From positions 3,569,501 through 3,633,500 of the forward strand of contig NZ_CP137624.1 of assembly GCF_033880585.1 (NCBI RefSeq): a DNA stretch of 64,000 bases, in the 5' to 3' direction. A program made the translations under genes and the position numbers. The notes beneath the pieces were generated by a model. That model did not search any database. It was not told the DNA's origin and worked only from the letters and a program-made list of their open reading frames with translations. Below are positions 1 through 64,000 of this stretch, one piece after another; the stretch's first letter is position 1, and every line of letters starts with the position of its first letter. Origin of the DNA: Lysinibacillus louembei. GTDB taxonomy: Bacteria > Bacillota > Bacilli > Bacillales_A > Planococcaceae.

Positions 1-348
1 ATTAAATTCAATAGCTACATCAATCGGTGTTTCGACACGAACAAACTCCCTGCGCTGAATTTTTATAAATTGGTCTTCTGGCGGACATGATAGCACCACC
101 ATCGGTATACGGTCATTTTTACGCCCGAGTACTTGCGTTGTAAAGCTGTAACTATTTCCATCTGTGTAGAACACTGCATGCAGCTCTGTTCCATCAAGTA
201 AAAATGCTGTTTTTTTCGTGAAATCATTAATTGGATAATCCACATAAATGACGCCATCTTCTTTTTCTACGACTTTACATCTAAACTTTTCCATGCCATC
301 TGTGCCTTCTGGCTCTAACATTAACATCGTTCCAATTTTCAATTCCAT
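1..348 (-). CDS. ypfA: PilZ/YcgR-type c-di-GMP receptor, 3' end cut by window edge
   Basis: The first 116 codons are visible; the C-terminus lies beyond base 1. The start ATG at 348 follows the ribosome site GAGGAGAAA. The visible part is the YcgR-like N-terminal beta domain, ending in the sequence IQRREFVRVETP, which is the RxxxR entry motif of a PilZ domain where cyclic di-GMP binds. In B. subtilis the homologue YpfA (DgrA) sits beside ypeB, and the same order holds here. DgrA binds c-di-GMP and slows flagellar motility; that role is transferred by homology and synteny. An HD-GYP protein, a likely c-di-GMP phosphodiesterase, lies at 12.9 kb. Confidence 0.8.
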   Translation of the reverse strand, partial: MELKIGTMLMLEPEGTDGMEKFRCKVVEKEDGVIYVDYPINDFTKKTAFLLDGTELHAVFYTDGNSYSFTTQVLGRKNDRIPMVVLSCPPEDQFIKIQRREFVRVETPIDVAIEFN

Positions 349-421
349 GATTTTCTCCTCGTGCATTGAAATTTTCTATGTCTATTATCGCACGGAGGTT
401 ATAATTTATCTATAACTATTA

Positions 422-1699
422 TCAGGCTAATGTATCAATTTGAATCACATCATGGGTCGTTGCATCGACAACTACACGGAATGTATCATATTGTTTATCC
501 GGTAGCCTTGCCATTACCTCATAGCATAAGCGCAGTTCATAGGCATCATTTTCTGTATAAATTTTCTTTTCATCCTCTATGACAACACCTTCGCCAAAAA
601 ATGTTGACCAATCAATCGGCTTTAGCTCCTGCTCTTTAATCGTTTCCTTTTGAATGTATTCCATCGCATTAATACCTAACACCTCGCCGCTATCCTTGGC
701 AACTTTCACTTGAATGCTATCAGGATAAACGAGTGCATCGTTTACTTTACGTGTAAAAACAAAATGCCATGCAATATGATTTTCACGCATTTCTGTCATA
801 ACCGTATCGTCATAGCCAGCATCTGCCATAATCTTTTCAGCTGCTTGTAACACTTCCTCATGTGGCAGCGCTGTTTTTTTCATCGGTCGCTCTAGCAGGA
901 ATGACAAAATATGCCCACCTTTCTCCGTAATATCTGCATAGCCAATACGCGAGCCACGAACAAATTGAATGTGATAAAACGGATACGGCGCATCGTCTCT
1001 ACTTTTCGTTACCGTCATTGTTGCATCACTAATTAAAGGGAATACAGTTTGCAGGCGCTGCAATGCTTGTGCCTTCGTTAATGGCTCGTCCATTAAATGC
1101 TGCAATTCTCGCTTTTTTTGGTAGTCGCTCTCACTCGCTGTTAAAGGAAAATCCGTTTCATTAAAGCTTTTTAAATCTGCCGATACTTTCGCAAAGGATG
1201 AATCCCCTACCTCGTCAGCTGTTATTTTTGACCATTTTTGATAATCGCCATCTTGTTGAAAATAATTTGTTGTCGCAACAGTCCATTCCTCTGTTAGCGC
1301 ATGTAAATTGCCATTGACTGTCTCCATTTTATCTTGCCATTCTGTCGCATCTTGAGAAGCCGCAGCACGCTTTGCCTCATCACCTATACGACCTAAATAA
1401 CGCATCCAATCATTTGCTACCTCTTGATGTAAAGGCAGACGTGACACTGCATTACGCATATCACTACTCACGCGCCAAATCGTATCCAGCTCTTTATGCA
1501 ATGCTTTCTCATCTTGAAATAGCATCGATTTAGCAATGGATGAATGTAATAAGGATAGCTTTTCCGAGGCATTTGTTAGCTCGTTTGTATAATGGGCATG
1601 TACTGCCCTTTCCATTGAACGCTGTTTTGTCGTCACATCATACGCATAAACAGCTAAAATCAACACAACAATGCTTAATAAATATACTGCATTTTTCAT
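422..1699 (-). CDS. ypeB: Germination protein YpeB
   Basis: This 425-residue protein has one N-terminal membrane anchor (about residues 3-20), a long helical middle and two or more PepSY-like segments in the C-terminal half (about 210-425). YpeB is the partner that localises and stabilises the cortex-lytic enzyme SleB in the spore. The gene starts 9 bp after the sleB stop, with ribosome site AGAGGTGAGC, so the two form an operon in the usual sleB-ypeB order. B. subtilis YpeB is slightly longer (about 450 residues). Identification rests on the anchor plus PepSY layout and the direct coupling to sleB. Confidence 0.93.
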   Translation of the reverse strand: MKNAVYLLSIVVLILAVYAYDVTTKQRSMERAVHAHYTNELTNASEKLSLLHSSIAKSMLFQDEKALHKELDTIWRVSSDMRNAVSRLPLHQEVANDWMRYLGRIGDEAKRAAASQDATEWQDKMETVNGNLHALTEEWTVATTNYFQQDGDYQKWSKITADEVGDSSFAKVSADLKSFNETDFPLTASESDYQKKRELQHLMDEPLTKAQALQRLQTVFPLISDATMTVTKSRDDAPYPFYHIQFVRGSRIGYADITEKGGHILSFLLERPMKKTALPHEEVLQAAEKIMADAGYDDTVMTEMRENHIAWHFVFTRKVNDALVYPDSIQVKVAKDSGEVLGINAMEYIQKETIKEQELKPIDWSTFFGEGVVIEDEKKIYTENDAYELRLCYEVMARLPDKQYDTFRVVVDATTHDVIQIDTLA

Positions 1700-1708
1700 A
1701 GCTCACCT

Positions 1709-2506
1709 CTAATAGCAGAAAATATGCTGCCCAATCTGCTTTATTTGTGGACGTGTCCAAATCCATTTGCTTGTTGCTGTTTTAGGGTTGAAATAATATA
1801 GCGCGTTCTCTGTTGGATCCCAGCCATTCATCGCATCCAAAACAGCTTGCTTTGCTCGTTCATTTGGCGTCAACCAAATTTGACCATCGGCTACTGCTGT
1901 AAACGCAAGTGGCTGGAAAATAATATCGGAAATCGAATTTGGAAAATCAGGTGACTCCAATCGATTTAAAATAACCGCCGCTACTGCTACTTGTCCCTCA
2001 TACGGTTCACCGCGCGCCTCACCATAAACAGCGTTAGCCATTATTTGTAAATCTCGCTCCGTATAATTTGCTGGCAGCTGCATTGAACCACTATTTGAAC
2101 TTTCCTTCCCACTATTTTTACTGCTTCCTCCACCCTTTACTTGATGCTCAAGCGCCATCCCACCATAGTGCGTAAACTGGCTGCCTTTCGCAATTTGCTC
2201 CTTAACGAAGCTTTCATTATAATTAGATTGCGCTACTAGCTTTTTTTTCGTCGTATCGCCCGCGATCCCATCTACCTCTAAGCCATAGCTTTGTTGAAAT
2301 TCACGCAAAGCCCAGTAAGTGCCATAACCAAATTTGCCATCAATTTTTCCATGATAGTAGCCTAAATATTGCAGGCGAGCCTGTAACTCAATTACATCAT
2401 CGCCAAACGCACCTCGCTGAATCACTTGCGCGGAAAAGGCATCGGATTGCTGTGGCTGTATAAGAAATACGCTAAGTAGCAACACAATGAATAATTTTTT
2501 CTTCAT
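1709..2506 (-). CDS. sleB: Spore cortex-lytic enzyme SleB
   Basis: Lytic transglycosylase that degrades spore cortex at germination. From the chosen start it has a signal peptide (1-24, ending SDAFSA), a peptidoglycan-binding domain 1 (about 26-92, with GDDVIELQARLQYLGYY) and a C-terminal Hydrolase_2 catalytic domain (about 150-265) with the motif NAVYGEARGE; Glu163 is the likely catalytic acid. A longer reading frame reaches 2560, but the start at 2506 is preferred: it has a ribosome site GGAGAGGTG, and the upstream extension overlaps a sigG-type promoter. It is followed directly by ypeB, which protects and localises SleB. Confidence 0.95.
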   Translation of the reverse strand: MKKKLFIVLLLSVFLIQPQQSDAFSAQVIQRGAFGDDVIELQARLQYLGYYHGKIDGKFGYGTYWALREFQQSYGLEVDGIAGDTTKKKLVAQSNYNESFVKEQIAKGSQFTHYGGMALEHQVKGGGSSKNSGKESSNSGSMQLPANYTERDLQIMANAVYGEARGEPYEGQVAVAAVILNRLESPDFPNSISDIIFQPLAFTAVADGQIWLTPNERAKQAVLDAMNGWDPTENALYYFNPKTATSKWIWTRPQIKQIGQHIFCY

Positions 2507-2526
2507 GTACACCTCTCCTTTTTTCA

Positions 2527-2555
2527 TAGCATGCGAAGTGTGCCTTGATTTATAC
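2527..2555 (-). promoter_or_regulatory. Putative sigma-G promoter of sleB-ypeB
   Basis: On the minus strand GTATA is followed by a 17-bp spacer and CATGCTA. This matches the forespore sigma-G/F pattern (-35 GNATR, -10 CATNNTA) and lies just upstream of sleB, a known sigma-G target in B. subtilis. Confidence 0.65.
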
Positions 2556-2574
2556 ATCATTTATAAAATATAAA

Positions 2575-2609
2575 TAGCCGTTGGAAAAAATATATTTTTC
2601 CAACGGCTA
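2575..2609 (-). terminator. Hairpin terminator at the 3' end of prsW
   Basis: Perfect inverted repeat TAGCCGTTGGAAAAA / TTTTTCCAACGGCTA with a short TATA loop. It overlaps the prsW stop codon and separates prsW from sleB. Confidence 0.7.
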
Positions 2610-3284
2610 AGAATGTTTGTTATTTTCAATCAAATGTTCAATTAAATGTTGGTGAGCAAGCTTCACTTTACGCAAGCCAAACCACCATAAAAACAGCATA
2701 AACGGCACCATTAAGTAAATAAAATTACCACCTAGCGTCCAAATTAAGTTATAGCTGAAATGTAACGCAATTGGAATAAAAATGGATAAAAATAAATATT
2801 CCTTCCATTTATCATTGTTAGAGAATTTACTTTTCCCAAAATAATAGCCCATGACAACGCCGAATAATGCATGGCTTGAAACGGGCAACAACGCTCTTAC
2901 AAAAGCGGTATTCAAGCCAAAGGACAATAAATATAAAACATTTTCAACTGTCGCAAAGCCTAAAGAGACGGCTGCTCCATATAAAATGCCATCATATGGG
3001 TCATCAAATTCAATATGGCGAAAAATTAGCACAAAAATAATTAACCATTTAAAAAATTCCTCAATGCCGCTTGTAAATACAACATTTGTCATAAACGGAT
3101 TCGTCATTGTGCCCTCTTGCTCCATTACATATTGAATAAACAAAATAGGGAATGTAATAACCGCCCCATATAAAAATGCTTGAATTAATGTTCTACGTGG
3201 CTCTGTTGCCATTTGATTGCGCATATAAAAATAGCCTAAAAGAGCTAATGCTGGAGCTATTGCTGCTGATAATAATATGAACAT
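2607..3284 (-). CDS. prsW: PrsW-type intramembrane glutamic protease
   Basis: A 225-residue polytopic membrane protein with the PrsW family signatures: the glutamate pair in GIEEFFKW (E75, E76, K79), a second motif TVENVLY (E114) and a histidine in SSHALFG (H138). PrsW makes the first cut in the anti-sigma factor RsiW in B. subtilis, releasing sigma-W. The ATG at 3284 has the ribosome site AAAAGGAGC. It sits next to sleB as in B. subtilis. No rsiW or sigW is visible here, so its substrate must be encoded elsewhere or differ. Confidence 0.9.
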   Translation of the reverse strand: MFILLSAAIAPALALLGYFYMRNQMATEPRRTLIQAFLYGAVITFPILFIQYVMEQEGTMTNPFMTNVVFTSGIEEFFKWLIIFVLIFRHIEFDDPYDGILYGAAVSLGFATVENVLYLLSFGLNTAFVRALLPVSSHALFGVVMGYYFGKSKFSNNDKWKEYLFLSIFIPIALHFSYNLIWTLGGNFIYLMVPFMLFLWWFGLRKVKLAHQHLIEHLIENNKHS

Positions 3285-3391
3285 AGTATAAGCTCCTTTT
3301 CTCTATATATGAAAACGTTTCTTAACAATTGATTTAGTTATTGTTATTATATCATTAAATGCTTCCATTCTGATTTTAAAAGGGGATTTTT

Positions 3392-4366
3392 ATGTCAAAA
3401 AAAACAATTTTATTAATTCATACAGGTGGTACAATTTCGATGAAAATGAGCGCTGAAACAGGGGCGGTTGTGCAAAATGAGCAAAACCCACTAACAGCAG
3501 AAAAGCATATGCTATCAACATATGCCAATATCATTGAGGTAGAAGCGTTCAATTTACCATCGCCACATATTACACCAAATGAAATGCTGCGCTTACGCAA
3601 TTGTATTGTAGAGCATGTTGATAAATACGCAATTGATGGCGTTGTTATTACACATGGTACAGATACATTGGAAGAAACAGCATACTTTTTAGATTTAACA
3701 ACACGCTATAACTTCCCTATTGTGTTAACAGGGGCAATGCGTTCATCTAATGAGCTTGGAGCAGATGGTGTTTATAATTTAGTTGAGGCTGTACGTGTCG
3801 CTTGCTCACAAGAAGCACGTGGAAAAGGGGTACTTGTTGTTATGAATGATGAAATACATCATGCTTTCAACATTACGAAAACATCGACATCTAGTGTTAA
3901 TACATTCCAAAGCCCACAATATGGGCCTATTGGCTTGATTACAAAGAAAACTGTCCATATCCACCATATGCCTGTCCAACGCCAATTTGTCGAAGTAGAA
4001 AAAATCGAAAAGCGTGTCGCTTTATTAAAAGCCTATGCAGGAATGGAAGCCGATTTAATCGATGCGGTGGCAACATTGCAATATGATGGGCTTGTCTTAG
4101 AAGGCTTTGGACAAGGCAACGTCACACCTGCTGTCGCACAGCGTTTAAAAGCACTTGTCGCAAATGGTATGCCCGTCATCCTTGTTTCGCGCTGCTTTAA
4201 CGGCATTGCAGAAGGCGTTTACGGCTATGAAGGCGGTGGCAAGCAGCTAGAAGATGCTGGCGTCATTTTCGCCACAGGCATTAACGGACAAAAGGCACGC
4301 TTAAAGCTATTAATTGGCTTAAATCAAGTGCATCATCCTGTTGAGCTGAGAGCGTTTTTCTCATAA
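3392..4366 (+). CDS. ansA: Type I L-asparaginase
   Basis: Hydrolyses L-asparagine to aspartate and ammonia. The 324-residue protein has both family active-site signatures: HTGGTIS at residues 10-16, with the nucleophilic threonine, and THGTDTLEET at 87-96. Length and lack of a signal peptide fit the cytoplasmic AnsA type. The start follows AAAAGGGG. The gene is monocistronic, oriented opposite to its neighbours, and ends at a strong hairpin terminator. In B. subtilis ansA lies with ansB elsewhere near this region; no aspartase gene follows here. Confidence 0.93.
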   Translation: MSKKTILLIHTGGTISMKMSAETGAVVQNEQNPLTAEKHMLSTYANIIEVEAFNLPSPHITPNEMLRLRNCIVEHVDKYAIDGVVITHGTDTLEETAYFLDLTTRYNFPIVLTGAMRSSNELGADGVYNLVEAVRVACSQEARGKGVLVVMNDEIHHAFNITKTSTSSVNTFQSPQYGPIGLITKKTVHIHHMPVQRQFVEVEKIEKRVALLKAYAGMEADLIDAVATLQYDGLVLEGFGQGNVTPAVAQRLKALVANGMPVILVSRCFNGIAEGVYGYEGGGKQLEDAGVIFATGINGQKARLKLLIGLNQVHHPVELRAFFS

Positions 4367-4370
4367 ATTT

Positions 4371-4410
4371 AAACCAGTTAGCTGTCATGATTTTTACAGC
4401 TAACTGGTTT
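4371..4410 (+). terminator. Terminator of ansA
   Basis: Perfect 15-bp stem AAACCAGTTAGCTGT / ACAGCTAACTGGTTT with a 10-nt loop, starting 5 bp after the ansA stop. Confidence 0.85.
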
Positions 4411-4414
4411 ACAG

Positions 4415-4477
4415 TTCTATCAGCAAGTTTTAACATTTTATCGGTAACTTTGGCGTTTCTATCAGAAACTTCAACAT
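4415..4477 (+). repeat. Short tandem array, three 21-bp units
   Basis: Units begin at 4415, 4436 and 4457, exactly 21 bp apart, around the words TCTATCAGCAAGTTT, TTTATCGGTAACTTT and TCTATCAGAAACTTC. The array lies in the spacer between the convergent genes ansA and ypdA, between their terminators. It has no coding sense. See the cross-locus finding. Confidence 0.7.
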
Positions 4478-4502
4478 ATTCGAAAGAGACCATTCACAAT
4501 TA

Positions 4503-4557
4503 AATATGCTCCCAATAAGATAGATGAAAATTCATCAAATCAAATTGGGAGCATATT
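4503..4557 (-). terminator. Terminator of ypdA
   Basis: Inverted repeat AATATGCTCCCAAT / ATTGGGAGCATATT at 4503-4516 and 4544-4557, with a smaller GATGAA/TTCATC stem inside. It lies directly downstream of ypdA on the minus strand. Confidence 0.7.
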
Positions 4558-4561
4558 AAGA

Positions 4562-5542
4562 TTAAGGGCGGCGTGGTACTTTAAATTTCCCCTGAATCGC
4601 CTGCGCAATCATACCACCATGAAATCGTCCATTTTCAATAAAAATTTCATTGGCATTATTGCCTGCTGCAATGACACCTGCAATAAATAAATTCGGAACA
4701 TTGGTTTCCATCGTTTCTTCGTTAAAAAATGGACGACCCGTTGTTTCATCAATATTTACGCCCATAGCACGAATAAAGTCGTGATCAGGGTGATAGCCTG
4801 TCATCGCAAATACGAAATCGTTCGCAATATGTAGCTGTTGTCCTGCTTTGCGAATGACCACTTTGTCTTCAAAAATAGCTTCTACTTCACTTTCAAAATG
4901 CATCGTAATTTCACCAGAGCGGACTAACCCTTCAAACTCAGGCAGTACCCATGGCTTAATGCTTGGTGAATAGTCGCTACCACGATAGACGACTGTGACA
5001 TATGCACCGGCTTTATTTAATTCCAATGCTGCATCAATAGCTGAGTTTTTGCCACCAATCACTAAGACGTTCGTATCGAAAAATGGGTGACCTTCTTTAA
5101 AATAATGATACACCTTTGGTAGCTGCTCGCCTTCAATGCCCATATAATTCGGATGATCATAATAGCCTGTGGCAATGATAACATATGGTGTTTCATACTG
5201 TTCTTTGCTCGTTGTTACAGTGAATATAGCGCCGTTTTTTTCGACTTTTTCAACCTTTTCAAAACGATGAATGTCGATTTTTTTTGCACGTACAACTTCG
5301 CGATAATAGACTAAGGCTTGATTGCGACGAGGCTTGCGCTCCTCTACAATAAATGGCACATCGCTAATTGCTAGCTTTTCACTCGTACTAAAAAATGTTT
5401 GATGTGTCGGGTAATTGTAAATTGAATTGACGATATTTCCTTTTTCAATGACAACAGGCTGCAATCCAATCGCCTGCAATTCAATTGCGGCCGCTAAGCC
5501 ACAAGGTCCTCCTCCAACAATTAAAGCATCAACTTTTTGCAT
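4562..5542 (-). CDS. ypdA: Bacillithiol disulfide reductase YpdA
   Basis: FAD/NADPH-dependent reductase of the thioredoxin-reductase fold that recycles oxidised bacillithiol. From the chosen start, the FAD-binding motif IVGGGPCGLAAA carries the conserved family cysteine at position 14. A second Rossmann motif VIGGKNSAIDAA (about 165) binds NADPH, and the C-terminal GVIAAGNNANE segment fits the flavin site. The ATG at 5542 has the ribosome site GAGGAG; the frame extends upstream to 5584 without a usable site. It starts 22 bp after the phosphoesterase gene and is probably co-transcribed with it. Confidence 0.9.
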   Translation of the reverse strand: MQKVDALIVGGGPCGLAAAIELQAIGLQPVVIEKGNIVNSIYNYPTHQTFFSTSEKLAISDVPFIVEERKPRRNQALVYYREVVRAKKIDIHRFEKVEKVEKNGAIFTVTTSKEQYETPYVIIATGYYDHPNYMGIEGEQLPKVYHYFKEGHPFFDTNVLVIGGKNSAIDAALELNKAGAYVTVVYRGSDYSPSIKPWVLPEFEGLVRSGEITMHFESEVEAIFEDKVVIRKAGQQLHIANDFVFAMTGYHPDHDFIRAMGVNIDETTGRPFFNEETMETNVPNLFIAGVIAAGNNANEIFIENGRFHGGMIAQAIQGKFKVPRRP

Positions 5543-5564
5543 TATAATAATCTCCTCTTTCAAC

Positions 5565-6317
5565 TTACTCAATCGTAACATCAATTACATGGCATTCTGG
5601 CTTTGCGCCTAAACGTAGCGGTAGCAATGTTGTGCCATAGCCATTACTAATCAAGGTCGGGATACCATCACGTACAGAATACGAGCCTTGTGGGTGTAAA
5701 CCAAACTTCCAAAAGCGAAGCTGCCCTCCATGTAAATGTCCCCCCATCATTAAATTTGGCTTAAAATAGCGAGGGACACGATAAAAAACTTGTGGGTTAT
5801 GTGAAATAAAAAATGTAATATCATCCTTTTGGCATTTCGCAAAGGCCTGTTCAAAGCTATATTTTTTTGTAGAGGTATCCAAAATGGCACTTAGCCATAT
5901 GCGATTAGGACCTGTGAGCAATTCCGCATTATTTTCAAGTAACGTTACATGCATTTCTGCAAATAACTGGCGCAAACGCTCTTCCCCCACTTCATGGTCA
6001 TTATTTCCCCAAACAAAATAGATAGGTCCAAGCTCTTGCAGTCGTTCAATATTGCGGCATATACGCTCAAATGGCGTTCGCTTATCACATAAATCACCAC
6101 CGATAATGACTGCCTCTACCTTGCCAATCGACCGTAACATGCGTTCATCGACTGTGCGTAAATGGATATCTGATATAAAAAAAATACGCAAGCTTTGCGA
6201 TATTTGCCCTTGCAATTGCAATGTATGATAGCGCACATTATTTTCAAAGGCTTGACGCCACATATGCAAAATGCCTGCGCTCGCTATCCCTACCCCTGTT
6301 AACAGTAACTTCTTCAC
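5565..6317 (-). CDS. Calcineurin-like metallophosphoesterase (YpbG-like)
   Basis: A 250-residue protein with an N-terminal hydrophobic segment (about 3-18) and the ordered metal ligands of the family: SDIHL (D50, H52), GGDLCD (D75), GNNDHE (104-109), SHNP and GGHLHGGQ. The start is GTG at 6317 with ribosome site GAGGT. B. subtilis has the equivalent YpbG in this neighbourhood. The substrate is unknown; related membrane-anchored enzymes act on phosphodiesters or on lipid precursors such as UDP-diacylglucosamine, but nothing here fixes that. It lies upstream of ypdA in the same direction. Confidence 0.8.
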   Translation of the reverse strand: MKKLLLTGVGIASAGILHMWRQAFENNVRYHTLQLQGQISQSLRIFFISDIHLRTVDERMLRSIGKVEAVIIGGDLCDKRTPFERICRNIERLQELGPIYFVWGNNDHEVGEERLRQLFAEMHVTLLENNAELLTGPNRIWLSAILDTSTKKYSFEQAFAKCQKDDITFFISHNPQVFYRVPRYFKPNLMMGGHLHGGQLRFWKFGLHPQGSYSVRDGIPTLISNGYGTTLLPLRLGAKPECHVIDVTIE

Positions 6318-6347
6318 ACTTAAACCTCATTTCTTAAGGAAAACAGA

Positions 6348-6382
6348 GGCTGTATGAAAAGATCTCCTCTTTTCATACAGCC
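6348..6382 (-). terminator. Hairpin downstream of the LysM gene
   Basis: Perfect 15-bp inverted repeat GGCTGTATGAAAAGA / TCTTTTCATACAGCC with a 5-nt loop. It separates the LysM gene from the phosphoesterase gene; the trailing T tract is weak. Confidence 0.6.
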
Positions 6383-6442
6383 CCTTTAGTATATGACAAA
6401 ATGCATTTTTTTCATCAAAATTTGCTTCGCTTTTTGTTACTT

Positions 6443-7111
6443 TTATTGAGGAATGATTAATGTTTGTCCTACAACAATATTTTCAGAGCTTAAATTATTC
6501 GCCTGCATAATTTTTTGTATCCCATTTCCATCGCTATAATACTTTAACGAGATGCGATACAAATTTTCGTTTGGCTGCACAACATGTGTTTTCGCTGCTG
6601 CTAATCTCTCAGCATCTTCCTTCGCCTGCTTCTCAGCTTGCGCTTTTGCTGCCGCTTCCTTTTCTGCTTGTGCCTTTGCTACTGCCTCTTTCTCAGCCTG
6701 CGCCTTCGCTACTGCTTCCTTCTCGGCTTGTGCTTTTGCCGCAGCTTCCTTTTCTGCCTGAGCTTTCTCCGCAGCTTCTTTCTCAGCCTTTTCCTTTGCC
6801 GCTGCCTGCTCTTCCTTCTCTTTTTCTGCCGCTGCTATTTGCTCCTCATTATTTTCAATGGATGGCTTGTTCGGCTCCACTGTTACGGAATCGTCTGCTT
6901 TCTCCGCTAAGCTTTTTGGCTCATAAAAGAAATGGACATAGCCCAGTAAAAGTAAAGGTATAAATATAAATAATATCGTCATATTTCGAATTAGTCGGCT
7001 TTTTCGCTGTTTAGGTTTTTTACTTGTGCGTGACTTTCGCTCTAACGGTCCATCAAATTCAATTTCTTGACGGTGCTCTTCAATTTTCTCACGATAATTT
7101 TCTTGGGCCAC
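6443..7111 (-). CDS. Membrane-anchored LysM protein with KAQAEKEA repeats (YpbE-like)
   Basis: The 222-residue protein has a charged cytoplasmic N-terminus (1-42), one membrane helix (about 43-62), a low-complexity stretch rich in Ala, Glu, Lys and Gln (about 90-172), and a C-terminal LysM domain (about 175-222) with VVQPNENLYRISLKYY. The middle holds four to six copies of an eight-residue unit KAQAEKEA or close variants, likely a coiled or single alpha helix spacing the LysM domain from the membrane. The start is GTG at 7111 after GGAGGGG. It matches B. subtilis YpbE in layout and place. It probably binds peptidoglycan; its exact role is unknown. Confidence 0.8.
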   Translation of the reverse strand: MAQENYREKIEEHRQEIEFDGPLERKSRTSKKPKQRKSRLIRNMTILFIFIPLLLLGYVHFFYEPKSLAEKADDSVTVEPNKPSIENNEEQIAAAEKEKEEQAAAKEKAEKEAAEKAQAEKEAAAKAQAEKEAVAKAQAEKEAVAKAQAEKEAAAKAQAEKQAKEDAERLAAAKTHVVQPNENLYRISLKYYSDGNGIQKIMQANNLSSENIVVGQTLIIPQ

Positions 7112-7188
7112 TACACACCCCTCCTTATACTGCTAATCTATAAACATATTATGACGAAATTCTACAAAAAAATCAATCTTAGCTCAGA

Positions 7189-8619
7189 TCATTCAGCTAA
7201 CAATATTCGCCGTAGCCTCGCCTGCCATGTTAATGACTGCTCGGTTGCTTCCTCATGTTGCTTCGCCGCTAATATTTCTTCAAAAACAAGCCCACAATTT
7301 TGACAACAATTTGATATTTTCTCTGTTAACTGCTGACCGAAATAATGGACAATTTGCTCTCGCATGCAAGTAGTTGATTGAATAATTTGGAGCATCTCAT
7401 GCACGGCTTTATATTTGTTTACTTCCATTTGCTGCAAGCGCTGTTGGACTTCCTCGTTGCTTTCCTGTTGCATCCAATAATGCAACACGCGAAAAGCTGT
7501 TTCAGAAATGCTTCCATCCTCTAGCATGCGCATCGGCTTGTCGCGATTCCGTAAATATTGTTCTATATGAAGCGCTTTCGGCAAATCCTCCGTTACAATA
7601 AACTGTGCAAATTGCTCGTCTCCCTCCGCATATAAAAGGCTCGCAACTGCTGGCTGTCCATCTCTACCTGCCCGCCCGATTTCCTGCATATAATTCGCAA
7701 TATTAGCAGGCATAAATTCATGAATGACTTGTCGTATGTTTCCTTTATGTACGCCCATGCCAAAAGCATTCGTTGCAACAATCCAATCAAGCTTTCCTAC
7801 TAAAAATTGCTGCTGAATAAATTGACGGTCCTCCGCTTCCTTCCCCGCGTGATATGCCGCTGCTGCAATGCCTCGCTCAAGCAGGGCCAGACTAATAGAC
7901 TCTGCTTTACTGCGTGACTGTGTATAAATAATGCCTGGTCCTGCTGTCGTCTGTACATGCTCCAATATCCAATTAATTTTATCATCCTTATGTTGAAAGA
8001 AATGCTTCGCTAAATGAATATTTGGGCGATTTACCGAATGTAAAAAATAAAATGGTGACCGCATATGTAAATATGTTTCAATATCGTGCAATACACTTTT
8101 CGTCGCTGTTGCTGATAAAGCTAGAATTGGTGGCTTATGCTGCATTGGAATAATTTCACCTAAACGCAAATAGTCAGGACGAAAGTCGAAGCCCCATTGG
8201 GAAATACAGTGCGCCTCATCTGCGACGATAAGCCCTAATTTCATTTGCTGTAAGCGCTCCTTCACTTGTGGCTGCATAAGCATTTCTGGCGAAGCAAAAA
8301 TAAAGCGGTATTCATGCAAATAATGGAGGGCATAACGCTTTTGCTGGACAGTTAAAAATGAATTCAAGGCGACAACACGCTTTTCACCAAACTGTCGTAA
8401 TTGGTCAACTTGGTCCTGCATCAATGATAAAAGTGGTGAAACGATAAGCACAGGAGCGTCCAACAAATACGCTGGTAGCTGGTAGCATAGTGATTTACCC
8501 ATACCTGTCGGGAGCAATGCAATCACATCACGCCCTGCTAAAAGCTGCTCAATCACTTCCTTTTGTCCTGTCCGAAAGGCACTATAACCAAAATGCTTGT
8601 GCAATGCTTGTTCCAACAT
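7189..8619 (-). CDS. recS: RecQ-family ATP-dependent DNA helicase (RecS)
   Basis: The 476-residue protein has superfamily 2 helicase motifs in order: Walker A LLPTGMGKS (about 35-43), DEAHCISQW (134-142), SATAT, and the motif VI segment QEIGRAGRDGQ. The C-terminus has a short cysteine cluster, NCCQNCG, instead of the full RecQ zinc-HRDC arrangement, which fits the short RecS (YpbC) form. It unwinds DNA during repair or replication restart. It starts immediately after the ypbB stop (TAAATG) with ribosome site AAAGGGGGC, so ypbB and recS are translationally linked, as in B. subtilis. Confidence 0.88.
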   Translation of the reverse strand: MLEQALHKHFGYSAFRTGQKEVIEQLLAGRDVIALLPTGMGKSLCYQLPAYLLDAPVLIVSPLLSLMQDQVDQLRQFGEKRVVALNSFLTVQQKRYALHYLHEYRFIFASPEMLMQPQVKERLQQMKLGLIVADEAHCISQWGFDFRPDYLRLGEIIPMQHKPPILALSATATKSVLHDIETYLHMRSPFYFLHSVNRPNIHLAKHFFQHKDDKINWILEHVQTTAGPGIIYTQSRSKAESISLALLERGIAAAAYHAGKEAEDRQFIQQQFLVGKLDWIVATNAFGMGVHKGNIRQVIHEFMPANIANYMQEIGRAGRDGQPAVASLLYAEGDEQFAQFIVTEDLPKALHIEQYLRNRDKPMRMLEDGSISETAFRVLHYWMQQESNEEVQQRLQQMEVNKYKAVHEMLQIIQSTTCMREQIVHYFGQQLTEKISNCCQNCGLVFEEILAAKQHEEATEQSLTWQARLRRILLAE

Positions 8620-9642
8620 TTAATTGCCCCCTTTCGTTAATGCTAGACGTAATTGGAAATAAGAAAGGTGCGGTAACACCTCACGCAATACTTTTAGTTT
8701 TTTCGTACGCTGTGTCAAAATCGCTTGCTGTACTTGCATGAGCTCCTCTTGCTGTATAAAATGCTCAATTGGAAATGCAGCATCATTCATTGCCATCTCA
8801 ACAAAATGATCTTCAATTGTGCTTTGCTTTAAATTTCGTTTATATGCGATTTGTTCAAGTGAAAAGCCTTGCGCAAAAAGCTTAGCCGTTTGAGATGCAG
8901 AGTCTGTCAATGGCATCTGAATGCGGAGACCTTGCGCAATATCAGCTAAATAAGGGTAATGTGAAATATGCTGAAGCCATTGATGTAATGCAGAAACATA
9001 GAGCAGCTGCATGTCCATTTCTGTACGCCCTGCCTGATAAGCAAGCTGTTGCCATGTAAAGCCTGGCAAATCAACACCTGTTAAACGATGAATCAAAAGG
9101 TAACGTTGCTCCTCCGTTATAGCTAAAGTCTCAAGGTTATTTGTTATTTCCTGCAATAGTAATACTTGCAACGCACCTGACTGATATTGATGACGCATTA
9201 AAAATTGACGAACGAACAATTGGATGCCTTCATCGCGTTGAATCGGAATAAATGCTTTTATTTGCGCAGATTGATATGACAGCACTTGGACAATCAACGA
9301 CAGACGCCCATAAAAAATATGCTCATTGCCACGATAATGCCAGCCATCAAATATGCATGGCACACCTTGTTGTGCCTGTGCTATACCCTTTGCCGTCAAT
9401 GTATAATAGCCTGTCTCCTGTACCTGCAAGTAGCCAGCCTCTACTAAGAGTCCTACAAATTCGTTGAAGCGTTGCCTTGAAAGCTTTGGCAGCACGCTAA
9501 AATAAGCATGCAATGAAAAAATGCCAACATCCTGTATCGTTTGTCCAGATCTTTTGCCCCGCAATAAATGATAGGCAGAGGATACTGTTCTTTCATTATT
9601 TAATTTCAGGAAAATATCCAACAAAATTTGCTGAAAAATCAT
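8620..9642 (-). CDS. ypbB: YpbB family helix-turn-helix protein
   Basis: A 340-residue protein of the YpbB family, with a C-terminal helix-turn-helix part (about 265-325; sequence AQGFSLEQIAYKRNLKQST) that resembles the HTH_40 domain found fused to some RecQ helicases. In B. subtilis ypbB directly precedes the RecS helicase gene, as here. The start at 9642 follows GAGGGGATGTC. The physical linkage (TAAATG) and the domain borrowed from RecQ suggest the two proteins work as a complex, with YpbB supplying a DNA-binding part; this is inference. Confidence 0.85.
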   Translation of the reverse strand: MIFQQILLDIFLKLNNERTVSSAYHLLRGKRSGQTIQDVGIFSLHAYFSVLPKLSRQRFNEFVGLLVEAGYLQVQETGYYTLTAKGIAQAQQGVPCIFDGWHYRGNEHIFYGRLSLIVQVLSYQSAQIKAFIPIQRDEGIQLFVRQFLMRHQYQSGALQVLLLQEITNNLETLAITEEQRYLLIHRLTGVDLPGFTWQQLAYQAGRTEMDMQLLYVSALHQWLQHISHYPYLADIAQGLRIQMPLTDSASQTAKLFAQGFSLEQIAYKRNLKQSTIEDHFVEMAMNDAAFPIEHFIQQEELMQVQQAILTQRTKKLKVLREVLPHLSYFQLRLALTKGGN

Positions 9643-9752
9643 GACATCCCCTCGCTTTCTTGCAGCAATTTACCTTTGGTATCATGGAAAAAAATACGCA
9701 CTCATTATTTTGAAAAATTCATAAAATTTCAACATTTATTGACAAGCACCCA

Positions 9753-9761
9753 TGCTATAAT
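9753..9761 (+). promoter_or_regulatory. Extended -10 promoter of bdhA
   Basis: TGCTATAAT is an extended -10 element. A perfect TTGACA at 9739-9744 is only 11 bp upstream, too near to serve as its -35. The ribosome site AGGAGG follows 20 bp downstream. Confidence 0.5.
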
Positions 9762-9794
9762 TTAAGTGTACTACATTACTAGGAGGTTTTGTAA

Positions 9795-10850
9795 ATGAAA
9801 GCAGCACGTTGGCATAACGCACGAGATATTCGAGTAGAAAATATTGACGAGCCTGTTATTGCGCCAGGTAAAGTAAAAATTAAAGTGCATTGGACAGGAA
9901 TTTGTGGCAGTGATTTGCATGAGTATGCAGCAGGTCCAATTTTCATTCCTGTAGAGCAACCTCACTATGTTAGTAAAGATATCGCCCCAATTGTTATGGG
10001 TCATGAGTTTTCTGGGGAAGTCGTTGAAGTTGGAGAAGGCGTAACACGCGTTCAAATAGGCGACCCTGTTGTAGTAGAACCCATTCTTTCATGTGGCGAA
10101 TGCGCAGCATGTAAAAAAGGAAAGTATAATTTATGTAAACATTTAGGCTTCCACGGTCTTGCTGGCGGCGGTGGCGGCTTCTCTGAATATACAATGGTGG
10201 ACGAGCATATGGTTCACAAAATGCCAGAAGGCTTATCCTATGAGCAAGGCGCATTAGTAGAGCCTGCTGCAGTAGCGTTACATGCAGTTCGCCTAAGCAA
10301 GCTAAAAGCTGGGGATAAAGCTGCTGTATTCGGTACAGGTCCAATTGGTTTACTTGTTATCGAAGCGTTGCGTGCAGCTGGAGCAGCTGAAATTTATGCA
10401 GTGGAATTATCACCTGAGCGTGCAGCAAAAGCATTAGAGCTAGGTGCAAAAGCGGTGATTAACCCTGCCGAAGAAGATGTTGTAAGTCGCTTACATGAGC
10501 TAACAAATGGCGGTGTGGATGTTGCATTTGAAGTAACAGGCGTTCCTGTTGTGTTGCAGCAAGCAATTGATTCAACAGCCTTCGAAGGTGAAACAATTAT
10601 CGTGTCAATCTGGGAAACACCGGCGTCTGTTCAACCAAACAATATCGTGTTAGCAGAGCGTACAGTAAAAGGTATTATCGCATATCGCGATATTTTCCCT
10701 GCAGTTATGGAATTAATGACACAGGGCTACTTCTCAGCAGAGCAGCTTGTAACAAAACGCATCGGCTTAGATGACGTTGTAACAGAAGGCTTTGAAGCGT
10801 TAATGAAAGAGAAAAACCATATTAAAATTCTTGTCAATTCACAAGCTTAA
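9795..10850 (+). CDS. bdhA: Zinc-dependent 2,3-butanediol/alcohol dehydrogenase
   Basis: Medium-chain dehydrogenase of 351 residues, resembling B. subtilis BdhA (acetoin to (R,R)-2,3-butanediol, NADH). Catalytic zinc ligands are C37 (GICGSD) and H70-E71 (GHEFSGEV); the structural zinc site is C100, C103, C106 and C114. The NAD fold shows VFGTGPIGLL (about 174-183). It is monocistronic between an extended -10 promoter and a terminator, and is inserted between ypbB and the queuosine genes. Substrate assignment is by overall resemblance; a related sorbitol- or threonine-type dehydrogenase is possible. Confidence 0.85.
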   Translation: MKAARWHNARDIRVENIDEPVIAPGKVKIKVHWTGICGSDLHEYAAGPIFIPVEQPHYVSKDIAPIVMGHEFSGEVVEVGEGVTRVQIGDPVVVEPILSCGECAACKKGKYNLCKHLGFHGLAGGGGGFSEYTMVDEHMVHKMPEGLSYEQGALVEPAAVALHAVRLSKLKAGDKAAVFGTGPIGLLVIEALRAAGAAEIYAVELSPERAAKALELGAKAVINPAEEDVVSRLHELTNGGVDVAFEVTGVPVVLQQAIDSTAFEGETIIVSIWETPASVQPNNIVLAERTVKGIIAYRDIFPAVMELMTQGYFSAEQLVTKRIGLDDVVTEGFEALMKEKNHIKILVNSQA

Positions 10851-10866
10851 TTGTGCCGTGATAAAA

Positions 10867-10905
10867 GGCCTGCCCGAAAAGATGTAATATCTTTTCAGGC
10901 AGGTC
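10867..10905 (+). terminator. Terminator of bdhA
   Basis: Long inverted repeat GGCCTGCCCGAAAAGAT / ATCTTTTCAGGCAGGTCT, 14 bp after the bdhA stop, between convergent genes. Confidence 0.75.
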
Positions 10906-10950
10906 TAGTTTAATTGAATGAATTACTAATCAATTAAAATACTCACTCCG

Positions 10951-11484
10951 TTAAGCGAAACGCTTCTCACGCAAAGTTTGTCCTTGAATAATAATAAATA
11001 CCCCAAGCATTTGCATGATCGTTTTCACGAGTATTTGCCCCACAATTGCTGCTGGCACGGCTGCCCATGGAATAAAGCCTGCTCCAAGCGGGCTTAAACC
11101 AACAATAACGAAAACGGTTGAATCGAGCAATCCACCCACAATGCCACTGTAAAGCACACGCCAAGCCATCGATAGCTTTAAACGTGTATAAATTTCTGTA
11201 TCTGCCGTTTCGGAAATGATAAATGACAACGCAGAAGCTGCTACAATCATTAATGTATCGCCTAATGAAAAAGATACTGCTGCAGATAACAGTAAGGCAA
11301 TAAAAATAAATAAATACGTTTTTTTACGCCCATATTTATTTTGCACAAGGTCGCGGAAAATAAATGTTGCTCCAACAAAAAATGTCCCCATTGGTACGAT
11401 AAACATGCCAATTTCAAATGATGCAAAGCGTGCTGTTACAACGTTGGCAATAACAATTGAGGCTAAGTAACATAAAATTCTCAT
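10951..11484 (-). CDS. VUT-family (YhhQ-like) queuosine precursor transporter
   Basis: A 177-residue membrane protein with five or six hydrophobic helices and the VUT/YhhQ family sequence [14 protein letters not shown] near residue 45. The family imports queuosine precursors (preQ0/preQ1). It overlaps the end of queC by 4 bp, so it is translationally coupled to queuosine synthesis, which supports the substrate. With queC and queF it falls downstream of the preQ1 riboswitch, although whether one transcript covers all three is inferred from spacing only. Confidence 0.82.
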
Positions 11485-12146
11485 GCTAGTTGCCCCACTT
11501 TCGTTGCTAAATACGTTTGCAATCCATTTTGGCGTAGCTTACATGCAGGGCACTCACCGCAGCCATCTGCCATAATACCGTTATAGCAAGTAAGCGTCTG
11601 CTCTCGTACAAAGTCGAATGCATTAAGCTCAGCTGCTAATGCCCATGCCTGTGCTTTATCTAACCACATTAACGGCGTATGTAAAACAAATGTATCATCC
11701 ATTGCTAAATTTAACGTTACATTCAACGATTTTACAAAGCTATCTCGACAGTCAGGATAGCCGCTAAAATCAGTTTCACAAACACCTGTGACGATATGCT
11801 TCGCACCAACTTGGCTTGCTAAAATACCTGCGAATGATAAAAACAGCAAATTGCGCCCAGGCACAAAAGTGGATGGTAGCCCCTTATCCCGCCCTTCTTC
11901 AATTGCGATATCCTCACGCGTTAATGCGCTAGCTGCAAGCTGATTTAACAATGCCATATTTAAAATATGGTGCTTAACACCAAGCTGCTGTGCAATTTTT
12001 GTGGCGCAGTCAATTTCTAAACGATGTTTTTGTCCGTAATCAAATGTTACAGCCTCCACCTCACTAAATTGCTGCAATGCCCAAAATAAACAAGTTGTAC
12101 TATCCTGCCCGCCGCTAAATACGACGATGGCTTTTTCTTTTTTCAT
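11481..12146 (-). CDS. queC: 7-cyano-7-deazaguanine synthase QueC
   Basis: Converts 7-carboxy-7-deazaguanine to preQ0 using ATP and ammonia. The 221-residue protein has the PP-loop [11 protein letters not shown] (residues 8-18) and C-terminal zinc cysteines in the pattern C-x8-CGECPAC. The ribosome site AGAGGCT precedes the ATG at 12146. queD and queE, which make its substrate, are absent from this window. Its stop overlaps the transporter start by 4 bp. Confidence 0.95.
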
Positions 12147-12200
12147 TGAGAAGCCTCTTTCCTTAGTTTTTTTCAGAGGGTTGCTAAAAACCTCTTTGTC

Positions 12201-12701
12201 TTAACGATTATCAATTTTCTCAGGATATAAATCGTGATTCATTAAGCGATAATCTGCTATTTTTTCATACTTTGTTTCAGGGCGACCATAGTTGCACCAT
12301 GGGTCAATTGAAATGCCCCCACGCGGCGTAAACTTGCCCCATACTTCGATATAGCGCAGATCTAATAATTGAATTAAATCGTTCATAATGATGTTGACGC
12401 AATCCTCATGAAAATCACCATGGTTGCGGAAGCTGAACAAATAAAGCTTCAACGACTTGCTCTCCACCAATTTTTTATCTGGAATATAGGAAATATAGAT
12501 TGTGGCAAAATCAGGCTGCTGTGTAATTGGACATAAGCTCGTAAATTCTGGACAATTAAATTTCACAAAATAATCTCGCTCTATATGTAAGCTATCCACA
12601 GCCTCCAACACTTCTGGCGCATATTGCGTCGGATATTTCACCTGCTGATTGCCTAACAGTGTTAAATCTCCTAAACCTTCTTGCTCCGTACGACTAGACA
12701 T
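12201..12701 (-). CDS. queF: NADPH-dependent preQ0 reductase QueF
   Basis: Reduces the nitrile of preQ0 to the amine of preQ1, the last step before insertion into tRNA. The 166-residue monofunctional form shows [14 protein letters not shown], with the nucleophilic cysteine C57 and the catalytic aspartate D64, and the QueF motif [16 protein letters not shown]. The ribosome site AAAGGAGG lies inside the 3' arm of the riboswitch hairpin, so its access is likely controlled by preQ1. queC follows about 54 bp downstream. Confidence 0.95.
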
Positions 12702-12706
12702 AAAAA

Positions 12707-12750
12707 AGCCTCCTTTAAAGTTATGTACGACAAAACTTTTAAAAGAGGCT
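12707..12750 (-). promoter_or_regulatory. Expression platform hairpin of the preQ1 switch
   Basis: On the minus strand AGCCTCTTTTAAAAGTT pairs with AACTTTAAAGGAGGCT, followed by six T residues. The 3' arm contains the queF ribosome site AAAGGAGG, and the hairpin plus T run also looks like an intrinsic terminator. The platform could therefore act on transcription, translation or both. Confidence 0.75.
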
Positions 12751-12796
12751 CAGCTAGTTTCTATATCACATGTAAGATGAATAAACATTTTATCCA

Positions 12797-12831
12797 TAGT
12801 TTTTTATAGAGGGTATTAGCTATGAACCTCT
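12797..12831 (-). ncRNA. preQ1-I riboswitch aptamer
   Basis: On the minus strand the sequence runs AGAGGTTCATAGCTA then ATACCCTCTATAAAAAACTA. This matches the class I preQ1 aptamer: P1 stem AGAGG/CCTCT, loop, and A-rich tail that folds back into the H-type pseudoknot. It lies about 96 bp upstream of queF, the expected target. Confidence 0.92.
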
Positions 12832-12894
12832 GATATGAAAGTTTTATATACAAAAGCCTATCAAACAATTGGAAACACGTCAACGAAAAAATAA

Positions 12895-13929
12895 TTATCC
12901 ATTTTTCACAAGAAGCTGCTCATTAAATAGCTCAATAAATACATCGACAACTGCTGGGTCGAAATGCTTTCCTCTTTGCGCTTTAATTTCAGCAAGCGTT
13001 TCCTCAGGTGTCCACGCTCTCTTGTATGGACGTTCATGTGTTAATGCATCATAAAAATCAGCTAATGCAACGATGCGTGCCTCAATTGGAATGTCCTCAC
13101 CTGAAATCCCGTTCGGATAGCCTGTCCCATCCCATTTTTCATGATGCGCAATAGCAATTTTTCGTGCCATTTTCAGCGTAGTGAAAACGCTATTTGCTAA
13201 AATATCCGCACCGATTGTCGTATGGGTTTTCATCCGTTCAAATTCATCTGCTTCAAAGCGACCAGGCTTTAATAAAATTTGATCTGGAATGCCAATTTTT
13301 CCAATGTCATGTAAAGGAGCTGCTAAACGAATTAGCTCTACTTCTGCTTTTGGCAAATTCAATCGCTCAGCAATTAAGCCTGATAAATGCCCTACTCGCT
13401 GCGTATGCTCACCTGTTTCATCATCGCGATACTCTGAAGCTTTCGCCAATAAGTTTAAAATTTCTAGTTTTGCTTGCTGTAACTCTTCCGTTCGTTGCTG
13501 CACCTTTTCTTCTAACCATTGATTTTGCTCACGTAATTGTCCATATAATACACGTGTTTGCAATAAGTTTGTGATACGTAAAACGAGCTCAATGCGATCA
13601 ATCGGCTTCGTTAAAAAGTCGCTAATGCCCTCTTGAAATGCCTGCTTCTTCGCCTCTGGGGTTAAATCAGCTGTTAACATTAAAACAGGTAAAATGGCAT
13701 CTTTGCTGCGAATATACTGCAATATTTGAATGCCATCCATCCCGGGCATATGCAAATCAGTTAAAACGATATCTGGCTTGACCTCCTCAAAAAGAGGCTG
13801 TGCTTGGAAAGGGTCCATCGTGCTATATAAATATTCAAATCCTGCTCGTCGTAAAATGCGCTCCAACAAGCTCACATTATATTCTTGATCATCAACAATT
13901 AAAATTTTCGCTTGCTTTATTCCTTCCAT
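12895..13929 (-). CDS. Response regulator with HD-GYP output domain
   Basis: The 344-residue protein has a receiver domain (about 7-125, phosphorylated Asp58 in VLTDLHMPGMDG), a coiled-coil linker (about 128-160) and an HD-GYP domain (about 165-335). The HD pair is 207-208 in APLHDIGKIGIPD, and the GYP loop reads WDGTGYPNG (267-274). HD-GYP proteins hydrolyse cyclic di-GMP; the motif set is intact, so it is predicted active and controlled by phosphorylation. It is the last gene of a three-gene signalling operon with the lone receiver and the hybrid kinase. Target pathway unknown; a PilZ receptor lies at the window's left edge. Confidence 0.9.
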   Translation of the reverse strand: MEGIKQAKILIVDDQEYNVSLLERILRRAGFEYLYSTMDPFQAQPLFEEVKPDIVLTDLHMPGMDGIQILQYIRSKDAILPVLMLTADLTPEAKKQAFQEGISDFLTKPIDRIELVLRITNLLQTRVLYGQLREQNQWLEEKVQQRTEELQQAKLEILNLLAKASEYRDDETGEHTQRVGHLSGLIAERLNLPKAEVELIRLAAPLHDIGKIGIPDQILLKPGRFEADEFERMKTHTTIGADILANSVFTTLKMARKIAIAHHEKWDGTGYPNGISGEDIPIEARIVALADFYDALTHERPYKRAWTPEETLAEIKAQRGKHFDPAVVDVFIELFNEQLLVKNG

Positions 13930-13943
13930 TTTTTACGCTCCAT

Positions 13944-14312
13944 TCATTCACTTGTTAACGCTTTTGCCATTTTTTCAAGTAAACGCTCTAGCATAACAGG
14001 CTTCGTATCAAAGTCATCGCAGCCAGCTTGAAAGGCCTTCTCTTCATCTGCTTTCATCGCATGCGCTGTTAATACAATAATCGGAATATGCTTCGTTGCA
14101 ATATTTGCTTTCAATTGCCTCGTTGCCTCCCAGCCATCTACAACAGGTAAGCTTAAATCCATCAAAATAAGGGCAGGCTGCTGCTCGATGGCATAGTCAA
14201 TTCCTTGCTGCCCATCCTCTGCTGTTATAACTGAAAAGCCTTTTCTCGTCAATCTTCTTGCTAGCATATCGCGATTCATTTCATTATCTTCCACGAGCAA
14301 AATTGTTTGCAT
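13944..14312 (-). CDS. Single-domain receiver protein
   Basis: The 122-residue protein consists only of a receiver domain: acidic pair ED8-9, phospho-acceptor D52 in LILMDLSLPVVDGW, Thr in VLTAHA and Lys in DTKPV. Such proteins relay phosphate or act by binding partners. It lies between the hybrid kinase gene (16 bp gap) and the HD-GYP regulator gene (14 bp gap), so it probably shuttles phosphate inside the same pathway. The start has ribosome site AGAGGTT. Confidence 0.9.
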   Translation of the reverse strand: MQTILLVEDNEMNRDMLARRLTRKGFSVITAEDGQQGIDYAIEQQPALILMDLSLPVVDGWEATRQLKANIATKHIPIIVLTAHAMKADEEKAFQAGCDDFDTKPVMLERLLEKMAKALTSE

Positions 14313-14327
14313 TTTCTCAAAACCTCT

Positions 14328-16694
14328 TTAGTCTTTGATTAAAATTTCCCCGATTTTTTCCAATAACATTTTATGCTTAAACATCCCTTTTTGTACGATG
14401 CTTTCAACATAGCTACTTAGCTTGGCTTGCTCTTCCCCTGTTAGCGTTTTAGCTGTCACGACGACAACTGGAATATCGCGCCATTCCGCTGTTTCTCTTA
14501 ATTCGTTAATAAATTGAAAGCCATCCATTTCAGGCATCATTAAATCGAGCAATATTAATTCAGGCTTTTCGTTTTTCACACAGTCAATTGCATGTTGCCC
14601 ATTGCGTGCCTGTGTCACAACATAGCCTTCTTTATTTAATAATTTCGTCATCAATTCGCTTGTCGTCGCATCATCTTCTACAATAAGCACTTGCACTTGC
14701 TGCTTTTCCGTTACATAACGCTCCAGCGTACTTACTAATGACCCTTTATTACTTGGCTTCGTTAAATATTCTGATGCCCCTAGCGTATAACCTAAATGCT
14801 CATCTTTCACCATAGACCAAATAATGACAGGTATATGCTGTAGCTCTTCATCATTTTTCAACACTGTCAAGACACTCCAACCATCCATGCTCGGCATTAA
14901 AATATCTAAACAAATCACTTCAGGCTGTAACTTTCTCGCCATTTCTAATCCTTCTTGTCCACTTGAAGCATAGGCTAATGACCAGCCTTCCTTCGCTAAA
15001 TAATGCTTCATTAATTGATGATTTAATGGCTCATCATCAATATGTAAAATATTCACTTTACTCTTTTTCTCATGCTTTGATATTTCCCTATGTTCCTCTG
15101 TAGAAAGCTCCTCTTCTGCTGCGATTGGAAGCCAGCATGTAAATGTGCTACCAACACCTATTTCACTTTCAACGCTAATGTATCCGCCTAGTATTTCGCT
15201 AAAGCTTTGGCTAATCGCAAGACCAAGCCCTGTTCCACCATATTTTCTCGTAGTGGAAGCATCTGCCTGTGTAAACGGCTGGAATAGCTTATCCATCTGC
15301 TCCTTCGTCATGCCAATGCCCGTATCTTGAATGCGGAAGCTGAAGCCAAGTTGTTCCATACGAGCTTCTTGCGCAACGGTTAACGTTACGGTGCCATCTT
15401 GCGTAAACTTGCTCGCATTGCTAATTAAGTTAATTAAAATTTGCCGTAGCTTTGTAATATCCGTGGACATTTCTCCATCGGTGATATGCGTTATTAATTT
15501 ATTATTATTTTGATCGACAAGCGGTTTGACTGTTGCTAAGACATCCTGCACAAGCTGCTGAATGGCTATTTGCTCAAAATGCACTTCCATTTTGCCAGCT
15601 TCGATTTTGGAGATGTCTAATATATCATTAATTAACGATAGCAAATGTCTTCCCGCATTGCGGATTTTATTCAAGTCCTCAACAAAGATGGGTTCACCAA
15701 TCTCCTCTGCTTCCTCAGCCAACATTTCACTATAGCCAATAATAGCGTTTAACGGTGTTCTTAACTCATGACTCATATTAGCTAAAAATTTACTTTTCAC
15801 CATATTTGCTTTAATCGCTTCATCATGCGCTTGCTCAAGCTGTGCTGTACGCTCCTTGACAATAAGCTCTAAGTTGCTGTTCAGCTCTTTTAACTCCTTA
15901 TTCATCTCATAAATTTCTTGCGTTTTTCTTTCAATCTCTGAATCTTTAAATGAAATTTTATTTGACAAATAAATACCGAACAAGGAAATAATTAAGGTAA
16001 ATAGCGTTCCTCCTGAAATGAAGTAGCCTAAAAATTGCTGATTGAACACAATACCTGCACTATATTGCATATTTGCATCTACGTAAAAATTCGCCGCATA
16101 CATACCAACATAATGCATCCCTGCAATCGCAGCTCCCATCACTAAGCCGCTGCCTAGTTTCGCATAAAACTTCCTATTTCCTCCCTCACTCTTTAAGGAA
16201 AAGGCTAGCCATAGCGCAACAAAAGAGGCTAAAAGTGCAATAACCACTGAGAGCAGTACATAACCAATATTGTACATAATGCCAATTTGCATTGCTTCCA
16301 TACCGATATAATGCATTGCTACTACACCAATCGCCAAGGAAATACTTGCGATAACTAAACGCGGGATTGTTAAACGATCTTTACGGCTAACTAAGTGTAG
16401 GGCAAAAAACGAGCCAATCATTGCGGCCACAACCGACACAATAACAATGACAAGATTATATGCAACTGGTATAGGTAATGAAAAGGCAAGCATTGCGACA
16501 AAATGCATCGACCAAATTCCCATCCCCATTGTACCTGCGCCAAATAACAGCCAAAGGAATCTTGATTTGCCTTTGACATTGCTAATTCTACCTACTAAAT
16601 CGAGTACAGTATAAGATGCTGCCACTGCCACAATATAGGAGAAAATAACTAATAAAGTGTCATGTGAACCATGCATATGCTCCATATGTTCCAT
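14328..16694 (-). CDS. MHYT-domain hybrid sensor histidine kinase with two receivers
   Basis: A 788-residue membrane kinase. The N-terminus is an MHYT sensor with seven helices and three signature motifs, MHFVAM (63-68), MHYIGM (127-132) and MHYVGM (193-198); this domain is proposed to bind copper and sense a diffusible gas or redox signal. Then come a coiled coil (252-292), HisKA with H309 in NMSHELRTPLN, an HATPase domain and two tandem receivers (about 548-660 and 672-785). The frame opens at 16700, but the ATG at 16694 is chosen because GGAG is 7 bp away rather than 1 bp. It heads the signalling operon. Confidence 0.9.
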   Translation of the reverse strand: MEHMEHMHGSHDTLLVIFSYIVAVAASYTVLDLVGRISNVKGKSRFLWLLFGAGTMGMGIWSMHFVAMLAFSLPIPVAYNLVIVIVSVVAAMIGSFFALHLVSRKDRLTIPRLVIASISLAIGVVAMHYIGMEAMQIGIMYNIGYVLLSVVIALLASFVALWLAFSLKSEGGNRKFYAKLGSGLVMGAAIAGMHYVGMYAANFYVDANMQYSAGIVFNQQFLGYFISGGTLFTLIISLFGIYLSNKISFKDSEIERKTQEIYEMNKELKELNSNLELIVKERTAQLEQAHDEAIKANMVKSKFLANMSHELRTPLNAIIGYSEMLAEEAEEIGEPIFVEDLNKIRNAGRHLLSLINDILDISKIEAGKMEVHFEQIAIQQLVQDVLATVKPLVDQNNNKLITHITDGEMSTDITKLRQILINLISNASKFTQDGTVTLTVAQEARMEQLGFSFRIQDTGIGMTKEQMDKLFQPFTQADASTTRKYGGTGLGLAISQSFSEILGGYISVESEIGVGSTFTCWLPIAAEEELSTEEHREISKHEKKSKVNILHIDDEPLNHQLMKHYLAKEGWSLAYASSGQEGLEMARKLQPEVICLDILMPSMDGWSVLTVLKNDEELQHIPVIIWSMVKDEHLGYTLGASEYLTKPSNKGSLVSTLERYVTEKQQVQVLIVEDDATTSELMTKLLNKEGYVVTQARNGQHAIDCVKNEKPELILLDLMMPEMDGFQFINELRETAEWRDIPVVVVTAKTLTGEEQAKLSSYVESIVQKGMFKHKMLLEKIGEILIKD

Positions 16695-16923
16695 CCGCAT
16701 TCTCCTTTTTTCGACATTTAGTCTTATTTTTATATTATCAACTAAAATCTCTTTTTACTCAATATTAAAAGTTCGTAGTATTTTAAAGAAGAGCTTTTCA
16801 AATGAACGTAAGAAACTCTAGTCGTTGCCGTACATTTGTTTCTCTTATCATAGCTTTCTACACATAACAAATTCTAAAATAGGCAGTAGATAAGACATTT
16901 GTATGAAAAACAAGCATTGCCTG

Positions 16924-16952
16924 TTGAAAAGTATAGTGAACCACTATAGAAT
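16924..16952 (+). promoter_or_regulatory. fer promoter with a palindrome in the spacer
   Basis: TTGAAA (16924-16929), a 17-bp spacer and TAGAAT (16947-16952) form a good sigma-A promoter. The inverted repeat TATAGTG-aac-CACTATA (16932-16948) fills the spacer and enters the -10, a position typical of a repressor operator. The rest of the gap 16701-16999 shows no gene. Confidence 0.6.
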
Positions 16953-16954
16953 AA

Positions 16955-17248
<294 letters not shown>

Positions 17249-17254
17249 GTGTAA

Positions 17255-17290
17255 GTGCGCAGTAGAAAAATCTATTGCGTGCTTTTTTTT
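17255..17290 (+). terminator. Terminator of fer
   Basis: Stem GTGCGCAGTAGA / TCTATTGCGTGC (with G-U pairs) followed by eight T residues, 7 bp after the fer stop. Confidence 0.85.
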
Positions 17291-17308
17291 ATCATGTTAT
17301 AGTTATTT

Positions 17309-17325
17309 TTAGTAGTTGGTACTAA
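17309..17325 (+). promoter_or_regulatory. FapR-type operator upstream of fabI
   Basis: TTAGTA-GTTGG-TACTAA is a perfect 6-5-6 inverted repeat with the architecture of the FapR box (TTAGTA-N5-TACTAA), about 37 bp before the fabI start. FapR represses fatty acid genes until malonyl-CoA binds. fabI is a known FapR target in B. subtilis. fapR is not in the window. Confidence 0.8.
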
Positions 17326-17361
17326 TAACAGATATTATTGTACTAAAAAGGAGTGCGAATG

Positions 17362-18138
17362 ATGGATATTTTACAATTAAAAGATAAAAATGTAGTCGTA
17401 ATGGGTGTTGCCAATGAACGTAGCATCGCTTGGGGCATCGCAAAGAAATTATTTGAAGTAGGTGCAAACGTTATTTTCACTTACCGCAAAGAGCGCTCTA
17501 AAGGGAAAATTGAAAAAATGCTTGCCGATTATACAGATTACAAATCGGCGGTTGTTGAGTGTGATGTCAACAGCGATGACAGCATTGCACAGGCTTTCGA
17601 GCAAATCGGTGCACAGTTCGGCGAAATTCATGGCATCGTGCATTCAGTTGCTTTCGCACATGCTGAAGATTTAAAAAATCGCTTCCATGAAACATCGCGT
17701 GAAGGCTATGCCTTTGCCCAAGATACAAGCGCTTATTCATTAGTAGCAGTCAGCAAAGCAGCAAAACCTTATTTAGCAGACGGCGCTTCCATCGTCACAA
17801 TGAGCTATTTAGGTGCTGAACGTGTCTTAGATGGTTACAATGTCATGGGTGTTGCAAAAGCCGCTTTAGAAGCCGCAATGCGCTATTTAGCTGCTGACTT
17901 AGGCGCTGAAAACATCCGTGTCAACGCCATCTCTGCTGGTGCAATCCGCACGTTGGCAGCAAAAGGCGTACCAAGCTTCAATCAAATTTTGCGCCAAATT
18001 GAAGAAAAAGCGCCATTAAAGCGCAATACAAACCAAGAGGAAGTAGCCGATATGACAATCGTGATGCTGAGCCACTTATCTCGCGGCGTAACAGGTGAAA
18101 CGATTTACATCGATTCTGGCTATAATATTATGGGATAA
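17362..18138 (+). CDS. fabI: Enoyl-[acyl-carrier-protein] reductase FabI
   Basis: NAD(P)H-dependent reductase that completes each fatty acid elongation cycle. The 258-residue short-chain dehydrogenase fold has the FabI pattern Tyr-x6-Lys (Y159 and K166 in DGYNVMGVAKA), the second conserved tyrosine Y149 in TMSYLG, and the nucleotide-binding VMGVANERSIAWG (13-25). ATG codons lie at 17359 and 17362; the second is 8 bp from AGGAG and is preferred. The frame can be read from a GTG at 17353, but that codon is part of the ribosome site itself. Confidence 0.95.
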   Translation: MDILQLKDKNVVVMGVANERSIAWGIAKKLFEVGANVIFTYRKERSKGKIEKMLADYTDYKSAVVECDVNSDDSIAQAFEQIGAQFGEIHGIVHSVAFAHAEDLKNRFHETSREGYAFAQDTSAYSLVAVSKAAKPYLADGASIVTMSYLGAERVLDGYNVMGVAKAALEAAMRYLAADLGAENIRVNAISAGAIRTLAAKGVPSFNQILRQIEEKAPLKRNTNQEEVADMTIVMLSHLSRGVTGETIYIDSGYNIMG

Positions 18139-18141
18139 AAA

Positions 18142-18178
18142 AATTGTGTGAGTGCCTGGCACCCACACAATTCTTTTT
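18142..18178. terminator. Bidirectional hairpin terminator between fabI and mhqN
   Basis: A 31-nt near-perfect hairpin (arms AATTGTGTGAGTGCC / GGCACCCACACAATT, one mismatch) followed by TTCTTTTTT. It serves two convergent genes. Its first 21 nt recur exactly at 19903-19923. Confidence 0.8.
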
Positions 18179-18795
18179 TATAGGAACTGTACAAACTCAT
18201 TGACAGGCTTGCGATAGCCACGCAACCCTCGACTCTCTACCTTCTCTTTGCCAATCGTAATCATTAAGACAATTTCTTGATTTGTAGGAATTTTTAGCAG
18301 CTCGCGTACCTTCTCTTGATCAAAGCCTATCATTGGACATGTGTCCCAGCCGTGATTTTTAGCTGCTAGCATAAAGAGCATTGCAGATAATGAGGCATTG
18401 CGAATAGCCTCCTCCTTCATAAATTGCTCGCCACGGCTTTCGTAAAACTCTTCATTTTCTTTCACGATATTTTCGAGCTCACAATCATTAATAACACCTA
18501 GAGCGCGCATTCCCTCATTTAAAGCTTCTGTTTTTTGGTAAGCATAGCGATCACCTGTAACGATGATAACAGCTGAGGCACTGTGCACTTTATATTGCCC
18601 ATATGCCGCTTCACGTACTTGCTCCTTCTTCGCTTCATCAAGCACTGTAATATAATGTGTATGCTGCAAATTAAAAGCAGATGGTGCATATTTCACATCA
18701 TCAAAAATTGCTTTTAACTCCGCTTCCGTTATCGTTACATCTTGTATAAAGTTACCAGCCGAGCGACGTTGCTCTATTAGTTGTCGAAAATCCAT
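18178..18795 (-). CDS. mhqN: Nitroreductase family protein (MhqN-like)
   Basis: The 205-residue flavin nitroreductase has the family N-terminus RRSAGNF and the FMN-contact segment AAKNHGWDTCPMIGF. The start at 18795 (MDFRQL) has ribosome site AAGGGAG; the frame continues to 18855 into the upstream gene. It lies 13 bp after the mhqO-like gene, the arrangement of the B. subtilis mhqNOP operon in which MhqN is a nitroreductase that reduces quinones or nitro compounds. An mhqP equivalent is not seen. Electron donor and natural substrate are not determinable from sequence. Confidence 0.82.
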   Translation of the reverse strand: MDFRQLIEQRRSAGNFIQDVTITEAELKAIFDDVKYAPSAFNLQHTHYITVLDEAKKEQVREAAYGQYKVHSASAVIIVTGDRYAYQKTEALNEGMRALGVINDCELENIVKENEEFYESRGEQFMKEEAIRNASLSAMLFMLAAKNHGWDTCPMIGFDQEKVRELLKIPTNQEIVLMITIGKEKVESRGLRGYRKPVNEFVQFL

Positions 18796-18808
18796 TACAG
18801 TAACTCCC

Positions 18809-19792
18809 TTATTCGTATTCTTTTTCAAATGTTTTTGTGCTACGTACTGTATCAATCGGTCTTACTAAGCTTTCAATTTGCTCACGCTTTGGCTCTAAAA
18901 ATGGCGGTAATGATAGCTTCTCCCCTAGCGTTTCATATGGCTCATCACCCATGAAGCCAGGGCCATCTGTTGCAAGCTCGAATAAAATTTGCGGTGCAAC
19001 ACGCGCATAAAGTGATTCAAAGAAATGGCGATTGACATAGCCTGATGTGTGTAAGCCAAAGCTTTCAAAATGATTTTGCCATTCATTTAACATGGCGCGA
19101 TCCTCCACGCGGAATGCAGCATGATGCACTGTACCGAAGCCTTGGCGCGCATTTGGCAACACCGTATTATGCTCCACAATAATTTGAGCACCGTTGCCAC
19201 CTTCACCTACTTCGAATAAGTAGAATGAACCTTCCTTTGCAATTTCGGTAAACAGCATTACTTTTTCTAGCATTTGCTTAAAGAAGTTAAAGTCGCTAAT
19301 GCGGATAAATACTGGACCTAAGCCTGTAATGGCATATTCTACTGGAATCGGCCCCTTTTCCCACGGCGTACCTGAGGCAACCCCGCTATTATGTTCATCA
19401 GAAATTAGCTGATAATGCTGTTCATCAAAGTCAACGAAGGATAACGTATTTTTACCAAATTGCTCTTTAATACCTGTATGCTGCACTTGTAGACGATCAA
19501 AGCGCTTGACCCAATAATCCAACGCTGCATCTGTCGGTACACGGAATGAGGTTTTTGAAATTTCATTAGTACCATGCATGCCTTTTGAAATGCCTGGAAA
19601 ATCGAAAAATGTCATATCTGTCCCCGCAGAACCTTTATCATCCGCAAAAAATAAATGATATGTTTGAATATCATCCTGGTTAACAGTTTTCTTTACTAAG
19701 CGCATCCCTAATACATTTGTGAAAAATTCATAATTTTTTTCTGCACTGCTTGTAATTGCTGTTACGTGGTGGATTCCTTTTAAATGATTCAT
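18809..19792 (-). CDS. mhqO: Ring-cleaving dioxygenase / glyoxalase family (MhqO-like)
   Basis: The 327-residue vicinal-oxygen-chelate protein has duplicated beta-alpha-beta modules. Metal ligands fit H8 or H9 (GIHHVTA), the His of FGTVHHAAF (about 227) and the Glu of ILFELATDGPGF (about 280). B. subtilis MhqO and its paralogues MhqA and MhqE are induced by methylhydroquinone and thought to open quinol rings. An MhqR-type palindrome lies 39 bp upstream. Ribosome site GGAGG. A second paralogue is encoded divergently at 20024. Confidence 0.85.
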   Translation of the reverse strand: MNHLKGIHHVTAITSSAEKNYEFFTNVLGMRLVKKTVNQDDIQTYHLFFADDKGSAGTDMTFFDFPGISKGMHGTNEISKTSFRVPTDAALDYWVKRFDRLQVQHTGIKEQFGKNTLSFVDFDEQHYQLISDEHNSGVASGTPWEKGPIPVEYAITGLGPVFIRISDFNFFKQMLEKVMLFTEIAKEGSFYLFEVGEGGNGAQIIVEHNTVLPNARQGFGTVHHAAFRVEDRAMLNEWQNHFESFGLHTSGYVNRHFFESLYARVAPQILFELATDGPGFMGDEPYETLGEKLSLPPFLEPKREQIESLVRPIDTVRSTKTFEKEYE

Positions 19793-19830
19793 TTGTTATG
19801 CCTCCAATTATATGTTAAGTTCAAAAATAT

Positions 19831-19852
19831 TTTATCTTGAATTCGAGATAAA
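19831..19852 (-). promoter_or_regulatory. MhqR-type operator upstream of mhqO
   Basis: Near-perfect palindrome with core TATCTTGAATTCGAGATA, one mismatch between arms. It matches the ATCTCGAATTC-type box bound by the MarR-family quinone sensor MhqR in Bacillus. Confidence 0.75.
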
Positions 19853-19902
19853 TTTACCATAGATATTTTACGATGTCAATTGTTTGAATTGAATTGTGTC
19901 AA

Positions 19903-19923
19903 AATTGTGTGAGTGCCTGGCAC
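19903..19923. repeat. Second copy of the GTGAGTGCCTGGCAC motif
   Basis: Twenty-one bases identical to 18142-18162, here without the complementary second arm beyond GTGCCTGGCAC, which is itself an 11-bp palindrome. It lies between the two MhqR-type boxes. Confidence 0.7.
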
Positions 19924-19936
19924 TATCTCAAGGAGA

Positions 19937-19960
19937 AAATATCTCGAATTCGAGATATTT
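19937..19960 (+). promoter_or_regulatory. MhqR-type operator of the divergent operon
   Basis: Perfect 24-bp palindrome with core ATCTCGAATTCGAGAT, directly before a sigma-A promoter: TTGCAT (19964-19969), 17 bp, TAAAGT (19987-19992). It would block polymerase at the promoter of the 20024-22547 operon. Confidence 0.8.
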
Positions 19961-20023
19961 TTCTTGCATATTGTATTTTTCAGTAGTAAAGTGAGAGACA
20001 ACAACATATAAGGAGCGACTTTT

Positions 20024-20965
20024 ATGTATACAATCTCAGGACATCATCATATTTCTATGTTATCCAAAAATGCAAAACAAAATAATCACTTTTATCGACA
20101 TATTTTAGGGTTACGCCGTGTAAAGTTAACAGTCAACCAAGATGATCCGTCAATGTACCATCTATTTTATGGTGATACAACAGGCAGCCCTGGCACAGAA
20201 TTATCCTTTTTTGAAATGCCATTCATAGGACGCACACATCGTGGCACAAATGCTATTACCCAAATCGGCTTGCTCGTTCCAACTGAGGAAAGCTTAGTTT
20301 ATTGGCAAAATCGCTTGAAGAGCTTTCATGTAAAGCATGGTGAAATTACAACATATGCAAATCGCCCTGCTCTACACTTTGAAGATGAGGAAGGCTTGCG
20401 TATAGTGTTGCTTGCAGCAAATGGCGAACGTATTGACCACTGGCAAACATGGGACGAATCACCCGTTCCTACTGAGCATCAAATTTTAGGTATGGGCACT
20501 GTTGAAATGACTGTCAAACGTCTTAACAAACTAGCAGATACGTTGCAAATGTTCAATTATAAAGAAATTAGCCGCACAGCAAATGAAGCTATTTTCCAAT
20601 CTGTTGACGGACAAGTTTTCGGTGAAATCGTTGTGAAAGAGCTAGATGGACCAAGTGAAAAGCCAGGACGTGGTAGCATCCATCACTTAGCGATTCGCGT
20701 GAGCAATGACGAGGAGCTTGCTTATTGGGATGAGCGTGTGAAAGAACGTGGCTTCCAAACATCTGGTATCGTTGACCGCTACTATTTTAAAAGCCTTTAT
20801 TTCCGCGAATCGAATGGTATTCTATTCGAAATTGCAACAGATGGACCCGGCTTTACAATTGATGGCGATATTGCAACATTAGGTGAGAAATTAGATTTAC
20901 CACCATTTTTAGAACAGCGTCGCGCTGAAATTGAAGCGCATTTGCAACCAATCGAGGAGGATTAA
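20024..20965 (+). CDS. Ring-cleaving dioxygenase / glyoxalase family (MhqA/MhqE-like)
   Basis: The 313-residue paralogue of the mhqO product has the same layout: N-terminal SGHHHISML, SIHHLAIRV in the second half and the C-terminal metal ligand in ILFEIATDGPGF, ending with the family sequence LDLPPFLEQRR. It is first in a three-gene operon read from the MhqR-type promoter; the next gene starts 2 bp after its stop. It probably opens hydroquinone-type rings with a divalent metal and oxygen. Confidence 0.85.
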   Translation: MYTISGHHHISMLSKNAKQNNHFYRHILGLRRVKLTVNQDDPSMYHLFYGDTTGSPGTELSFFEMPFIGRTHRGTNAITQIGLLVPTEESLVYWQNRLKSFHVKHGEITTYANRPALHFEDEEGLRIVLLAANGERIDHWQTWDESPVPTEHQILGMGTVEMTVKRLNKLADTLQMFNYKEISRTANEAIFQSVDGQVFGEIVVKELDGPSEKPGRGSIHHLAIRVSNDEELAYWDERVKERGFQTSGIVDRYYFKSLYFRESNGILFEIATDGPGFTIDGDIATLGEKLDLPPFLEQRRAEIEAHLQPIEED

Positions 20966-20967
20966 AC

Positions 20968-22032
20968 ATGCAAAACTATCGTATTGATTCAGCACAAGGA
21001 ATGGAATTTGGTCTCTATTCATTAGGTGACCATATGGCGAATCCATTAACAGGTGAACGCATTTCCACACAGCAGCGCATTCAGGAGCTAATTGAAGCAA
21101 GTCAATTAGCGGAACAAGCGGGCATTGATGTCTTTGCTGTTGGCGAAAGCCACCAAACACATTTTACATCACAGGCACATACCGTTATTTTAGGTGCGAT
21201 TGCGCAAGCAACAAAGCATATTAAAATTGCTAGCTCTGCAACGGTGTTAAGCGTAGCTGACCCTGTGCGCGTCTATGAAGATTTTGCAACACTTGATTTA
21301 ATTTCGAACGGCCGTGCTGAAATTGTAGCAGGGCGCGGCTCTCGCGTTGGTGCCTATGAATTGTTTGGCTATGACTTAGCTTATTACGAAGATTTATTTG
21401 AAGAAAAGCTAGAGCTGTTAATGCAATTAAATGAAAAAGAAAAAATTACGTGGGAGGGTCAATTTCGCCCCCCATTAATTAATGCGATGATTTATCCACA
21501 GCCATTAGAAGGCTCTTTACCAATTTGGCGCGCAGTTGGAGGTCCTCCTGCAAGCGCTATTAAAGCAGGACAGATGGGCATTCCGATGATGCTAACAACA
21601 CTAGGGGGTCCAGCTATAAACTTTAAAGTGTCAGTTGATGCTTATCGCGAGGCGGCAGCTGAAGGTGGCTTTGACCCAGCTACATTACCAATTGCGACAA
21701 CAAGCTTATTTTATGTTGCAGAAACAACACAGCAAGCAATTGATGAAATGTATCCACATTTAAATAGCGGCTTCTTAACGATTCGTGGTAGTGGCTATCC
21801 AAGACAGCAAATTGAGCTTGCAAGTAGCTCAACAGATGCATTAATGGTCGGTAGCCCACAGCAAATTATCGAAAAAATGCTGTACCAATATGAGCTATTT
21901 GGTCAACAGCGCTTTATGGCACAAATTGATTTTGGTGGTGTACCTTTCAAGCAAGTGATGAAAAATATCGAATTGATTGGCAACGATATTATTCCTGCCA
22001 TCAAACAATATACGAAAGGTGGTGCACAATGA
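20968..22032 (+). CDS. LLM-class flavin-dependent oxidoreductase
   Basis: The 354-residue luciferase-like monooxygenase has a TIM-barrel pattern with AVGESHQTHF near residue 57, SSATVLSVADPVRVYEDFAT near 92 and a C-terminal SPQQIIEKML helix. Such enzymes use reduced FMN and oxygen to oxidise diverse small molecules. It sits between two detoxification genes, is preceded by GAGGAGG and overlaps the next gene by 4 bp, so it is probably a flavin enzyme of the same quinone/electrophile response. Substrate unknown. Confidence 0.85.
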   Translation: MQNYRIDSAQGMEFGLYSLGDHMANPLTGERISTQQRIQELIEASQLAEQAGIDVFAVGESHQTHFTSQAHTVILGAIAQATKHIKIASSATVLSVADPVRVYEDFATLDLISNGRAEIVAGRGSRVGAYELFGYDLAYYEDLFEEKLELLMQLNEKEKITWEGQFRPPLINAMIYPQPLEGSLPIWRAVGGPPASAIKAGQMGIPMMLTTLGGPAINFKVSVDAYREAAAEGGFDPATLPIATTSLFYVAETTQQAIDEMYPHLNSGFLTIRGSGYPRQQIELASSSTDALMVGSPQQIIEKMLYQYELFGQQRFMAQIDFGGVPFKQVMKNIELIGNDIIPAIKQYTKGGAQ

Positions 22033-22547
22033 GCCAGGAGCAATATCCTATAGGACAATTTCAATGTCCTCCAGCCATTACGTCACAGCAAATCACTGCT
22101 TGGATTGAGCAAATGAAAGCTTTACCACAACAATTAGAGACATTAACAGCCAGCTTATCGGATAAGGAGCTCTCCTATCGTTATCGTAAAAATGGCTGGA
22201 CAATTCGTCAATTAGTACATCATATTGCAGACAGTCATATGAACAGCTATATTCGGTTTAAGCTAGCTCTTACTGAAGATGAGCCAACCATCAAACCATA
22301 TGCCGAGGATCAATGGGCGAAGCTAGCTGACTCAGCTCTCCCTATCGCCGTTTCACTAGCTTGTTTAGATGCTTTGCATACACGTTGGGCAGCATTGCTG
22401 GAAAGTTTAACAGCTGACCAACTCTCAAGATGCTTCATCCATCCTGACACAGGCGAAATACCGCTACAGCAATGTATCGGCTTATATGCTTGGCATGGAG
22501 CACACCATGTGGCACATATTGAGCAAGCCCTACAATATAAAATTTAG
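22029..22547 (+). CDS. DinB/YfiT-type metal-dependent bacillithiol transferase
   Basis: The 172-residue four-helix protein begins YPIGQF, a hallmark of the YfiT branch of the DinB superfamily. Likely metal ligands are H65 in QLVHHIADSH and H156 and H160 in YAWHGAHHVAHI. Relatives (BstA group) conjugate bacillithiol to electrophiles. Being last in a quinone-detoxification operon, and in a genome with ypdA, a thiol-transferase role is plausible but inferred. Its ATG overlaps the preceding stop. Confidence 0.75.
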   Translation: MSQEQYPIGQFQCPPAITSQQITAWIEQMKALPQQLETLTASLSDKELSYRYRKNGWTIRQLVHHIADSHMNSYIRFKLALTEDEPTIKPYAEDQWAKLADSALPIAVSLACLDALHTRWAALLESLTADQLSRCFIHPDTGEIPLQQCIGLYAWHGAHHVAHIEQALQYKI

Positions 22548-22563
22548 CTTGAAGCGAAGAAAT

Positions 22564-22593
22564 AAGCCTCCCACAAATTCGGAGGCTTTTTTT
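22564..22593 (+). terminator. Terminator of the detoxification operon
   Basis: AAGCCTCC / GGAGGCTT stem with a 9-nt loop and seven T residues, 17 bp after the last stop. Confidence 0.88.
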
Positions 22594-22614
22594 AATTGAG
22601 CGCTTTCCCTTGCC

Positions 22615-22677
22615 ATTTGATCACTTTTTGATGCTATTTGATCACTTTTCGTCACTATTCGATCACTTATTCACCTT
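22615..22677 (+). repeat. Short tandem array, three 21-bp units
   Basis: Units start at 22615, 22636 and 22657 with the word ATTTGATCACTTTT or ATTCGATCACTTAT, exactly 21 bp apart. It lies in the spacer between convergent genes, after a terminator. GATC is inside each word. Confidence 0.72.
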
Positions 22678-22723
22678 CACAACGCAAAAACAGCCGAGAA
22701 TGCGTGCATCCCCGACTACTCTT

Positions 22724-23596
22724 TTAGTGAATATTTCTCTTTTTAAAGCTACCACCACGTACCTCAGCCACATCTGTAATAACAATAAAAGCGCTTGGAT
22801 CATGCTCTTTTACGATGGTTAATACTTTATTTTCTTCCATCCTTGTAATAATGCAATGAATTAGCTCAACTGGTTCATTTGAAAAACCACCTGTTCCCGC
22901 TGTATATGTAACGCCACGACCTAGTCGGTCCTGTAGCGCTTGTCCAATCTCACGCGTATTTTTGCTAATAATTTGAACAGATTTCGAGCTTTCTAAACCG
23001 ACCTGAATAACGTCGATAACAATTTTCGCAATATAATATGTAGCAGCAGAATATAAAGCGCTTTCCAGACCATAAATAAAGCCTGCCCCTGTAAAAATAA
23101 AAGCATTAATGAATAAAATAACGTCCCCTACTGAAAATGGAATATTACGCGATATAAGCACTGCAAGAACTTCTGAACCATCTAGCGCACCACCATTACG
23201 CAAAACAATACCAATTCCGACACCTAGCATTACCCCACCAGATAACACAACAAGTAAAGGATCCTTTTCACCTAAAATAGGTTCCATGCCATGCATTAAC
23301 ACCGTTGATGCTGATAATGCAACGATACCAATCGTACTAAAAATAGCAAATGTTTTTCCCACCTGCTTATAACCTACGTATATAAACGGTAAATTTAAGA
23401 CGAACAGTAAAACACCTAACGGAATATTAAAAAGATAATTCCCCATAATGCTGACACCTGTTACGCCACCATCAATTACCGAATTAGGAATTAATACGGC
23501 TTCCAGTGCATATCCTGCAAGCGCTGCACCAAGAATAATAAATATGACACGACGTACAAAGTCGCTCTTTGCTTGTTTCTTTGTACTACCTTCCAT
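22724..23596 (-). CDS. YitT family membrane protein (DUF161-DUF2179)
   Basis: The 290-residue protein has about five to six membrane helices in residues 14-200, including the family glycine-rich segment VIDGGVTGVSIM and LRNGGALDGSEVLAV, followed by a soluble C-terminal DUF2179 domain (about 225-285) with GVTYTAGTGGFS. The family is common in Firmicutes in several paralogues; function is unresolved, with transport suggested. Monocistronic. The start at 23596 has AAGGAG at a rather long distance (12 bp). Confidence 0.85.
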   Translation of the reverse strand: MEGSTKKQAKSDFVRRVIFIILGAALAGYALEAVLIPNSVIDGGVTGVSIMGNYLFNIPLGVLLFVLNLPFIYVGYKQVGKTFAIFSTIGIVALSASTVLMHGMEPILGEKDPLLVVLSGGVMLGVGIGIVLRNGGALDGSEVLAVLISRNIPFSVGDVILFINAFIFTGAGFIYGLESALYSAATYYIAKIVIDVIQVGLESSKSVQIISKNTREIGQALQDRLGRGVTYTAGTGGFSNEPVELIHCIITRMEENKVLTIVKEHDPSAFIVITDVAEVRGGSFKKRNIH

Positions 23597-23670
23597 CCAT
23601 AAACCAACTCCTTATTTAATGTCCACTTTACTATTATTACGCAATTTTGCTATTGAGAAAAGAAAAAAAT

Positions 23671-23705
23671 CCCTCAGCTTAAAATTCCTTCGCTTTAAGT
23701 GAGGG
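23671..23705 (-). terminator. Terminator of the deacetylase gene
   Basis: Stem CCCTCAGCTTAAA / TTTAAGTGAGGG (one mismatch); on the minus strand it is followed by seven T residues. Confidence 0.8.
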
Positions 23706-23715
23706 GGACTCCTTG

Positions 23716-24453
23716 CTATTTTTGTATCGTTGATTGCTGTATCGCAAGTAATTCGGAAATCGTGACAAATGTATAACCTTGCTCCTTTAGCTGAGGCAAA
23801 GCCTGCTTTAATGCCTCCACAGTTTGCTGACGATTGCCGCCTCCATCATGAAACAGGATAACATCACCTTCCTTGGCACTATTCACAATTTGCAGGATTT
23901 TCCCTACTCCTGGCTCCTTCCAATCTTCCGTGTCCAAATGCCACGACCACATTACAACTTTATAGCCTTCCTCTGCGATTGCATCAATCATCGCATCTGT
24001 ATATTGTCCACCAACGGGACGGAACAGCTTCGGTCGATTGCCTGTAATTTGCTCAAGCAGCTCGGAAGTTTGCTCAATTTCCTCTATAAGCTTTGGCACG
24101 GTTGTTTTTAATGGATGTGTGTACGTATGATTCGCAATTTCATGACCTTCTTCATCAATTCGCTCAACAAGTGCAGGATTTTTCTTTGCATTTTCACCAA
24201 TAATAAAAAATGTCGCCTTCGCTCCATGCAATGCAAGCAAATCTAAAATTTCAGATGTATATGCTTGATGCGGCCCATCATCGAACGTTAATGCCAATAC
24301 TTTTTGATCTGTATGAATATCCCAAACAACTTGCCCTGCTTCCTCATAATATTGCCTGCTACGATTCGCAGCTGCCTCCTCCTTTGTTTGAAAAAAAGGG
24401 ATAACAGCCAATACAAGCACGAACGTTATGAATGCGTATATTTTTTTCAACAC
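23716..24453 (-). CDS. Polysaccharide deacetylase (NodB domain)
   Basis: The 245-residue protein has a signal anchor (about 4-22) and a NodB domain (about 50-235). Metal and catalytic motifs are TFDDGP (56-61) and HTYTHP (about 109-114), plus WSWHLDTEDW and ILFHDGGG. The third motif reads FRPVGGQY instead of the common RPPY/F, a variation near the active-site arginine. Such enzymes remove acetyl groups from peptidoglycan or chitin-like sugars outside the cell. Start is GTG at 24453 or TTG at 24450. Substrate not assignable. Confidence 0.85.
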   Translation of the reverse strand: MLKKIYAFITFVLVLAVIPFFQTKEEAAANRSRQYYEEAGQVVWDIHTDQKVLALTFDDGPHQAYTSEILDLLALHGAKATFFIIGENAKKNPALVERIDEEGHEIANHTYTHPLKTTVPKLIEEIEQTSELLEQITGNRPKLFRPVGGQYTDAMIDAIAEEGYKVVMWSWHLDTEDWKEPGVGKILQIVNSAKEGDVILFHDGGGNRQQTVEALKQALPQLKEQGYTFVTISELLAIQQSTIQK

Positions 24454-24519
24454 ATCACACCCTACATTATATTTTACTGATAGTATTTGTAGGTTGCCGT
24501 TAAAAAATGCCGCTATTTT

Positions 24520-25353
24520 TTAGCAAGTAGAGGCAACAAATTCCTCAAACCTTTCTTCCTCCTCGAAAAAAGGGTAATGATTGCTGTAGTTAAATGTTGT
24601 TAATTGCGCAGTTGGCAGTAGCTCAGCCATTTCCATTGAAAAACGATATGGACATTGTGCATCATGTAATCCAGCTGAAATAAAGGCAGGAATTTGCACA
24701 GATTTCAATTGCTCTCGCACATCAAATTTTTGACAATCTACTTTCCGAAAATAATCAAGGCGTGCTCCGACAGTTTTCCCGCTATTCGGTCGAGCATATG
24801 TTTTATGTAAGTTTTCTTTATTGTAAAATGACATTAATGCCCATTCCTGTGATAATCGCTGTCTTTCCTCCACAGGCAAATCAGGCTCATTAAACAAATT
24901 CATAATTTCACGAATGCGATTAAAATTTGGGTTTTGATGACAATAAATGCTCTCTACATCTGCTGCATATTCAATGCTTGCAGCTGACCCTGTCGCGATA
25001 ATTTTTGTCAAAGAGTCTTGTGCTAATACTGCATATTTAAGCGCTAACATACCACCTGTCGAATGCCCTGCCATCGCCCAACGATGTAGTCCTAATGCTT
25101 GACGTATCGCCTCTAAATCTTGCACTGTCGTATTCATTGAAAAATCATCTTGCTCTGTTGCTTGAACAGAATTACCAACGCCACGAACATTGATTAAATA
25201 TACTTTATAATGATTAGTAAATGGATTTGCAAACGCATTGCCACGCTCATTATATTCACTATACAAATGTGTAATGACTAATGGCTCCCCCTCGCCTTTT
25301 TCAAACAGTTCAAATGTTCCTCTTATCGTATCGACCATTCTTTTTTTCCACAT
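24520..25353 (-). CDS. Alpha/beta hydrolase
   Basis: The 277-residue hydrolase-fold protein has the nucleophile elbow AMAGHSTGG (Ser in GHS, about residue 97), an oxyanion region near VRGVGNS, an acidic residue in SAGLHDAQCPYR and a late histidine in YSNHYPFFEEE. The start at 25353 (MWKKRMV) has AAGGGGGA; the frame opens at 25377. It resembles proline iminopeptidase-type or esterase members; no specific substrate is evident. Transcribed alone, upstream of the deacetylase gene. Confidence 0.8.
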   Translation of the reverse strand: MWKKRMVDTIRGTFELFEKGEGEPLVITHLYSEYNERGNAFANPFTNHYKVYLINVRGVGNSVQATEQDDFSMNTTVQDLEAIRQALGLHRWAMAGHSTGGMLALKYAVLAQDSLTKIIATGSAASIEYAADVESIYCHQNPNFNRIREIMNLFNEPDLPVEERQRLSQEWALMSFYNKENLHKTYARPNSGKTVGARLDYFRKVDCQKFDVREQLKSVQIPAFISAGLHDAQCPYRFSMEMAELLPTAQLTTFNYSNHYPFFEEEERFEEFVASTC

Positions 25354-25397
25354 AACAAAATCCCCCTTTTTCTCCATTTTATCACCTAATGATTTTT

Positions 25398-25426
25398 TTG
25401 CATGATAAACTTTCTCGTGCTACAAT
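25398..25426 (+). promoter_or_regulatory. Sigma-A promoter of the glucosaminidase gene
   Basis: TTGCAT (25398-25403), a 17-bp spacer and TACAAT (25421-25426), about 33 bp upstream of the start codon. Confidence 0.65.
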
Positions 25427-25459
25427 TTTCAGTAGTGATTTTTTAAGAGAGGGCGCTAT

Positions 25460-26230
25460 ATGAAACTAGTAATAAGATTATTATTCGCATTCGGCATTAT
25501 TGCTGTACTGATTCTATATATGTTTAGTAAAATTTTTTCTTCTCCATCTCAAGAAATACAGCCTGCTATCCAGCCAATCGAGGAAGATTTAAGTGCCGAG
25601 CAATTTATTGGCGCAATTGGTGAAACAGCACGCAAACTTGCTAGTGAAAATGATTTATACGCATCGGTTATGCTTGCACAAGCCATTTTAGAAAGCAATA
25701 AAGGACAAAGTGGGCTTGCCTCTGAGCCGAACTATAATTTATTTGGTATTAAAGGGAAATACAAAAATCAATCCATAACACTGAAAACAAAAGAAGATGA
25801 TGGCAATGGTAATCTCACAACAATTTTAGATGAATTCCGAAAATATCCTTCCTACGAAGCTTCCATGCAGGACTATGCTAATTTATTGCGCAACGGTGTT
25901 TCATGGAATAACGCATTTTACCATGCTGCCTTTAAAAGCAACACATCCTCCTATCGCGATGTGACAAGCTTTTTAACAGGTACCTATGCCTCTGACTCAA
26001 AATATGAGCAAAAGCTAAATCAATTGATTGAACAATATGACTTAACACAATATGATTACCCAATCGAAAACAAAACAACAGTCACCGTCACAGCAGACGA
26101 CTCATTAAACAGCATCGCAGAAATTTACAATGTTAGCGTCACTTCATTAAAGCAATGGAACAAGCTACAATCCAGCGCTTTGCAAGAAGGACAAGTGCTA
26201 ATGATTTATGAAACAACAGTAATTCAATAA
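25460..26230 (+). CDS. GH73 endo-beta-N-acetylglucosaminidase with LysM
   Basis: Cell-wall hydrolase of 256 residues with an N-terminal signal anchor (5-25), a GH73 glucosaminidase domain (about 45-195) and a C-terminal LysM domain (about 206-252). The catalytic glutamate is E78 in AQAILESNKGQSGLA; the family segments NYNLFGIKGKY and FRKYPSYEASMQDYA are intact. It cuts the glycan strand of peptidoglycan. The gene is expressed alone from a clear promoter and is convergent with the ABC operon. Confidence 0.9.
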   Translation: MKLVIRLLFAFGIIAVLILYMFSKIFSSPSQEIQPAIQPIEEDLSAEQFIGAIGETARKLASENDLYASVMLAQAILESNKGQSGLASEPNYNLFGIKGKYKNQSITLKTKEDDGNGNLTTILDEFRKYPSYEASMQDYANLLRNGVSWNNAFYHAAFKSNTSSYRDVTSFLTGTYASDSKYEQKLNQLIEQYDLTQYDYPIENKTTVTVTADDSLNSIAEIYNVSVTSLKQWNKLQSSALQEGQVLMIYETTVIQ

Positions 26231-26249
26231 TAAACGCTGAATTTCGAGG

Positions 26250-26345
26250 TTTATTCCACATTTTTCGGAGTTTATTCCACGTTTTTCGGAGTTTATTCCA
26301 CGTTTTTCGGAGTTTATTCCACGTTTTTCGGAGTTTATTCCACGT
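26250..26345 (+). repeat. Short tandem array, five 21-bp units
   Basis: TTTATTCCAC starts at 26250, 26271, 26292, 26313 and 26334, each exactly 21 bp apart, with the filler CGTTTTTCGGAG between copies. It is the most regular array in the window. It lies between convergent genes. Read on the minus strand it opens a spurious frame with repeated TWNKLRK. Confidence 0.9.
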
Positions 26346-26389
26346 TTTATCGGGAAAAGCAGGCTGTAGCCTTCTTTCCCGATAATCCT

Positions 26390-27163
26390 TTACACTTTTG
26401 TTAAGCGCCAATTGCGCTTTGTTGCGAAAATGCCGATGCCAATAAAAGCAACTATCACAACACTAGCTATCAATAGGGCAATCCAAAAGTCTTTCATATC
26501 CACTATTCCTGCTACGAAGCTAACACCGTAATTTGCTAGCTTCCAAGGTGTCCATGTCCAAAAGCTTCCAATTGCTGAATCAATTAATAAGCCAAGTGGC
26601 AAAAGAACAATCGCAAGTGCTGCTGCGATACCTGTCTGAAAAGCAGCACTCATCGCTACCGTCACTGCCATTACTAAAAGTAACCATACACAATATGTCA
26701 GCAGCATTTTCACAAAGTCACCCACTGCGACACCACCAAATAAAATTGCTGTATAATACATGCTTGCTGCATAGCCAAGCATCGCACTAAAAACACTAAC
26801 AAGTGAAGCAACCAGCCATTTACTCATAAAAACAGCCGTCGCTGAAATTGGTCGTACATACAGCAATGTTGCTGTTCCATTTTGACGCTCACGACTCACC
26901 GAGCCAATAAATGCACTAATCAACACAATCAGCCCGATTAGCTGATACTGTCCTGTTGTAGACGCTAAAATATCAGCTGCTGTTAGCTCTGGAAACAGCA
27001 TTTGAAACCCTTCTGGCATATTGCCAACTGCGGATAAAATATCCTCCATATAATAATTTGTTAACGGCTCTGTGACACCCAAAAAAATAAAGACAAGCGG
27101 AATCCATAAAAATTTAAAGCTGCGCCAGCTTTCTAAAAACTCCTTTTTTAACAATACACTCAT
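26390..27163 (-). CDS. ABC transporter permease (YxlG-like)
   Basis: The 257-residue membrane protein of the ABC-2 permease type has six helices and the soluble loop GSVSRERQNGTATLLYVRPI near residue 88, typical of that class. It overlaps the ATPase gene by 4 bp and is last in an operon HTH regulator - PLDc_N protein - ATPase - permease. The order small PLDc_N protein, ATPase, permease is that of B. subtilis yxlE-yxlF-yxlG. Exported substrate unknown. Confidence 0.85.
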   Translation of the reverse strand: MSVLLKKEFLESWRSFKFLWIPLVFIFLGVTEPLTNYYMEDILSAVGNMPEGFQMLFPELTAADILASTTGQYQLIGLIVLISAFIGSVSRERQNGTATLLYVRPISATAVFMSKWLVASLVSVFSAMLGYAASMYYTAILFGGVAVGDFVKMLLTYCVWLLLVMAVTVAMSAAFQTGIAAALAIVLLPLGLLIDSAIGSFWTWTPWKLANYGVSFVAGIVDMKDFWIALLIASVVIVAFIGIGIFATKRNWRLTKV

Positions 27164-28035
27164 TGATATGCCACCTTCATGAAAATTTCATCTAAGCTTG
27201 CGGTTACACGCTCTACTTTGACAATTTCCTGTTGCTCTGTCACTAATAGTTGCAATAACTGCTGCATCGATTGTTGTATAGCTAGATAAACATACTGTCC
27301 TTCTACCTCTCCTGCATAACGATCAGCAAAGCTCATGGCTGCCTGCTCATCCACAAACTGAATTAAATACTTTGGATTCGCATATTTTTGCTGAATTGAT
27401 GCTAACGAACCTTGCTCAACTAACTGCCCCTTTTTCATAAATAATACTTGGTCTGTCATTTTCTCCGCATCATGCAAAATATGTGTGGAGTATAAAATCG
27501 TTGTTTGTTGCTGCAATTCCTTTAATAAATTCATGACTTCCTGTCGCCCAATTGGATCAAGTGCAGATACTGGTTCATCCAACAGCAACAGCTTTGGGTC
27601 ATGAATAATTGCCTGGGCAATACCGAGACGTTGCTTCATCCCGCCTGAAAAAGTCGCTGTTTTTTTATGCATTGCATCACCTAGCCCTACATACTCCAAC
27701 ATTTTCACGCTTTTTTCTCGCACCGCTTTGCCTGGTACACCACTCAATTTCCCAACCATTTCTACATATTCTAAAGCAGATAGCCATGGATAAAATTGCG
27801 GATATTGTGGTAAAAATCCGATACTTTGCCTTATATCCTGCACACCTGACATCATGACAGTCCCCTCCGTTTGCTGTAGAAGCCCTACAATCATGGACAT
27901 TGTCGTTGTCTTGCCCGCGCCGTTCGGTCCAATTAATGCTGTAGCAGTCAGAGGTTCAAGTATAAAACTCACATCATCTACAACCGTTTTCCCTACAAAG
28001 CTTTTCGTTAAATGTTCTACCTGTAATAATGTCAT
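27160..28035 (-). CDS. ABC transporter ATP-binding protein (YxlF-like)
   Basis: The 292-residue ATPase has Walker A GPNGAGKTT (36-44), Q-loop GFLPQYPQF, signature FSGGMKQR (about 126-133), Walker B LLLLDEP (about 148-154) and switch-loop STHILHD. The start at 28035 (MTLLQVEHL) with GGGAG is preferred over the open frame to 28113, because the previous gene ends at 28032 and the two overlap by 4 bp. Pairs with the downstream permease. Confidence 0.9.
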   Translation of the reverse strand: MTLLQVEHLTKSFVGKTVVDDVSFILEPLTATALIGPNGAGKTTTMSMIVGLLQQTEGTVMMSGVQDIRQSIGFLPQYPQFYPWLSALEYVEMVGKLSGVPGKAVREKSVKMLEYVGLGDAMHKKTATFSGGMKQRLGIAQAIIHDPKLLLLDEPVSALDPIGRQEVMNLLKELQQQTTILYSTHILHDAEKMTDQVLFMKKGQLVEQGSLASIQQKYANPKYLIQFVDEQAAMSFADRYAGEVEGQYVYLAIQQSMQQLLQLLVTEQQEIVKVERVTASLDEIFMKVAYQ

Positions 28036-28232
28036 GATTGTTTTCTCCCGATAATGAAATAAACAATTGACCCTACTACGCCACCGCATAAAATCAATAG
28101 CAACCATAACCATTTCGGTCCGTTTGTTGCATAAATGCGCTTTAAATCAATAAGCGCTGCACACCATAAAATAAGCTGTACGACTAAAACTGGTGCAACT
28201 AATGCCCAAGGTACTTGATCAAATCCACTCAT
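28032..28232 (-). CDS. Small PLDc_N membrane protein (YxlE-like)
   Basis: The 66-residue protein has two membrane helices separated by the loop DLKRIYATNGPKW, the pattern of the PLDc_N (phospholipase D nuclease N-terminal) family. In B. subtilis YxlE, which precedes the YxlFG transporter, negatively influences sigma-Y. Here no sigma factor gene is adjacent and an XRE-type regulator gene precedes it instead. Overlaps both neighbours by 4 bp. Confidence 0.8.
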   Translation of the reverse strand: MSGFDQVPWALVAPVLVVQLILWCAALIDLKRIYATNGPKWLWLLLILCGGVVGSIVYFIIGRKQS

Positions 28233-29350
28233 CTCATTTCCTCCTTTAGCTGTAAATGTTTCGCTACTTTGTGCAACATTTTTTGTAATTCTTTATCCTG
28301 TAAAGCTGCCCCAAAAATCGGCTGTTTTGTTATGCTTGCTAACAAATCTCGCTTAATGGACTGTTCATCACGCGGGGCTTGTGCACCGAGATGGATATTT
28401 TGTGTAATCCAATCATCCAGCAAATAAAAGTACTGATCGCCACGCAATTCGATTGGAAATTTAAGCTGTAAGCATAAATCACAATATTTTTTCAGCATGG
28501 CGAGTGCCTTTTGCTGTTGCTGCTGTTGCATATAGCCTGCTGCTGCTTGTAAATAAAAGACGAGCCCTGCATTCATATTTAATTTTCCAATCGAAAACAA
28601 TTGCAACAGCGCCTCTACTCGATGGATCGTTTCATCAAAATAAGTCGGATTATCTATTTCGTATTGTAATGAATTGGTCGCACTGTTTACGATACCGAGC
28701 ATATGCTGATACATACTAACCTGTAATACTTCTTTTGCTTTCTCATGTTCACCACGCATCGACAGTGCAACAGATACAAGTATTTCTGTCCCATATTGCA
28801 TACGTGCCTCTTCCCCTAAAATTTCTAACACTTGCTCAAATTGTCCTTGCTCCAATTTAACATATGCTTGTAACATTTCGGCCTCATAAATAACCTTTAC
28901 ATCACTACAATGCTCCACGATACGCTGACATAGCTCATCCACTCGCTGTAAAACCACGATTGGCTCATCTGCCCGCTTATAATAATTCAAATAAAGCTGT
29001 GCCATTTGTAGCAGAAATGGGAAACATGCATAATATTCTGCAAGCAGTTCCTCCATCTCCTGTTGCACTTCCGCAAAGCGATGCTTGTTAAACTTTTCGG
29101 CTAATTCGGCATATATTTTTCGCATATGTGCGGTTGTCATTTGTGGTTCATAACCTAGTAAGGCATCAATCGTCACATTAAAATAAGTTGCGAGCTTCGG
29201 CAGTAATGTAATGTCTGGGTAGCTCTGTCCTTTCTCCCATTTCGATACGGCTGCCTTCGACACACCTACATACTGTGCCACCTGCTCCTGTGTCACACCT
29301 AATTCTTTACGTTTTGTCGCTAGCTTTGTCGCAAATTGAAAATGCTCCAT
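28229..29350 (-). CDS. XRE-family regulator with helical repeat domain
   Basis: The 373-residue protein has an N-terminal helix-turn-helix (about 6-60; GVTQEQVAQYVGVSKAAVSKWE) and a long alpha-helical C-terminal part resembling TPR repeats, an Rgg/PlcR-like layout that often senses peptides. The start at 29350 has GGGGGCGAG; the earlier in-frame ATG at 29371 lacks a ribosome site. It is the first gene of the ABC operon and overlaps the next by 4 bp, so it probably controls this transporter. Ligand unknown. Confidence 0.8.
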   Translation of the reverse strand: MEHFQFATKLATKRKELGVTQEQVAQYVGVSKAAVSKWEKGQSYPDITLLPKLATYFNVTIDALLGYEPQMTTAHMRKIYAELAEKFNKHRFAEVQQEMEELLAEYYACFPFLLQMAQLYLNYYKRADEPIVVLQRVDELCQRIVEHCSDVKVIYEAEMLQAYVKLEQGQFEQVLEILGEEARMQYGTEILVSVALSMRGEHEKAKEVLQVSMYQHMLGIVNSATNSLQYEIDNPTYFDETIHRVEALLQLFSIGKLNMNAGLVFYLQAAAGYMQQQQQQKALAMLKKYCDLCLQLKFPIELRGDQYFYLLDDWITQNIHLGAQAPRDEQSIKRDLLASITKQPIFGAALQDKELQKMLHKVAKHLQLKEEMR

Positions 29351-29380
29351 TCTCTCGCCCCCTGCTTCCATTATAAAAAA

Positions 29381-29405
29381 CCCTCGCTCAATTACCTAGC
29401 GAGAG
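29381..29405 (-). terminator. Terminator of the Bcr/CflA gene
   Basis: CTCGCT / AGCGAG stem; on the minus strand followed by GGGTTTTTTAT. It lies just ahead of the XRE regulator start, between the two minus-strand genes. Confidence 0.6.
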
Positions 29406-29445
29406 TTCGTTTATTTTTGTAGAATAAGTCAACCAATAGTTTACT

Positions 29446-30645
29446 TCACTCTGCTGTTTTTTTCGTCAACGTAAAGAAAATCAAACAACCAATTGAAGAA
29501 GTTGTTAACATAATTGCTCCCATCGGCACAGCAGAGCTTTCATTCAGCCCTACTAACGGTGCCATCATCGAGCCAACCAACAGTGGCAGCATGCCGATTA
29601 ATGCGCTAGCACTCCCCGCGCGATGCCTTTGTGACCGTAAAGCCAATGTTGATGCACTTGTCAAAATGATACCGATTGATGTCATATAAATGAATAGTGC
29701 CAGTACAATCAATGCAAGAGGCCCTTGAATAAGCGCCATCGACAACAGCAATATGTTCGCACTAACCGCCATTAATACGCCTGTTTTCAATAAATTATGC
29801 TCATGGAATTTCTCGCTTAAACGCCCAACTGAAAAACTTCCTGTAATAATTGCAAGCCCATTAATGCCAAATAAAATACTAAATACTTGTGGCGACACAC
29901 CATAAATCCCCTGGTAGACGAATGGCGTACCCGCTACATAAGCAAAGCTACCACCATGAATAATGCCCACAATCAATGCATAACCAATGTAAGAACGGTC
30001 ACCAGCGAGGCTGACCATTGTCTTTAGAGAATGCTGAATCGATATTGGCTGCCTTCTTTCAAGCGGTAGTGATTCCTTTAATCGCGTTGCAACAATAAAG
30101 AAAATCACTAAGCCGAGCACACTTAAAAAATAAAAAATCGTATGCCACGTAGCAAATGGCAATAATAAAACAGCGCCCCCAGTCATTGGCGCAATCATTG
30201 GCGCAGTTGCATTAATGACCATCAATAACGCATAAAACTTCGTAAAGTCTTTTCCTGTAAAAGTATCACTCACAACTGCACGCGATAACACAATTCCCCC
30301 AGCTGCTGTCATTCCTTGTATAAAGCGCCCAATAATGAGCACCGTGATATTCGGTGCAAATGCGCAAATAAGCGAAGAAATGGAAAATAGCACTAAAGAG
30401 ATAAGCAATGGTTTCCGTCTGCCGACACCATCGCTGATTGGTCCGATAATAAATTGCCCTAATGCGAGCCCGCATAAAAATGTTGTTAAACTAAGCTGTA
30501 CGAGCGATGCTTTCACACCTAAATCAGCACTTATTTCGGGAAAGCTTGGTAAATACATATCAACATTGAATGGCCCTAACATAGCGAGTGAACCTAAAAT
30601 CAATGCAAGGAAAATTCGCCTTTTTCCTGTTGGATTTTTCTCCAT
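29446..30645 (-). CDS. Bcr/CflA-type MFS drug efflux transporter
   Basis: The 399-residue protein has twelve predicted helices. Family signs are FNVDMYLPSFP near residue 26 (motif D1 of the 12-helix DHA1 group), the loop 2-3 motif GPISDGVGRRKPLL and the loop 4 motif RFIQGMTAAGG. Proton-driven export of drugs such as bicyclomycin or chloramphenicol is the family role; actual substrate unknown. Ribosome site AAGGTG. Transcribed alone. Confidence 0.88.
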   Translation of the reverse strand: MEKNPTGKRRIFLALILGSLAMLGPFNVDMYLPSFPEISADLGVKASLVQLSLTTFLCGLALGQFIIGPISDGVGRRKPLLISLVLFSISSLICAFAPNITVLIIGRFIQGMTAAGGIVLSRAVVSDTFTGKDFTKFYALLMVINATAPMIAPMTGGAVLLLPFATWHTIFYFLSVLGLVIFFIVATRLKESLPLERRQPISIQHSLKTMVSLAGDRSYIGYALIVGIIHGGSFAYVAGTPFVYQGIYGVSPQVFSILFGINGLAIITGSFSVGRLSEKFHEHNLLKTGVLMAVSANILLLSMALIQGPLALIVLALFIYMTSIGIILTSASTLALRSQRHRAGSASALIGMLPLLVGSMMAPLVGLNESSAVPMGAIMLTTSSIGCLIFFTLTKKTAE

Positions 30646-30701
30646 AAACTACACCTTTTTTATTTCGATTTTCAAAATGAATAATTTTATTATAAATGTT
30701 T

Positions 30702-31067
30702 CTAAGGAAAAAGGCTTTCATTTTTTAGCTTTTTCAATAGAAGCTCCTCTACCGCCATTTTTAATGCTTGATTAGCATAGCGAATCATAACATCTTCACC
30801 CATTGTTGCAAAGCGAATATCACAAAAATAAGCATCCACTTTAATAAATTGCTCTAGGCGAATTCCTTTGTTGGCTAGCAGCTTCTTACATCTTGCGTGC
30901 TCTTCACGCAAGCTTTTGACAAGTGGCTCCAGCATATGTGCATAAAGTTTATGCATTTTAAACGAAGACAGTAAAGAGAAATCCTGCTCTAATGCGCGAA
31001 TCGCAAACTCAAATAGAAGAAATTCATGGACAAGTGGACGTTCACTATAGTGAATCATTGTATTCAT
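30702..31067 (-). CDS. Unrecognised small protein of the SOS polymerase operon
   Basis: The 121-residue, mostly helical and basic protein has the central stretch LVKSLREEHARCKKLLANKG and the hydrophilic tail EELLLKKLKNESLF. No known domain was recognised. Its start overlaps the end of the YolD-like gene by 23 bp (an alternative ATG at 31058 reduces this), so it is translationally coupled to it, downstream of the Y-family polymerase. It is therefore likely co-induced by DNA damage. Confidence 0.6.
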   Translation of the reverse strand: MNTMIHYSERPLVHEFLLFEFAIRALEQDFSLLSSFKMHKLYAHMLEPLVKSLREEHARCKKLLANKGIRLEQFIKVDAYFCDIRFATMGEDVMIRYANQALKMAVEELLLKKLKNESLFP

Positions 31068-31377
31068 CCATTAGTTGTGCTGCATAAATAGAAGAAATGG
31101 CTATGCATTTTGTTGCATTGGATGTTGCAATGAGTAGTTCATGTTGCGCTTGATGATACGATGTAATGATGCCTATTACTTCATTTTCCTGCCATAAAAT
31201 AAGTCGAATTGTTGCTTTTGTTTGCATGGCATATTGCACAGTTTGCTGTAAATGCTCCAGCTCCCATTCCGTACGTACGATAGGCTGCACATCCTCCTTT
31301 TCTAAATTACGCAGCATTTCCATATGTTCACTCAGCATCATCGCAGACCATTTAATATTGCCTCGATCACGCAACAT
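31045..31377 (-). CDS. YolD-like protein
   Basis: The 110-residue protein starts MLRDRGNIKWSAMMLSEH, the hallmark of the YolD family (RG-x-IKW-x-A-x-x-LPEH), followed by a beta-rich middle. YolD proteins are encoded next to UvrX/YqjW polymerases and resemble UmuD-like partners in function by proposal. The ATG at 31377 is 8 bp after GGAG; a GTG at 31386 overlaps that site. It lies 74 bp after the polymerase stop. Confidence 0.8.
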   Translation of the reverse strand: MLRDRGNIKWSAMMLSEHMEMLRNLEKEDVQPIVRTEWELEHLQQTVQYAMQTKATIRLILWQENEVIGIITSYHQAQHELLIATSNATKCIAISSIYAAQLMDEYNDSL

Positions 31378-31451
31378 TTCACCCACTCCTTTACTGTCAA
31401 TTATGCGTCAGGATTTTGAATTGTATATGCAGACCTCTAATTTCTGCGGAT

Positions 31452-32705
31452 TCAAGCTAAATGCCCGCCGACAAGTTGTTCTCGCTGCCGTGCTGTGCCA
31501 CTCTCTGTAAAGGAAACAGCACGCAATAAAGAGGCTGCTCCGAAGCGCTCTCGAATGGCATCCATCGTATAACCCAGTTTTTGTCGTTGCTCCTTTTGCT
31601 CATCAAATAAATCAAGCTGAATCCCCCTATGTGGGCGTATATTCGATAAGCGGACCGAAAGCTGGCGCACAGGCTGTTGTGCAAAATGAATGGTGAACAG
31701 CTCCTTGCATGCTTCATACAGTTTCATCGTTTCATTCGTTGGCTCCTCTATCGTTTTCATACGATAAAAATTCTTTTCCATTGCCGCCCGACTATATGAA
31801 ACACCTAGTGCTACTGTTTGCACAACATATCCAGCCATTCGTGCTCTTCTTGCTACATCCTCACACATTTCAAGTAAAACAATTAAAATTTCCTCTTGTG
31901 TATGATAATCTTGCATGAGCATTTGCCCTTTCCCAAAGCTCATCGGCTCCTTTGTATTTGGTGCTTCAAATGTGGATAAATCTATGCCCCATGCATGATA
32001 ATACAGTTGATTGCCAATAACACCAAATTCCCTTTCTAACATCGCTAAATCGGTATGTGCTAAATCACCCACACTAAAAATTCCTTTTTGATTTAAAGCA
32101 TACTCCATACGTCGTCCAATGCCCCACATTTTCGAAAGAGGTGCAACGGGCCATAGCTTCTGCGGCACATCTTGATAAGTCCATTTGGCAAAGCCTGTTG
32201 TCTTCGCCTCAATATCAAGCGCTAGCTTTGCCATTAACATATTCGGTCCTATCCCAATAGCAGAAGGGATACGAAACTGATCATAAATAGCTCGACGAAT
32301 CGCTTTTGCAGTCTCTTCTGGCTCTCCCCATAAACGCTCTGTTCCCGTTAAGTCAATAAAGCTTTCGTCCACGCTATACACATAAATCGCCTCACGCGGA
32401 ACAAATTGCAACAATAGCCTCGTAATCGCTACAGACATTTCTAAAAAGAACTGCATTTTTGGTTCAAACAGCTTAATACTTGGATGATTCGGTATGTCAT
32501 AACGCCTGCTACCAGTTTGAATATGAAAGCGCTCCTTCATTGGAGGAGATGCCGCCAATACAATGCTACCTTTTTGTGTCAAATTGCCAACAATCGCAAT
32601 CGGCTCCTGCATCACATCAAGCCCTTCTAACATCGCGATACAGCTAGCATAAAAACACTTCATATCAATACAAACAATTGGTCGATTCGGATAATGCTCA
32701 TACAT
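31452..32705 (-). CDS. Y-family DNA polymerase (UvrX/YqjW type)
   Basis: Translesion polymerase of 417 residues. Catalytic acids are D14 in IVCIDMKCFYASC and D113-E114 in YVYSVDESFIDLTG. The thumb helix-hairpin-helix IGRRMEYAL and little-finger region are present. The frame opens far upstream (33065), but the start at 32705 is right: GGAGG is 9 bp away and residues before it show no family sequence. Two LexA-type boxes precede it. Followed by YolD-like and unknown genes, like yqjW-yqjX or uvrX-yolD in B. subtilis. Confidence 0.9.
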   Translation of the reverse strand: MYEHYPNRPIVCIDMKCFYASCIAMLEGLDVMQEPIAIVGNLTQKGSIVLAASPPMKERFHIQTGSRRYDIPNHPSIKLFEPKMQFFLEMSVAITRLLLQFVPREAIYVYSVDESFIDLTGTERLWGEPEETAKAIRRAIYDQFRIPSAIGIGPNMLMAKLALDIEAKTTGFAKWTYQDVPQKLWPVAPLSKMWGIGRRMEYALNQKGIFSVGDLAHTDLAMLEREFGVIGNQLYYHAWGIDLSTFEAPNTKEPMSFGKGQMLMQDYHTQEEILIVLLEMCEDVARRARMAGYVVQTVALGVSYSRAAMEKNFYRMKTIEEPTNETMKLYEACKELFTIHFAQQPVRQLSVRLSNIRPHRGIQLDLFDEQKEQRQKLGYTMDAIRERFGAASLLRAVSFTESGTARQREQLVGGHLA

Positions 32706-32721
32706 TTCACTCGCCTCCAAA

Positions 32722-32756
32722 GGAACGTTTGTTCTTATTTTAAGAACATTCGTTTG
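32722..32756 (-). promoter_or_regulatory. Two tandem LexA (SOS) boxes upstream of the polymerase
   Basis: GGAACGTTTGTTCT (32722-32735) and AGAACATTCGTTTG (32743-32756) each match the Bacillus consensus CGAACRNRYGTTYG at about 12 of 14 positions. They lie 17 and 38 bp upstream of the start codon, overlapping the expected promoter. Confidence 0.8.
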
Positions 32757-32782
32757 ATTTTGCAAGTGGTAAATGTAGGATG

Positions 32783-33973
32783 TTATTCCACTAAGGTAAA
32801 GCGCTGTTTTGTCAACACTATAAAAATGACCAACACAATACATGCCGATAAAAGGAAAATATAAGGAATTGGTAGCATTTCCGCCCATAATCCGCCAATA
32901 AACAAACCTGCTGGCAATGCGAGCTTCATCAACATTGAAGATGTACCCGCCACACGCCCCAATAAATGATTCGGAGTCGACTCTTGACGAATCGCGAAAT
33001 AAATAATGTTGATCATAACGCTTGTACATGTGCGAGCTGCCAGCAATATGCTGAGCTGCCACCATGTTGTCGCGAAAAAGAAGAACAGCAATGCAACACT
33101 ATCCATTAAATAAATCACCGTAAATATTTTGCCACGTGTCCATTTTTTGCGTAGCGGTTGTAGCAGCTTTGCCCCAATAAGCCCCCCTATCGCCGCAATC
33201 GAATACATAAAGCCTAGCTGCTCTTTCGTTTGTCCTAATACATCGACAACATAAAAAGCGAGCACTCCGAGAATAAAGCTTGTTGCTAAATTCGCAAATA
33301 AAATAGACATAGTTGGATAAAACAATGTTTTATTGCCAAATAGCTCGATAAAACCTTCCTTCATATCTGCCCAAATAGATTGCTTATTCAATCGCTCAGG
33401 TGTGACTGTTTCGTCTAAAAAGAACACGCTAAGCCAAATAATTATCAATGCCCCGGCATAAACGATAAATAAATAATCATAGGCAATAAAAATCAGCAGC
33501 ATTCCTACAAGTGATGGACCTAAAATAGACAGTAGCGTACTGACAAATGAAAGCTTTTCTTGAATTTCCGTCATAAGAGCTTTGTCAAAGAGCTGTGGTA
33601 CAATAGCATGCTGCGCATTGCCAAACGTATAGCTCACCGTTGCTATGAAAAAGCCCAGCACATACATATGCCAAAGCTGAACGGCATCTAGCAAAATAAC
33701 AACTGTTAACATTGTGGCAAGCATCACTTTTACAAAACCTGCATATTTCAGCATTTTATTACGGTTTATTCGATCAACAAGCACCCCTGCTAGCATTCCT
33801 AATAAAACATTTGGTAAAAAATCCATTATCCGCATTGTGCTCATCGCTAAGGCCGACTTCGTTAAATCATAAATAAATAGTGGCAAAATAAAATGATAAA
33901 GCTGGTAGCTAACCGTTGATGCAATTGTTCCTATGTATAATATTAAAAAATTGCGATTCCGATATAAATTCAT
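32783..33973 (-). CDS. MFS transporter (EntS/MFS_3-like)
   Basis: The 396-residue permease has about twelve helices, the loop 2-3 motif GVLVDRINRNKML and the start NLYRNRNFLILYIGT, common to the MFS_3 or enterobactin-exporter-like group. It is divergent from an SgrR-like regulator gene with a 90-bp shared promoter region; such pairs are frequent in Bacillales. It ends only about 26 bp before the SOS boxes with no clear terminator, so read-through into the polymerase operon is possible. Ribosome site GGAGG. Confidence 0.82.
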   Translation of the reverse strand: MNLYRNRNFLILYIGTIASTVSYQLYHFILPLFIYDLTKSALAMSTMRIMDFLPNVLLGMLAGVLVDRINRNKMLKYAGFVKVMLATMLTVVILLDAVQLWHMYVLGFFIATVSYTFGNAQHAIVPQLFDKALMTEIQEKLSFVSTLLSILGPSLVGMLLIFIAYDYLFIVYAGALIIIWLSVFFLDETVTPERLNKQSIWADMKEGFIELFGNKTLFYPTMSILFANLATSFILGVLAFYVVDVLGQTKEQLGFMYSIAAIGGLIGAKLLQPLRKKWTRGKIFTVIYLMDSVALLFFFFATTWWQLSILLAARTCTSVMINIIYFAIRQESTPNHLLGRVAGTSSMLMKLALPAGLFIGGLWAEMLPIPYIFLLSACIVLVIFIVLTKQRFTLVE

Positions 33974-34063
33974 CGAAACACCTCCTGTTCTTTAGTGTAA
34001 AATGATAATAGAAGAACAAAAAGTGAGCATATTCTTTTTATTGTTCACCTTTTAGGAGGCGCT

Positions 34064-35740
34064 ATGTTTCGATATTTATTAAAACTATATGAGCATTTTG
34101 AAGTAGAGGAAAGTCACATAACATCCATTGCAGAGCTTGCACAAATTTGGTGCTGCTCGACACGCTATGCAAAGGTACTTGTAAAAAAATGCGAAGAGCG
34201 TAGTTGGCTGACATGGCGGACTGAACAAGGACGTGGAAAAAAGCCTAGGCTATGTTTACGATTAACAAAGCTAGACGCTATTTATTTAGCATTCGATGAT
34301 TATTGGCAGCACCAGCAATTTAAAGAAGCCTACACATTGTTACAGCAATACAACGTGCTATCACATCCTCAAGTAGAAAATTGGTTACAGCAGCGTTATG
34401 GCTTTTCCAATGAAGAAGCACGTGATGTTTTTCGCTATCCCTATTGGAATGTCGCACTCAATTATGATCCGTTAAATGGCAATTCGCGCCATGATATGCA
34501 TTTGTACAACCAAATTCATGAGTCCTTATTCGTTTATTGTGCAGAAACAGCGCGTGCAAAGCCAAATCTTGTTTATGACTACCATACCGATGATGCAAAA
34601 ACATGGACATTTATCTTGCGAAAAGATATTTATTTTCATGATGGTACAAAGCTTACAAGTAACGATGTCCTTGCATCTTTACAGCGGATTTGCACTAAAA
34701 AGCTATTGCCTGAAGCAAATTTGAGTGCAGCAAGTCCTTACCATTTTACAATAGAGCTAACAAAGCCTAAAGCGCTACTGCCACGTATGCTATGTAATGC
34801 TCGCTATTCAATTGTACCTGCCAAGTGGATTGAGGAGGGAGCTGAAGGAATACCTGTAGGCTGTGGGGCATTTTACATTGCAGAGCATAATGAGCAACAT
34901 ATGCGCCTATCTGTTTTCCCAAAATATTTTCAGGCGCGCCCTTGGGTGGATGATGTCGATATTATTTTCACAGCCAATATTCAACAATTTGGCATTAGTG
35001 CACTGCCTTTTGCTACACATATTGCGCAACAAAAATTGACTTTTCAGGAGCAAGGTGCGGATTTTATTTTATTCAATGCAACACGCGGACCATTGCAGGA
35101 TGAGACGTATCGTCGCGCATTATTTGAAGCAATAGATGCGGATCACTACTGCTTATTCGAAGAGGGGGAAATTGTTGCAACGAGCTTTTTGCCAGCATAT
35201 CGTAGAGCTCAGCCAAAGGCTCGCCCACTACCATCGCTAGACTTCCCCCATTTGCGGATCGGTGTCCAACAAATCCGCCCTAAGGCGAATCACATGCGGG
35301 AAGCACAAATTTTAAGCGACTTTTTAACAGCGCATGCTATTTCACATGAGCTATTATGGATGCCTGTCAATGCCTCTGCTCATTATTGCGTACAGCATTA
35401 TGATATTTTTGTTGGTGGCATTGCACTTGGGGAAGATCCGTTACTAGGCTGGCTGCATGCCTTAAATAGTGAACGCTCCCCCGTATGCTCTTTTCTAGGA
35501 AGTCAGGATGTACAAAAGCTACTACAGCAAGCTGCGATGCATGAAGATATTCAATTGCTCTATGAAATAGAGGCGCGCTTAATTGAGGCTGGTGTTTTGA
35601 AATTTTTAACACATCGTCAGCATGTTTTTTATATGCGCGAGGATTTGCCGTTTCATAATATCCATTTTGATCAGCATGGCAAAATAGATTATCGCAAAAT
35701 TTCCCCTCCAGTCATTTCGTCTGTAGCGACAAATACTTAA
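34064..35740 (+). CDS. SgrR-type transcriptional regulator with solute-binding domain
   Basis: The 558-residue protein has an N-terminal winged helix (about 1-95; WCCSTRYAKVLVKKCEERSW) fused to an SBP_bac_5 periplasmic-binding-like domain (about 130-540; TWTFILRKDIYFHDGTKLTS). It lacks a signal peptide, so the binding domain senses an intracellular ligand. E. coli SgrR uses this layout to respond to sugar-phosphate stress. Its likely target is the divergent MFS gene. Ligand unknown. Confidence 0.85.
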   Translation: MFRYLLKLYEHFEVEESHITSIAELAQIWCCSTRYAKVLVKKCEERSWLTWRTEQGRGKKPRLCLRLTKLDAIYLAFDDYWQHQQFKEAYTLLQQYNVLSHPQVENWLQQRYGFSNEEARDVFRYPYWNVALNYDPLNGNSRHDMHLYNQIHESLFVYCAETARAKPNLVYDYHTDDAKTWTFILRKDIYFHDGTKLTSNDVLASLQRICTKKLLPEANLSAASPYHFTIELTKPKALLPRMLCNARYSIVPAKWIEEGAEGIPVGCGAFYIAEHNEQHMRLSVFPKYFQARPWVDDVDIIFTANIQQFGISALPFATHIAQQKLTFQEQGADFILFNATRGPLQDETYRRALFEAIDADHYCLFEEGEIVATSFLPAYRRAQPKARPLPSLDFPHLRIGVQQIRPKANHMREAQILSDFLTAHAISHELLWMPVNASAHYCVQHYDIFVGGIALGEDPLLGWLHALNSERSPVCSFLGSQDVQKLLQQAAMHEDIQLLYEIEARLIEAGVLKFLTHRQHVFYMREDLPFHNIHFDQHGKIDYRKISPPVISSVATNT

Positions 35741-35753
35741 AGCAGATTGATCT

Positions 35754-36203
35754 TTAGAGCAACAGCTCTAACCGAATCATATCTATACATTGAATACCAT
35801 TTTCAAAAATCGGCTCATCATAATGCTGAAGAAAGAAATCCCGATCGACACCGACAATACGGAAGCCACATTTTTGATAAAGGGCTAGCTGGTCAACGCT
35901 TGAATTGCCTGTGCCGAGCTGAATCGTTTTAAAATGCATGGCTTTGGCACGTTCAATCGCATGAAGCACAAGCTGTTTGCCAATGCCTTGCCCCTGCCAC
36001 CTTTCATCTATTGCTACATTCACTAGCTCCATCGTATGTGGTCTTGTTGGTAATAACACATATACACCGACGATTTCTCCATCACGCTCATCTACATAGC
36101 AGAACCCCCGCTGCACATACTCCGTTACAATTTCCTCAGAAGGATCTGCTAATAATAGTAAATCCATTGGTAATTGCTCACTTGCTGTTAGCATTCGAAT
36201 CAT
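35754..36203 (-). CDS. GNAT family N-acetyltransferase
   Basis: The 149-residue acetyltransferase has the acetyl-CoA motif A VNVAIDERWQGQGIGKQLV (Q/RxxGxG/A at about 70-76) and the motif B end ALYQKCGFRIVGVDRDFF. Ribosome site AAGGAG. Stands alone directly after the ribU terminator. Substrate unknown. Confidence 0.85.
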   Translation of the reverse strand: MIRMLTASEQLPMDLLLLADPSEEIVTEYVQRGFCYVDERDGEIVGVYVLLPTRPHTMELVNVAIDERWQGQGIGKQLVLHAIERAKAMHFKTIQLGTGNSSVDQLALYQKCGFRIVGVDRDFFLQHYDEPIFENGIQCIDMIRLELLL

Positions 36204-36226
36204 TTTTGTTTCTCTCCTTATAAAAA

Positions 36227-36252
36227 AGCCGAGCTATTTGATTAGCTCGGCT
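36227..36252 (-). terminator. Terminator of ribU
   Basis: AGCCGAGCTA / TAGCTCGGCT stem with a 6-nt loop, followed on the minus strand by TTTTTTA. Confidence 0.88.
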
Positions 36253-36258
36253 CAATGC

Positions 36259-36843
36259 TTATTTTAATGATAAATAGGTTGACTGCTGCTTGTCAATCCA
36301 TGTTTTCATTGTGCGGAATAACAATATCGCAACAGTTAGAATAATGATACCTTTAATAATATTGAACGGTAAAATACCGAGAACGATTGTTTCATACATA
36401 TCGAATGAGCCCCAGCCTAGGAAATACGTATACATTGGTAGGAATACGAAATAGTTGAGTATGCTCATGCCAATCGACATAACGAATGTGCCTACCGCTA
36501 AGCCTACTGCTAAACCAGGAATCGTTTTGAATTTTTTATAAAAATAATACGTTGGTAAAATAAATAGAATGCCTGTTACAAAGTTTGCCATATGTCCTAC
36601 TGGTACACCCGTTGGCGCGCCTTTAAATAGCCAGTCTAGAATATTTTTAATCAACTCTACAATGATACCAGCGACTGGTCCCATCGTAATTGCCGCAATC
36701 AATGCTGGCACATCACTAAAATCAATTTTTAGGAACACTGGGAACCATGGTAATGGAAAATCGAGCATCATTAATAGAAAGGCGATGCTGCTCAACATAG
36801 CGATTGTTACGGTTGAACGTAACTTCAAATTTTGCTTGCGCAT
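36259..36843 (-). CDS. ribU: Riboflavin ECF transporter S component RibU
   Basis: The 194-residue membrane protein with about six helices has the RibU pattern: LDFPLPWFPVFLKIDFSD near residue 28, then KNILDWLFKG and GTFVMSIGMSILNYF. It binds riboflavin and docks with the shared EcfAA'T energy module, which is encoded elsewhere. An FMN riboswitch and a terminator hairpin lie in its long leader, so it is expressed when FMN is low. Ribosome site GAGGAGAG. Confidence 0.93.
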   Translation of the reverse strand: MRKQNLKLRSTVTIAMLSSIAFLLMMLDFPLPWFPVFLKIDFSDVPALIAAITMGPVAGIIVELIKNILDWLFKGAPTGVPVGHMANFVTGILFILPTYYFYKKFKTIPGLAVGLAVGTFVMSIGMSILNYFVFLPMYTYFLGWGSFDMYETIVLGILPFNIIKGIIILTVAILLFRTMKTWIDKQQSTYLSLK

Positions 36844-36912
36844 AAAAAATCTCTCCTCTTTGCTGATTCACTCTTGCAAGAAGAAAGGACAGTCCAGCCA
36901 TTCACGAAAAAA

Positions 36913-36937
36913 CCCTTATACAATGATTGTATAAGGG
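36913..36937 (-). terminator. Riboswitch-controlled terminator ahead of ribU
   Basis: CCCTTATACAAT / ATTGTATAAGGG stem with a one-base loop, followed on the minus strand by six T residues. It lies between the FMN aptamer and ribU. Confidence 0.85.
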
Positions 36938-37098
36938 AGAAATAGGCACGCTTAAAAGAAGTCGTATTTTGACAATGCTTAAAAAGCATCATGTCAAAGC
37001 TACTTTGTCGAAAATTGCGATACTTAAATAAGCCTATTAAGTAAGTAGACTTGTGTATAGCAAAATACGACATTTTCGAAAAATGACGACTGCGCCTT

Positions 37099-37269
37099 CA
37101 CCTTCTCCCATCCAGACTATACTGTCGGCTTTGGAATCACACCAAATCCTGCACCGCAAAAGCGGGCTCGCGGGCTCATGAAATGCTGAAGCAATGTCCT
37201 CCAAGTAAATGGTCGGAGATTGCGATTTCAATTACCGCCGGTCGGGAATTACACCCTGCCCCGAAGATG
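37099..37269 (-). ncRNA. FMN riboswitch (RFN element)
   Basis: The minus strand contains the conserved blocks in order: GGGGCAGGGTGTAATTCCC, GACCGGCGGTAA, GAGCCCGCGAGC, GCAGGATTTGGTGTGATTCC and AAGCCGACAGTATAGTCTGG, ending GATGGGAGAAG. This is the complete six-arm FMN aptamer. It controls ribU. A spurious reading frame crosses it. Confidence 0.96.
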
Positions 37270-37342
37270 AATCAATATAAAATTTGTTACTACACTTTCT
37301 ATTATAAAAGAAAGTTTTTAAAAGTAAACCTTTTTGCTTGGT

Positions 37343-37460
37343 TATCTATGCTTTCTTTGTGATTTATCTGCGAAAATCCCTAAGATATCTGCGCTTTTTC
37401 ATAGCTTATCTGCGAAATTCCTCAACTATCTGCGCTTTTTCCCAATTTATTTGCGAAATA
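37343..37460 (+). repeat. Tandem array, five to six units of about 21 bp
   Basis: TATCTGCG occurs at 37365, 37386, 37407 and 37427, with TATTTGCG at 37448 and a weaker TATCTATG at 37343. Spacings are 22, 21, 21, 20 and 21 bp. Fillers alternate between CGAAA-type and CGCTTTTT-type. It lies upstream of the FMN riboswitch and downstream of rsiX. Together with the riboswitch it accounts for the whole 36844-37479 gap. Confidence 0.75.
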
Positions 37461-37479
37461 TAAAAATACAGCCTTATCA

Positions 37480-38640
37480 CTAAGGCTGTATGATATCAAG
37501 TGGTAATTCATTTGGCGCCACAGGTATCGGCTGTGGCTGTGTGAAATCAAAGCGATCCCATGTCGTTTGTACAATATTTTCAAAAATAACTTGCTGATTA
37601 AACGCAGCAGCTGTTAGCATAATGCCTTCTAGCATTTGCTTCGCCTGCGTATAATCCACTGTCTCTAAATCAAGCGGTTGGTCAAATTTCACATGAACAT
37701 GGTCAGCGGTAGTCACTGAAAATGTAACACCTTCTACAATAGCCGATGCATATTGTTCCGTTGCATGACCTGTCATGCCTAAAATGGCCTCTTCTACATG
37801 CGTATATGCTACTTCCCGTTGTGGCACAAAATATTTTTTATCTTGCTGTGTAAATAAATAATAGCTGTAGTTTTGCGTAGCTGTTAATGCTGATAGCTCT
37901 ATTTTTGTACTTTCATTTTGATCTAAAATAATGTCCTCGTATTGTGGGAAGGTTTCCTTTAATGCCTCGATATTTTTCTTTGTCGGCTTATCTAATGCCA
38001 CAACAAGCTCTTGCTCATTTTCTATGATTTCACCTTCTATTGGATGCTGTTCTTCAAAGCCATAGCCTTCTTCATCAAGCTTTGGCGCATAGTATTTATA
38101 CATCTCTACTTGTGTAGGCTTTTCTTTGCCCAAATCCTCGACAAGCTTTTCTTTCGGAATAACGATGGCTGATGGGACATTTACCTCATCAGCTCCTGCT
38201 AAGCTGACAGTAAATACCTCTCCTTCCCCTACAGCATCTTCATAAACAGGTGACGTTTCATCTGGTATGGTCATACGAGTAGTCGTCGCACTATCTGCTG
38301 CAAATGTAGTTGCATCTGCTTCCGTCTCCGCAGTTTCATCATTATAGCTTTCCTGCTTATTATCGTTTTGCATTGCCACATCGTTTGCCTTTTCTTGCTT
38401 TTCCTCTGGTGACATCACAAGCATTGAGATGCCAACTCCACATGTTACAATAGCTGCTACAGCAATGCTAGAAATCCATTTATATGAACGACGCTTGCTT
38501 GACATCGTTGGCGCTTGCTCTTCAAAAGCACCTGCTTGTTGGAGTTTTGCAAAAACCTCTTCTTTGGAACGGTGGTCTTGGATTTTTGGTGCCTGCTTTA
38601 AAAGCTTCTCGATATTTTCTTCATCCCATTTCGTATTCAT
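37480..38640 (-). CDS. rsiX: Anti-sigma factor RsiX
   Basis: The 386-residue protein has a cytoplasmic N-terminal domain (1-50), one membrane helix (about 53-72), an acidic linker rich in Asn, Asp and Glu (78-120) and a large extracytoplasmic domain. It overlaps sigX by one base (TAATG). It should hold sigma-X inactive at the membrane and release it under cell-envelope stress. Homology is by layout and linkage; B. subtilis RsiX has similar size and topology. Confidence 0.85.
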   Translation of the reverse strand: MNTKWDEENIEKLLKQAPKIQDHRSKEEVFAKLQQAGAFEEQAPTMSSKRRSYKWISSIAVAAIVTCGVGISMLVMSPEEKQEKANDVAMQNDNKQESYNDETAETEADATTFAADSATTTRMTIPDETSPVYEDAVGEGEVFTVSLAGADEVNVPSAIVIPKEKLVEDLGKEKPTQVEMYKYYAPKLDEEGYGFEEQHPIEGEIIENEQELVVALDKPTKKNIEALKETFPQYEDIILDQNESTKIELSALTATQNYSYYLFTQQDKKYFVPQREVAYTHVEEAILGMTGHATEQYASAIVEGVTFSVTTADHVHVKFDQPLDLETVDYTQAKQMLEGIMLTAAAFNQQVIFENIVQTTWDRFDFTQPQPIPVAPNELPLDIIQP

Positions 38641-39167
38641 TACGAATTTACCTCCTTTCCATGCTGCTCTAAAATACCCCGCAATGCTTTAATTGCACGA
38701 TGCTGCGTCGTCTTCACTTTGCTCTCTGTCCAATTTAAAATGTCAGCTGTCTCACCAATCGATAAATCTTGAAAATAGCGCATCACGATGACCATCTTTT
38801 GATCACCTGTACAAAATTCAAGCGCCTCTAATAGCTGGCGCATATCTTCATTCATTTCTACAAACTGCTCTGGTGTTTGAACAGGTGAAACGAGCTGCTC
38901 ACTCTCCCATTCAAATGCATCAAACGTATGCCTTTCACGCACATTGTTTTTACGAAAGTAATCAATGGCGACGTTTTTCGCAATGGAAAAAAGCCATGTT
39001 TTTTCAGAACTTTTTCCTTCGAATTTGTCGTAAGCTCTTAGCACTCGAATATACACTTCCTGTGAAAGATCCTCCGCTACAGATCTGTTTTTCACTAAAT
39101 AAATTAAGAATTGGAATACATCTTGGTGATATTCATCATACAATCGATGGAAAATGGATTCTTTCAT
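38640..39167 (-). CDS. sigX: ECF RNA polymerase sigma factor SigX
   Basis: The 175-residue ECF sigma factor has region 2 (EDLSQEVYIRVLRAYDKFEG, SSEKTWLFSIAKNVAIDYFR) and region 4 (DLSIGETADILNWTESKVKT). The sequence is strikingly like B. subtilis SigX, including the start ESIFHRLYDEYHQDVFQF. The ATG at 39167 has GGAGG at 8 bp; the frame extends to 39188 through that site. An autoregulatory ECF promoter lies just upstream. As in B. subtilis it precedes rsiX and lies by resDE. Controls cell-surface modification genes. Confidence 0.92.
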   Translation of the reverse strand: MKESIFHRLYDEYHQDVFQFLIYLVKNRSVAEDLSQEVYIRVLRAYDKFEGKSSEKTWLFSIAKNVAIDYFRKNNVRERHTFDAFEWESEQLVSPVQTPEQFVEMNEDMRQLLEALEFCTGDQKMVIVMRYFQDLSIGETADILNWTESKVKTTQHRAIKALRGILEQHGKEVNS

Positions 39168-39195
39168 CCATTCCACCTCCATCCTCATAAAATTA

Positions 39196-39221
39196 GTCGT
39201 ACATGCAGTAAAAAAGTTTCA
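39196..39221 (-). promoter_or_regulatory. ECF-type promoter of sigX-rsiX
   Basis: On the minus strand TGAAAC, a 16-bp spacer that includes a T6 run, and CGAC. This matches sigma-X/W type promoters and implies autoregulation. Confidence 0.75.
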
Positions 39222-39336
39222 TTTTATTCGTTGGTAAATATTTCATATATACAATTCAAATCCCTTTACTCGTTACTATAGGACGCAACGTTATAAAGCC
39301 GAGTTGCTCTGTCCAAATCTAGGCTAAATTCAAATA

Positions 39337-39372
39337 AAGGGTGCGGGAAAATTCGACTTCCCACACCCTTTT
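39337..39372 (-). terminator. Terminator of resDE
   Basis: AAAGGGTG-c-GGGAA / TTCCC-a-CACCCTTT stem with a 7-8 nt loop, 7 bp beyond the resE stop. Confidence 0.75.
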
Positions 39373-39378
39373 ATTCTA

Positions 39379-41151
39379 TTACAACGGCAAATAAAAAGTA
39401 AATGCAGTTCCTTCTTTTTCAACGCTTGTAACCGCAATATTTCCATTATGCGCTTCCACGATATTTCGGGCAATAGCTAAGCCAAGACCTGTACCACCCT
39501 TTGAGCGTGTACGCGCCTTGTCCGCCTTATAAAAGCGCTCAAACACATATGGTAGGTCATCCTTTGGAATACCAATCCCAGTGTCTCGTACTTCAATTTT
39601 GGCATACGATTTAGCATATGATGCCGATACCGTAACAGCACCATCAATAGGTGTGTGACGCAGTGCATTGTCCACTAAGTTCGTCAACACTTGCTCGATG
39701 CGGTCCTCATCAATGTTCACCATAACATCTTCCTCGATGTCTGATATGAAGCGTAAATCAACATGCTTCTCCTTTGCAACTTGTGCAAATTTTTGCGTCA
39801 TACGCTCCAAAACTGGCACAAGTGGTACAAGATTTTTATACAGTCGCATATGACCTGACTCCATGCGTGCTAAATCAAGTAAATCTGTGACAAGTCGTCC
39901 CATACGCTGCGACTCATCATAAATAATTTTAATCATTTCATTGCGCTCATCTTCATCTATCACTACACCATCTAAAATCGCTTCAGAGTAGCCTTGTAGC
40001 ATGGCAATTGGCGTGCGCAATTCATGCGAGACATTGGCAATAAAATCGGAGCGTAGTTTTTCTAAGCGATGCTGCTCTGTTTGATCGCGAATAACTGCCA
40101 CCGCACCGCGCACAAGCTCACCGCTATAAAGAGGGCTAATGGTAATGCTGTAATAGGAGCCCTCCATTTCAATTTCCTCTTCAATTTTATCTTCAAAATC
40201 AAGCACATGATCTAGCATATGATAAATTTCAGGAGGAATTGGCTTCGTGCTTTGCTCCCCCTTCGCCACAAACCATTTTTGTAAAAGGCGCTCGGCTGGT
40301 GGATTACTTACTAAAATTGTACGATCACGATTAAAAGTAATGACCGCATCCGTCATCGAGGTTAAGATGCTTGATAGCTGCTCCTTCTCTTGGTTAATAA
40401 CTTCTAAATGGTGCTTTAACTGGCGCCCCATTTGGTTGAAGGCAACTGCAAGCTGTCCGATTTCATCATTTTGCGTTGTTGGCACTTGTGAATCAAAACG
40501 ACCTTTTGCAATTTCGAAGGCATATTCTCGCATTTTTCTTAAAGGATATGTAATACGACTCGATAAGAAAAAGGCAAAAAATGTTGTTAAAACAAAGGCT
40601 ATAAACGCGGAAATAAAGACAATTTTCGTTGTTTCTCTGCTCGTCTCGTGCATCGCATCTGGATTTTGATAAATAAATACCGCACCATGTCGAGCAGCAT
40701 CACCCTTTAGCGGAAAAGCTAGCACGACATACGTCTCTGTTTTATTTTCATCCTTTTGTGATGGTAGCCTCATATCCTGCAAAATGGGTTTATTGCTTGC
40801 ATAAATATTTTCGAATGCTTTATTTTTTAAAATTTGCTGTTGTATACTTTCCTTGTTCATCCCTTCCTGAATCGCATAAACTGTGCCATCAGGATTTTCG
40901 GCAATTAATGCATTTGTACCTTCATGCAAGACGCTACGAATAATTTCATATGGGGAATCATCAATTAGGTCGTTTTCCACAATATTAGCAATTGTTGATG
41001 CTGTTTGACGCAATGTTTCTTCCGCTCTTGTACTATGATAGCTCTCTAAAAACTCTAGCATAAATACCGTGAAAATAAATAATACAAAGGAAACGAGAAG
41101 CAATATGGTTCCCCATAGCTTCCCGACAATACTATTCCATATTCTATTCAT
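39379..41151 (-). CDS. resE: Sensor histidine kinase ResE
   Basis: The 590-residue membrane kinase has helices at about 12-32 and 178-200 flanking an extracytoplasmic sensor region, then HAMP (about 200-252), a PAS-like domain (about 255-360), HisKA (FIANVSHELRTPIAML) and HATPase with GTGLGLAIARN. It phosphorylates ResD in response to oxygen limitation and nitric oxide in B. subtilis. It overlaps resD by 8 bp and ends at a terminator. Confidence 0.93.
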   Translation of the reverse strand: MNRIWNSIVGKLWGTILLLVSFVLFIFTVFMLEFLESYHSTRAEETLRQTASTIANIVENDLIDDSPYEIIRSVLHEGTNALIAENPDGTVYAIQEGMNKESIQQQILKNKAFENIYASNKPILQDMRLPSQKDENKTETYVVLAFPLKGDAARHGAVFIYQNPDAMHETSRETTKIVFISAFIAFVLTTFFAFFLSSRITYPLRKMREYAFEIAKGRFDSQVPTTQNDEIGQLAVAFNQMGRQLKHHLEVINQEKEQLSSILTSMTDAVITFNRDRTILVSNPPAERLLQKWFVAKGEQSTKPIPPEIYHMLDHVLDFEDKIEEEIEMEGSYYSITISPLYSGELVRGAVAVIRDQTEQHRLEKLRSDFIANVSHELRTPIAMLQGYSEAILDGVVIDEDERNEMIKIIYDESQRMGRLVTDLLDLARMESGHMRLYKNLVPLVPVLERMTQKFAQVAKEKHVDLRFISDIEEDVMVNIDEDRIEQVLTNLVDNALRHTPIDGAVTVSASYAKSYAKIEVRDTGIGIPKDDLPYVFERFYKADKARTRSKGGTGLGLAIARNIVEAHNGNIAVTSVEKEGTAFTFYLPL

Positions 41152-41860
41152 TCACTACCTCAAATTTGTAGCCTACGCCCCAAACAGTGACAATCATTTT
41201 CGCTGCACTTTCAGAAACGCGGTTCAATTTTTCACGTAGGCGCTTGACATGTGTATCGACGGTACGTAAATCACCGAAGAAGTCATAGTGCCACACTTCC
41301 TTGAGCAATTGTTCACGGTCAAATACTTTATCAGGTGATTTCGCTAGAAAATAAAGCAGCTCATATTCCTTTGGTGTTAAATTTACCTCTACGCCGTCCG
41401 CTGTCACACGGTGTGCATCATGGTCAATTGTTAAATGTGGGAACACGACTAAATCCTTTGATGTAGAACTATTTGAAACAGGTGCAAACGCAGCAGAGCG
41501 TCGTAAAATAGCCTTTAAGCGCAGCACCACTTCACGTGGACTAAATGGCTTGACAATATAATCATCTGCCCCTAGCTCAAAGCCTTGTACACGATTCGCT
41601 TCCTCGCCCTTTGCTGTCAGTAAAATAATTGGCGTTGTTTTCTTTTCGCGAATTTCTTCACAAACTTGCAGACCATCTTTTTCTGGCATCATAATATCTA
41701 AAAGAATACAGTGGTAGTCGTTTTCAAACGCTTTCTCAACTGCCTCTTCTCCATTTTCAGCCTCATCTACAATATATCCTTCACGCTCTAAGTACATTTT
41801 TAATAGACGGCGAATACGATCTTCATCATCTACTACTAATACAGAAATATTTTCAGACAC
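41144..41860 (-). CDS. resD: Response regulator ResD
   Basis: The 238-residue OmpR/PhoB-type regulator has a receiver with D55 (CILLDIMMPEKDG) and K in VKPFSPRE, and a winged-helix output ending GVGYKFEVV. The start is GTG at 41860 with AAAGGGGAT. Activates respiration and anaerobic genes, including resABC. The gap to resC contains a terminator, so resDE has its own promoter here. Confidence 0.93.
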   Translation of the reverse strand: MSENISVLVVDDEDRIRRLLKMYLEREGYIVDEAENGEEAVEKAFENDYHCILLDIMMPEKDGLQVCEEIREKKTTPIILLTAKGEEANRVQGFELGADDYIVKPFSPREVVLRLKAILRRSAAFAPVSNSSTSKDLVVFPHLTIDHDAHRVTADGVEVNLTPKEYELLYFLAKSPDKVFDREQLLKEVWHYDFFGDLRTVDTHVKRLREKLNRVSESAAKMIVTVWGVGYKFEVVNE

Positions 41861-41981
41861 TAGTGTATCCCCTTTCCTACTTTCTACATCTTCTATTGTA
41901 CCGTTTCAGTGCCAAATTGAAAAGTGAACTTGCATATTCTTGCAACTTCCATCATATATCAAATAGGATGCAAACAAAAAA

Positions 41982-42011
41982 GCTGTTAGAAAATGATCCT
42001 TTTCTAACAGC
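41982..42011 (-). terminator. Terminator of resABC
   Basis: Perfect stem GCTGTTAGAAAA / TTTTCTAACAGC followed on the minus strand by six T residues. Confidence 0.9.
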
Positions 42012-42020
42012 CACGCTCAA

Positions 42021-43259
42021 TTAAGCATATGAATGTAAACCAGCAAGAATTAGATTCACAACAACTAAGTTGAACATAATAATTCCAAAGCCAATTAAAG
42101 CAAGCCATGCTGATTTTTTACCTTCCCAGCCTTTTGATAGGCGTAAATGTAAAAATGCCGCATAGAATAGCCATGTAATCAAGGCCCATACTTCCTTCGG
42201 ATCCCAGCCCCAGAAGCGACTCCATGCCTCATGCGCCCAAATCATAGCAAAAATCAGGGCACCAAGTGTAAAGAGCGGGAAGCCAATTAATACTGCTCGA
42301 TAACCAATTTCATCCGCTAATGATGAATTTACTTTTTGCACAAGTGGCTGTACCATCTCAGAAATAGAACGGCGACTAATTAAACGAATAAGTAAATAAA
42401 TCACTGTACCGAATAAAACAGAATAAACAACCGTTGTTAATTTTTTTGCATTAATAATTGCTGGCATCTCTACCAATGGTTGGAATGATTGCTCAGCCTC
42501 TACAACAGGCTCATATACTTTTTGCTTCGCATCTGGATCTACTGCTTTCACTTCTATATACTCATTCATCCCAAAAAGAGCTGGATTATGGTATTCTACA
42601 ACGCCTGTTCTACCTTCTTTATCTACATATTGATATGTTGCACTATAGCCCATTGCGCTAAATGTAACAGAAGACACAATAAAACCTATTACAAGAACTA
42701 AAGAAAACATAACAGCCTCTAAGCAAAAACGTTCCTTTGAAGCTTTTTTCACATCAACATGCTTTAATAAATAAACTAAGCCTGCTACAGCACTAAGTGC
42801 TAATACCGCCTGACTCATTGCAGCTGTTATCACATGAATCGTTAACCAGTGACTTTGTAGTGAAGGCACTAATGGGCTCACTTCTCGTGGGAACATTGCA
42901 GCATAGCCAATAATTAAAATAGCAATTGGTAATGCAACAACCCCAAGCGCTGCTACACGATACATGAAATAGCTAACGATAAATGCAGCAATAACAAACA
43001 TCCCAAACGCTGTTGTAAACTCAAACATATTACTTACAGGTGCATGTCCTGTATAAATCCAGCGTAAAATAAAATAGCCTAGATTAGCGATAAACCCAAT
43101 AATCGTTACCGTAATTGCTAGCTTACCCCATTTTTCAGCAGATGCAGGTGCATTTGCTACTTTTGTTGGCTTAATCGCCCCACCAAATAATACAAGGGCA
43201 ATTAAATAACAAATAAACGCTGTAAATAATAAGTAACCACTTAATTGAAGTAAACTCAT
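42021..43259 (-). CDS. resC: Cytochrome c biogenesis protein ResC (CcsA/CcsB type)
   Basis: The 412-residue polytopic protein has the tryptophan-rich haem-handling motif WGWDPKEVWALITW near residue 350, plus conserved histidines in SHWLTIHVITAAMSQ and IWAHEAWSRF. With ResB it forms the System II haem lyase that moves haem outward and joins it to apocytochrome c. Overlaps resB by 4 bp; followed by a strong terminator. Confidence 0.93.
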   Translation of the reverse strand: MSLLQLSGYLLFTAFICYLIALVLFGGAIKPTKVANAPASAEKWGKLAITVTIIGFIANLGYFILRWIYTGHAPVSNMFEFTTAFGMFVIAAFIVSYFMYRVAALGVVALPIAILIIGYAAMFPREVSPLVPSLQSHWLTIHVITAAMSQAVLALSAVAGLVYLLKHVDVKKASKERFCLEAVMFSLVLVIGFIVSSVTFSAMGYSATYQYVDKEGRTGVVEYHNPALFGMNEYIEVKAVDPDAKQKVYEPVVEAEQSFQPLVEMPAIINAKKLTTVVYSVLFGTVIYLLIRLISRRSISEMVQPLVQKVNSSLADEIGYRAVLIGFPLFTLGALIFAMIWAHEAWSRFWGWDPKEVWALITWLFYAAFLHLRLSKGWEGKKSAWLALIGFGIIMFNLVVVNLILAGLHSYA

Positions 43260-44899
43260 AAGGTGTTGTCACCTTCCTTTTCCTGTTCTTTCTCTACTTG
43301 ATCTACATATTGTGGCAAATGTGCATAGGCTGTCACAGCATCTAAATCCTTTTTCATGCTGAACCAGTTTTTATTTGCATGCGCAGCAAGTCGAATAGAG
43401 CCATCTTCTAGCTGCTCTACCCATAGACGACGATGATTCCAATATGAGCCCATCACAACACCTATCATAAAGATAATACCACCAATAAATAAAATTGGAA
43501 TCGTTGTATCTTTACGAATTGTTAAGCCAGATACATTACGCGTATCTACATTTGAAAACTTCATTTTATATTGATTCTCTCCTAGCGGCTCTAATGTTTC
43601 ACGAATCGCTACAAAGCTTGTTTCTCCCTCTGGTGTTTCGGGTGTAAACATGCGGAAAATAAATGCTGGGTTTTCCGGATATGGTGAAGCTGTTTGTGGC
43701 ACACCATCCTTAAAGCCTGAGAAATCTGGTAAATAAGTAACAATTTGCACCTTTGTTTGATCATCAATCACATATTCCTTTTGTGGTGCTGTTAAATCGA
43801 TACTCACTTGACCTAAAAATTCCTCCGTTGCCTTGTTTTGTAGCTCGAAATGCATCGTCTTTAATTCATTTAAGCGATAGTCCATTTGGAAAATCGAATA
43901 ACCATCCTGTTTTAATGGGTGATTTACACGAATCTCATATGATTGTAATTCCTCTAAATCAGAAGTTTGCCCTGGTACGGCACCTTCTTTTTGCTTATAT
44001 AGCTTGACATTTGTTTGGTAATTTTTTGCGACAACATTGACACCTTGACGCAATTGCTCACCTCTTGGGTCGTTATCATATGTTTCTAAAATAAATTTAT
44101 CATTGTAGAGGAAATAACCTTCCATACCATCTACTGCAACCATTTCACCTTCACGTAACCATATCGATGTATCAACGTAAAAGCCTGGTACTAGACGCAG
44201 CATAACCGCACCTAAAAATACAATTAATCCAACGTGATTTACATAAGGGCCGTAGCGTGAAAAACGTCCTTTTTCTGCAAATAATGCATTGTTTTCACGG
44301 CGCACTTTATATTTTAGCTTCTTCATCTCTTCCTCAATTAAATCAAGCGTTTTATCCGCCTGCTCAGAGGGTTGTCCTTCCGCGACAATACGCTGACGCT
44401 TCATAAAGCCGATATGGCGCTTCACTCGTTGATTTGTTAATGAGCGATGTAATGGAATGCCACGGTCAATACTCGCAACAATAATCGAAACGGCTAGCAT
44501 ACCAACGATAGTTTGAAACCACCATGATGAATATAAATCAGCTAGCCCTAAGTTGTAATAAAGCGTTCCAATCGCACCATACATATCTGTATAATATTTT
44601 GCTCTTTCAGCCTCTGTTGCAACATTTACTGCAAACTCTTGTGGAAAAATGGTTCCGATTGATGCTGCAATTAACGTAATAATAATTAGTGTAACGCCAA
44701 CTTTAACGCTAGAGAAGAAATTCCAGATTTTATCGATAATCGATTTATTATGCGTTTTAGAGCGAATGGCAACGCCATCATAGCGCATATCTAATACCGC
44801 TTTGTCTTGCTCCTCTGTCGTTAAAGGTCGCCCACATCTTTCACAAAGCGTTGTACCGACTGGATTTTCATGTTTACAAGTACAAATGATTTTTTCCAT
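43256..44899 (-). CDS. resB: Cytochrome c biogenesis protein ResB
   Basis: The 547-residue System II component begins with a small zinc-ribbon (CTCKHENPVGTTLCERCGRP, four cysteines), then a helix pair near 65-90 (SSVKVGVTLIIITLIAASIG), a third near 130, a large extracytoplasmic domain and a final helix near 470. ResB partners with ResC in haem delivery. The zinc-ribbon start is also found in B. subtilis ResB. Starts 11 bp after resA. Confidence 0.93.
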   Translation of the reverse strand: MEKIICTCKHENPVGTTLCERCGRPLTTEEQDKAVLDMRYDGVAIRSKTHNKSIIDKIWNFFSSVKVGVTLIIITLIAASIGTIFPQEFAVNVATEAERAKYYTDMYGAIGTLYYNLGLADLYSSWWFQTIVGMLAVSIIVASIDRGIPLHRSLTNQRVKRHIGFMKRQRIVAEGQPSEQADKTLDLIEEEMKKLKYKVRRENNALFAEKGRFSRYGPYVNHVGLIVFLGAVMLRLVPGFYVDTSIWLREGEMVAVDGMEGYFLYNDKFILETYDNDPRGEQLRQGVNVVAKNYQTNVKLYKQKEGAVPGQTSDLEELQSYEIRVNHPLKQDGYSIFQMDYRLNELKTMHFELQNKATEEFLGQVSIDLTAPQKEYVIDDQTKVQIVTYLPDFSGFKDGVPQTASPYPENPAFIFRMFTPETPEGETSFVAIRETLEPLGENQYKMKFSNVDTRNVSGLTIRKDTTIPILFIGGIIFMIGVVMGSYWNHRRLWVEQLEDGSIRLAAHANKNWFSMKKDLDAVTAYAHLPQYVDQVEKEQEKEGDNTL

Positions 44900-44910
44900 T
44901 TGACAAACTC

Positions 44911-45447
44911 CTATTCCGGTTTAATGGATTCCATATATGAAGCGATTGCTGTCTCCTTCATTTCACCGGTAATAATTTTTTTCACTTTCCCCTCTGGTGT
45001 AATTAATACAGTTGCTGGCAGTGCAACACCGACGTTATACGCTCTTTGCACGCTTCTTGTTTTATCAATAGCAACTGGGAAATTCACACCTAGGTTGGAA
45101 ATGAAACTTTGCACTTCAAAATCAGATTGTTTCAGGTTAATTGCTAATAGCTCGACACCTTGGTCTTTAAATTCCTTATATTGACGATCCATTGCAGGCA
45201 TTTCTCGCTCACAAGGCTCACACCAAGTACCCCAAAAATTTAAAAATACACCTTTTCCTTTAAAATCTGATAAACGGTACGTCTCACCGTTTAAACCAAC
45301 AAGCTCAAAGTCAGGGGCTGTCGACCCTTCTTTCAAAATTTGCACTTTGTCCTTTGTTGCTGTTGTATAAACTGTATAAACAATTGCAACGAGTAGTACA
45401 CTTAAAATAATACCACGCACAATTGATCGCTTTTTCTTCTTCTCCAT
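44911..45447 (-). CDS. resA: Thiol-disulfide oxidoreductase ResA
   Basis: The 178-residue membrane-tethered thioredoxin has an N-terminal helix (about 10-28) and the active site WCEPC (C76, C79) with the family glutamate between. It keeps apocytochrome c cysteines reduced outside the cell. The start at 45447 follows GAGGAGG; the frame opens at 45471. An extended -10 (TGCTATAAT on the minus strand, 45477-45485) lies just upstream. Confidence 0.93.
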   Translation of the reverse strand: MEKKKKRSIVRGIILSVLLVAIVYTVYTTATKDKVQILKEGSTAPDFELVGLNGETYRLSDFKGKGVFLNFWGTWCEPCEREMPAMDRQYKEFKDQGVELLAINLKQSDFEVQSFISNLGVNFPVAIDKTRSVQRAYNVGVALPATVLITPEGKVKKIITGEMKETAIASYMESIKPE

Positions 45448-45476
45448 TTGTGTAAAACCCTCCTCGCACAAATCCT

Positions 45477-45485
45477 ATTATAGCA
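45477..45485 (-). promoter_or_regulatory. Extended -10 promoter of resABC
   Basis: TGCTATAAT on the minus strand, about 30 bp upstream of the resA start codon. Confidence 0.5.
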
Positions 45486-45536
45486 AAGAATATTTTTTTA
45501 TTTCGTTAACAGTTTTGAAGGAATTATGAATCTTTG

Positions 45537-46271
45537 TTAATCAATTTTACCTGTTTCTGCTAATACGCGTAATAATTTCACTTCATGCTTTGTTAATTCA
45601 CGGTATTCTCCTGGGCTTAAGCCTGTTAAATCTAAAAATGCAAAGCGCTCTCGCTTCAGCTTGACAACAGGTGTTCCAATTGCCTCAAACATTCTACGCA
45701 CTTGGCGATTTCTTCCTTCATGAATCGTAATTTCACAAATCGCTTTGCCCGCCTGCTCATCAAATGACATCATGCTAACTTTTGCTGGCGCTGTCTTGCC
45801 ATCTTCCAATTTAATACCACGCTGTAGCTTTTTCAAGCCATCAATTGTTGGTACGCCTTTCACACGTGCCACATACGTTTTATCAATTTTAAATTTAGGA
45901 TGTGTTAATGAATAAGAAAATTCCCCATCATTTGTTAATAACAGCAAGCCTGTCGTATCATAATCTAAGCGCCCTACTGGGAAAATACGCTGATGCACGT
46001 GCTTTTTAAAAATATCCGTTACCGTTTTGCGTCCTTTATCATCTGTTACTGCAGAAATATAGCCCTTTGGCTTATATAAAAGAAAATACACTTTATCTTC
46101 TTTCTCCAGCTTGACGCCCTCTACCTCAATTGTATCGGAGTTCGACACCTTCGTCCCAAGCTCCTTTACCACCTTACCATTTACCTTTACTTTACCTTCT
46201 ACAATTAGCTGCTCTGCTTTGCGGCGAGATGCTACACCCGCGTAAGCAATCACTTTTTGTAATCGTTCCAT
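45537..46271 (-). CDS. rluB: 23S rRNA pseudouridine synthase RluB
   Basis: The 244-residue RsuA-family enzyme has an N-terminal S4 RNA-binding domain (1-60) and the catalytic motif GRLDYDTTGLLLLTNDG with nucleophile D103. It converts a uridine near position 2605 of 23S rRNA. Its ribosome site (GGTGATC) is weak. In B. subtilis the gene follows spmAB; here the region directly upstream is the end of a TnpB element, so its promoter arrangement has changed. Confidence 0.92.
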   Translation of the reverse strand: MERLQKVIAYAGVASRRKAEQLIVEGKVKVNGKVVKELGTKVSNSDTIEVEGVKLEKEDKVYFLLYKPKGYISAVTDDKGRKTVTDIFKKHVHQRIFPVGRLDYDTTGLLLLTNDGEFSYSLTHPKFKIDKTYVARVKGVPTIDGLKKLQRGIKLEDGKTAPAKVSMMSFDEQAGKAICEITIHEGRNRQVRRMFEAIGTPVVKLKRERFAFLDLTGLSPGEYRELTKHEVKLLRVLAETGKID

Positions 46272-46289
46272 AAGATCACCGTTGCCGAA

Positions 46290-46480
46290 AATCTATAAAA
46301 ATCTATAAATTCCGTTTCATTTCTGCTTCCTCGTGTCCGATTTTGCCAAGGCTACTCTCGCTTGATAAGACACTCCACAGACGTAAATTCGGATACAACG
46401 CATCCTACATATTGACAAGTTCGTTTTTGTGTTACGTTGCCAATTCATATTGTGCCAAGTTGATACTCGCATTTAAATCT
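46290..46480 (-). ncRNA. Possible omega/reRNA scaffold at the 3' end of the TnpB element
   Basis: TnpB nucleases use a guide RNA processed from the 3' end of their own transcript up to the element boundary. The noncoding stretch from the tnpB stop to just before rluB (about 140 bp) plus the end of the gene is the expected place. AGCGAGAGTAGCCTTGG and repeats of TTTATAGATTTT are visible on the minus strand near its end. Boundaries and folding are not established. Confidence 0.35.
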
Positions 46481-47553
46481 CGATTTTGTGTATGCCCACA
46501 TGTTTCACAATGGTACATACGGTCAGATAGCTTTAAATTACGCTTACTATTGCCACAACTTGAACACCTTTTAGACGATGGATACCACTTATCCGCTTCG
46601 ACAAATTCAATGCCATACTTTTCACACTTGTACTTGATTTGGCGTTTAAATTCGTATAAGCCTTGTTTTTGAATGGCTTTCGATAAATGCTTATTCTTCA
46701 TCATGCCTTGAATATTCAAGGTTTCCATTACAATGCGATACGGCTTGGTTTTCACGATAGCGCTTGATGTTTGATGAAGATGATTATTACGGATATTGGC
46801 TAATCTTCTATGCAGTTTACGTATGTCTTTTTCGATTTTTACAATGTTGCATGTTTTGGCAAAACGGTTTCCCTCCTTATTCATCTTGTATTTGCGAGAT
46901 ACACTTTGTTGCAACCTACATAAGCGTTTCTCAATTTTTTTGACTTCTTTGGTTTTGTTGATATTGGGATACGATTTCCCATTCGAACAATAGGCAAGTA
47001 ACTTTATACCAACATCAATGCCTAATGATATATCTGTCAATTCTTCTTGTGGAAAAACTTGTTTCACGCCGACCGCTACATACCAATACTTGCCGTCAAA
47101 AGACACTCTTGGGTTGGTATAGGCACAATCCATTGGCAGTTGTTCCGCCGTTTTCACCCAACCAATTTTTTCTAATAAAACGGAACTTCTTTTTACTTTC
47201 AATTTCACATTGTCATTATAAAAAGATGGTTTCGATTTTCTCCTGCTTTTGAATTTCGGATAGGCGGTTTCTCCTTTGAAGAATTTCTTGAAACTATCAC
47301 AGGCATCTTTTACCGCTTGTTTTGCTACGTTATTCGACACATCATACAACCACAACAATTCCTTATTTTGTTTCAGTTGTGTGAGTTCTTTTCTTAACAC
47401 ACCATCTGGTATGAATTTTTCACCATTTCGATAATTTTCTTTTTGCCGATTCAGTGTCCAATTATAGATGTAACGTGCTGTCCCAACCGATTTCCACAGT
47501 TGTTTTTCTTGTTCAACGGTTGGTTTTAATCGTACTTTTCTCCCAAGTAGCAT
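46432..47553 (-). CDS. tnpB: RNA-guided endonuclease TnpB (IS605 family)
   Basis: The 373-residue protein has the split RuvC nuclease acids D180 (LGIDVGIK), E277 (VMETLNI) and D359 (NRDLNASINLA) all intact, and a zinc finger with C330, C333, C349 and C352. It should be an active RNA-guided nuclease, ancestral to Cas12. The ATG at 47553 has AAAAAGGAGGGG; the frame opens at 47619. A perfect 11-bp palindrome abuts the ribosome site. Confidence 0.92.
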   Translation of the reverse strand: MLLGRKVRLKPTVEQEKQLWKSVGTARYIYNWTLNRQKENYRNGEKFIPDGVLRKELTQLKQNKELLWLYDVSNNVAKQAVKDACDSFKKFFKGETAYPKFKSRRKSKPSFYNDNVKLKVKRSSVLLEKIGWVKTAEQLPMDCAYTNPRVSFDGKYWYVAVGVKQVFPQEELTDISLGIDVGIKLLAYCSNGKSYPNINKTKEVKKIEKRLCRLQQSVSRKYKMNKEGNRFAKTCNIVKIEKDIRKLHRRLANIRNNHLHQTSSAIVKTKPYRIVMETLNIQGMMKNKHLSKAIQKQGLYEFKRQIKYKCEKYGIEFVEADKWYPSSKRCSSCGNSKRNLKLSDRMYHCETCGHTQNRDLNASINLAQYELAT

Positions 47554-47565
47554 CGTTTTCCCCTC

Positions 47566-47590
47566 CTTTTTGTGTAGTGTACACAAAAAG
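47566..47590 (-). promoter_or_regulatory. Palindrome abutting the tnpB ribosome site
   Basis: CTTTTTGTGTA-gtg-TACACAAAAAG is a perfect 11-bp inverted repeat. On the mRNA its 3' arm ends in CAAAAAG, the first bases of the AAAAAGGAGG site. It could be an operator or a hairpin that limits translation. Confidence 0.6.
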
Positions 47591-47968
47591 AGAACATAAG
47601 CACAAGGGAATAAGTACATTCGTTCGTTTTATCTTCACTTGCTCATCTCTTCACTCCTATCTCCAATCAGTTAGTAGATGTTTATAGGTAACCGTTGTCC
47701 CCTGATTGATTTTATCCCATACTAACACAAGTACAAATCTTAGTTGCGATGAGTAATCGCAAGAACACCAAACTCCCACTGATTGAAGATTCACTTTGCT
47801 TTGTTTGGAAACCTACCGAAAAAAGCGCACTCGAAAAAATTCGGACACCCTAACCGCAAAGTGGAATGGATATGCTCAAACCTGTTGAAATTATGACATA
47901 CTTTACACCATTATTAAAGAAAAATAGCTTCACTTCACATATACGTACGAAATTTGTCACACGCTAAA

Positions 47969-48005
47969 AAATCAGCCCTCTTTTCATTTAAAGAGAGGCT
48001 GATTT
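47969..48005 (-). terminator. Terminator of the scpAB-dacB operon
   Basis: AAATCAGCC-CTCTTT / AAAGAG-AGGCTGATTT stem followed on the minus strand by a T run; starts about 23 bp after the dacB stop. Confidence 0.85.
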
Positions 48006-48027
48006 CCCTGAATTATCTGTGAACAAT

Positions 48028-48993
48028 TTATTCTCGCTCTACCGCCACCACATGTACAGGGCGACCTTTCGCATAAACATACCAGACTGCATTTTTTTTC
48101 TGCGCATTCGTTGGTAAATAAACAATATGCTGAAAATCGCGCACTTCATCCTTTGTCACAAGCATTTTAATTGGCTCTTTGACGATGATTTTTTCACCAG
48201 CTACTGAGTACGTTCCTTTTTTCGCCAATGTGCGCTCAGAATAATTTGTCGCAATATGATCTGCAAGCGCATTGTGTACACGCCAGTCGTTGGATTCATT
48301 TAATGTCACGACGATAAATTGCTTTTGCTCCTTTTGAAAATACGTGGCAAGCGTGCGACCCGCTACTTTTGTATAGCCTGTCTTGCCTGCAATAGCGCCC
48401 TTATTTTCCGATAAGAGACGATGCTTATTTTTCCAGCTTTGTTCCCCATTAAACACGACGGTTGTGGCGATTTTTTTAAATTGCTCATTGCGCATCGCTA
48501 TTTGTAACATGCGCGCTGTGTCGTAGGCAGAGGAAAGATGTGCTTCATCATGTAAGCCTGACGGATTGCTGAAGGTTGTATCCGATAAACCAGCTAGCTG
48601 TGCACGTTCATTCATTAAATAAACAAAGCCCTCCACAGAGCCCCCAACATGCTCCGCTAATGCATATGCTGCATCATTGCCAGAGCGCAGCATCAAGCCG
48701 TATAACAATGTTTCAACGGAATACGTCTGCCCTTTTTCTACATAAATAGAGGAGCCTTCACTTAATGCTGCACGCTCAGAAATCGTTACTTGGTCATGTA
48801 ATTCGCTATTTTCAAGGACAACTAATGCCGTCCAAATTTTCGTTAAGCTAGCGATTGGTAATTTTGCATGCTCATTAGTCCCCATTAATAGCCTGCCTGT
48901 CTGTGCATCAACTACGGCATACGCATGACCTGCCGCCTGTGCTGAAGGCTGCAATAAAACGAAAAGCAATACGACACATAGCAACTTTCTCAA
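48028..48993 (-). CDS. dacB: D-alanyl-D-alanine carboxypeptidase (DacB-like)
   Basis: The 321-residue penicillin-binding protein has a signal peptide (1-21), SxxK motif SLTK (S49, K52), SGN (104-106) and KTG in AGKTGYT. It trims the terminal D-Ala of peptidoglycan stem peptides. The start is TTG at 48993 after AAAGGAGTG. It follows scpB by 12 bp. In B. subtilis dacB, the sporulation-specific PBP5*, lies at this place with spmA and spmB downstream; those are missing here. It is shorter than B. subtilis DacB (382). Confidence 0.85.
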   Translation of the reverse strand: MRKLLCVVLLFVLLQPSAQAAGHAYAVVDAQTGRLLMGTNEHAKLPIASLTKIWTALVVLENSELHDQVTISERAALSEGSSIYVEKGQTYSVETLLYGLMLRSGNDAAYALAEHVGGSVEGFVYLMNERAQLAGLSDTTFSNPSGLHDEAHLSSAYDTARMLQIAMRNEQFKKIATTVVFNGEQSWKNKHRLLSENKGAIAGKTGYTKVAGRTLATYFQKEQKQFIVVTLNESNDWRVHNALADHIATNYSERTLAKKGTYSVAGEKIIVKEPIKMLVTKDEVRDFQHIVYLPTNAQKKNAVWYVYAKGRPVHVVAVERE

Positions 48994-49005
48994 ATATTCA
49001 CTCCT

Positions 49006-49590
49006 TTAGTCATTAAATGCTTCTTGGAATTTTGTTAAAAATAAATCGGCTTCCTGCTCTTCCTCTCCATCCTGTCCTTCTGGTAAAGGTGGTAGCTCTG
49101 CAATGTCCTTCAAACCGAAATAATTTAAAAATTCCTTCGTTGTACCATATAAAATGGCACGTCCTGTCCCTTCAACGCGTCCGACATCTTGGATAAGCCC
49201 TCTTGAAACAAGTGTTTGAATTGGCTTTTCACTTTTCACCCCGCGCAGATCCTCTACTTCAATTCTCGTAATTGGCTGCTTGTACGCAATAATTGCTAGC
49301 ACCTCAATAGAGGCTGCTGTTAACAGTTGGCTTGTTGGATTATCTACAAGTCTTTTAATCGTTTCTGCCATTTCTGGTTTCGTCGTTAATTGATAAGTAC
49401 CTGCTAATTGTTTCAATGCAATACCAGATGTCTCTGATTCATTATATTGCGTTGCAAGCTCACTTAGTCCTGCTTCAACGTCCATATCTTCTACTTCTAA
49501 ATAATTCGCTAACTGCCTTACAGTCATACCTTCATCACCAACGACGAAGAGGAGCGCTTCTATTTTACTCAGTAATATCTTCGAATTCAT
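49006..49590 (-). CDS. scpB: Segregation and condensation protein B
   Basis: The 194-residue protein has the two winged-helix domains of ScpB: LLSKIEALLFVVGDEGMTVRQL at the start and VEDLRGVKSEKPIQTLVSRG in the second half. It forms the kleisin-associated part of the Smc-ScpA-ScpB condensin. ATG codons at 49593 and 49590; the latter is 7 bp from GGAGGAG. It overlaps the end of scpA, as is usual. Confidence 0.95.
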   Translation of the reverse strand: MNSKILLSKIEALLFVVGDEGMTVRQLANYLEVEDMDVEAGLSELATQYNESETSGIALKQLAGTYQLTTKPEMAETIKRLVDNPTSQLLTAASIEVLAIIAYKQPITRIEVEDLRGVKSEKPIQTLVSRGLIQDVGRVEGTGRAILYGTTKEFLNYFGLKDIAELPPLPEGQDGEEEQEADLFLTKFQEAFND

Positions 49591-50341
49591 CATCTAACTC
49601 CTCCTTCTGTAAAAGCACCGTCAAATCCTGAAAATTGTGCTGTTGCTCTACAAGGACAACTTGACGCTTCATTAATTCTAATAGCGATAAAAATGTCACG
49701 ATTAACGTTGCTTTATCCTCATATGGAAACAGCTCTGAAAACAATGCACGTCCACCAGTTTTCTTTAATGAAGCAACAACTGAGCGCATTTTTTCTCGTA
49801 TTGAAATTTCCTGCCTTGCTACCCTTGTTTGCAAAGGCTTTTTTAATTGCTTGCGACGCAGTAGCTTTTGAAATGCCGCAAGCATATCGTATACATTAAC
49901 ATTGGCATCGAATAAGGCAAGCTGCTCATCTGGCATAAATGCAGACAAATCCGCTGGTGGGCGTGTATACACTTGCGCACGCTCCGTTTCCAGCACTTGT
50001 AGCTGTGTCGCCGCTTCCTTATATTTTTTATATTCAATTAAGCGTGCCACAAGCTCGTCACGTGGATCGACGCTGTCTAGCTCAAATTCTGCATCATCCA
50101 TTTCACCTTCATGAATTGGTAAAAGCATTCTACTTTTGATGGCTAAAAGCGTTGCCGCCATCACTAAATATTCGCTCGCCTCATTCAATTCTAGCACTTG
50201 CATTGCATGGATATGGTCAATATATTGTGCAGTTAATTCTGCCATCGGAATATCGTATATATCAATTTCCAAACGATTAATTAAATGCAATAATAAATCG
50301 AGAGGGCCTGAAAATGCTTCCAGCTTTACTTCATAAGACAT
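49565..50341 (-). CDS. scpA: Segregation and condensation protein A
   Basis: The 258-residue kleisin joins the Smc heads. The N-terminal Smc-binding domain begins YEVKLEAFSGPLDLLLHLI, and a C-terminal winged helix lies near ALFSELFPYEDKATLIVTF. The start at 50341 follows AGGTGG; the frame opens at 50404. Overlaps scpB by 26 bp. First gene of the scpA-scpB-dacB operon. Confidence 0.95.
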   Translation of the reverse strand: MSYEVKLEAFSGPLDLLLHLINRLEIDIYDIPMAELTAQYIDHIHAMQVLELNEASEYLVMAATLLAIKSRMLLPIHEGEMDDAEFELDSVDPRDELVARLIEYKKYKEAATQLQVLETERAQVYTRPPADLSAFMPDEQLALFDANVNVYDMLAAFQKLLRRKQLKKPLQTRVARQEISIREKMRSVVASLKKTGGRALFSELFPYEDKATLIVTFLSLLELMKRQVVLVEQQHNFQDLTVLLQKEELDDEFEDITE

Positions 50342-50458
50342 TTGATTACCACCTGTCGTTTCTTGTCGAGGTATCACCTTAGCTACTGTGCTTCGCCAAG
50401 ACATAATTGATATGATACTATTTTAATACGTACTTCGTAAAGAGGAAAGGTGATGATT

Positions 50459-50950
50459 ATGCACCCATTGTTTGTACAGTATTGTGCTTATTTTAATGGT
50501 AATGAAGACTATTTTGAATGCCATGAGGTGTTAGAGGAATATTGGAAGGAAATTGCGCCAGGGCATAGAGAACATATTCTTGTAGGCTTTGTACAGCTTG
50601 CAACGGGCTTATATCATTGGCGTCGTGGCAATATGAATGGAGCACTGCGCACATTGCAAAAAGCATATCTTTGCTTACAAAAGGAATCGCCATTTTTCGA
50701 CATGCTAGACAAAGCGGATTTATTGCATAAGCTGCAAAAGACAATTTTTGCAATTGAGACAGGAGAGGATTTTGCGGCTTTTCCACTTGCTATCATCAAC
50801 GAGTCATTCGCACAGCTTGTCAATGCACAAATTGCAGAGCAAGAGCCTGTAGAGCCTACTTTTTTGCGGGATAAGCATAAGCTGCGTGACCGTTCGGAGA
50901 TTGTGGCAGAGAGACTGGCGAAATTGGAAACGAAAAAAGAAAGCGTCTGA
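50459..50950 (+). CDS. DUF309 family protein (YpuF-like)
   Basis: The 163-residue helical protein has the family sequence YFECHEVLEEYWKE near residue 17 and QLATGLYHWRRGN near 49. The family is found beside scpA in Bacillales (YpuF). Function unknown; the His-Glu and Trp-Lys pattern suggests a ligand or metal pocket. Starts are possible at 50450 (GTG), 50453 and 50459; the last is 8 bp from AAAGG and gives the usual N-terminus. Divergent from scpA. Confidence 0.82.
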   Translation: MHPLFVQYCAYFNGNEDYFECHEVLEEYWKEIAPGHREHILVGFVQLATGLYHWRRGNMNGALRTLQKAYLCLQKESPFFDMLDKADLLHKLQKTIFAIETGEDFAAFPLAIINESFAQLVNAQIAEQEPVEPTFLRDKHKLRDRSEIVAERLAKLETKKESV

Positions 50951-50975
50951 TTATTATTTTAGACGCTTTCTTTTC
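50938..50975 (+). terminator. Terminator of the DUF309 gene
   Basis: Perfect stem AGAAAGCGTCT / AGACGCTTTCT, 12-nt loop, then TTTTC. It overlaps the last codons and stop. Confidence 0.88.
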
Positions 50976-51109
50976 AATTGAGAAAAGGCTTGAGCTTCAC
51001 CATCTGTCCAAATCCTCACCTTATCTCCATATTCTTATCGCATTTGTAATATATCATTTGCATACCTTCTTGTTGCAGCATTGAGACTAGCCGATCCATA
51101 AATAAAAAC

Positions 51110-51150
51110 AGCTAGCGGAAAAACAGCATATTCGCCTTTTTCCGCTAGCT
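51110..51150 (-). terminator. Terminator of the lysA-ribT operon
   Basis: Perfect stem AGCTAGCGGAAAAA / TTTTTCCGCTAGCT with a 13-nt loop, followed on the minus strand by GTTTTTATTT. Confidence 0.88.
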
Positions 51151-51151
51151 T

Positions 51152-51505
51152 TTATTCTTCGTTTGATAAATAATGCTGCAAATATGGTGCTGTTTCATCA
51201 TTATAGTGCAAGCTGGCATACTGCCCTAAAGCACGCAGCTCCTCTAGCATTGCAGCTGTAATTCCTTCACCATGGTAGGTCGGAATAATGGAAATATGCT
51301 GGATTGTAGCTACTTCATCTGTTACTACTACACCAATTGCCCCAACAAATTCATCATCCATTTTCCATAAATAGAGCTGCCAATTCGGCGTCTGCTCATA
51401 ATGCTGCACAATATCCATCAATTGCTTTGAATCTTTGCAGTTTGGCATTAATGAAATTAAGCCCATCGCAATTTTTTCAAATGCTTTTTTATACTTTACT
51501 AACAT
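51152..51505 (-). CDS. ribT: RibT-like GNAT acetyltransferase
   Basis: The 117-residue protein is close to B. subtilis RibT throughout its first half (LVKYKKAFEKIAMGLISLMP, QLYLWK, GAIGV). RibT is a GNAT-fold protein encoded after the riboflavin operon in B. subtilis; here the rib genes are absent and the gene follows lysA. The acetyl-CoA loop reads PTYHGEGITAAML, somewhat degenerate. The acceptor is unknown. Confidence 0.85.
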   Translation of the reverse strand: MLVKYKKAFEKIAMGLISLMPNCKDSKQLMDIVQHYEQTPNWQLYLWKMDDEFVGAIGVVVTDEVATIQHISIIPTYHGEGITAAMLEELRALGQYASLHYNDETAPYLQHYLSNEE

Positions 51506-51527
51506 CTTTACAATTCCTCATTTTCCG

Positions 51528-51632
51528 CTAATCCACTAAAAAGTATGGAATGATTACATAAATATAAATCAAACCCCATAATAGTATAAATGCCACTAAC
51601 CCAATTAACAGTTTCCATCTCGATATTTTCAA
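51528..51632 (-). CDS. 34-residue single-helix membrane protein
   Basis: A TTG codon at 51632 opens a 34-codon frame: a basic start (KISRWK), one strong membrane helix (LLIGLVAFILLWGLIYIYV) and a short tail PYFLVD. The ribosome site AAGGGTGAG is formed by the last codons of lysA and is 6-7 bp away. The ribT ribosome site follows its stop, so it fills the lysA-ribT gap exactly. Function unknown. Being short and TTG-initiated it is easily missed. Confidence 0.6.
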   Translation of the reverse strand: MKISRWKLLIGLVAFILLWGLIYIYVIIPYFLVD

Positions 51633-51635
51633 CGA

Positions 51636-52955
51636 TTACTCACCCTTTTTTAGTACTAATGGGCGATCGTTTTGTACAATATCCTCATAGCTTTCACGTT
51701 GAATTGCTAGCTGGTGTTCACCTGCTTCTACAAATACAACGGCTGGGCGCGGTACGCGGTTATAGTTTGAAGCCATTGAATAACCGTAAGCTCCCGTACA
51801 AAACATAGCTAAAATATCACCAGATTCTGCCTGCTGTAATGCGGCATCCACGATTAGCTTATCACCAGATTCACAAAGCTTACCAGCGACTGTATATGTG
51901 CTGCCCTTTGGCGCATTTGCTTTATTTGCAATAACCGCCTCATATTTTGCATCGTAAAGTGCTGGGCGAATATTGTCGCTCATCCCACCATCTACCGCAA
52001 TATATTCACGAACGTTTGGCACTGTTTTATGTGAGCCAATCGTATAAAGCGATGTGCCTGCATCCCCAACAAGTGAGCGACCTGGCTCAATCCAAATTTC
52101 TGGCATCGTTAATTTTAAAGCAGCTGCCTCTGCCTGTACAGTTTTAATCATTTCTGCTACATAGACATGTGGTGCAAGTGGCTTATCCTCTTCTGTATAG
52201 CGAATACCGAAGCCACCACCTAAATTTAAAACCGTGCATTCAAAGCGATGCTGTTCCTTCCACTCACCAATTTTTTTCATCAGCTTGCCAGCTGCTAAGC
52301 TAAAGCCATCTGTTTCAAAAATTTGTGAGCCAATATGGCAGTGCAAGCCTAAAAGCTGTAAAAATTCATGACCAATCACCGCATCAAATGCTTGATCTGC
52401 TTGCCCATTATTTAAATCGAAGCCGAATTTTGAATCGGCTTGACCTGTTGTAATAAAATCATGCGTGTGTGCTTCAACACCAGGTGTTACACGTAGTAAA
52501 ATGCGCATTGGCTGCTGCTTTGCCTCAGAAATTTCTTTTAGCAAGCTGATTTCATAAAAGTTATCAACAACGATACAGCCAATTTTCGTATCGAAGGCAA
52601 GCTCTAGCTCTGCGTAGGATTTATTGTTGCCATGAAAATGAATACGCTCTGCTGGGAACCCCGCCTTAATCGCTGTATATAATTCACCACCAGAAACAAC
52701 ATCTAGCGATAAATTTTCTTGCTCAGCTAATTGATAGGCAGCAACACAAGCAAATGCCTTTGAAGCATACGCTACTTCTGCTTTAACGCCTAGCTGTTTG
52801 AATGTGTCGATAAAACCACGTGCGCGCTCACGAATTAACGCTGTGTCATAAACGAATAACGGTGTACCATAGTTCTTTACTAACTCAACTGTATCTACTT
52901 CACCAATTGTCAAATGTCCATTGCTTGAAATGTTCTGTGTTCCGTATAAATGCAT
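51636..52955 (-). CDS. lysA: Diaminopimelate decarboxylase LysA
   Basis: Final enzyme of lysine synthesis, PLP-dependent, 439 residues. The PLP lysine is K66 in VAYASKAFAC; the glycine-rich LNLGGGFGIRY and the C-terminal active-site motif KLCESGDKL are present. The start at 52955 (MHLYGTQN) has GGAGGAG; the frame opens at 52979. In B. subtilis lysA also follows the spoVA cluster. Confidence 0.95.
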   Translation of the reverse strand: MHLYGTQNISSNGHLTIGEVDTVELVKNYGTPLFVYDTALIRERARGFIDTFKQLGVKAEVAYASKAFACVAAYQLAEQENLSLDVVSGGELYTAIKAGFPAERIHFHGNNKSYAELELAFDTKIGCIVVDNFYEISLLKEISEAKQQPMRILLRVTPGVEAHTHDFITTGQADSKFGFDLNNGQADQAFDAVIGHEFLQLLGLHCHIGSQIFETDGFSLAAGKLMKKIGEWKEQHRFECTVLNLGGGFGIRYTEEDKPLAPHVYVAEMIKTVQAEAAALKLTMPEIWIEPGRSLVGDAGTSLYTIGSHKTVPNVREYIAVDGGMSDNIRPALYDAKYEAVIANKANAPKGSTYTVAGKLCESGDKLIVDAALQQAESGDILAMFCTGAYGYSMASNYNRVPRPAVVFVEAGEHQLAIQRESYEDIVQNDRPLVLKKGE

Positions 52956-53029
52956 ATGTTCTCCTCCGTTATCGTTCAAAATTTGTATATGAGAACTTTA
53001 TCATAGGAGAGAACTGAGTGCAATGTACT

Positions 53030-54472
53030 TTATGCTCGTTTTCGCTGCTTCGCTCCTACAATATATGGCCTAAGTGCATCATCAGACATCGGGAAACGAA
53101 TAAAGACGCGCATAAATGCCTTCGGGAAAAACGGAATAAGCGGCCACATATATGGAACTTTCATTGGGCGCAATGCACATAAGTATGAGAAAATAATAAA
53201 CAGTGCGATAAAGAAGCCGTTTGCTTCAAATAACGCTGTCATAATTAATAAAAAGATACGGAAAACTTTAATCGAAATGCTCAGCTCGTAGTTTGGAATA
53301 GCAAAGGTGAAAATAGCAACAATCGCTGTATATAAGACAACCTCGCTTGAAAAAAGTCCAACATCAATCGCAATTTGCCCAATGACAATCCCCGCGATTA
53401 AGCCCATTGCGGTCGAAAGCGGGGTGGGCGTATGAATAGCGGCAATCCGCAAATACTCAATTCCTAAATCGGCAATTAAAATTTGTAGAAATAGCGGCAC
53501 TTCTGAGGATTCTGCTACACCTAAAAAAGAAAGTGAATCCGGTAATAGATGGCTTTCCTTCGCAAATAAATACCATAATGGCAGCAGCACTAAGCTCAAA
53601 AGTGCTGCCAGATAACGTAAAAGGCGCATCATTGAACCAATAAGTGGCGCTTGACGATATTCCTCAGCATGCTGTAAAAAATGGAATAACGTCACAGGCA
53701 TTAGCATGACAGAAGGCGATGTATCCACAATAATCGCAATATGCCCCTCCAGTAAATGCGCCGCTACAATATCAGGGCGTTCCGAATAGCGAACAAATGG
53801 AAGTGGATGGAATTTTTGCTTAAATAACCATTCTTCCAACGATTTATCCGCCATCGTCAAGCCATCATGGTCAATTAATTGAAAGCGCTCCTGCAACCAG
53901 TGCAGATGCTCGTCATTCACTAAATCTTGCATATAGCAAATCGCCACATCTGTTTTGCCAAGCTTGGACACTTGCATCAACTCAAAGCGTAAATCTGCAC
54001 TGCGAATTCGCCGACGAATCAGTCCTGTATTTTGTATAATATTTTCCGCAAAGCCATCACGTGAGCCACGAATCACCTTTTCATTATCAGGCTCTTCAGG
54101 ATTGCGCCCTGGATACTTGCGAAACTCTGCGCAATAGCAATGACCATGCTCTGTCACAAAGCCGATTCTACCGCTCAGCACCCCTAATAGAAAATCTTCA
54201 ATCGTTTCGACAGGCTCTTTGCCATGATAATTAAAATGCGCATCAAAATAGGCGGGCTCATCCTCAATATGCTCTCGTTCCTCAAACTGCAATTCAGCAA
54301 GCATATTTGTCAACGTTTCACTATCTACCAATCCTGAAATATAAACAGATAGCACTTCCATATTGCGCACAAAAATCGGCTTGATGCAAACATCAAACGA
54401 TTTCCCCTCACCTAAAGCCTGTCGTAAATACTGTTCTGCCTGCTCTAAAGTTGTAAAAAGCTGGTTCGTCAT
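53030..54472 (-). CDS. spoVAF: Stage V sporulation protein AF
   Basis: The 480-residue protein of the GerA/SpoVAF family has a soluble N-terminal half with RRRIRSADLRFE, the conserved segment HIAIIVDTSPSVMLMPVTLF near residue 240, and about five membrane helices in the C-terminal half. It belongs to the spore inner-membrane channel set for Ca-dipicolinate or germinant signalling. It overlaps the sigF stop by 4 bp. In B. subtilis spoVAA-AE lie between sigF and spoVAF; here they are absent. Ribosome site weak. Confidence 0.92.
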   Translation of the reverse strand: MTNQLFTTLEQAEQYLRQALGEGKSFDVCIKPIFVRNMEVLSVYISGLVDSETLTNMLAELQFEEREHIEDEPAYFDAHFNYHGKEPVETIEDFLLGVLSGRIGFVTEHGHCYCAEFRKYPGRNPEEPDNEKVIRGSRDGFAENIIQNTGLIRRRIRSADLRFELMQVSKLGKTDVAICYMQDLVNDEHLHWLQERFQLIDHDGLTMADKSLEEWLFKQKFHPLPFVRYSERPDIVAAHLLEGHIAIIVDTSPSVMLMPVTLFHFLQHAEEYRQAPLIGSMMRLLRYLAALLSLVLLPLWYLFAKESHLLPDSLSFLGVAESSEVPLFLQILIADLGIEYLRIAAIHTPTPLSTAMGLIAGIVIGQIAIDVGLFSSEVVLYTAIVAIFTFAIPNYELSISIKVFRIFLLIMTALFEANGFFIALFIIFSYLCALRPMKVPYMWPLIPFFPKAFMRVFIRFPMSDDALRPYIVGAKQRKRA

Positions 54473-55248
54473 TTTTTCACTGCCTTTTTCGTCGTTGTCA
54501 CATCCATCCACTGCTTCAACTGTGCTAATATTTTTTTCTCTAAGCGCGATACTTGCACTTGCGAAATACCGAGACGCTCTGCGATTTCCGTCTGCGTTAA
54601 ATCCGCAAAATAGCGCAAATAAATAATGGATTGCTCCCGCTTATCAAGCTTTGTCAGCATTTCCTTCAGCGGAATATATTCAAATGGCAGCTGTGATTTT
54701 TCATCATACATTTGATCCATCAATGTAATCGAATCACCATCATTTTCAAATAGCTGCTCATGTAAGGAGGCAGGATCACGCATCGCATCTGTTGCTACAA
54801 GTATGTCATCCTGCGTTACCCCTAAACGCTCCGCTAATTCTGAAATAGATGGTGGCTTTTCATTTGTTTTCATATACTCCTCTGTCGCATGGCGAATTTT
54901 ATAATTCAATTCGCGAATGGAGCGACTGACCTTCACCATGCCATCATCTCGTAAAAAGCGCTGAATTTCGCCGATAATCATCGGTACCGCATATGTTGAA
55001 AATTTCACTTCATACGACAAGTCAAATTTATCAATCGATTTCATCAAGCCAATACAGCCGATTTGAAATAAATCTTCAAGCTCCACGCCGCGCGATGAAA
55101 AGCGCTGGACAATCGACCATACCAATCTTGTATTGCCCTCAATCATTCGTTTCCTTGCATCGATATCCCCTTGCTGCGAATGCTCAATCAATACTCGCAT
55201 CTCTGCCTGCGTCAACAACACTTCTGAAGACTTCTCGATTGTCCTCAC
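54469..55248 (-). CDS. sigF: Forespore sigma factor SigF (SpoIIAC)
   Basis: The sigma-70 family factor has region 2 (NTRLVWSIVQRF, EDLFQIGCIGLMKSIDKFD), region 3 and region 4 (LTQTEIAERLGISQVQVSRL). It directs early forespore transcription and is held inactive by SpoIIAB. The start is uncertain. The frame is open to an ATG at 55269 inside spoIIAB. The GTG at 55248 directly touches AAAGGG. An ATC at 55239 has ideal spacing to GGGGTGAGG. GTG is used here by default. Family length (about 255) fits any of these. Confidence 0.92.
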   Translation of the reverse strand: MRTIEKSSEVLLTQAEMRVLIEHSQQGDIDARKRMIEGNTRLVWSIVQRFSSRGVELEDLFQIGCIGLMKSIDKFDLSYEVKFSTYAVPMIIGEIQRFLRDDGMVKVSRSIRELNYKIRHATEEYMKTNEKPPSISELAERLGVTQDDILVATDAMRDPASLHEQLFENDGDSITLMDQMYDEKSQLPFEYIPLKEMLTKLDKREQSIIYLRYFADLTQTEIAERLGISQVQVSRLEKKILAQLKQWMDVTTTKKAVKK

Positions 55249-55252
55249 CCCT

Positions 55253-55693
55253 TTACATGACTGACGCATGTGCCGATGATATTTTTTTCGTAAATGTCAC
55301 ACTCGTTCCTTCACCTTCAACTGATTGCACAACAAGCTCGTCCGCAAAGCTTTCCATAATCGTGAAACCCATGCCAGAGCGCTCTAAAGCAGCCTTCGTT
55401 GTAAATAAAGGCTCCATTGCCTGCGCAACATCACCAATGCCTTTTCCATAGTCTTGAATACTTACTTGTACCGTATCGCCAATTAATGTCGCACGTACTG
55501 TCACAACGCTTTTGCCATCCTCCTCATAGCCATGAATAATCGCATTGGATACAGCCTCTGAAATAATCGTTTTCAGCTCTGATAGCTCGTCCACTGTTGG
55601 ATCTAGCTGTGAAATAAAGCTCATAATCGCCATTCTTGCTAAGCTTTCATTGTCACTCTTTGCAATAAATGATAATGTCATTTCGTTATCCAT
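55253..55693 (-). CDS. spoIIAB: Anti-sigma-F factor and kinase SpoIIAB
   Basis: The 146-residue GHKL kinase has the N box SEAVSNAIIHGY, the G1 box DYGKGIGD and the G2 box RSGMGFTIMES. It binds and blocks sigma-F and phosphorylates SpoIIAA. The ATG at 55693 has AAGGGGGA at 6 bp; the frame opens with a TTG at 55699. Overlaps spoIIAA by 8 bp. Confidence 0.96.
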   Translation of the reverse strand: MDNEMTLSFIAKSDNESLARMAIMSFISQLDPTVDELSELKTIISEAVSNAIIHGYEEDGKSVVTVRATLIGDTVQVSIQDYGKGIGDVAQAMEPLFTTKAALERSGMGFTIMESFADELVVQSVEGEGTSVTFTKKISSAHASVM

Positions 55694-56039
55694 GAACAAT
55701 CCCCCTTATATGTGAAATAGCTGTCGGTTCATCTGCCTGCATCATATAAGATGCAAGCCCTGAAAATTGAAATATTTTCTGCATTGTCGCTGAAGGATTC
55801 AAAATGAGTATTTGACCACCTACGATGCTGAGCTCGCGCATCCTCCCTAAAATTAAGCCAATACCTGAGCTATCCATAAATTGTAAGCCCGCTAAATTCC
55901 AAATTAATGTCGTCACCTGTCCCTGCATAATGGTCTTCGAAATTTGCGCACGAATTTTTTCAGTCTCATGATGCCCAAGCTCCCCATACAATCGAATAAT
56001 CGCAATTTGCTCTGGGTACATCGAAATTTCATAATTCAT
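55686..56039 (-). CDS. spoIIAA: Anti-sigma-F factor antagonist SpoIIAA
   Basis: The 117-residue STAS-domain protein has the phosphorylation site DSSGIGLI (Ser57-Ser58; the second corresponds to the serine phosphorylated in B. subtilis). When unphosphorylated it takes SpoIIAB away from sigma-F. Ribosome site AGGAGGCGAAGC. First gene of spoIIAA-spoIIAB-sigF-spoVAF behind a sigma-H-type promoter. dacF, which precedes it in B. subtilis, is missing. Confidence 0.96.
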   Translation of the reverse strand: MNYEISMYPEQIAIIRLYGELGHHETEKIRAQISKTIMQGQVTTLIWNLAGLQFMDSSGIGLILGRMRELSIVGGQILILNPSATMQKIFQFSGLASYMMQADEPTAISHIRGIVHG

Positions 56040-56066
56040 AATGCTTCGCCTCCTCGTCTAACGCTA

Positions 56067-56091
56067 ATTCCACGACGAATAAGCTTTTCCT
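56067..56091 (-). promoter_or_regulatory. Sigma-H-type promoter of the spoIIA operon
   Basis: On the minus strand AGGAAAA, 11 bp, GTGGAAT: matches the sigma-H pattern (AGGAWWW and RNNGAAT). The B. subtilis spoIIA operon is transcribed by sigma-H. The start codon is about 28 bp downstream. Confidence 0.75.
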
Positions 56092-56102
56092 TCACACCTG
56101 AC

Positions 56103-56150
56103 AAAACTAGTGACACTTCGCTAAAACTAGTGCCTATACGCCAAAGTATG
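56103..56150 (+). repeat. Short tandem array, 20-bp units
   Basis: AAAACTAGTG at 56103 and 56123, exactly 20 bp apart, with a degenerate third unit near 56143. It abuts the sigma-H promoter of spoIIA on its upstream side. ACTAGT is itself palindromic. Confidence 0.5.
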
Positions 56151-56188
56151 GGAAAATGCGTAGGATTTTAAACATCAATTGCTGGTTA

Positions 56189-56285
56189 TTCTACATTTTT
56201 GAAAGTTTTTTCTACGTTTTCGGGATTTTATTCTACGTTTTTTGAGAATTATTCTACGTTTGCGAGGATTTATTCTACGTTCACA
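56189..56285 (+). repeat. Short tandem array, five 21-bp units
   Basis: TTCTAC starts at 56189, 56210, 56231, 56252 and 56273, exactly 21 bp apart, within a loose word TTATTCTACGTTT. It lies between spoIIAA and the 3D-domain gene, at the junction of host and prophage-like DNA. Confidence 0.88.
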
Positions 56286-56293
56286 CTAAAAAA

Positions 56294-56331
56294 CACCTAT
56301 AAAACCGAAGGAAATTCCGATTTTATAGGTG
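56294..56331 (-). terminator. Terminator of the 3D-domain gene
   Basis: CACCTATAAAA / TTTTATAGGTG stem with an inner CCGAAG/TTCCGA-like pairing; on the minus strand a T6 run follows. It lies 8 bp beyond the stop. Confidence 0.8.
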
Positions 56332-56338
56332 CCTTGAA

Positions 56339-56959
56339 TTATTCATATTTGCCAATCATCCTTAATTTCACATCATGCCTACCTATCCGATAAGATTCTG
56401 CCTCTGAGGAAACTAAAATATCTAATTTATACCCTTTTATTGCCCCGCCGGTGTCTAAAACGATAGCTTGAAATGTTTCATTAGGCGTTTGAATTTCTAC
56501 AATTGTCCATAAAGGAACGATATTTGTATCAGCTGCAATAATTCGATATTCATCATAATAAACGGATTTTCTCACATCGACCCCAGCTGCTGAAACACCG
56601 CTACAGCCATCACAATCTGGACCGTAATAGCTAGCATTAAATGTCATCCATTTACTTTTTTGTTGCTCTTGTTTTAACCTTTCTGCTTCTTTACTTGCTA
56701 TCTCTTGTAACTTTCTTCTTTTTGTATGCTCAATTGCACTAATTTTAGCTAGTTCATATTCTTCCCTTTTACTTTGTTCCATCATTCTTTGCCTATGTAT
56801 TTCTTTCACTTGATTTTTAACATTTATGTATTGTTCATGCTTATTGATTATTTGCAGAGGAGGAGATACTTGCGTTACATGGGTCGCTTTTAAATTGATG
56901 ATAAACCATCCCCACCATACTAAAGAAACTACAATTAGCAATATTATTTTTTTATTCAT
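56339..56959 (-). CDS. 3D-domain protein (YorM-like, lytic transglycosylase fold)
   Basis: The 206-residue protein has a signal anchor (4-21), a charged coiled-coil region (about 40-100) and a C-terminal 3D domain (about 105-206) with the acidic motif VLDTGGAIKGYKLDILV, resembling the MltA catalytic barrel. SPbeta carries a 3D-domain protein (YorM), so this gene may belong to the adjacent prophage-like region, though host YuiC/YocH-type proteins share the domain. Its ribosome site is poor. Confidence 0.7.
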   Translation of the reverse strand: MNKKIILLIVVSLVWWGWFIINLKATHVTQVSPPLQIINKHEQYINVKNQVKEIHRQRMMEQSKREEYELAKISAIEHTKRRKLQEIASKEAERLKQEQQKSKWMTFNASYYGPDCDGCSGVSAAGVDVRKSVYYDEYRIIAADTNIVPLWTIVEIQTPNETFQAIVLDTGGAIKGYKLDILVSSEAESYRIGRHDVKLRMIGKYE

Positions 56960-57077
56960 CTATCCGCTTAATCCTTGCGCTTTCTGTCGGCAGAACTAAA
57001 CTACCACCTTTCAATTTATATGTTTAATTAATTTTAAAGATATAGCTAAAAATTTTATTTAGCTCCAGCAGCTTCTA

Positions 57078-57263
57078 TCATTCATTATTTTTCTTTAATA
57101 GTTTATTTAATCTATAGGCTGATTCTGCTTCTAAATGGTACATTTCATTAGCTATTTCTAAGTTGATTGCAGTCATTTCAATATAGCCTTGTTCCATCTC
57201 TTTTACATATAGCCCTTTACACCTGCTTTTGCTACATCGCAACATATACACTTTATTTGTCAT
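57078..57263 (-). CDS. Small hypothetical protein with CxxxxC
   Basis: The 61-residue protein starts VYMLRCSKSRCKGLYVKE; the two cysteines could form half a zinc site. The rest is an acidic helix (EIANEMYHLEAESAYRLN). Ribosome site AGAGGTTC. Same direction as the flanking prophage-like genes. Not recognised. The gap 57264-57430 after it shows only AT-rich sequence. Confidence 0.55.
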   Translation of the reverse strand: MTNKVYMLRCSKSRCKGLYVKEMEQGYIEMTAINLEIANEMYHLEAESAYRLNKLLKKNNE

Positions 57264-57430
57264 AATTAGAACCTCTCAGGTTTCATTAGAAATAAAAAAT
57301 ATATTTAATTAATTTTTAAACAACAAACATTTATTTACTCACCTATTTTATGATGAAGAGGGGGCAACATCACAAAATAAATCAATCAATAAATATATTT
57401 AGCTGAAAACAGCATAGTTCCCAGCTAATA

Positions 57431-58402
57431 TTATATTTTATTTACAAGCTTCTCCTCAATTTCGAAGCTTCCGTAGTGTTCTTTCATAAATTCAATGTTT
57501 AACTCATCTAAAATTTTCCCTAGATAGTAGCCATGTATATTTTTATGCTTTCCATGGCGATCAGCTACTTGCTTTAAAATATCCGCAGTAAGCAGCATCT
57601 TCTTAGACTGCTGCATTTCTATGTATGCATAGTAACTAAAGCTGCTTCTCACAACTGTAGCAAGATTAAATGTTTCGTCCCCTAAATATGCCTTTAAACA
57701 ATTCCATATCCTATTTCGAATTGCAGGAGGGATGACTAGCATATCCTCAGAGTTCTTTCTTTTGAATGGCTTAAAAATATATTCACTATCAACAAATTCT
57801 GAATGTAAATTTTTATCTATTAACACTCGATTATATTTAATCAATCCCTGAAACAGCTCTTCGCTAATAGACAGTAGCCCTCTATTTAATTGAACATAGT
57901 ATTTGTCATTACTTTTTGATAAATTATCCACTGTCAATGTTTGAATTTCCTCAAAATTAACGGAGCCAATTCCTTCAAAAATACAAAGACCTATCAAATA
58001 ATATAAATTATTTTCTTGTTGTAGCCCTGCTAACAAATCTTCTTTTTGATAAATCGTGTTAAAGTTTTTATAAATATATTTGTCAATTGATTTCCGAGAA
58101 GTAGAAAATAGTCGATTTGTCTGATTTGTTACTAAACCATTCAATTCAGCCCATTTAATATATTGATTTAACAGCACGATATCTCTTCTTACTGAATTGC
58201 TGGACCTATAGCCATTTCCTAATAAAAATTTATCCAATTCGCTATAGGTCATATCATATAAATCAATTCCCTTTTTTTCTTCAATAGGTTTAGCATTTCT
58301 AAATATACCCATCACTTGATGTCTTTGAATACTATCTTCTGGGAACCCTTCAATAAAATATTTTTTTACATCAGCATTAAATAAATTTGTTACCGCTGTC
58401 AA
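57431..58402 (-). CDS. MrpR/YopR-like phage repressor with degenerate tyrosine-recombinase fold
   Basis: The 323-residue protein fits SPbeta YopR (MrpR, 325 residues) in length, gene order and fold type. Residues about 1-110 look like the core-binding domain of a tyrosine recombinase, about 120-310 like the catalytic domain. The Arg I position is lost (IFEGIGSVNFEEIQTL instead of GLR-x-SE). Box II keeps only one Arg (R252 in TVVRSSFSYYAY), and a possible Tyr remains in HGYYLGK (292-293). So it probably binds DNA without recombining it, as the SPbeta master repressor does. Start is TTG at 58402 after GGAGGGG. Confidence 0.7.
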   Translation of the reverse strand: MTAVTNLFNADVKKYFIEGFPEDSIQRHQVMGIFRNAKPIEEKKGIDLYDMTYSELDKFLLGNGYRSSNSVRRDIVLLNQYIKWAELNGLVTNQTNRLFSTSRKSIDKYIYKNFNTIYQKEDLLAGLQQENNLYYLIGLCIFEGIGSVNFEEIQTLTVDNLSKSNDKYYVQLNRGLLSISEELFQGLIKYNRVLIDKNLHSEFVDSEYIFKPFKRKNSEDMLVIPPAIRNRIWNCLKAYLGDETFNLATVVRSSFSYYAYIEMQQSKKMLLTADILKQVADRHGKHKNIHGYYLGKILDELNIEFMKEHYGSFEIEEKLVNKI

Positions 58403-58420
58403 AGAAACCCCTCCTCTATT

Positions 58421-59752
58421 TTATGTTTTCAATAAATCGCTTTCAGCTAGCATTTTATTCATTAGCCCAATTCCTTGATTTTCTTTTTCACCTCTAATTT
58501 GATTATCGCTCATTTGCTTTGTTCCAAATGTCTCCAACACAAAGTGTTTATTGAAATAATTTATATTGACTATTTTATTAAGTAAATGGAAGGAGATTTC
58601 ATGTTCCAGCATCGTTTTAAAAATATAGACATGCCAATAAAAAAATTTGTTTTTAAACAATAAAGAATTGCCGTCATTTAAATATTCGTCTTCATAATAC
58701 TCAAATAAATAGGTTAAATACTCGTTAAACTCCTCTGTCAGTTTGCCTGTTTTCGTCTGGTTATGCTTTTCAAACAAAGTATAAAAGGCATCTGACAAGA
58801 CGATATATGCTACTAGCTCGCCCATTTTCCTGTTTGGAACCGATACATTAGAAATTTTATTTCTTAATCGCCCCTCGACTTTCAAATTATTGACGATTCG
58901 ATCATTTATTCTTTCATGGCTTAATACTTGCAAACGAGATTTATCAATTGGCGTCATTTTAGATAATTCATATTGATACCTTGTCGCTTCCTTTGTCGTA
59001 TAATTTGAGATGCGAATTGGCATATAACCACTAATATGAGGATTTTCAATCCAAGCTCTATGTATCCCTGCTGTACGATGCATACCATCAATAATTTGCC
59101 CTATAAACTTGTCAGCAAAGCTTAATTCAAACGTTTTCTCATTATAATAAAGCTCCACCCCATCCTCTGAGGAGTCCTTAACTAAGTTATAAGCTAATTC
59201 ATTTTCAACTAAAACTCCCTGCAATACTTGCTCCTTTATTTCTCGAATGCTTGTCTCATTGAGCTTTGGAATAGAAAAAACAGCGTTATTGTAGGTCTTT
59301 CGTTTCCCCTCTCTCTGTATTTGTTCATCCCAAGTAAATAGCCCTTTATCATACATTTTCGCTATATCCTGTCTTGATACACCAACAATAAAAACATTGT
59401 CATTTAACTTAATCGCTGGTTTAAAGGACAGTGAAACGCTCGTATCGTTCTCTTCTTTTTTATATACGCGCATTCTTTCTATCTCTGGTGGGTTAAAATA
59501 GTGAGCAAGCCAGTCTTTTTCTTTCCCTAATGCTAGGGCAATTGCTTCACCGATTATACCTAATTCGATCATATCAATATTTTTTAATGTTGCTTCTGTA
59601 TTTAAAATTTGCAGCACATCACTTCGAGGAATATCATACTGCTTCTCTAATTGGCTCACTACTTCCTTTATTTTTTGAGGGCTTTTAATCAATCGTTCTA
59701 TATTTAGCTTTATTGTATGAACAATATCCTCCCTAGTTGCACCCAATTTCAT
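58421..59752 (-). CDS. YopQ-like protein with DGQHR-type motif
   Basis: The 443-residue protein carries GQIIDGMHRTAG (D222-R226), a variant of the IDGQHR motif of DndB/DGQHR-domain and ParB-like nuclease-fold proteins. It has helical N- and C-terminal parts with no other recognised domain. SPbeta YopQ has similar size and also lies next to yopR. The start at 59752 has GGAGGAG; the frame opens at 59791. It precedes the MrpR-like gene by 18 bp, so they form one operon. Biochemical role unknown. Confidence 0.65.
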   Translation of the reverse strand: MKLGATREDIVHTIKLNIERLIKSPQKIKEVVSQLEKQYDIPRSDVLQILNTEATLKNIDMIELGIIGEAIALALGKEKDWLAHYFNPPEIERMRVYKKEENDTSVSLSFKPAIKLNDNVFIVGVSRQDIAKMYDKGLFTWDEQIQREGKRKTYNNAVFSIPKLNETSIREIKEQVLQGVLVENELAYNLVKDSSEDGVELYYNEKTFELSFADKFIGQIIDGMHRTAGIHRAWIENPHISGYMPIRISNYTTKEATRYQYELSKMTPIDKSRLQVLSHERINDRIVNNLKVEGRLRNKISNVSVPNRKMGELVAYIVLSDAFYTLFEKHNQTKTGKLTEEFNEYLTYLFEYYEDEYLNDGNSLLFKNKFFYWHVYIFKTMLEHEISFHLLNKIVNINYFNKHFVLETFGTKQMSDNQIRGEKENQGIGLMNKMLAESDLLKT

Positions 59753-59823
59753 GTAAAGCTCCTCCATTCTATATTTTATATATTGTATCATACCACACCA
59801 ACAAAAATATAGTTAATTAATTT

Positions 59824-59976
59824 TTATGAAATGCATCGCTGATTATTTAGTTGATAATCTAATTCATCAATTTTTTGACATAGCTCAATAACATAATCAA
59901 TTAAATAAAATGCATCTATCTCTTTTTTTACAATTTGCAGTATTAATTCTTGCTTATATAATTCGTATTTATCCAT
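59824..59976 (-). CDS. 50-residue helical protein
   Basis: A 50-codon frame starting MDKYELYKQELILQIV and ending NNQRCIS, one long amphipathic helix pair. Ribosome site AGAGGTG at 7 bp. It lies between the S24 repressor gene and the YopQ-like gene, same direction, filling the otherwise empty gap. Not recognised. Confidence 0.55.
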   Translation of the reverse strand: MDKYELYKQELILQIVKKEIDAFYLIDYVIELCQKIDELDYQLNNQRCIS

Positions 59977-60068
59977 TGGTGAACACCTCTCATTTTACTT
60001 TTCTATATAGAGAAATAAAAGACCGAGCAAATAAGCCAAGTCTTTTTTATACTATTAAATGCATCATT

Positions 60069-60683
60069 TCATAAATCCTGTGTATAACGCACCGCTTTAC
60101 CAATAATATGCGCTGGATTTTCCTCTGTGATAATATAAGGCTCATGCTCTGGGTTGTCAGGCATCAACAAGATTGTATCGCCTTGTTTTTTAACACGCTT
60201 TAGTGTCATTTCTGTATCTCCATTCACTAAAACAGCAGCAATTTCTCCATATTCTACCTCTGGTTGCTCTCGTATTAATACGTAAGAACCATTCGGAACA
60301 GTTGGCTCCATGCTGTTACCCTTCGCCTTTAAATAAAATAAATTGCCTTTAGGTAATGTATCTGCTGGCTCATAACGATATCCATCATGGTTTTCATCCG
60401 CTAAAATCGGGTCGCCACAAGCAATCGTTCCCAAAATCGGTATTTTCACAAAATTGGGCTGTACAGGGATAACATTTAATGGTCCAGCCTCTGCATCAAA
60501 AAAGTAAGAAACAGGTACCTCAAAAATATCTGCCATTAGAGCAATTTTATCAAGCATCGGTTTGTTTGCATCTCTCTCCCAAGCAGATACAGCAGTTGAA
60601 ACGATATCAAGCTTTTTTGCTAAATCACTTTGCGTAAGACCTTTCGTTTTCCTCAACATTTTTATTTTTTGACCAACGCTCAC
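60069..60683 (-). CDS. LexA/CI-type self-cleaving repressor (HTH-XRE plus S24 peptidase)
   Basis: The 204-residue protein has an N-terminal XRE helix-turn-helix (5-60; GLTQSDLAKKLDIVSTAVSAWE) and a C-terminal S24 domain. The cleavage site is IACGDP (Cys89-Gly90), the nucleophile S124 in KGNSMEPTVPNGS and the general base K162 in TLKRVKK, all intact. It should repress lytic genes and cut itself when RecA is activated. Start is GTG at 60683 after GGAGGTGA. It faces a divergent operon across a region with TACAG operators. Confidence 0.92.
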   Translation of the reverse strand: MSVGQKIKMLRKTKGLTQSDLAKKLDIVSTAVSAWERDANKPMLDKIALMADIFEVPVSYFFDAEAGPLNVIPVQPNFVKIPILGTIACGDPILADENHDGYRYEPADTLPKGNLFYLKAKGNSMEPTVPNGSYVLIREQPEVEYGEIAAVLVNGDTEMTLKRVKKQGDTILLMPDNPEHEPYIITEENPAHIIGKAVRYTQDL

Positions 60684-60709
60684 TCTATTTCACCTCCTGA
60701 AATTCATTG

Positions 60710-60724
60710 TACAGTAATTCTGTA
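60710..60724. promoter_or_regulatory. Repressor operator O1 (TACAG-N5-CTGTA)
   Basis: TACAGTAATTCTGTA, a 5-5-5 inverted repeat 26 bp before the repressor start codon. A further TACAG half-site at 60731 forms an alternative pair with the CTGTA at 60720. Confidence 0.7.
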
Positions 60725-60800
60725 TTTTTGTACAGATAAACTAAAATTAAATCTTATAAAAAGGAAAATATACATTAAATCTGTATTTTTAACTTGAAAG

Positions 60801-60815
60801 TACAGATATTCTGTA
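60801..60815. promoter_or_regulatory. Repressor operator O2 (TACAG-N5-CTGTA)
   Basis: TACAGATATTCTGTA, same architecture as O1, with a CTGTA half-site 20 bp upstream at 60781. It lies nearer the rightward promoter. Confidence 0.7.
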
Positions 60816-60834
60816 GTAATCTATTTCCAATAGA

Positions 60835-60848
60835 CAAACATTTGTTCG
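60835..60848. promoter_or_regulatory. LexA (SOS) box in the rightward promoter
   Basis: CAAACATTTGTTCG; its complement CGAACAAATGTTTG matches the Bacillus consensus CGAACRNRYGTTYG at all 14 positions. It overlaps the probable -35 TTGTTC (60842-60847), 16 bp before a -10-like TATAGC (60864-60869). Confidence 0.8.
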
Positions 60849-60898
60849 GTTATTTATTTTAATTATAGCATAAAAATTTATAAAAAGGAGCGTCATAT

Positions 60899-61216
60899 AT
60901 GAGCAATATTAAACTTATTCATTCTATCATTTACCAAATCCCAAACTATCAACTTGACATGATTTACGAGGATGCAGAGTACGATTTACATCCACATTTG
61001 GATGATAGCAGTGTTGAAATTATTAAGGATAAAATCCATATTACCTTTGAACGAGCGATGGATAGCAATAACGAACAGCAGGCTATAGATGCAGCGGTTG
61101 ATTATATCCATCAGCACTATAAAAATAGAACAGATTGGACTGTTCTAAATGTCGTAAACGATGAAATTGAATGGATAGCTATTACATTGATTGATTACAC
61201 GATTGAATTATTTTAA
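60899..61216 (+). CDS. Hypothetical protein, first gene of the rightward operon
   Basis: The 105-residue acidic protein (LDDSSVEIIKDKIHITFERA in the middle) shows mixed alpha/beta content with no recognised domain. Ribosome site AAAAAGGAGC. It is the first gene after the SOS/operator region, in line with phage early genes such as anti-repressors or takeover proteins; that role is only inferred from place. Confidence 0.65.
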   Translation: MSNIKLIHSIIYQIPNYQLDMIYEDAEYDLHPHLDDSSVEIIKDKIHITFERAMDSNNEQQAIDAAVDYIHQHYKNRTDWTVLNVVNDEIEWIAITLIDYTIELF

Positions 61217-61238
61217 CTGAAAATACGGAGGAGATTAA

Positions 61239-61493
61239 ATGAATCAAAGAAAACAGCTGTTAGGATTTGGTGAGGAAGTGCCAAGCTTTTATTTAGCAAG
61301 AAATCAAGATTGGTCTCGAGCGTCTAATTTATCAGAATTACGCTATTATCTAGAGGAAATGTATCAAATTGATCTGTTGAGTCCTAATGAAAAGGAAATT
61401 TATGAGCGCTACCAGCTCAGCGAGGAAATTACATATCGAGAATGGCTTTTTATTCAATCAAATATGCATACATATTATAAATTAAAATTTTAG
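61239..61493 (+). CDS. Hypothetical protein, second gene of the rightward operon
   Basis: The 84-residue protein is rich in Tyr, Glu and Leu (YYLEEMYQIDLLSPNEKEIY) and predicted helical; no domain recognised. Ribosome site GGAGGAG. It lies 22 bp after the previous gene and 34 bp before the RNA-polymerase-like gene. Confidence 0.62.
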   Translation: MNQRKQLLGFGEEVPSFYLARNQDWSRASNLSELRYYLEEMYQIDLLSPNEKEIYERYQLSEEITYREWLFIQSNMHTYYKLKF

Positions 61494-61527
61494 CATTCAT
61501 TCAATATATTTTTAGAGGGGGATTATG

Positions 61528-64000
61528 ATGACACTACAAAATCAAGTATATTTACACTCATTAGAAACAAAAGATTTCTATACAGACGAGGAAATGGCAA
61601 TAAATAATCAATATTTTAAAGCATTGCGCTTAAAAAATAAATTGAAAAACAGAATTCAAGAAATACAGACATTTATCCATTTTCAACATGACAAAATCGC
61701 ACTTAATTCTGATGAGCAATTACTAATAAACAGATATACGAATAAGTTAGAGCAATATCATGTAAGGCTGCTTTACGTCTCTTCCTACGTTAATCGATAT
61801 AAAGCAGCTCTAACAGCACTAATTGAGTCATATCCAGCCTCTAAAACTCGAATTTTACGAGAGGATGCTTTAAAAATTAACAACAAAATAGGCGTATTTG
61901 AATCTTCCCTTACAAGAATATGCCAATTTAAAAATAATGAAATTACAACCAAGCTGTTTGTCATTAGAATATTTCATTACCATATTTTAAAATCTATCAT
62001 CCACAATGGTTTTTATTATAAGGAAAGCAAATATAAATACTTTACATCCAGTGCAGGACAAATTCGAACAAAAAAAATCGTGGCAATTCAAGAGGAACTA
62101 TATAACACATATGAAAATGCGATAACATGTGGATTATCATTGAATCTAATTAATAGTAAAGGTGGAATCAATGCCAATAAATATCAGGCCTATTTAGCAT
62201 TAGCTAACTCAGCCTCCGCTAAATGGACAAGATTTAATATTGACCGAATTGTTGTAGTAGATGATTTCTCCACTGAGGTAAAGGCTATCGTTGATTATAT
62301 TGATAGCCAAACATTTGAAATTACAAGAAAACAAATGGATATTCCAATTGAACATATGGATGGCTGTGGCATTATGCTCCCTAGCGTCTCCAAAAAATCC
62401 TTTATGTTTAGAATGCCTTGGATGAAAGGTTTACTAACACCCTTCGACTTCAAAAAATTCATTGAAGAAAAAAAGTGCAGCCCTAAAATCACGGATATTT
62501 ATGGCAAGGAATACGATATTATCGCAGATAATATTAATATCATTTTGACAAAATCACAATTTAAAATGTGGAAGTTTTATGATTGTTGGGATGACTATAA
62601 AAATCAATTTAAAAAATATCATTGTGAGGCTGCCAAATTAAACATTGAGGATATTGGTACGAAAGCAAGCATGAATTATCAAATGCTGCAAACATTAGTG
62701 ACGATGACTGCTGAAGAGCTACAAAGCATTGCCGCTTCAACAGTTCACGACATTTCAATGCTAGGTAAAGACAAAAAAACGATGCTAAAAGTTTTAGGTG
62801 CCGTTAAGGAAAATACTAATATGAACCATTTTCAAAAATCGCTGCTGCTCTATCCCGAGCTGCTGAGTGACCCCCATTGTAGAGAGGTGATTAAAAATAA
62901 AAAACGCAAGCTTATTAAAGAGGCAAAGGCTGGTAAATTAAATATCAATGGCTATTATACTTTTATCATTCCTGATGTTTATGCTTTTTGTGAATGGCTA
63001 TTTTTAAAGGATGCGAATCCTAATGGCTTATTAAAATCAGATCAAGTATATTGCAATATTTTTAATAGTGGAGACCTAGATATTTTGCGTGCTCCTCACT
63101 TATATAAAGAGCATGCCATTCGCACTAACATAAAGGATACATCTATAGCGGAATGGTTTATAACAAAAGGCATTTATACAAGTGTGAAAGATGCTATTAG
63201 CAAAATTTTACAATTCGATAATGATGGCGATAAAAGCCTAGTTGTGCAAGATCCTACATTGATCGCTGTTGCTAAAAGAGAAATGCAGGACATTGTGCCT
63301 TTATACTATGAAATGCATAAAGCGGAAGATAAAATACTTGATAACAATACGATTTATCATGCATTAATAAGCGCTTATCAAGCGAATATCGGTATTATTA
63401 GTAATGACATCAGCAAAATTTGGAATTCCAAAAATCCAAATTTAGAAGCAATCAAATGGCTATGTATGTATAATAATTTTGTCATCGACTATGCAAAAAC
63501 TTTGTACTTACCGAAAAAGCCTGAAAATGTAGCAAATACGTTAAAGCTGTATGCAAAGGACAAGCTCCCCCACTTCTTTAAATATGCAAAGGATAAGGAG
63601 GACAATCAAGTATTGGCACTACTAGCAGAAAATACGAATAACCTTACAACCGTCAATAAATTGAATTTGCTTATTCCCAATAAGCCTATTCGCTTTCAAC
63701 ATACAGCTGGCATATTCGACTATAAAAATTTAATGAAGAACTCTTCTATTGAAGTAAACCAACAACTAATAGCAAAGTTCATCGAGATTAATAAAGAAAA
63801 GCATAAATATATGTCAAAAGATGAAATTGGTGACACAGGGTTTATTATCTATTTAAAGGAAGAATTATTAAAAATTGAATCAGATTTACATCATATAGCA
63901 GACCAGTTAGTAAAATATTTCTATGTAAAAAACTCAAGATTTAAAGAAACGATATGGAGCCTTGTTGGCGATATTATTTATCAAAACTTAGCCTATAATT
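61528..64000 (+). CDS. YonO-like single-polypeptide RNA polymerase (two-barrel fold), 3' end beyond window
   Basis: An uninterrupted frame of 824 codons runs off the right edge, so no stop is visible. The motif ILQFDNDGDKSLVV (D564, D566, D568) is the DxDGD metal-binding triad of double-psi-beta-barrel RNA polymerases (beta-prime subunits, QDE-1, YonO). It is preceded by FNSGDLDILRAPHLYKEHAI (512-531), which matches the conserved segment before that triad in YonO/QDE-1-type enzymes, and followed by SAYQANIGIISN (615-626). SPbeta YonO (about 905 residues) is a DNA-dependent RNA polymerase for late phage genes. Of the ATG pair at 61525 and 61528, the second has better spacing to AGAGGGGGA. Third gene of an operon behind an SOS box. 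Confidence 0.85.
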   Translation, partial: MTLQNQVYLHSLETKDFYTDEEMAINNQYFKALRLKNKLKNRIQEIQTFIHFQHDKIALNSDEQLLINRYTNKLEQYHVRLLYVSSYVNRYKAALTALIESYPASKTRILREDALKINNKIGVFESSLTRICQFKNNEITTKLFVIRIFHYHILKSIIHNGFYYKESKYKYFTSSAGQIRTKKIVAIQEELYNTYENAITCGLSLNLINSKGGINANKYQAYLALANSASAKWTRFNIDRIVVVDDFSTEVKAIVDYIDSQTFEITRKQMDIPIEHMDGCGIMLPSVSKKSFMFRMPWMKGLLTPFDFKKFIEEKKCSPKITDIYGKEYDIIADNINIILTKSQFKMWKFYDCWDDYKNQFKKYHCEAAKLNIEDIGTKASMNYQMLQTLVTMTAEELQSIAASTVHDISMLGKDKKTMLKVLGAVKENTNMNHFQKSLLLYPELLSDPHCREVIKNKKRKLIKEAKAGKLNINGYYTFIIPDVYAFCEWLFLKDANPNGLLKSDQVYCNIFNSGDLDILRAPHLYKEHAIRTNIKDTSIAEWFITKGIYTSVKDAISKILQFDNDGDKSLVVQDPTLIAVAKREMQDIVPLYYEMHKAEDKILDNNTIYHALISAYQANIGIISNDISKIWNSKNPNLEAIKWLCMYNNFVIDYAKTLYLPKKPENVANTLKLYAKDKLPHFFKYAKDKEDNQVLALLAENTNNLTTVNKLNLLIPNKPIRFQHTAGIFDYKNLMKNSSIEVNQQLIAKFIEINKEKHKYMSKDEIGDTGFIIYLKEELLKIESDLHHIADQLVKYFYVKNSRFKETIWSLVGDIIYQNLAYN

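What the first reader, a model, noticed from the sequence alone, without database searches (positions are those of the whole stretch)
61528..64000. YonO-like single-chain RNA polymerase gene open at the window edge
Direct reading gives 824 sense codons with FDNDGD at residues 563-568, preceded by GDLDILRAPHLYKEHA. Among known proteins this pairing belongs to two-barrel RNA polymerases; the single-chain bacterial/phage branch is typified by SPbeta YonO. The rest of the sequence appears distant from typical phage proteins, so it may be a divergent member with its own promoter specificity. It is the most unusual gene here and is easy to miss because no stop codon falls in the window.
Basis: partly seen in the sequence, partly recalled or inferred. 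Interest (0 to 1): 0.9.

Follow-up and report, generated by a model that had tools for sequence, protein, structure and literature searches.

The report
Phage RNA polymerase in tailocin-like locus
The gene at the window edge is a complete single-chain phage-type RNA polymerase of the known YonO family, but it sits in a phage-derived locus with tail, fibre and lysis genes and no recognisable head-building set, so it may power a bacterial phage-tail weapon rather than a virus.

Summary
In detail: an open frame with FDNDGD at residues 563-568 runs off the window. The same genome closes it at 875 aa, 152 nt past the edge. It is a YonO RNA polymerase: 46.5% identical to SPbeta YonO over 97% of its length, 51.9% to phage Perkons. 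The catalytic aspartates are invariant in 43 aligned sequences. The predicted fold (pLDDT 92) matches RDR2/QDE-1 two-barrel polymerases best. The family is known; SPbeta YonO was studied biochemically (PMC5467207).

The surroundings are the news. The gene heads a 38.5-kb SPbeta-derived locus with S24, MrpR-like and YopQ-like regulators, HU, tail, fibre and lysin genes. My searches found no terminase, portal, major capsid or serine integrase in it. Metasolibacillus meyeri has the same locus at the same site under purifying selection; a distant 35-kb viral contig, possibly a fragment, has the same layout. I read it as a tailocin-like locus with its own late RNA polymerase; no particle has been shown. 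A motif after many YonO genes (TAATcGTCtttAAGGGA) is a candidate YonO promoter; the copy here is weak. New variant of a known kind.

The parts
61525..64000 (+). YonO-family single-chain RNA polymerase, 875 aa (alternative ATG at 61528); the gene runs on to window-equivalent 64152 (L002:3026-5653), with a C-terminal CxxC..CxxC segment (C832, C835, C848, C851) beyond the window
63217..63231 (+). catalytic loop DNDGD (residues 565-569 counted from 61525), metal-binding aspartate triad
   Evidence: D565, D567, G568, D569 invariant in 43 of 43 aligned sequences
56339..56959 (-). 3D-domain protein, 206 aa; probable left end of the element (truncated in the G066 deletion; not aligned at the site in G065 and G068); no BLAST match to the Perkons 3D-domain protein
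57296..57313 (-). repeated AT-rich element ATTAATTAAATATATTTT (exact), putative MrpR-type operator; about 340 nt before the 3D-domain gene
57431..58402 (-). MrpR-like protein, 323 aa (Pfam MrpR_N_CB, E 1.8e-13, above cut-off); its PHROG, phrog_5830, is named integrase
58421..59791 (-). YopQ-like protein, 456 aa (phrog_5732; 24% to SPbeta YopQ, E 2.8e-21)
59804..59821 (-). repeated AT-rich element, 1 mismatch, just upstream of the YopQ-like gene
60069..60683 (-). HTH + Peptidase_S24 repressor, 204 aa (LexA/CI type)
60835..60848 (+). SOS-box-like palindrome CAAACATTTGTTCG (1 mismatch to a recalled Bacillus SOS consensus) in the divergent promoter region
60899..61216 (+). small ORF, 105 aa, conserved in M. 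meyeri (67%)
61239..61493 (+). small ORF, 84 aa (57% in M. meyeri; 33% over 55 residues to Perkons ORF217)
61495..61512 (+). repeated AT-rich element, 2 mismatches, immediately before the polymerase RBS

Best explanation
The gene encodes a DNA-dependent, two-barrel, single-chain RNA polymerase, an ortholog of SPbeta YonO. It heads a 38.5-kb SPbeta-derived chromosomal locus without recognisable terminase, portal, major capsid, serine integrase or replication genes, which keeps the late polymerase, HU, tail, fibre and lysis genes and the lysogeny regulators. Proposed mechanism: in the resting state the S24 repressor and the MrpR-like repressor keep the polymerase gene off (inferred). DNA damage inactivates the S24 repressor (inferred from its domain and an SOS-like box), host RNA polymerase makes YonO, and YonO transcribes the downstream HU-tail-lysis genes from its own promoter (inferred from SPbeta YonO). 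The products would assemble headless flexible tails, released by lysis proteins, that act on other bacteria as an F-type tailocin (inferred). Shown here: gene identity, predicted fold, synteny, no hit to SPbeta-type terminase or portal in the whole genome, conservation between two species, purifying selection.
For: Polymerase: 46.5-51.9% identity over 97% to SPbeta and Perkons YonO; triad invariant in 43 of 43; AlphaFold pLDDT 92 for residues 1-825; the 21 Foldseek hits with E<=0.001 are RDR2/QDE-1 entries, VIA Z up to 25.7. SPbeta YonO is a DNA-dependent RNAP needed for late genes, and changing its Asp triad to Asn abolishes RNA extension (PMC5467207, parts 1-2 of 5 read). Tail-only locus: PHROG/Pfam scans of 20 downstream genes name tape measure, Dit, fibre-type domains and lysin, and no terminase, portal or major capsid. 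Against 55 Perkons proteins, ORF213-ORF200 (14 genes, among them terminase, portal and major capsid) and the serine recombinase have no match, while ORF199, ORF198, the tape measure and 14 of the 23 genes after it do. SPbeta YonF and YonE find nothing in G000 or G067 but hit G050, whose YonO locus has head genes. The same locus lies at the same site in M. meyeri; dN/dS is 0.02-0.28 in 15 of 16 chosen gene pairs (one not computable). A diverged contig (G261) repeats the layout.
Against: No particle, killing or induction was observed. Some PHROG matches of the locus carry the category 'head and packaging': phrog_20658 'head decoration' (217-aa protein, E 3.3e-55), phrog_2729 'virion structural protein' (334 aa), and weaker ones on fibre genes and M23 domains; I read them as tail proteins from their place among tail genes in Perkons, which is not proof. 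The MrpR-like gene matches a PHROG named integrase; its catalytic residues were not analysed. A conspecific genome (G066) has lost 37 kb of the locus next to a broken transposase, so it is dispensable. HU is frameshifted in M. meyeri. The tape measure evolves fast (dN/dS 0.28). Very diverged head genes could be missed, several ORFs have only 'unknown function' hits, and the 1273-aa gene was compared by BLAST only. The layout is rare: 112 of 154 loci have head-gene hits after YonO. G261 may be a fragment and has no S24 repressor gene in sight. The promoter motif copy in this element is not significant by itself: 7.9 bits, with 15.8 bits reached elsewhere in the 198 kb.
Confidence: 0.63

Rival explanations
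1. It is a decaying SPbeta-like prophage: a full phage that lost its head and replication modules and is on the way out; the polymerase is a leftover without a current job.
For: Loss of most of the locus in G066 with an IS scar; HU frameshift in M. meyeri; no element sequence aligned at the site in G065 and G068.
Against: The polymerase, regulator and tail frames are open in two species at 82% polymerase identity, with dN/dS 0.02-0.28 in 15 of 16 pairs; a diverged contig has the same order of genes without head-gene hits. Random decay would be unlikely to remove and spare the same modules twice.
Confidence: 0.2
2. It is a phage satellite or gene-transfer element that supplies tails and a late polymerase but borrows heads from a helper SPbeta-like phage.
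For: An SPbeta-like phage infects a related host (Perkons). Other YonO-bearing small elements (L121-L126) have, by eye, integrase-, replication- and terS-like genes, and two share an assembly number with a full-size SPbeta-like contig.
Against: No serine integrase, replication or packaging gene was recognised in this locus; no flanking direct repeats of 11 bp or more in the stretches compared; no SPbeta-type terminase or portal hit in G000 or G067. The satellites that I recall steal heads or tails and do not carry a whole tail.
Confidence: 0.1
3. The polymerase is active, but the repeated AT-rich element ATTAATTAAATATATTTT, not the GTCnnnAAGGGA motif, is the YonO promoter of this element.
For: The AT-rich element precedes the RBS of HU, the tail genes and the polymerase gene in the right orientation; both copies between polymerase and tail genes are conserved in M. 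meyeri. It outscores the GTC motif copy of this element in the promoter model (10.4 against 7.9 bits, overlapping the RBS).
Against: It also precedes the yopQ-like gene. Phage Perkons has a similar TAATTAA(G)T element, 24 sites with at most one mismatch, 17 of them on the early-gene strand, where host polymerase should act. A MrpR-type operator fits better; MrpR binds the repeated element SPBRE in SPbeta (PMC10516654, passages).
Confidence: 0.25

Closest known systems
YonO of Bacillus phage/prophage SPbeta (NC_001884 yonO; PMC5467207)
   Same: Homolog over 97% of the length (46.5% identity), same catalytic triad, same place before an HU-type gene (yonN) and the late genes, similar C-terminal CxxC..CxxC segment.
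   Different: SPbeta YonO serves a complete 134-kb phage; this copy heads a 38.5-kb locus without recognised head genes.
Psychrobacillus phage Perkons (MT325768)
   Same: Closest complete phage found: polymerase 52%, Dit 55%, ORF183 homolog 59%; same order of tail genes; MrpR- and YopQ-type genes.
   Different: Perkons has terminase, portal, capsid, replication genes and a serine recombinase; no counterpart was found in the locus.
F-type tailocins (for example rhizoviticin PMC10811719, start of abstract in a search listing; Listeria monocins and F-pyocins recalled)
   Same: Non-contractile tail genes plus fibres and lysis genes, no head genes, chromosomal site, SOS-type regulator.
   Different: I know of none with its own RNA polymerase. 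Searches for tailocin with RNA polymerase and single-subunit, and for tailocin with SPbeta-like, returned 0 papers in the held library. A looser search found 82 papers; of the 15 listed none held both tailocin and YonO.
PBSX-type phage-tail bacteriocin of Brevibacillus laterosporus (PMC9406221, passages read)
   Same: A Bacillales phage-tail bacteriocin.
   Different: Contractile and XkdK-based; the term 'RNA polymerase' has 0 occurrences in that main text.
Eukaryotic RNA-dependent RNA polymerases RDR2 and QDE-1
   Same: Two-barrel fold; VIA Z 18.6-25.7 in 13 entries and 14.2 in one.
   Different: 12-16% identity, other domains, RNA template; similarity of fold only.

Membership tests
YonO family | near full-length sequence similarity to SPbeta YonO | tested here: met
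   46.5% identity over 97%; phrog_8308 E 1.3e-251
YonO family | DxDGD metal-binding triad aligned with the mutated SPbeta triad | tested here: met
   D565, D567, D569 invariant in A1 (6 sequences, SPBc2 included) and A2 (43)
YonO family | two double-psi beta-barrel polymerase fold | tested here: met
   pLDDT 92 model of residues 1-825; best hits RDR2/QDE-1. Single residues were not superposed (no coordinates to hand); the triad lies between helix 558-562 and strand 570-574.
YonO family | DNA-templated RNA synthesis and late-gene transcription | not testable with these tools
   shown for SPbeta YonO only (PMC5467207)
F-type tailocin | tail tube, tape measure, distal tail and fibre genes | tested here: met
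   the tube assignment rests on phrog_2729 'virion structural protein', YomU and Perkons ORF198 similarity
F-type tailocin | no capsid, portal or terminase genes | tested here: met
   no terminase, portal or major capsid among the PHROG/Pfam hits, none versus Perkons ORF200-213, no YonF/YonE homolog found in the genome. Caveat: a 217-aa protein matches a PHROG named head decoration, and very diverged genes could be missed.
F-type tailocin | lysis genes and SOS-type regulator | tested here: met
   M23 lysin; Peptidase_S24 repressor; SOS-like box. The holin role of the 124-aa membrane ORF is recalled, not shown.
F-type tailocin | conserved site and purifying selection | tested here: met
   same spoIIAA-side site in G067 (contig ends); dN/dS 0.02-0.28 in 15 of 16 pairs
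F-type tailocin | headless particles that kill bacteria | not testable with these tools
   needs induction, microscopy and killing assays
SPbeta-like phage/prophage | head and packaging module | tested here: not met
SPbeta-like phage/prophage | large serine integrase | tested here: not met
   no match to Perkons ORF165 in the locus
SPbeta-like phage/prophage | MrpR/YopQ lysogeny regulators | tested here: met
   Pfam MrpR_N_CB E 1.8e-13; YopQ 24%, E 2.8e-21

The most novel reading that the evidence does not exclude
A recurrent class of F-type tailocins in Bacillales carries its own two-barrel RNA polymerase (YonO), dedicated to making phage-tail weapons. The same data give a sequence candidate for the YonO promoter, TAATcGTCtttAAGGGA: in 36 of 65 loci the best site of the whole locus lies right after YonO, and SPbeta has two related sites, one at the place where the published YonO start site maps.
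Probability: 0.45. Interest if true: 0.78.

Novelty: new variant of a known kind. Interest (0 to 1): 0.62.

Why it matters
SPbeta YonO is a single-chain relative of cellular RNA polymerases that transcribes phage late genes, and the paper that showed this left its promoter unknown (PMC5467207). A tail-only locus that kept this polymerase under selection suggests that bacteria have domesticated a private transcription system to make tail particles. It also helps to interpret the promoter motif: the distant contig without a terminase hit keeps a strong copy (21.0 bits), which speaks against a packaging site. The motif makes a long-standing question testable with one purified protein and one short DNA.

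Tried and rejected
AT-rich element as YonO promoter: not my first choice, because a similar element marks early promoters in Perkons. The S24 repressor as binder of that element: set aside, because no copy by its own gene is among the sites listed. Rfam on SPBc2, own and Perkons stretches gave only SR6 antitoxin and a DUF3800-VIII RNA, both in SPBc2. PDB sequence search hit only tagatose aldolases (best E 0.0038), rejected as chance. Matching the SPbeta TSS sequence directly to other phages did not work. Leave-one-out scanning of SPBc2, Perkons and the own genome did not put the post-YonO site among the 10, 10 and 14 best sites listed. Motif search on the reverse strand only found the reverse complement of the same motif, so it is no control. 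Flanking direct repeats: none of 11 bp or more between window-equivalent 55901-56400 and 94801-95200. Control windows at the end of YonO coding scored above the motif (1576) because of coding conservation, so they do not test it. YonO contexts in other genomes of the family were left open: of 10 contexts two (G027, G050) show head genes, the rest gave too few matches to tell. In one search, 26 loci had no head-gene hit and 16 were short; besides L009 and L098/L156 they stay undetermined.

Caveats on numbers: the TSS conversion was done by hand from Table 1 of PMC10516654 (strain SP1, CP058242; the mrpR and yoqA mutations agree, yokI was not checked) and assumes that SP1 and 168 share coordinates. 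The predicted start falls at the upstream end of the motif, about 17 nt before its GGG.
Full report
OBSERVATION. The window is G000:C1:3569501-3633500. The gene ends 152 nt past the window with 875 codons from ATG 61525. The genome is told to share its genus with G067, whose 28,485-bp contig corresponds in length and match position to the record of Metasolibacillus meyeri WS4626.

IDENTITY. tblastn against 50,697 phage records gave 35 with a match, 23 covering at least 80%; the best are Perkons (51.9%), SPbetaL1 (47.0%) and, for the type phage, SPBc2 yonO (46.5%). PHROG phrog_8308 matches at E 1.3e-251, annotated unknown function; no Pfam model reaches its cut-off. In an alignment of six and of 43 family members D565, D567, G568 and D569 are invariant. 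SPbeta YonO with the triad changed to Asn makes stable complexes but no RNA (PMC5467207; I read parts 1 and 2 of 5 and passages). The AlphaFold model of residues 1-825 has pLDDT 92 and pTM 0.86. The 21 PDB hits with Foldseek E<=0.001 are RDR2 or QDE-1 entries. VIA-align gives Z 25.7 for maize RDR2, 14.2-23.7 for 13 other RDR2 and QDE-1 entries, 15.9 and 15.7 for the phage proteins P74 gp62 and P32 gp64, 11.4 for a crAss-like phage polymerase and 10.8 for P23-45 gp96; long-helix matches to residues 19-104 reach 11.2 and mean little. I did not superpose single residues. The C-terminal CxxC..CxxC segment (window-equivalent 64018-64077) is present in all six sequences of the first alignment.

LOCUS. 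Leftwards lie two small ORFs, an HTH+S24 repressor, a YopQ-like gene (24% to YopQ), an MrpR-like gene (Pfam MrpR_N_CB, E 1.8e-13; its PHROG is named integrase) and a 3D-domain gene; then spoIIAA-like host genes. Rightwards, outside the window and given in window-equivalent coordinates (L002 position plus 58499), lie HU (64317-64607), ORF247 (from 65083), a 334-aa virion protein (65859-66863), a 1957-aa tape measure with an M23 domain (67515-73388), Dit, two further tail-type proteins, a 1273-aa Tal-like protein (compared by BLAST only), a weakly PAAR-like protein, several fibre-type proteins with laminin-G, F5/8 and CBM96 domains, small membrane proteins and an M23 lysin (94183-94866); then pdp, deoB and xerD-like host genes, the host genes named by reading the sequences. 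BLAST against ORFs of SPBc2 15000-64000 finds YonO, YomU, YomO, YomI, YomH, YomG and YomF relatives, and no relative of yonB to yonH. Against 55 Perkons proteins, ORF213 to ORF200 (14 genes, among them terminase, portal and major capsid) and ORF197 to ORF192 (6 genes, one a site-specific integrase) have no match; ORF199, ORF198, the tape measure and 14 of the 23 genes after it do; the serine recombinase ORF165, the holin ORF169, integrase ORF64 and 3D protein ORF114 have none. Results that cut the other way: PHROGs of category 'head and packaging' match the 217-aa protein (phrog_20658 'head decoration', E 3.3e-55), the 334-aa protein (phrog_2729) and, more weakly, some fibre genes. The Perkons homolog of the 217-aa protein (ORF189) lies between two tail proteins, so I take it as a tail protein. 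Searching five whole genomes with SPbeta terminase and portal hit only G050, 1 of 5 each time, which serves as positive control.

CONSERVATION. M. meyeri G067 has the same order of genes as far as its contig goes, into the fibre genes. Its contig C246 aligns up to window 57293, near its end, and C182 begins with the same repeated element, so I infer the same location. Nei-Gojobori dN/dS for 16 chosen pairs (HU, the second small ORF, the PAAR-like ORF and the fibres were not included) is 0.020-0.278 in 15, with 0.087 for the polymerase; one pair gave no dS. HU is frameshifted in M. meyeri. In the genome G066, told as same species, the alignment jumps from window 56936 to window-equivalent 94074; a broken transposase sits between, and the lysin and a truncated 3D gene remain: a 37-kb loss. 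In G065 and G068 nothing of the element aligned at the site. Of 261 genomes of the family, the own included, 11 carry phrog_8308 and 5 match the protein at E<=1e-10.

A THIRD TAIL-ONLY LOCUS. 112 have terminase, portal or capsid relatives downstream; 26 have none with at least 7 kb read; 16 were shorter. Of the 31 loci without a head hit and with at least 5 kb read downstream, only L009 and L098/L156 (one contig) have an ORF of 900 aa or more after YonO. The whole 35,411-bp contig of L098 (G261) reads MrpR-like, YopQ-like, YonO (45.7%), HU, ORF238, tube-like protein, tape measure 2007 aa, Tal pieces, Dit and fibres to a membrane protein and an amidase-like protein at its end; its tail proteins are 23-45% identical to ours; I saw no S24 repressor. 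It has no hit to SPbeta portal (that output warns that an empty answer in a fragment shows nothing) nor to the Perkons head genes.

REGULATORY DNA. An 18-mer ATTAATTAAATATATTTT occurs exactly at 57296(-) and, outside the window, at 64284(+) and 64892(+), with one mismatch at 59804(-) and two at 61495(+): the copy at 64284 is before HU, 64892 before the tail genes, 59804 before the YopQ-like gene, 61495 before the polymerase, and 57296 about 340 nt before the 3D gene; two more sites with two mismatches in the 100 kb (25189, 85547) are elsewhere. In the window alone 4 sites with up to 3 mismatches compare with 1.14 expected, reached by 2 of 100 shuffles. Perkons has TATAATTAAGTTA with at most one mismatch at 24 sites, 17 on the early-gene strand. 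MrpR binds a repeated element in SPbeta (PMC10516654, passages). I therefore take the 18-mer as a likely MrpR-type operator.

CANDIDATE YONO PROMOTER. In the first 350 nt after the YonO stop of 69 non-redundant loci (chosen by k-mer distance from 152), EM from random starts finds AGATAATCGTCTTTAAGGGAAA or AATCGTCTTTAAGGGA. The summed score is 1040, against 695-721 in 6 dinucleotide-shuffled sets and 774 in a window 900-1250 nt downstream. With the tested locus left out of training, in 36 of 65 loci the best site of the whole locus lies within 350 nt after YonO on its strand; by length alone I would expect about one (inference). In SPBc2 the two best sites between yonO and yonK are GATAATCGTCATAAGGGAGACA before yonN and GATAATAGTCATTTATGAGGGT at L011 12401-12422 (model trained with SPBc2 in it). 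The published YonO start, 2225998, maps to about L011 12400 by the conversion described in Tried and rejected. The own copy is TTGCGTAGTCTACAAGGGAAGA at L002:5740-5761, window-equivalent 64239-64260. Against: with the SPBc2 clade, Perkons or own/mey left out, those genomes' sites are not among the listed top scores, and the own copy scores only 7.9 bits, although it is conserved in M. meyeri. Forrest et al. left the promoter open. Searches for YonO with promoter and late genes (3 papers) and YonO with promoter and SPbeta from 2018 (2 papers) showed no later answer in the titles, starts of abstracts and passages that I saw. The library holds no preprints.

MECHANISM AND VERDICT. Shown: an intact YonO-family polymerase gene in a conserved tail-and-lysis locus without recognised head genes. 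Inferred: SOS induction, YonO-only transcription of the tail genes, assembly of headless tails, killing. The polymerase is a new member of a known family; the locus is a new variant, a tailocin-like element with its own RNA polymerase.

Noticed in passing
L121, L123, L124, L125, L126: Small elements with, by eye, integrase- or resolvase-like genes, replication-like genes, a 41% YonO of about 990 aa, a tube-like protein and a terS-like protein (L124 and L125 read); L121 and L124 share an assembly number with full-size SPbeta-like contigs (L094, L084). They look like satellites with their own YonO.
   Followed up: partly
L014:3260-6034 (phage BUCT082): A diverged YonO homolog whose catalytic motif aligns as DFDYD, with Tyr in place of the Gly.
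   Followed up: no
H4, H5, H10, H22 and others: YonO genes of many SPbeta-like phages align in two pieces with about 0.4-1.3 kb extra, in one case with a GIY-YIG nuclease annotated under the match: probably mobile introns or inteins.
   Followed up: no
L071 reversed, 3954-5291 (genome G066): A broken transposase marks the loss of 37 kb of the locus in a genome of the same species.
   Followed up: yes
L011:12022-13702 (SPBc2 yonN-yonK gap): 1.7 kb without annotated genes, with an Rfam DUF3800-VIII RNA near its end and short stretches shared with the Perkons YonO-HU gap: perhaps a structured late RNA.
   Followed up: no
window 56186-56290 and many places in genus genomes: A stretch of about 100 bp near spoIIAA recurs dozens of times across the five genus genomes: a dispersed repeat.
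   Followed up: no
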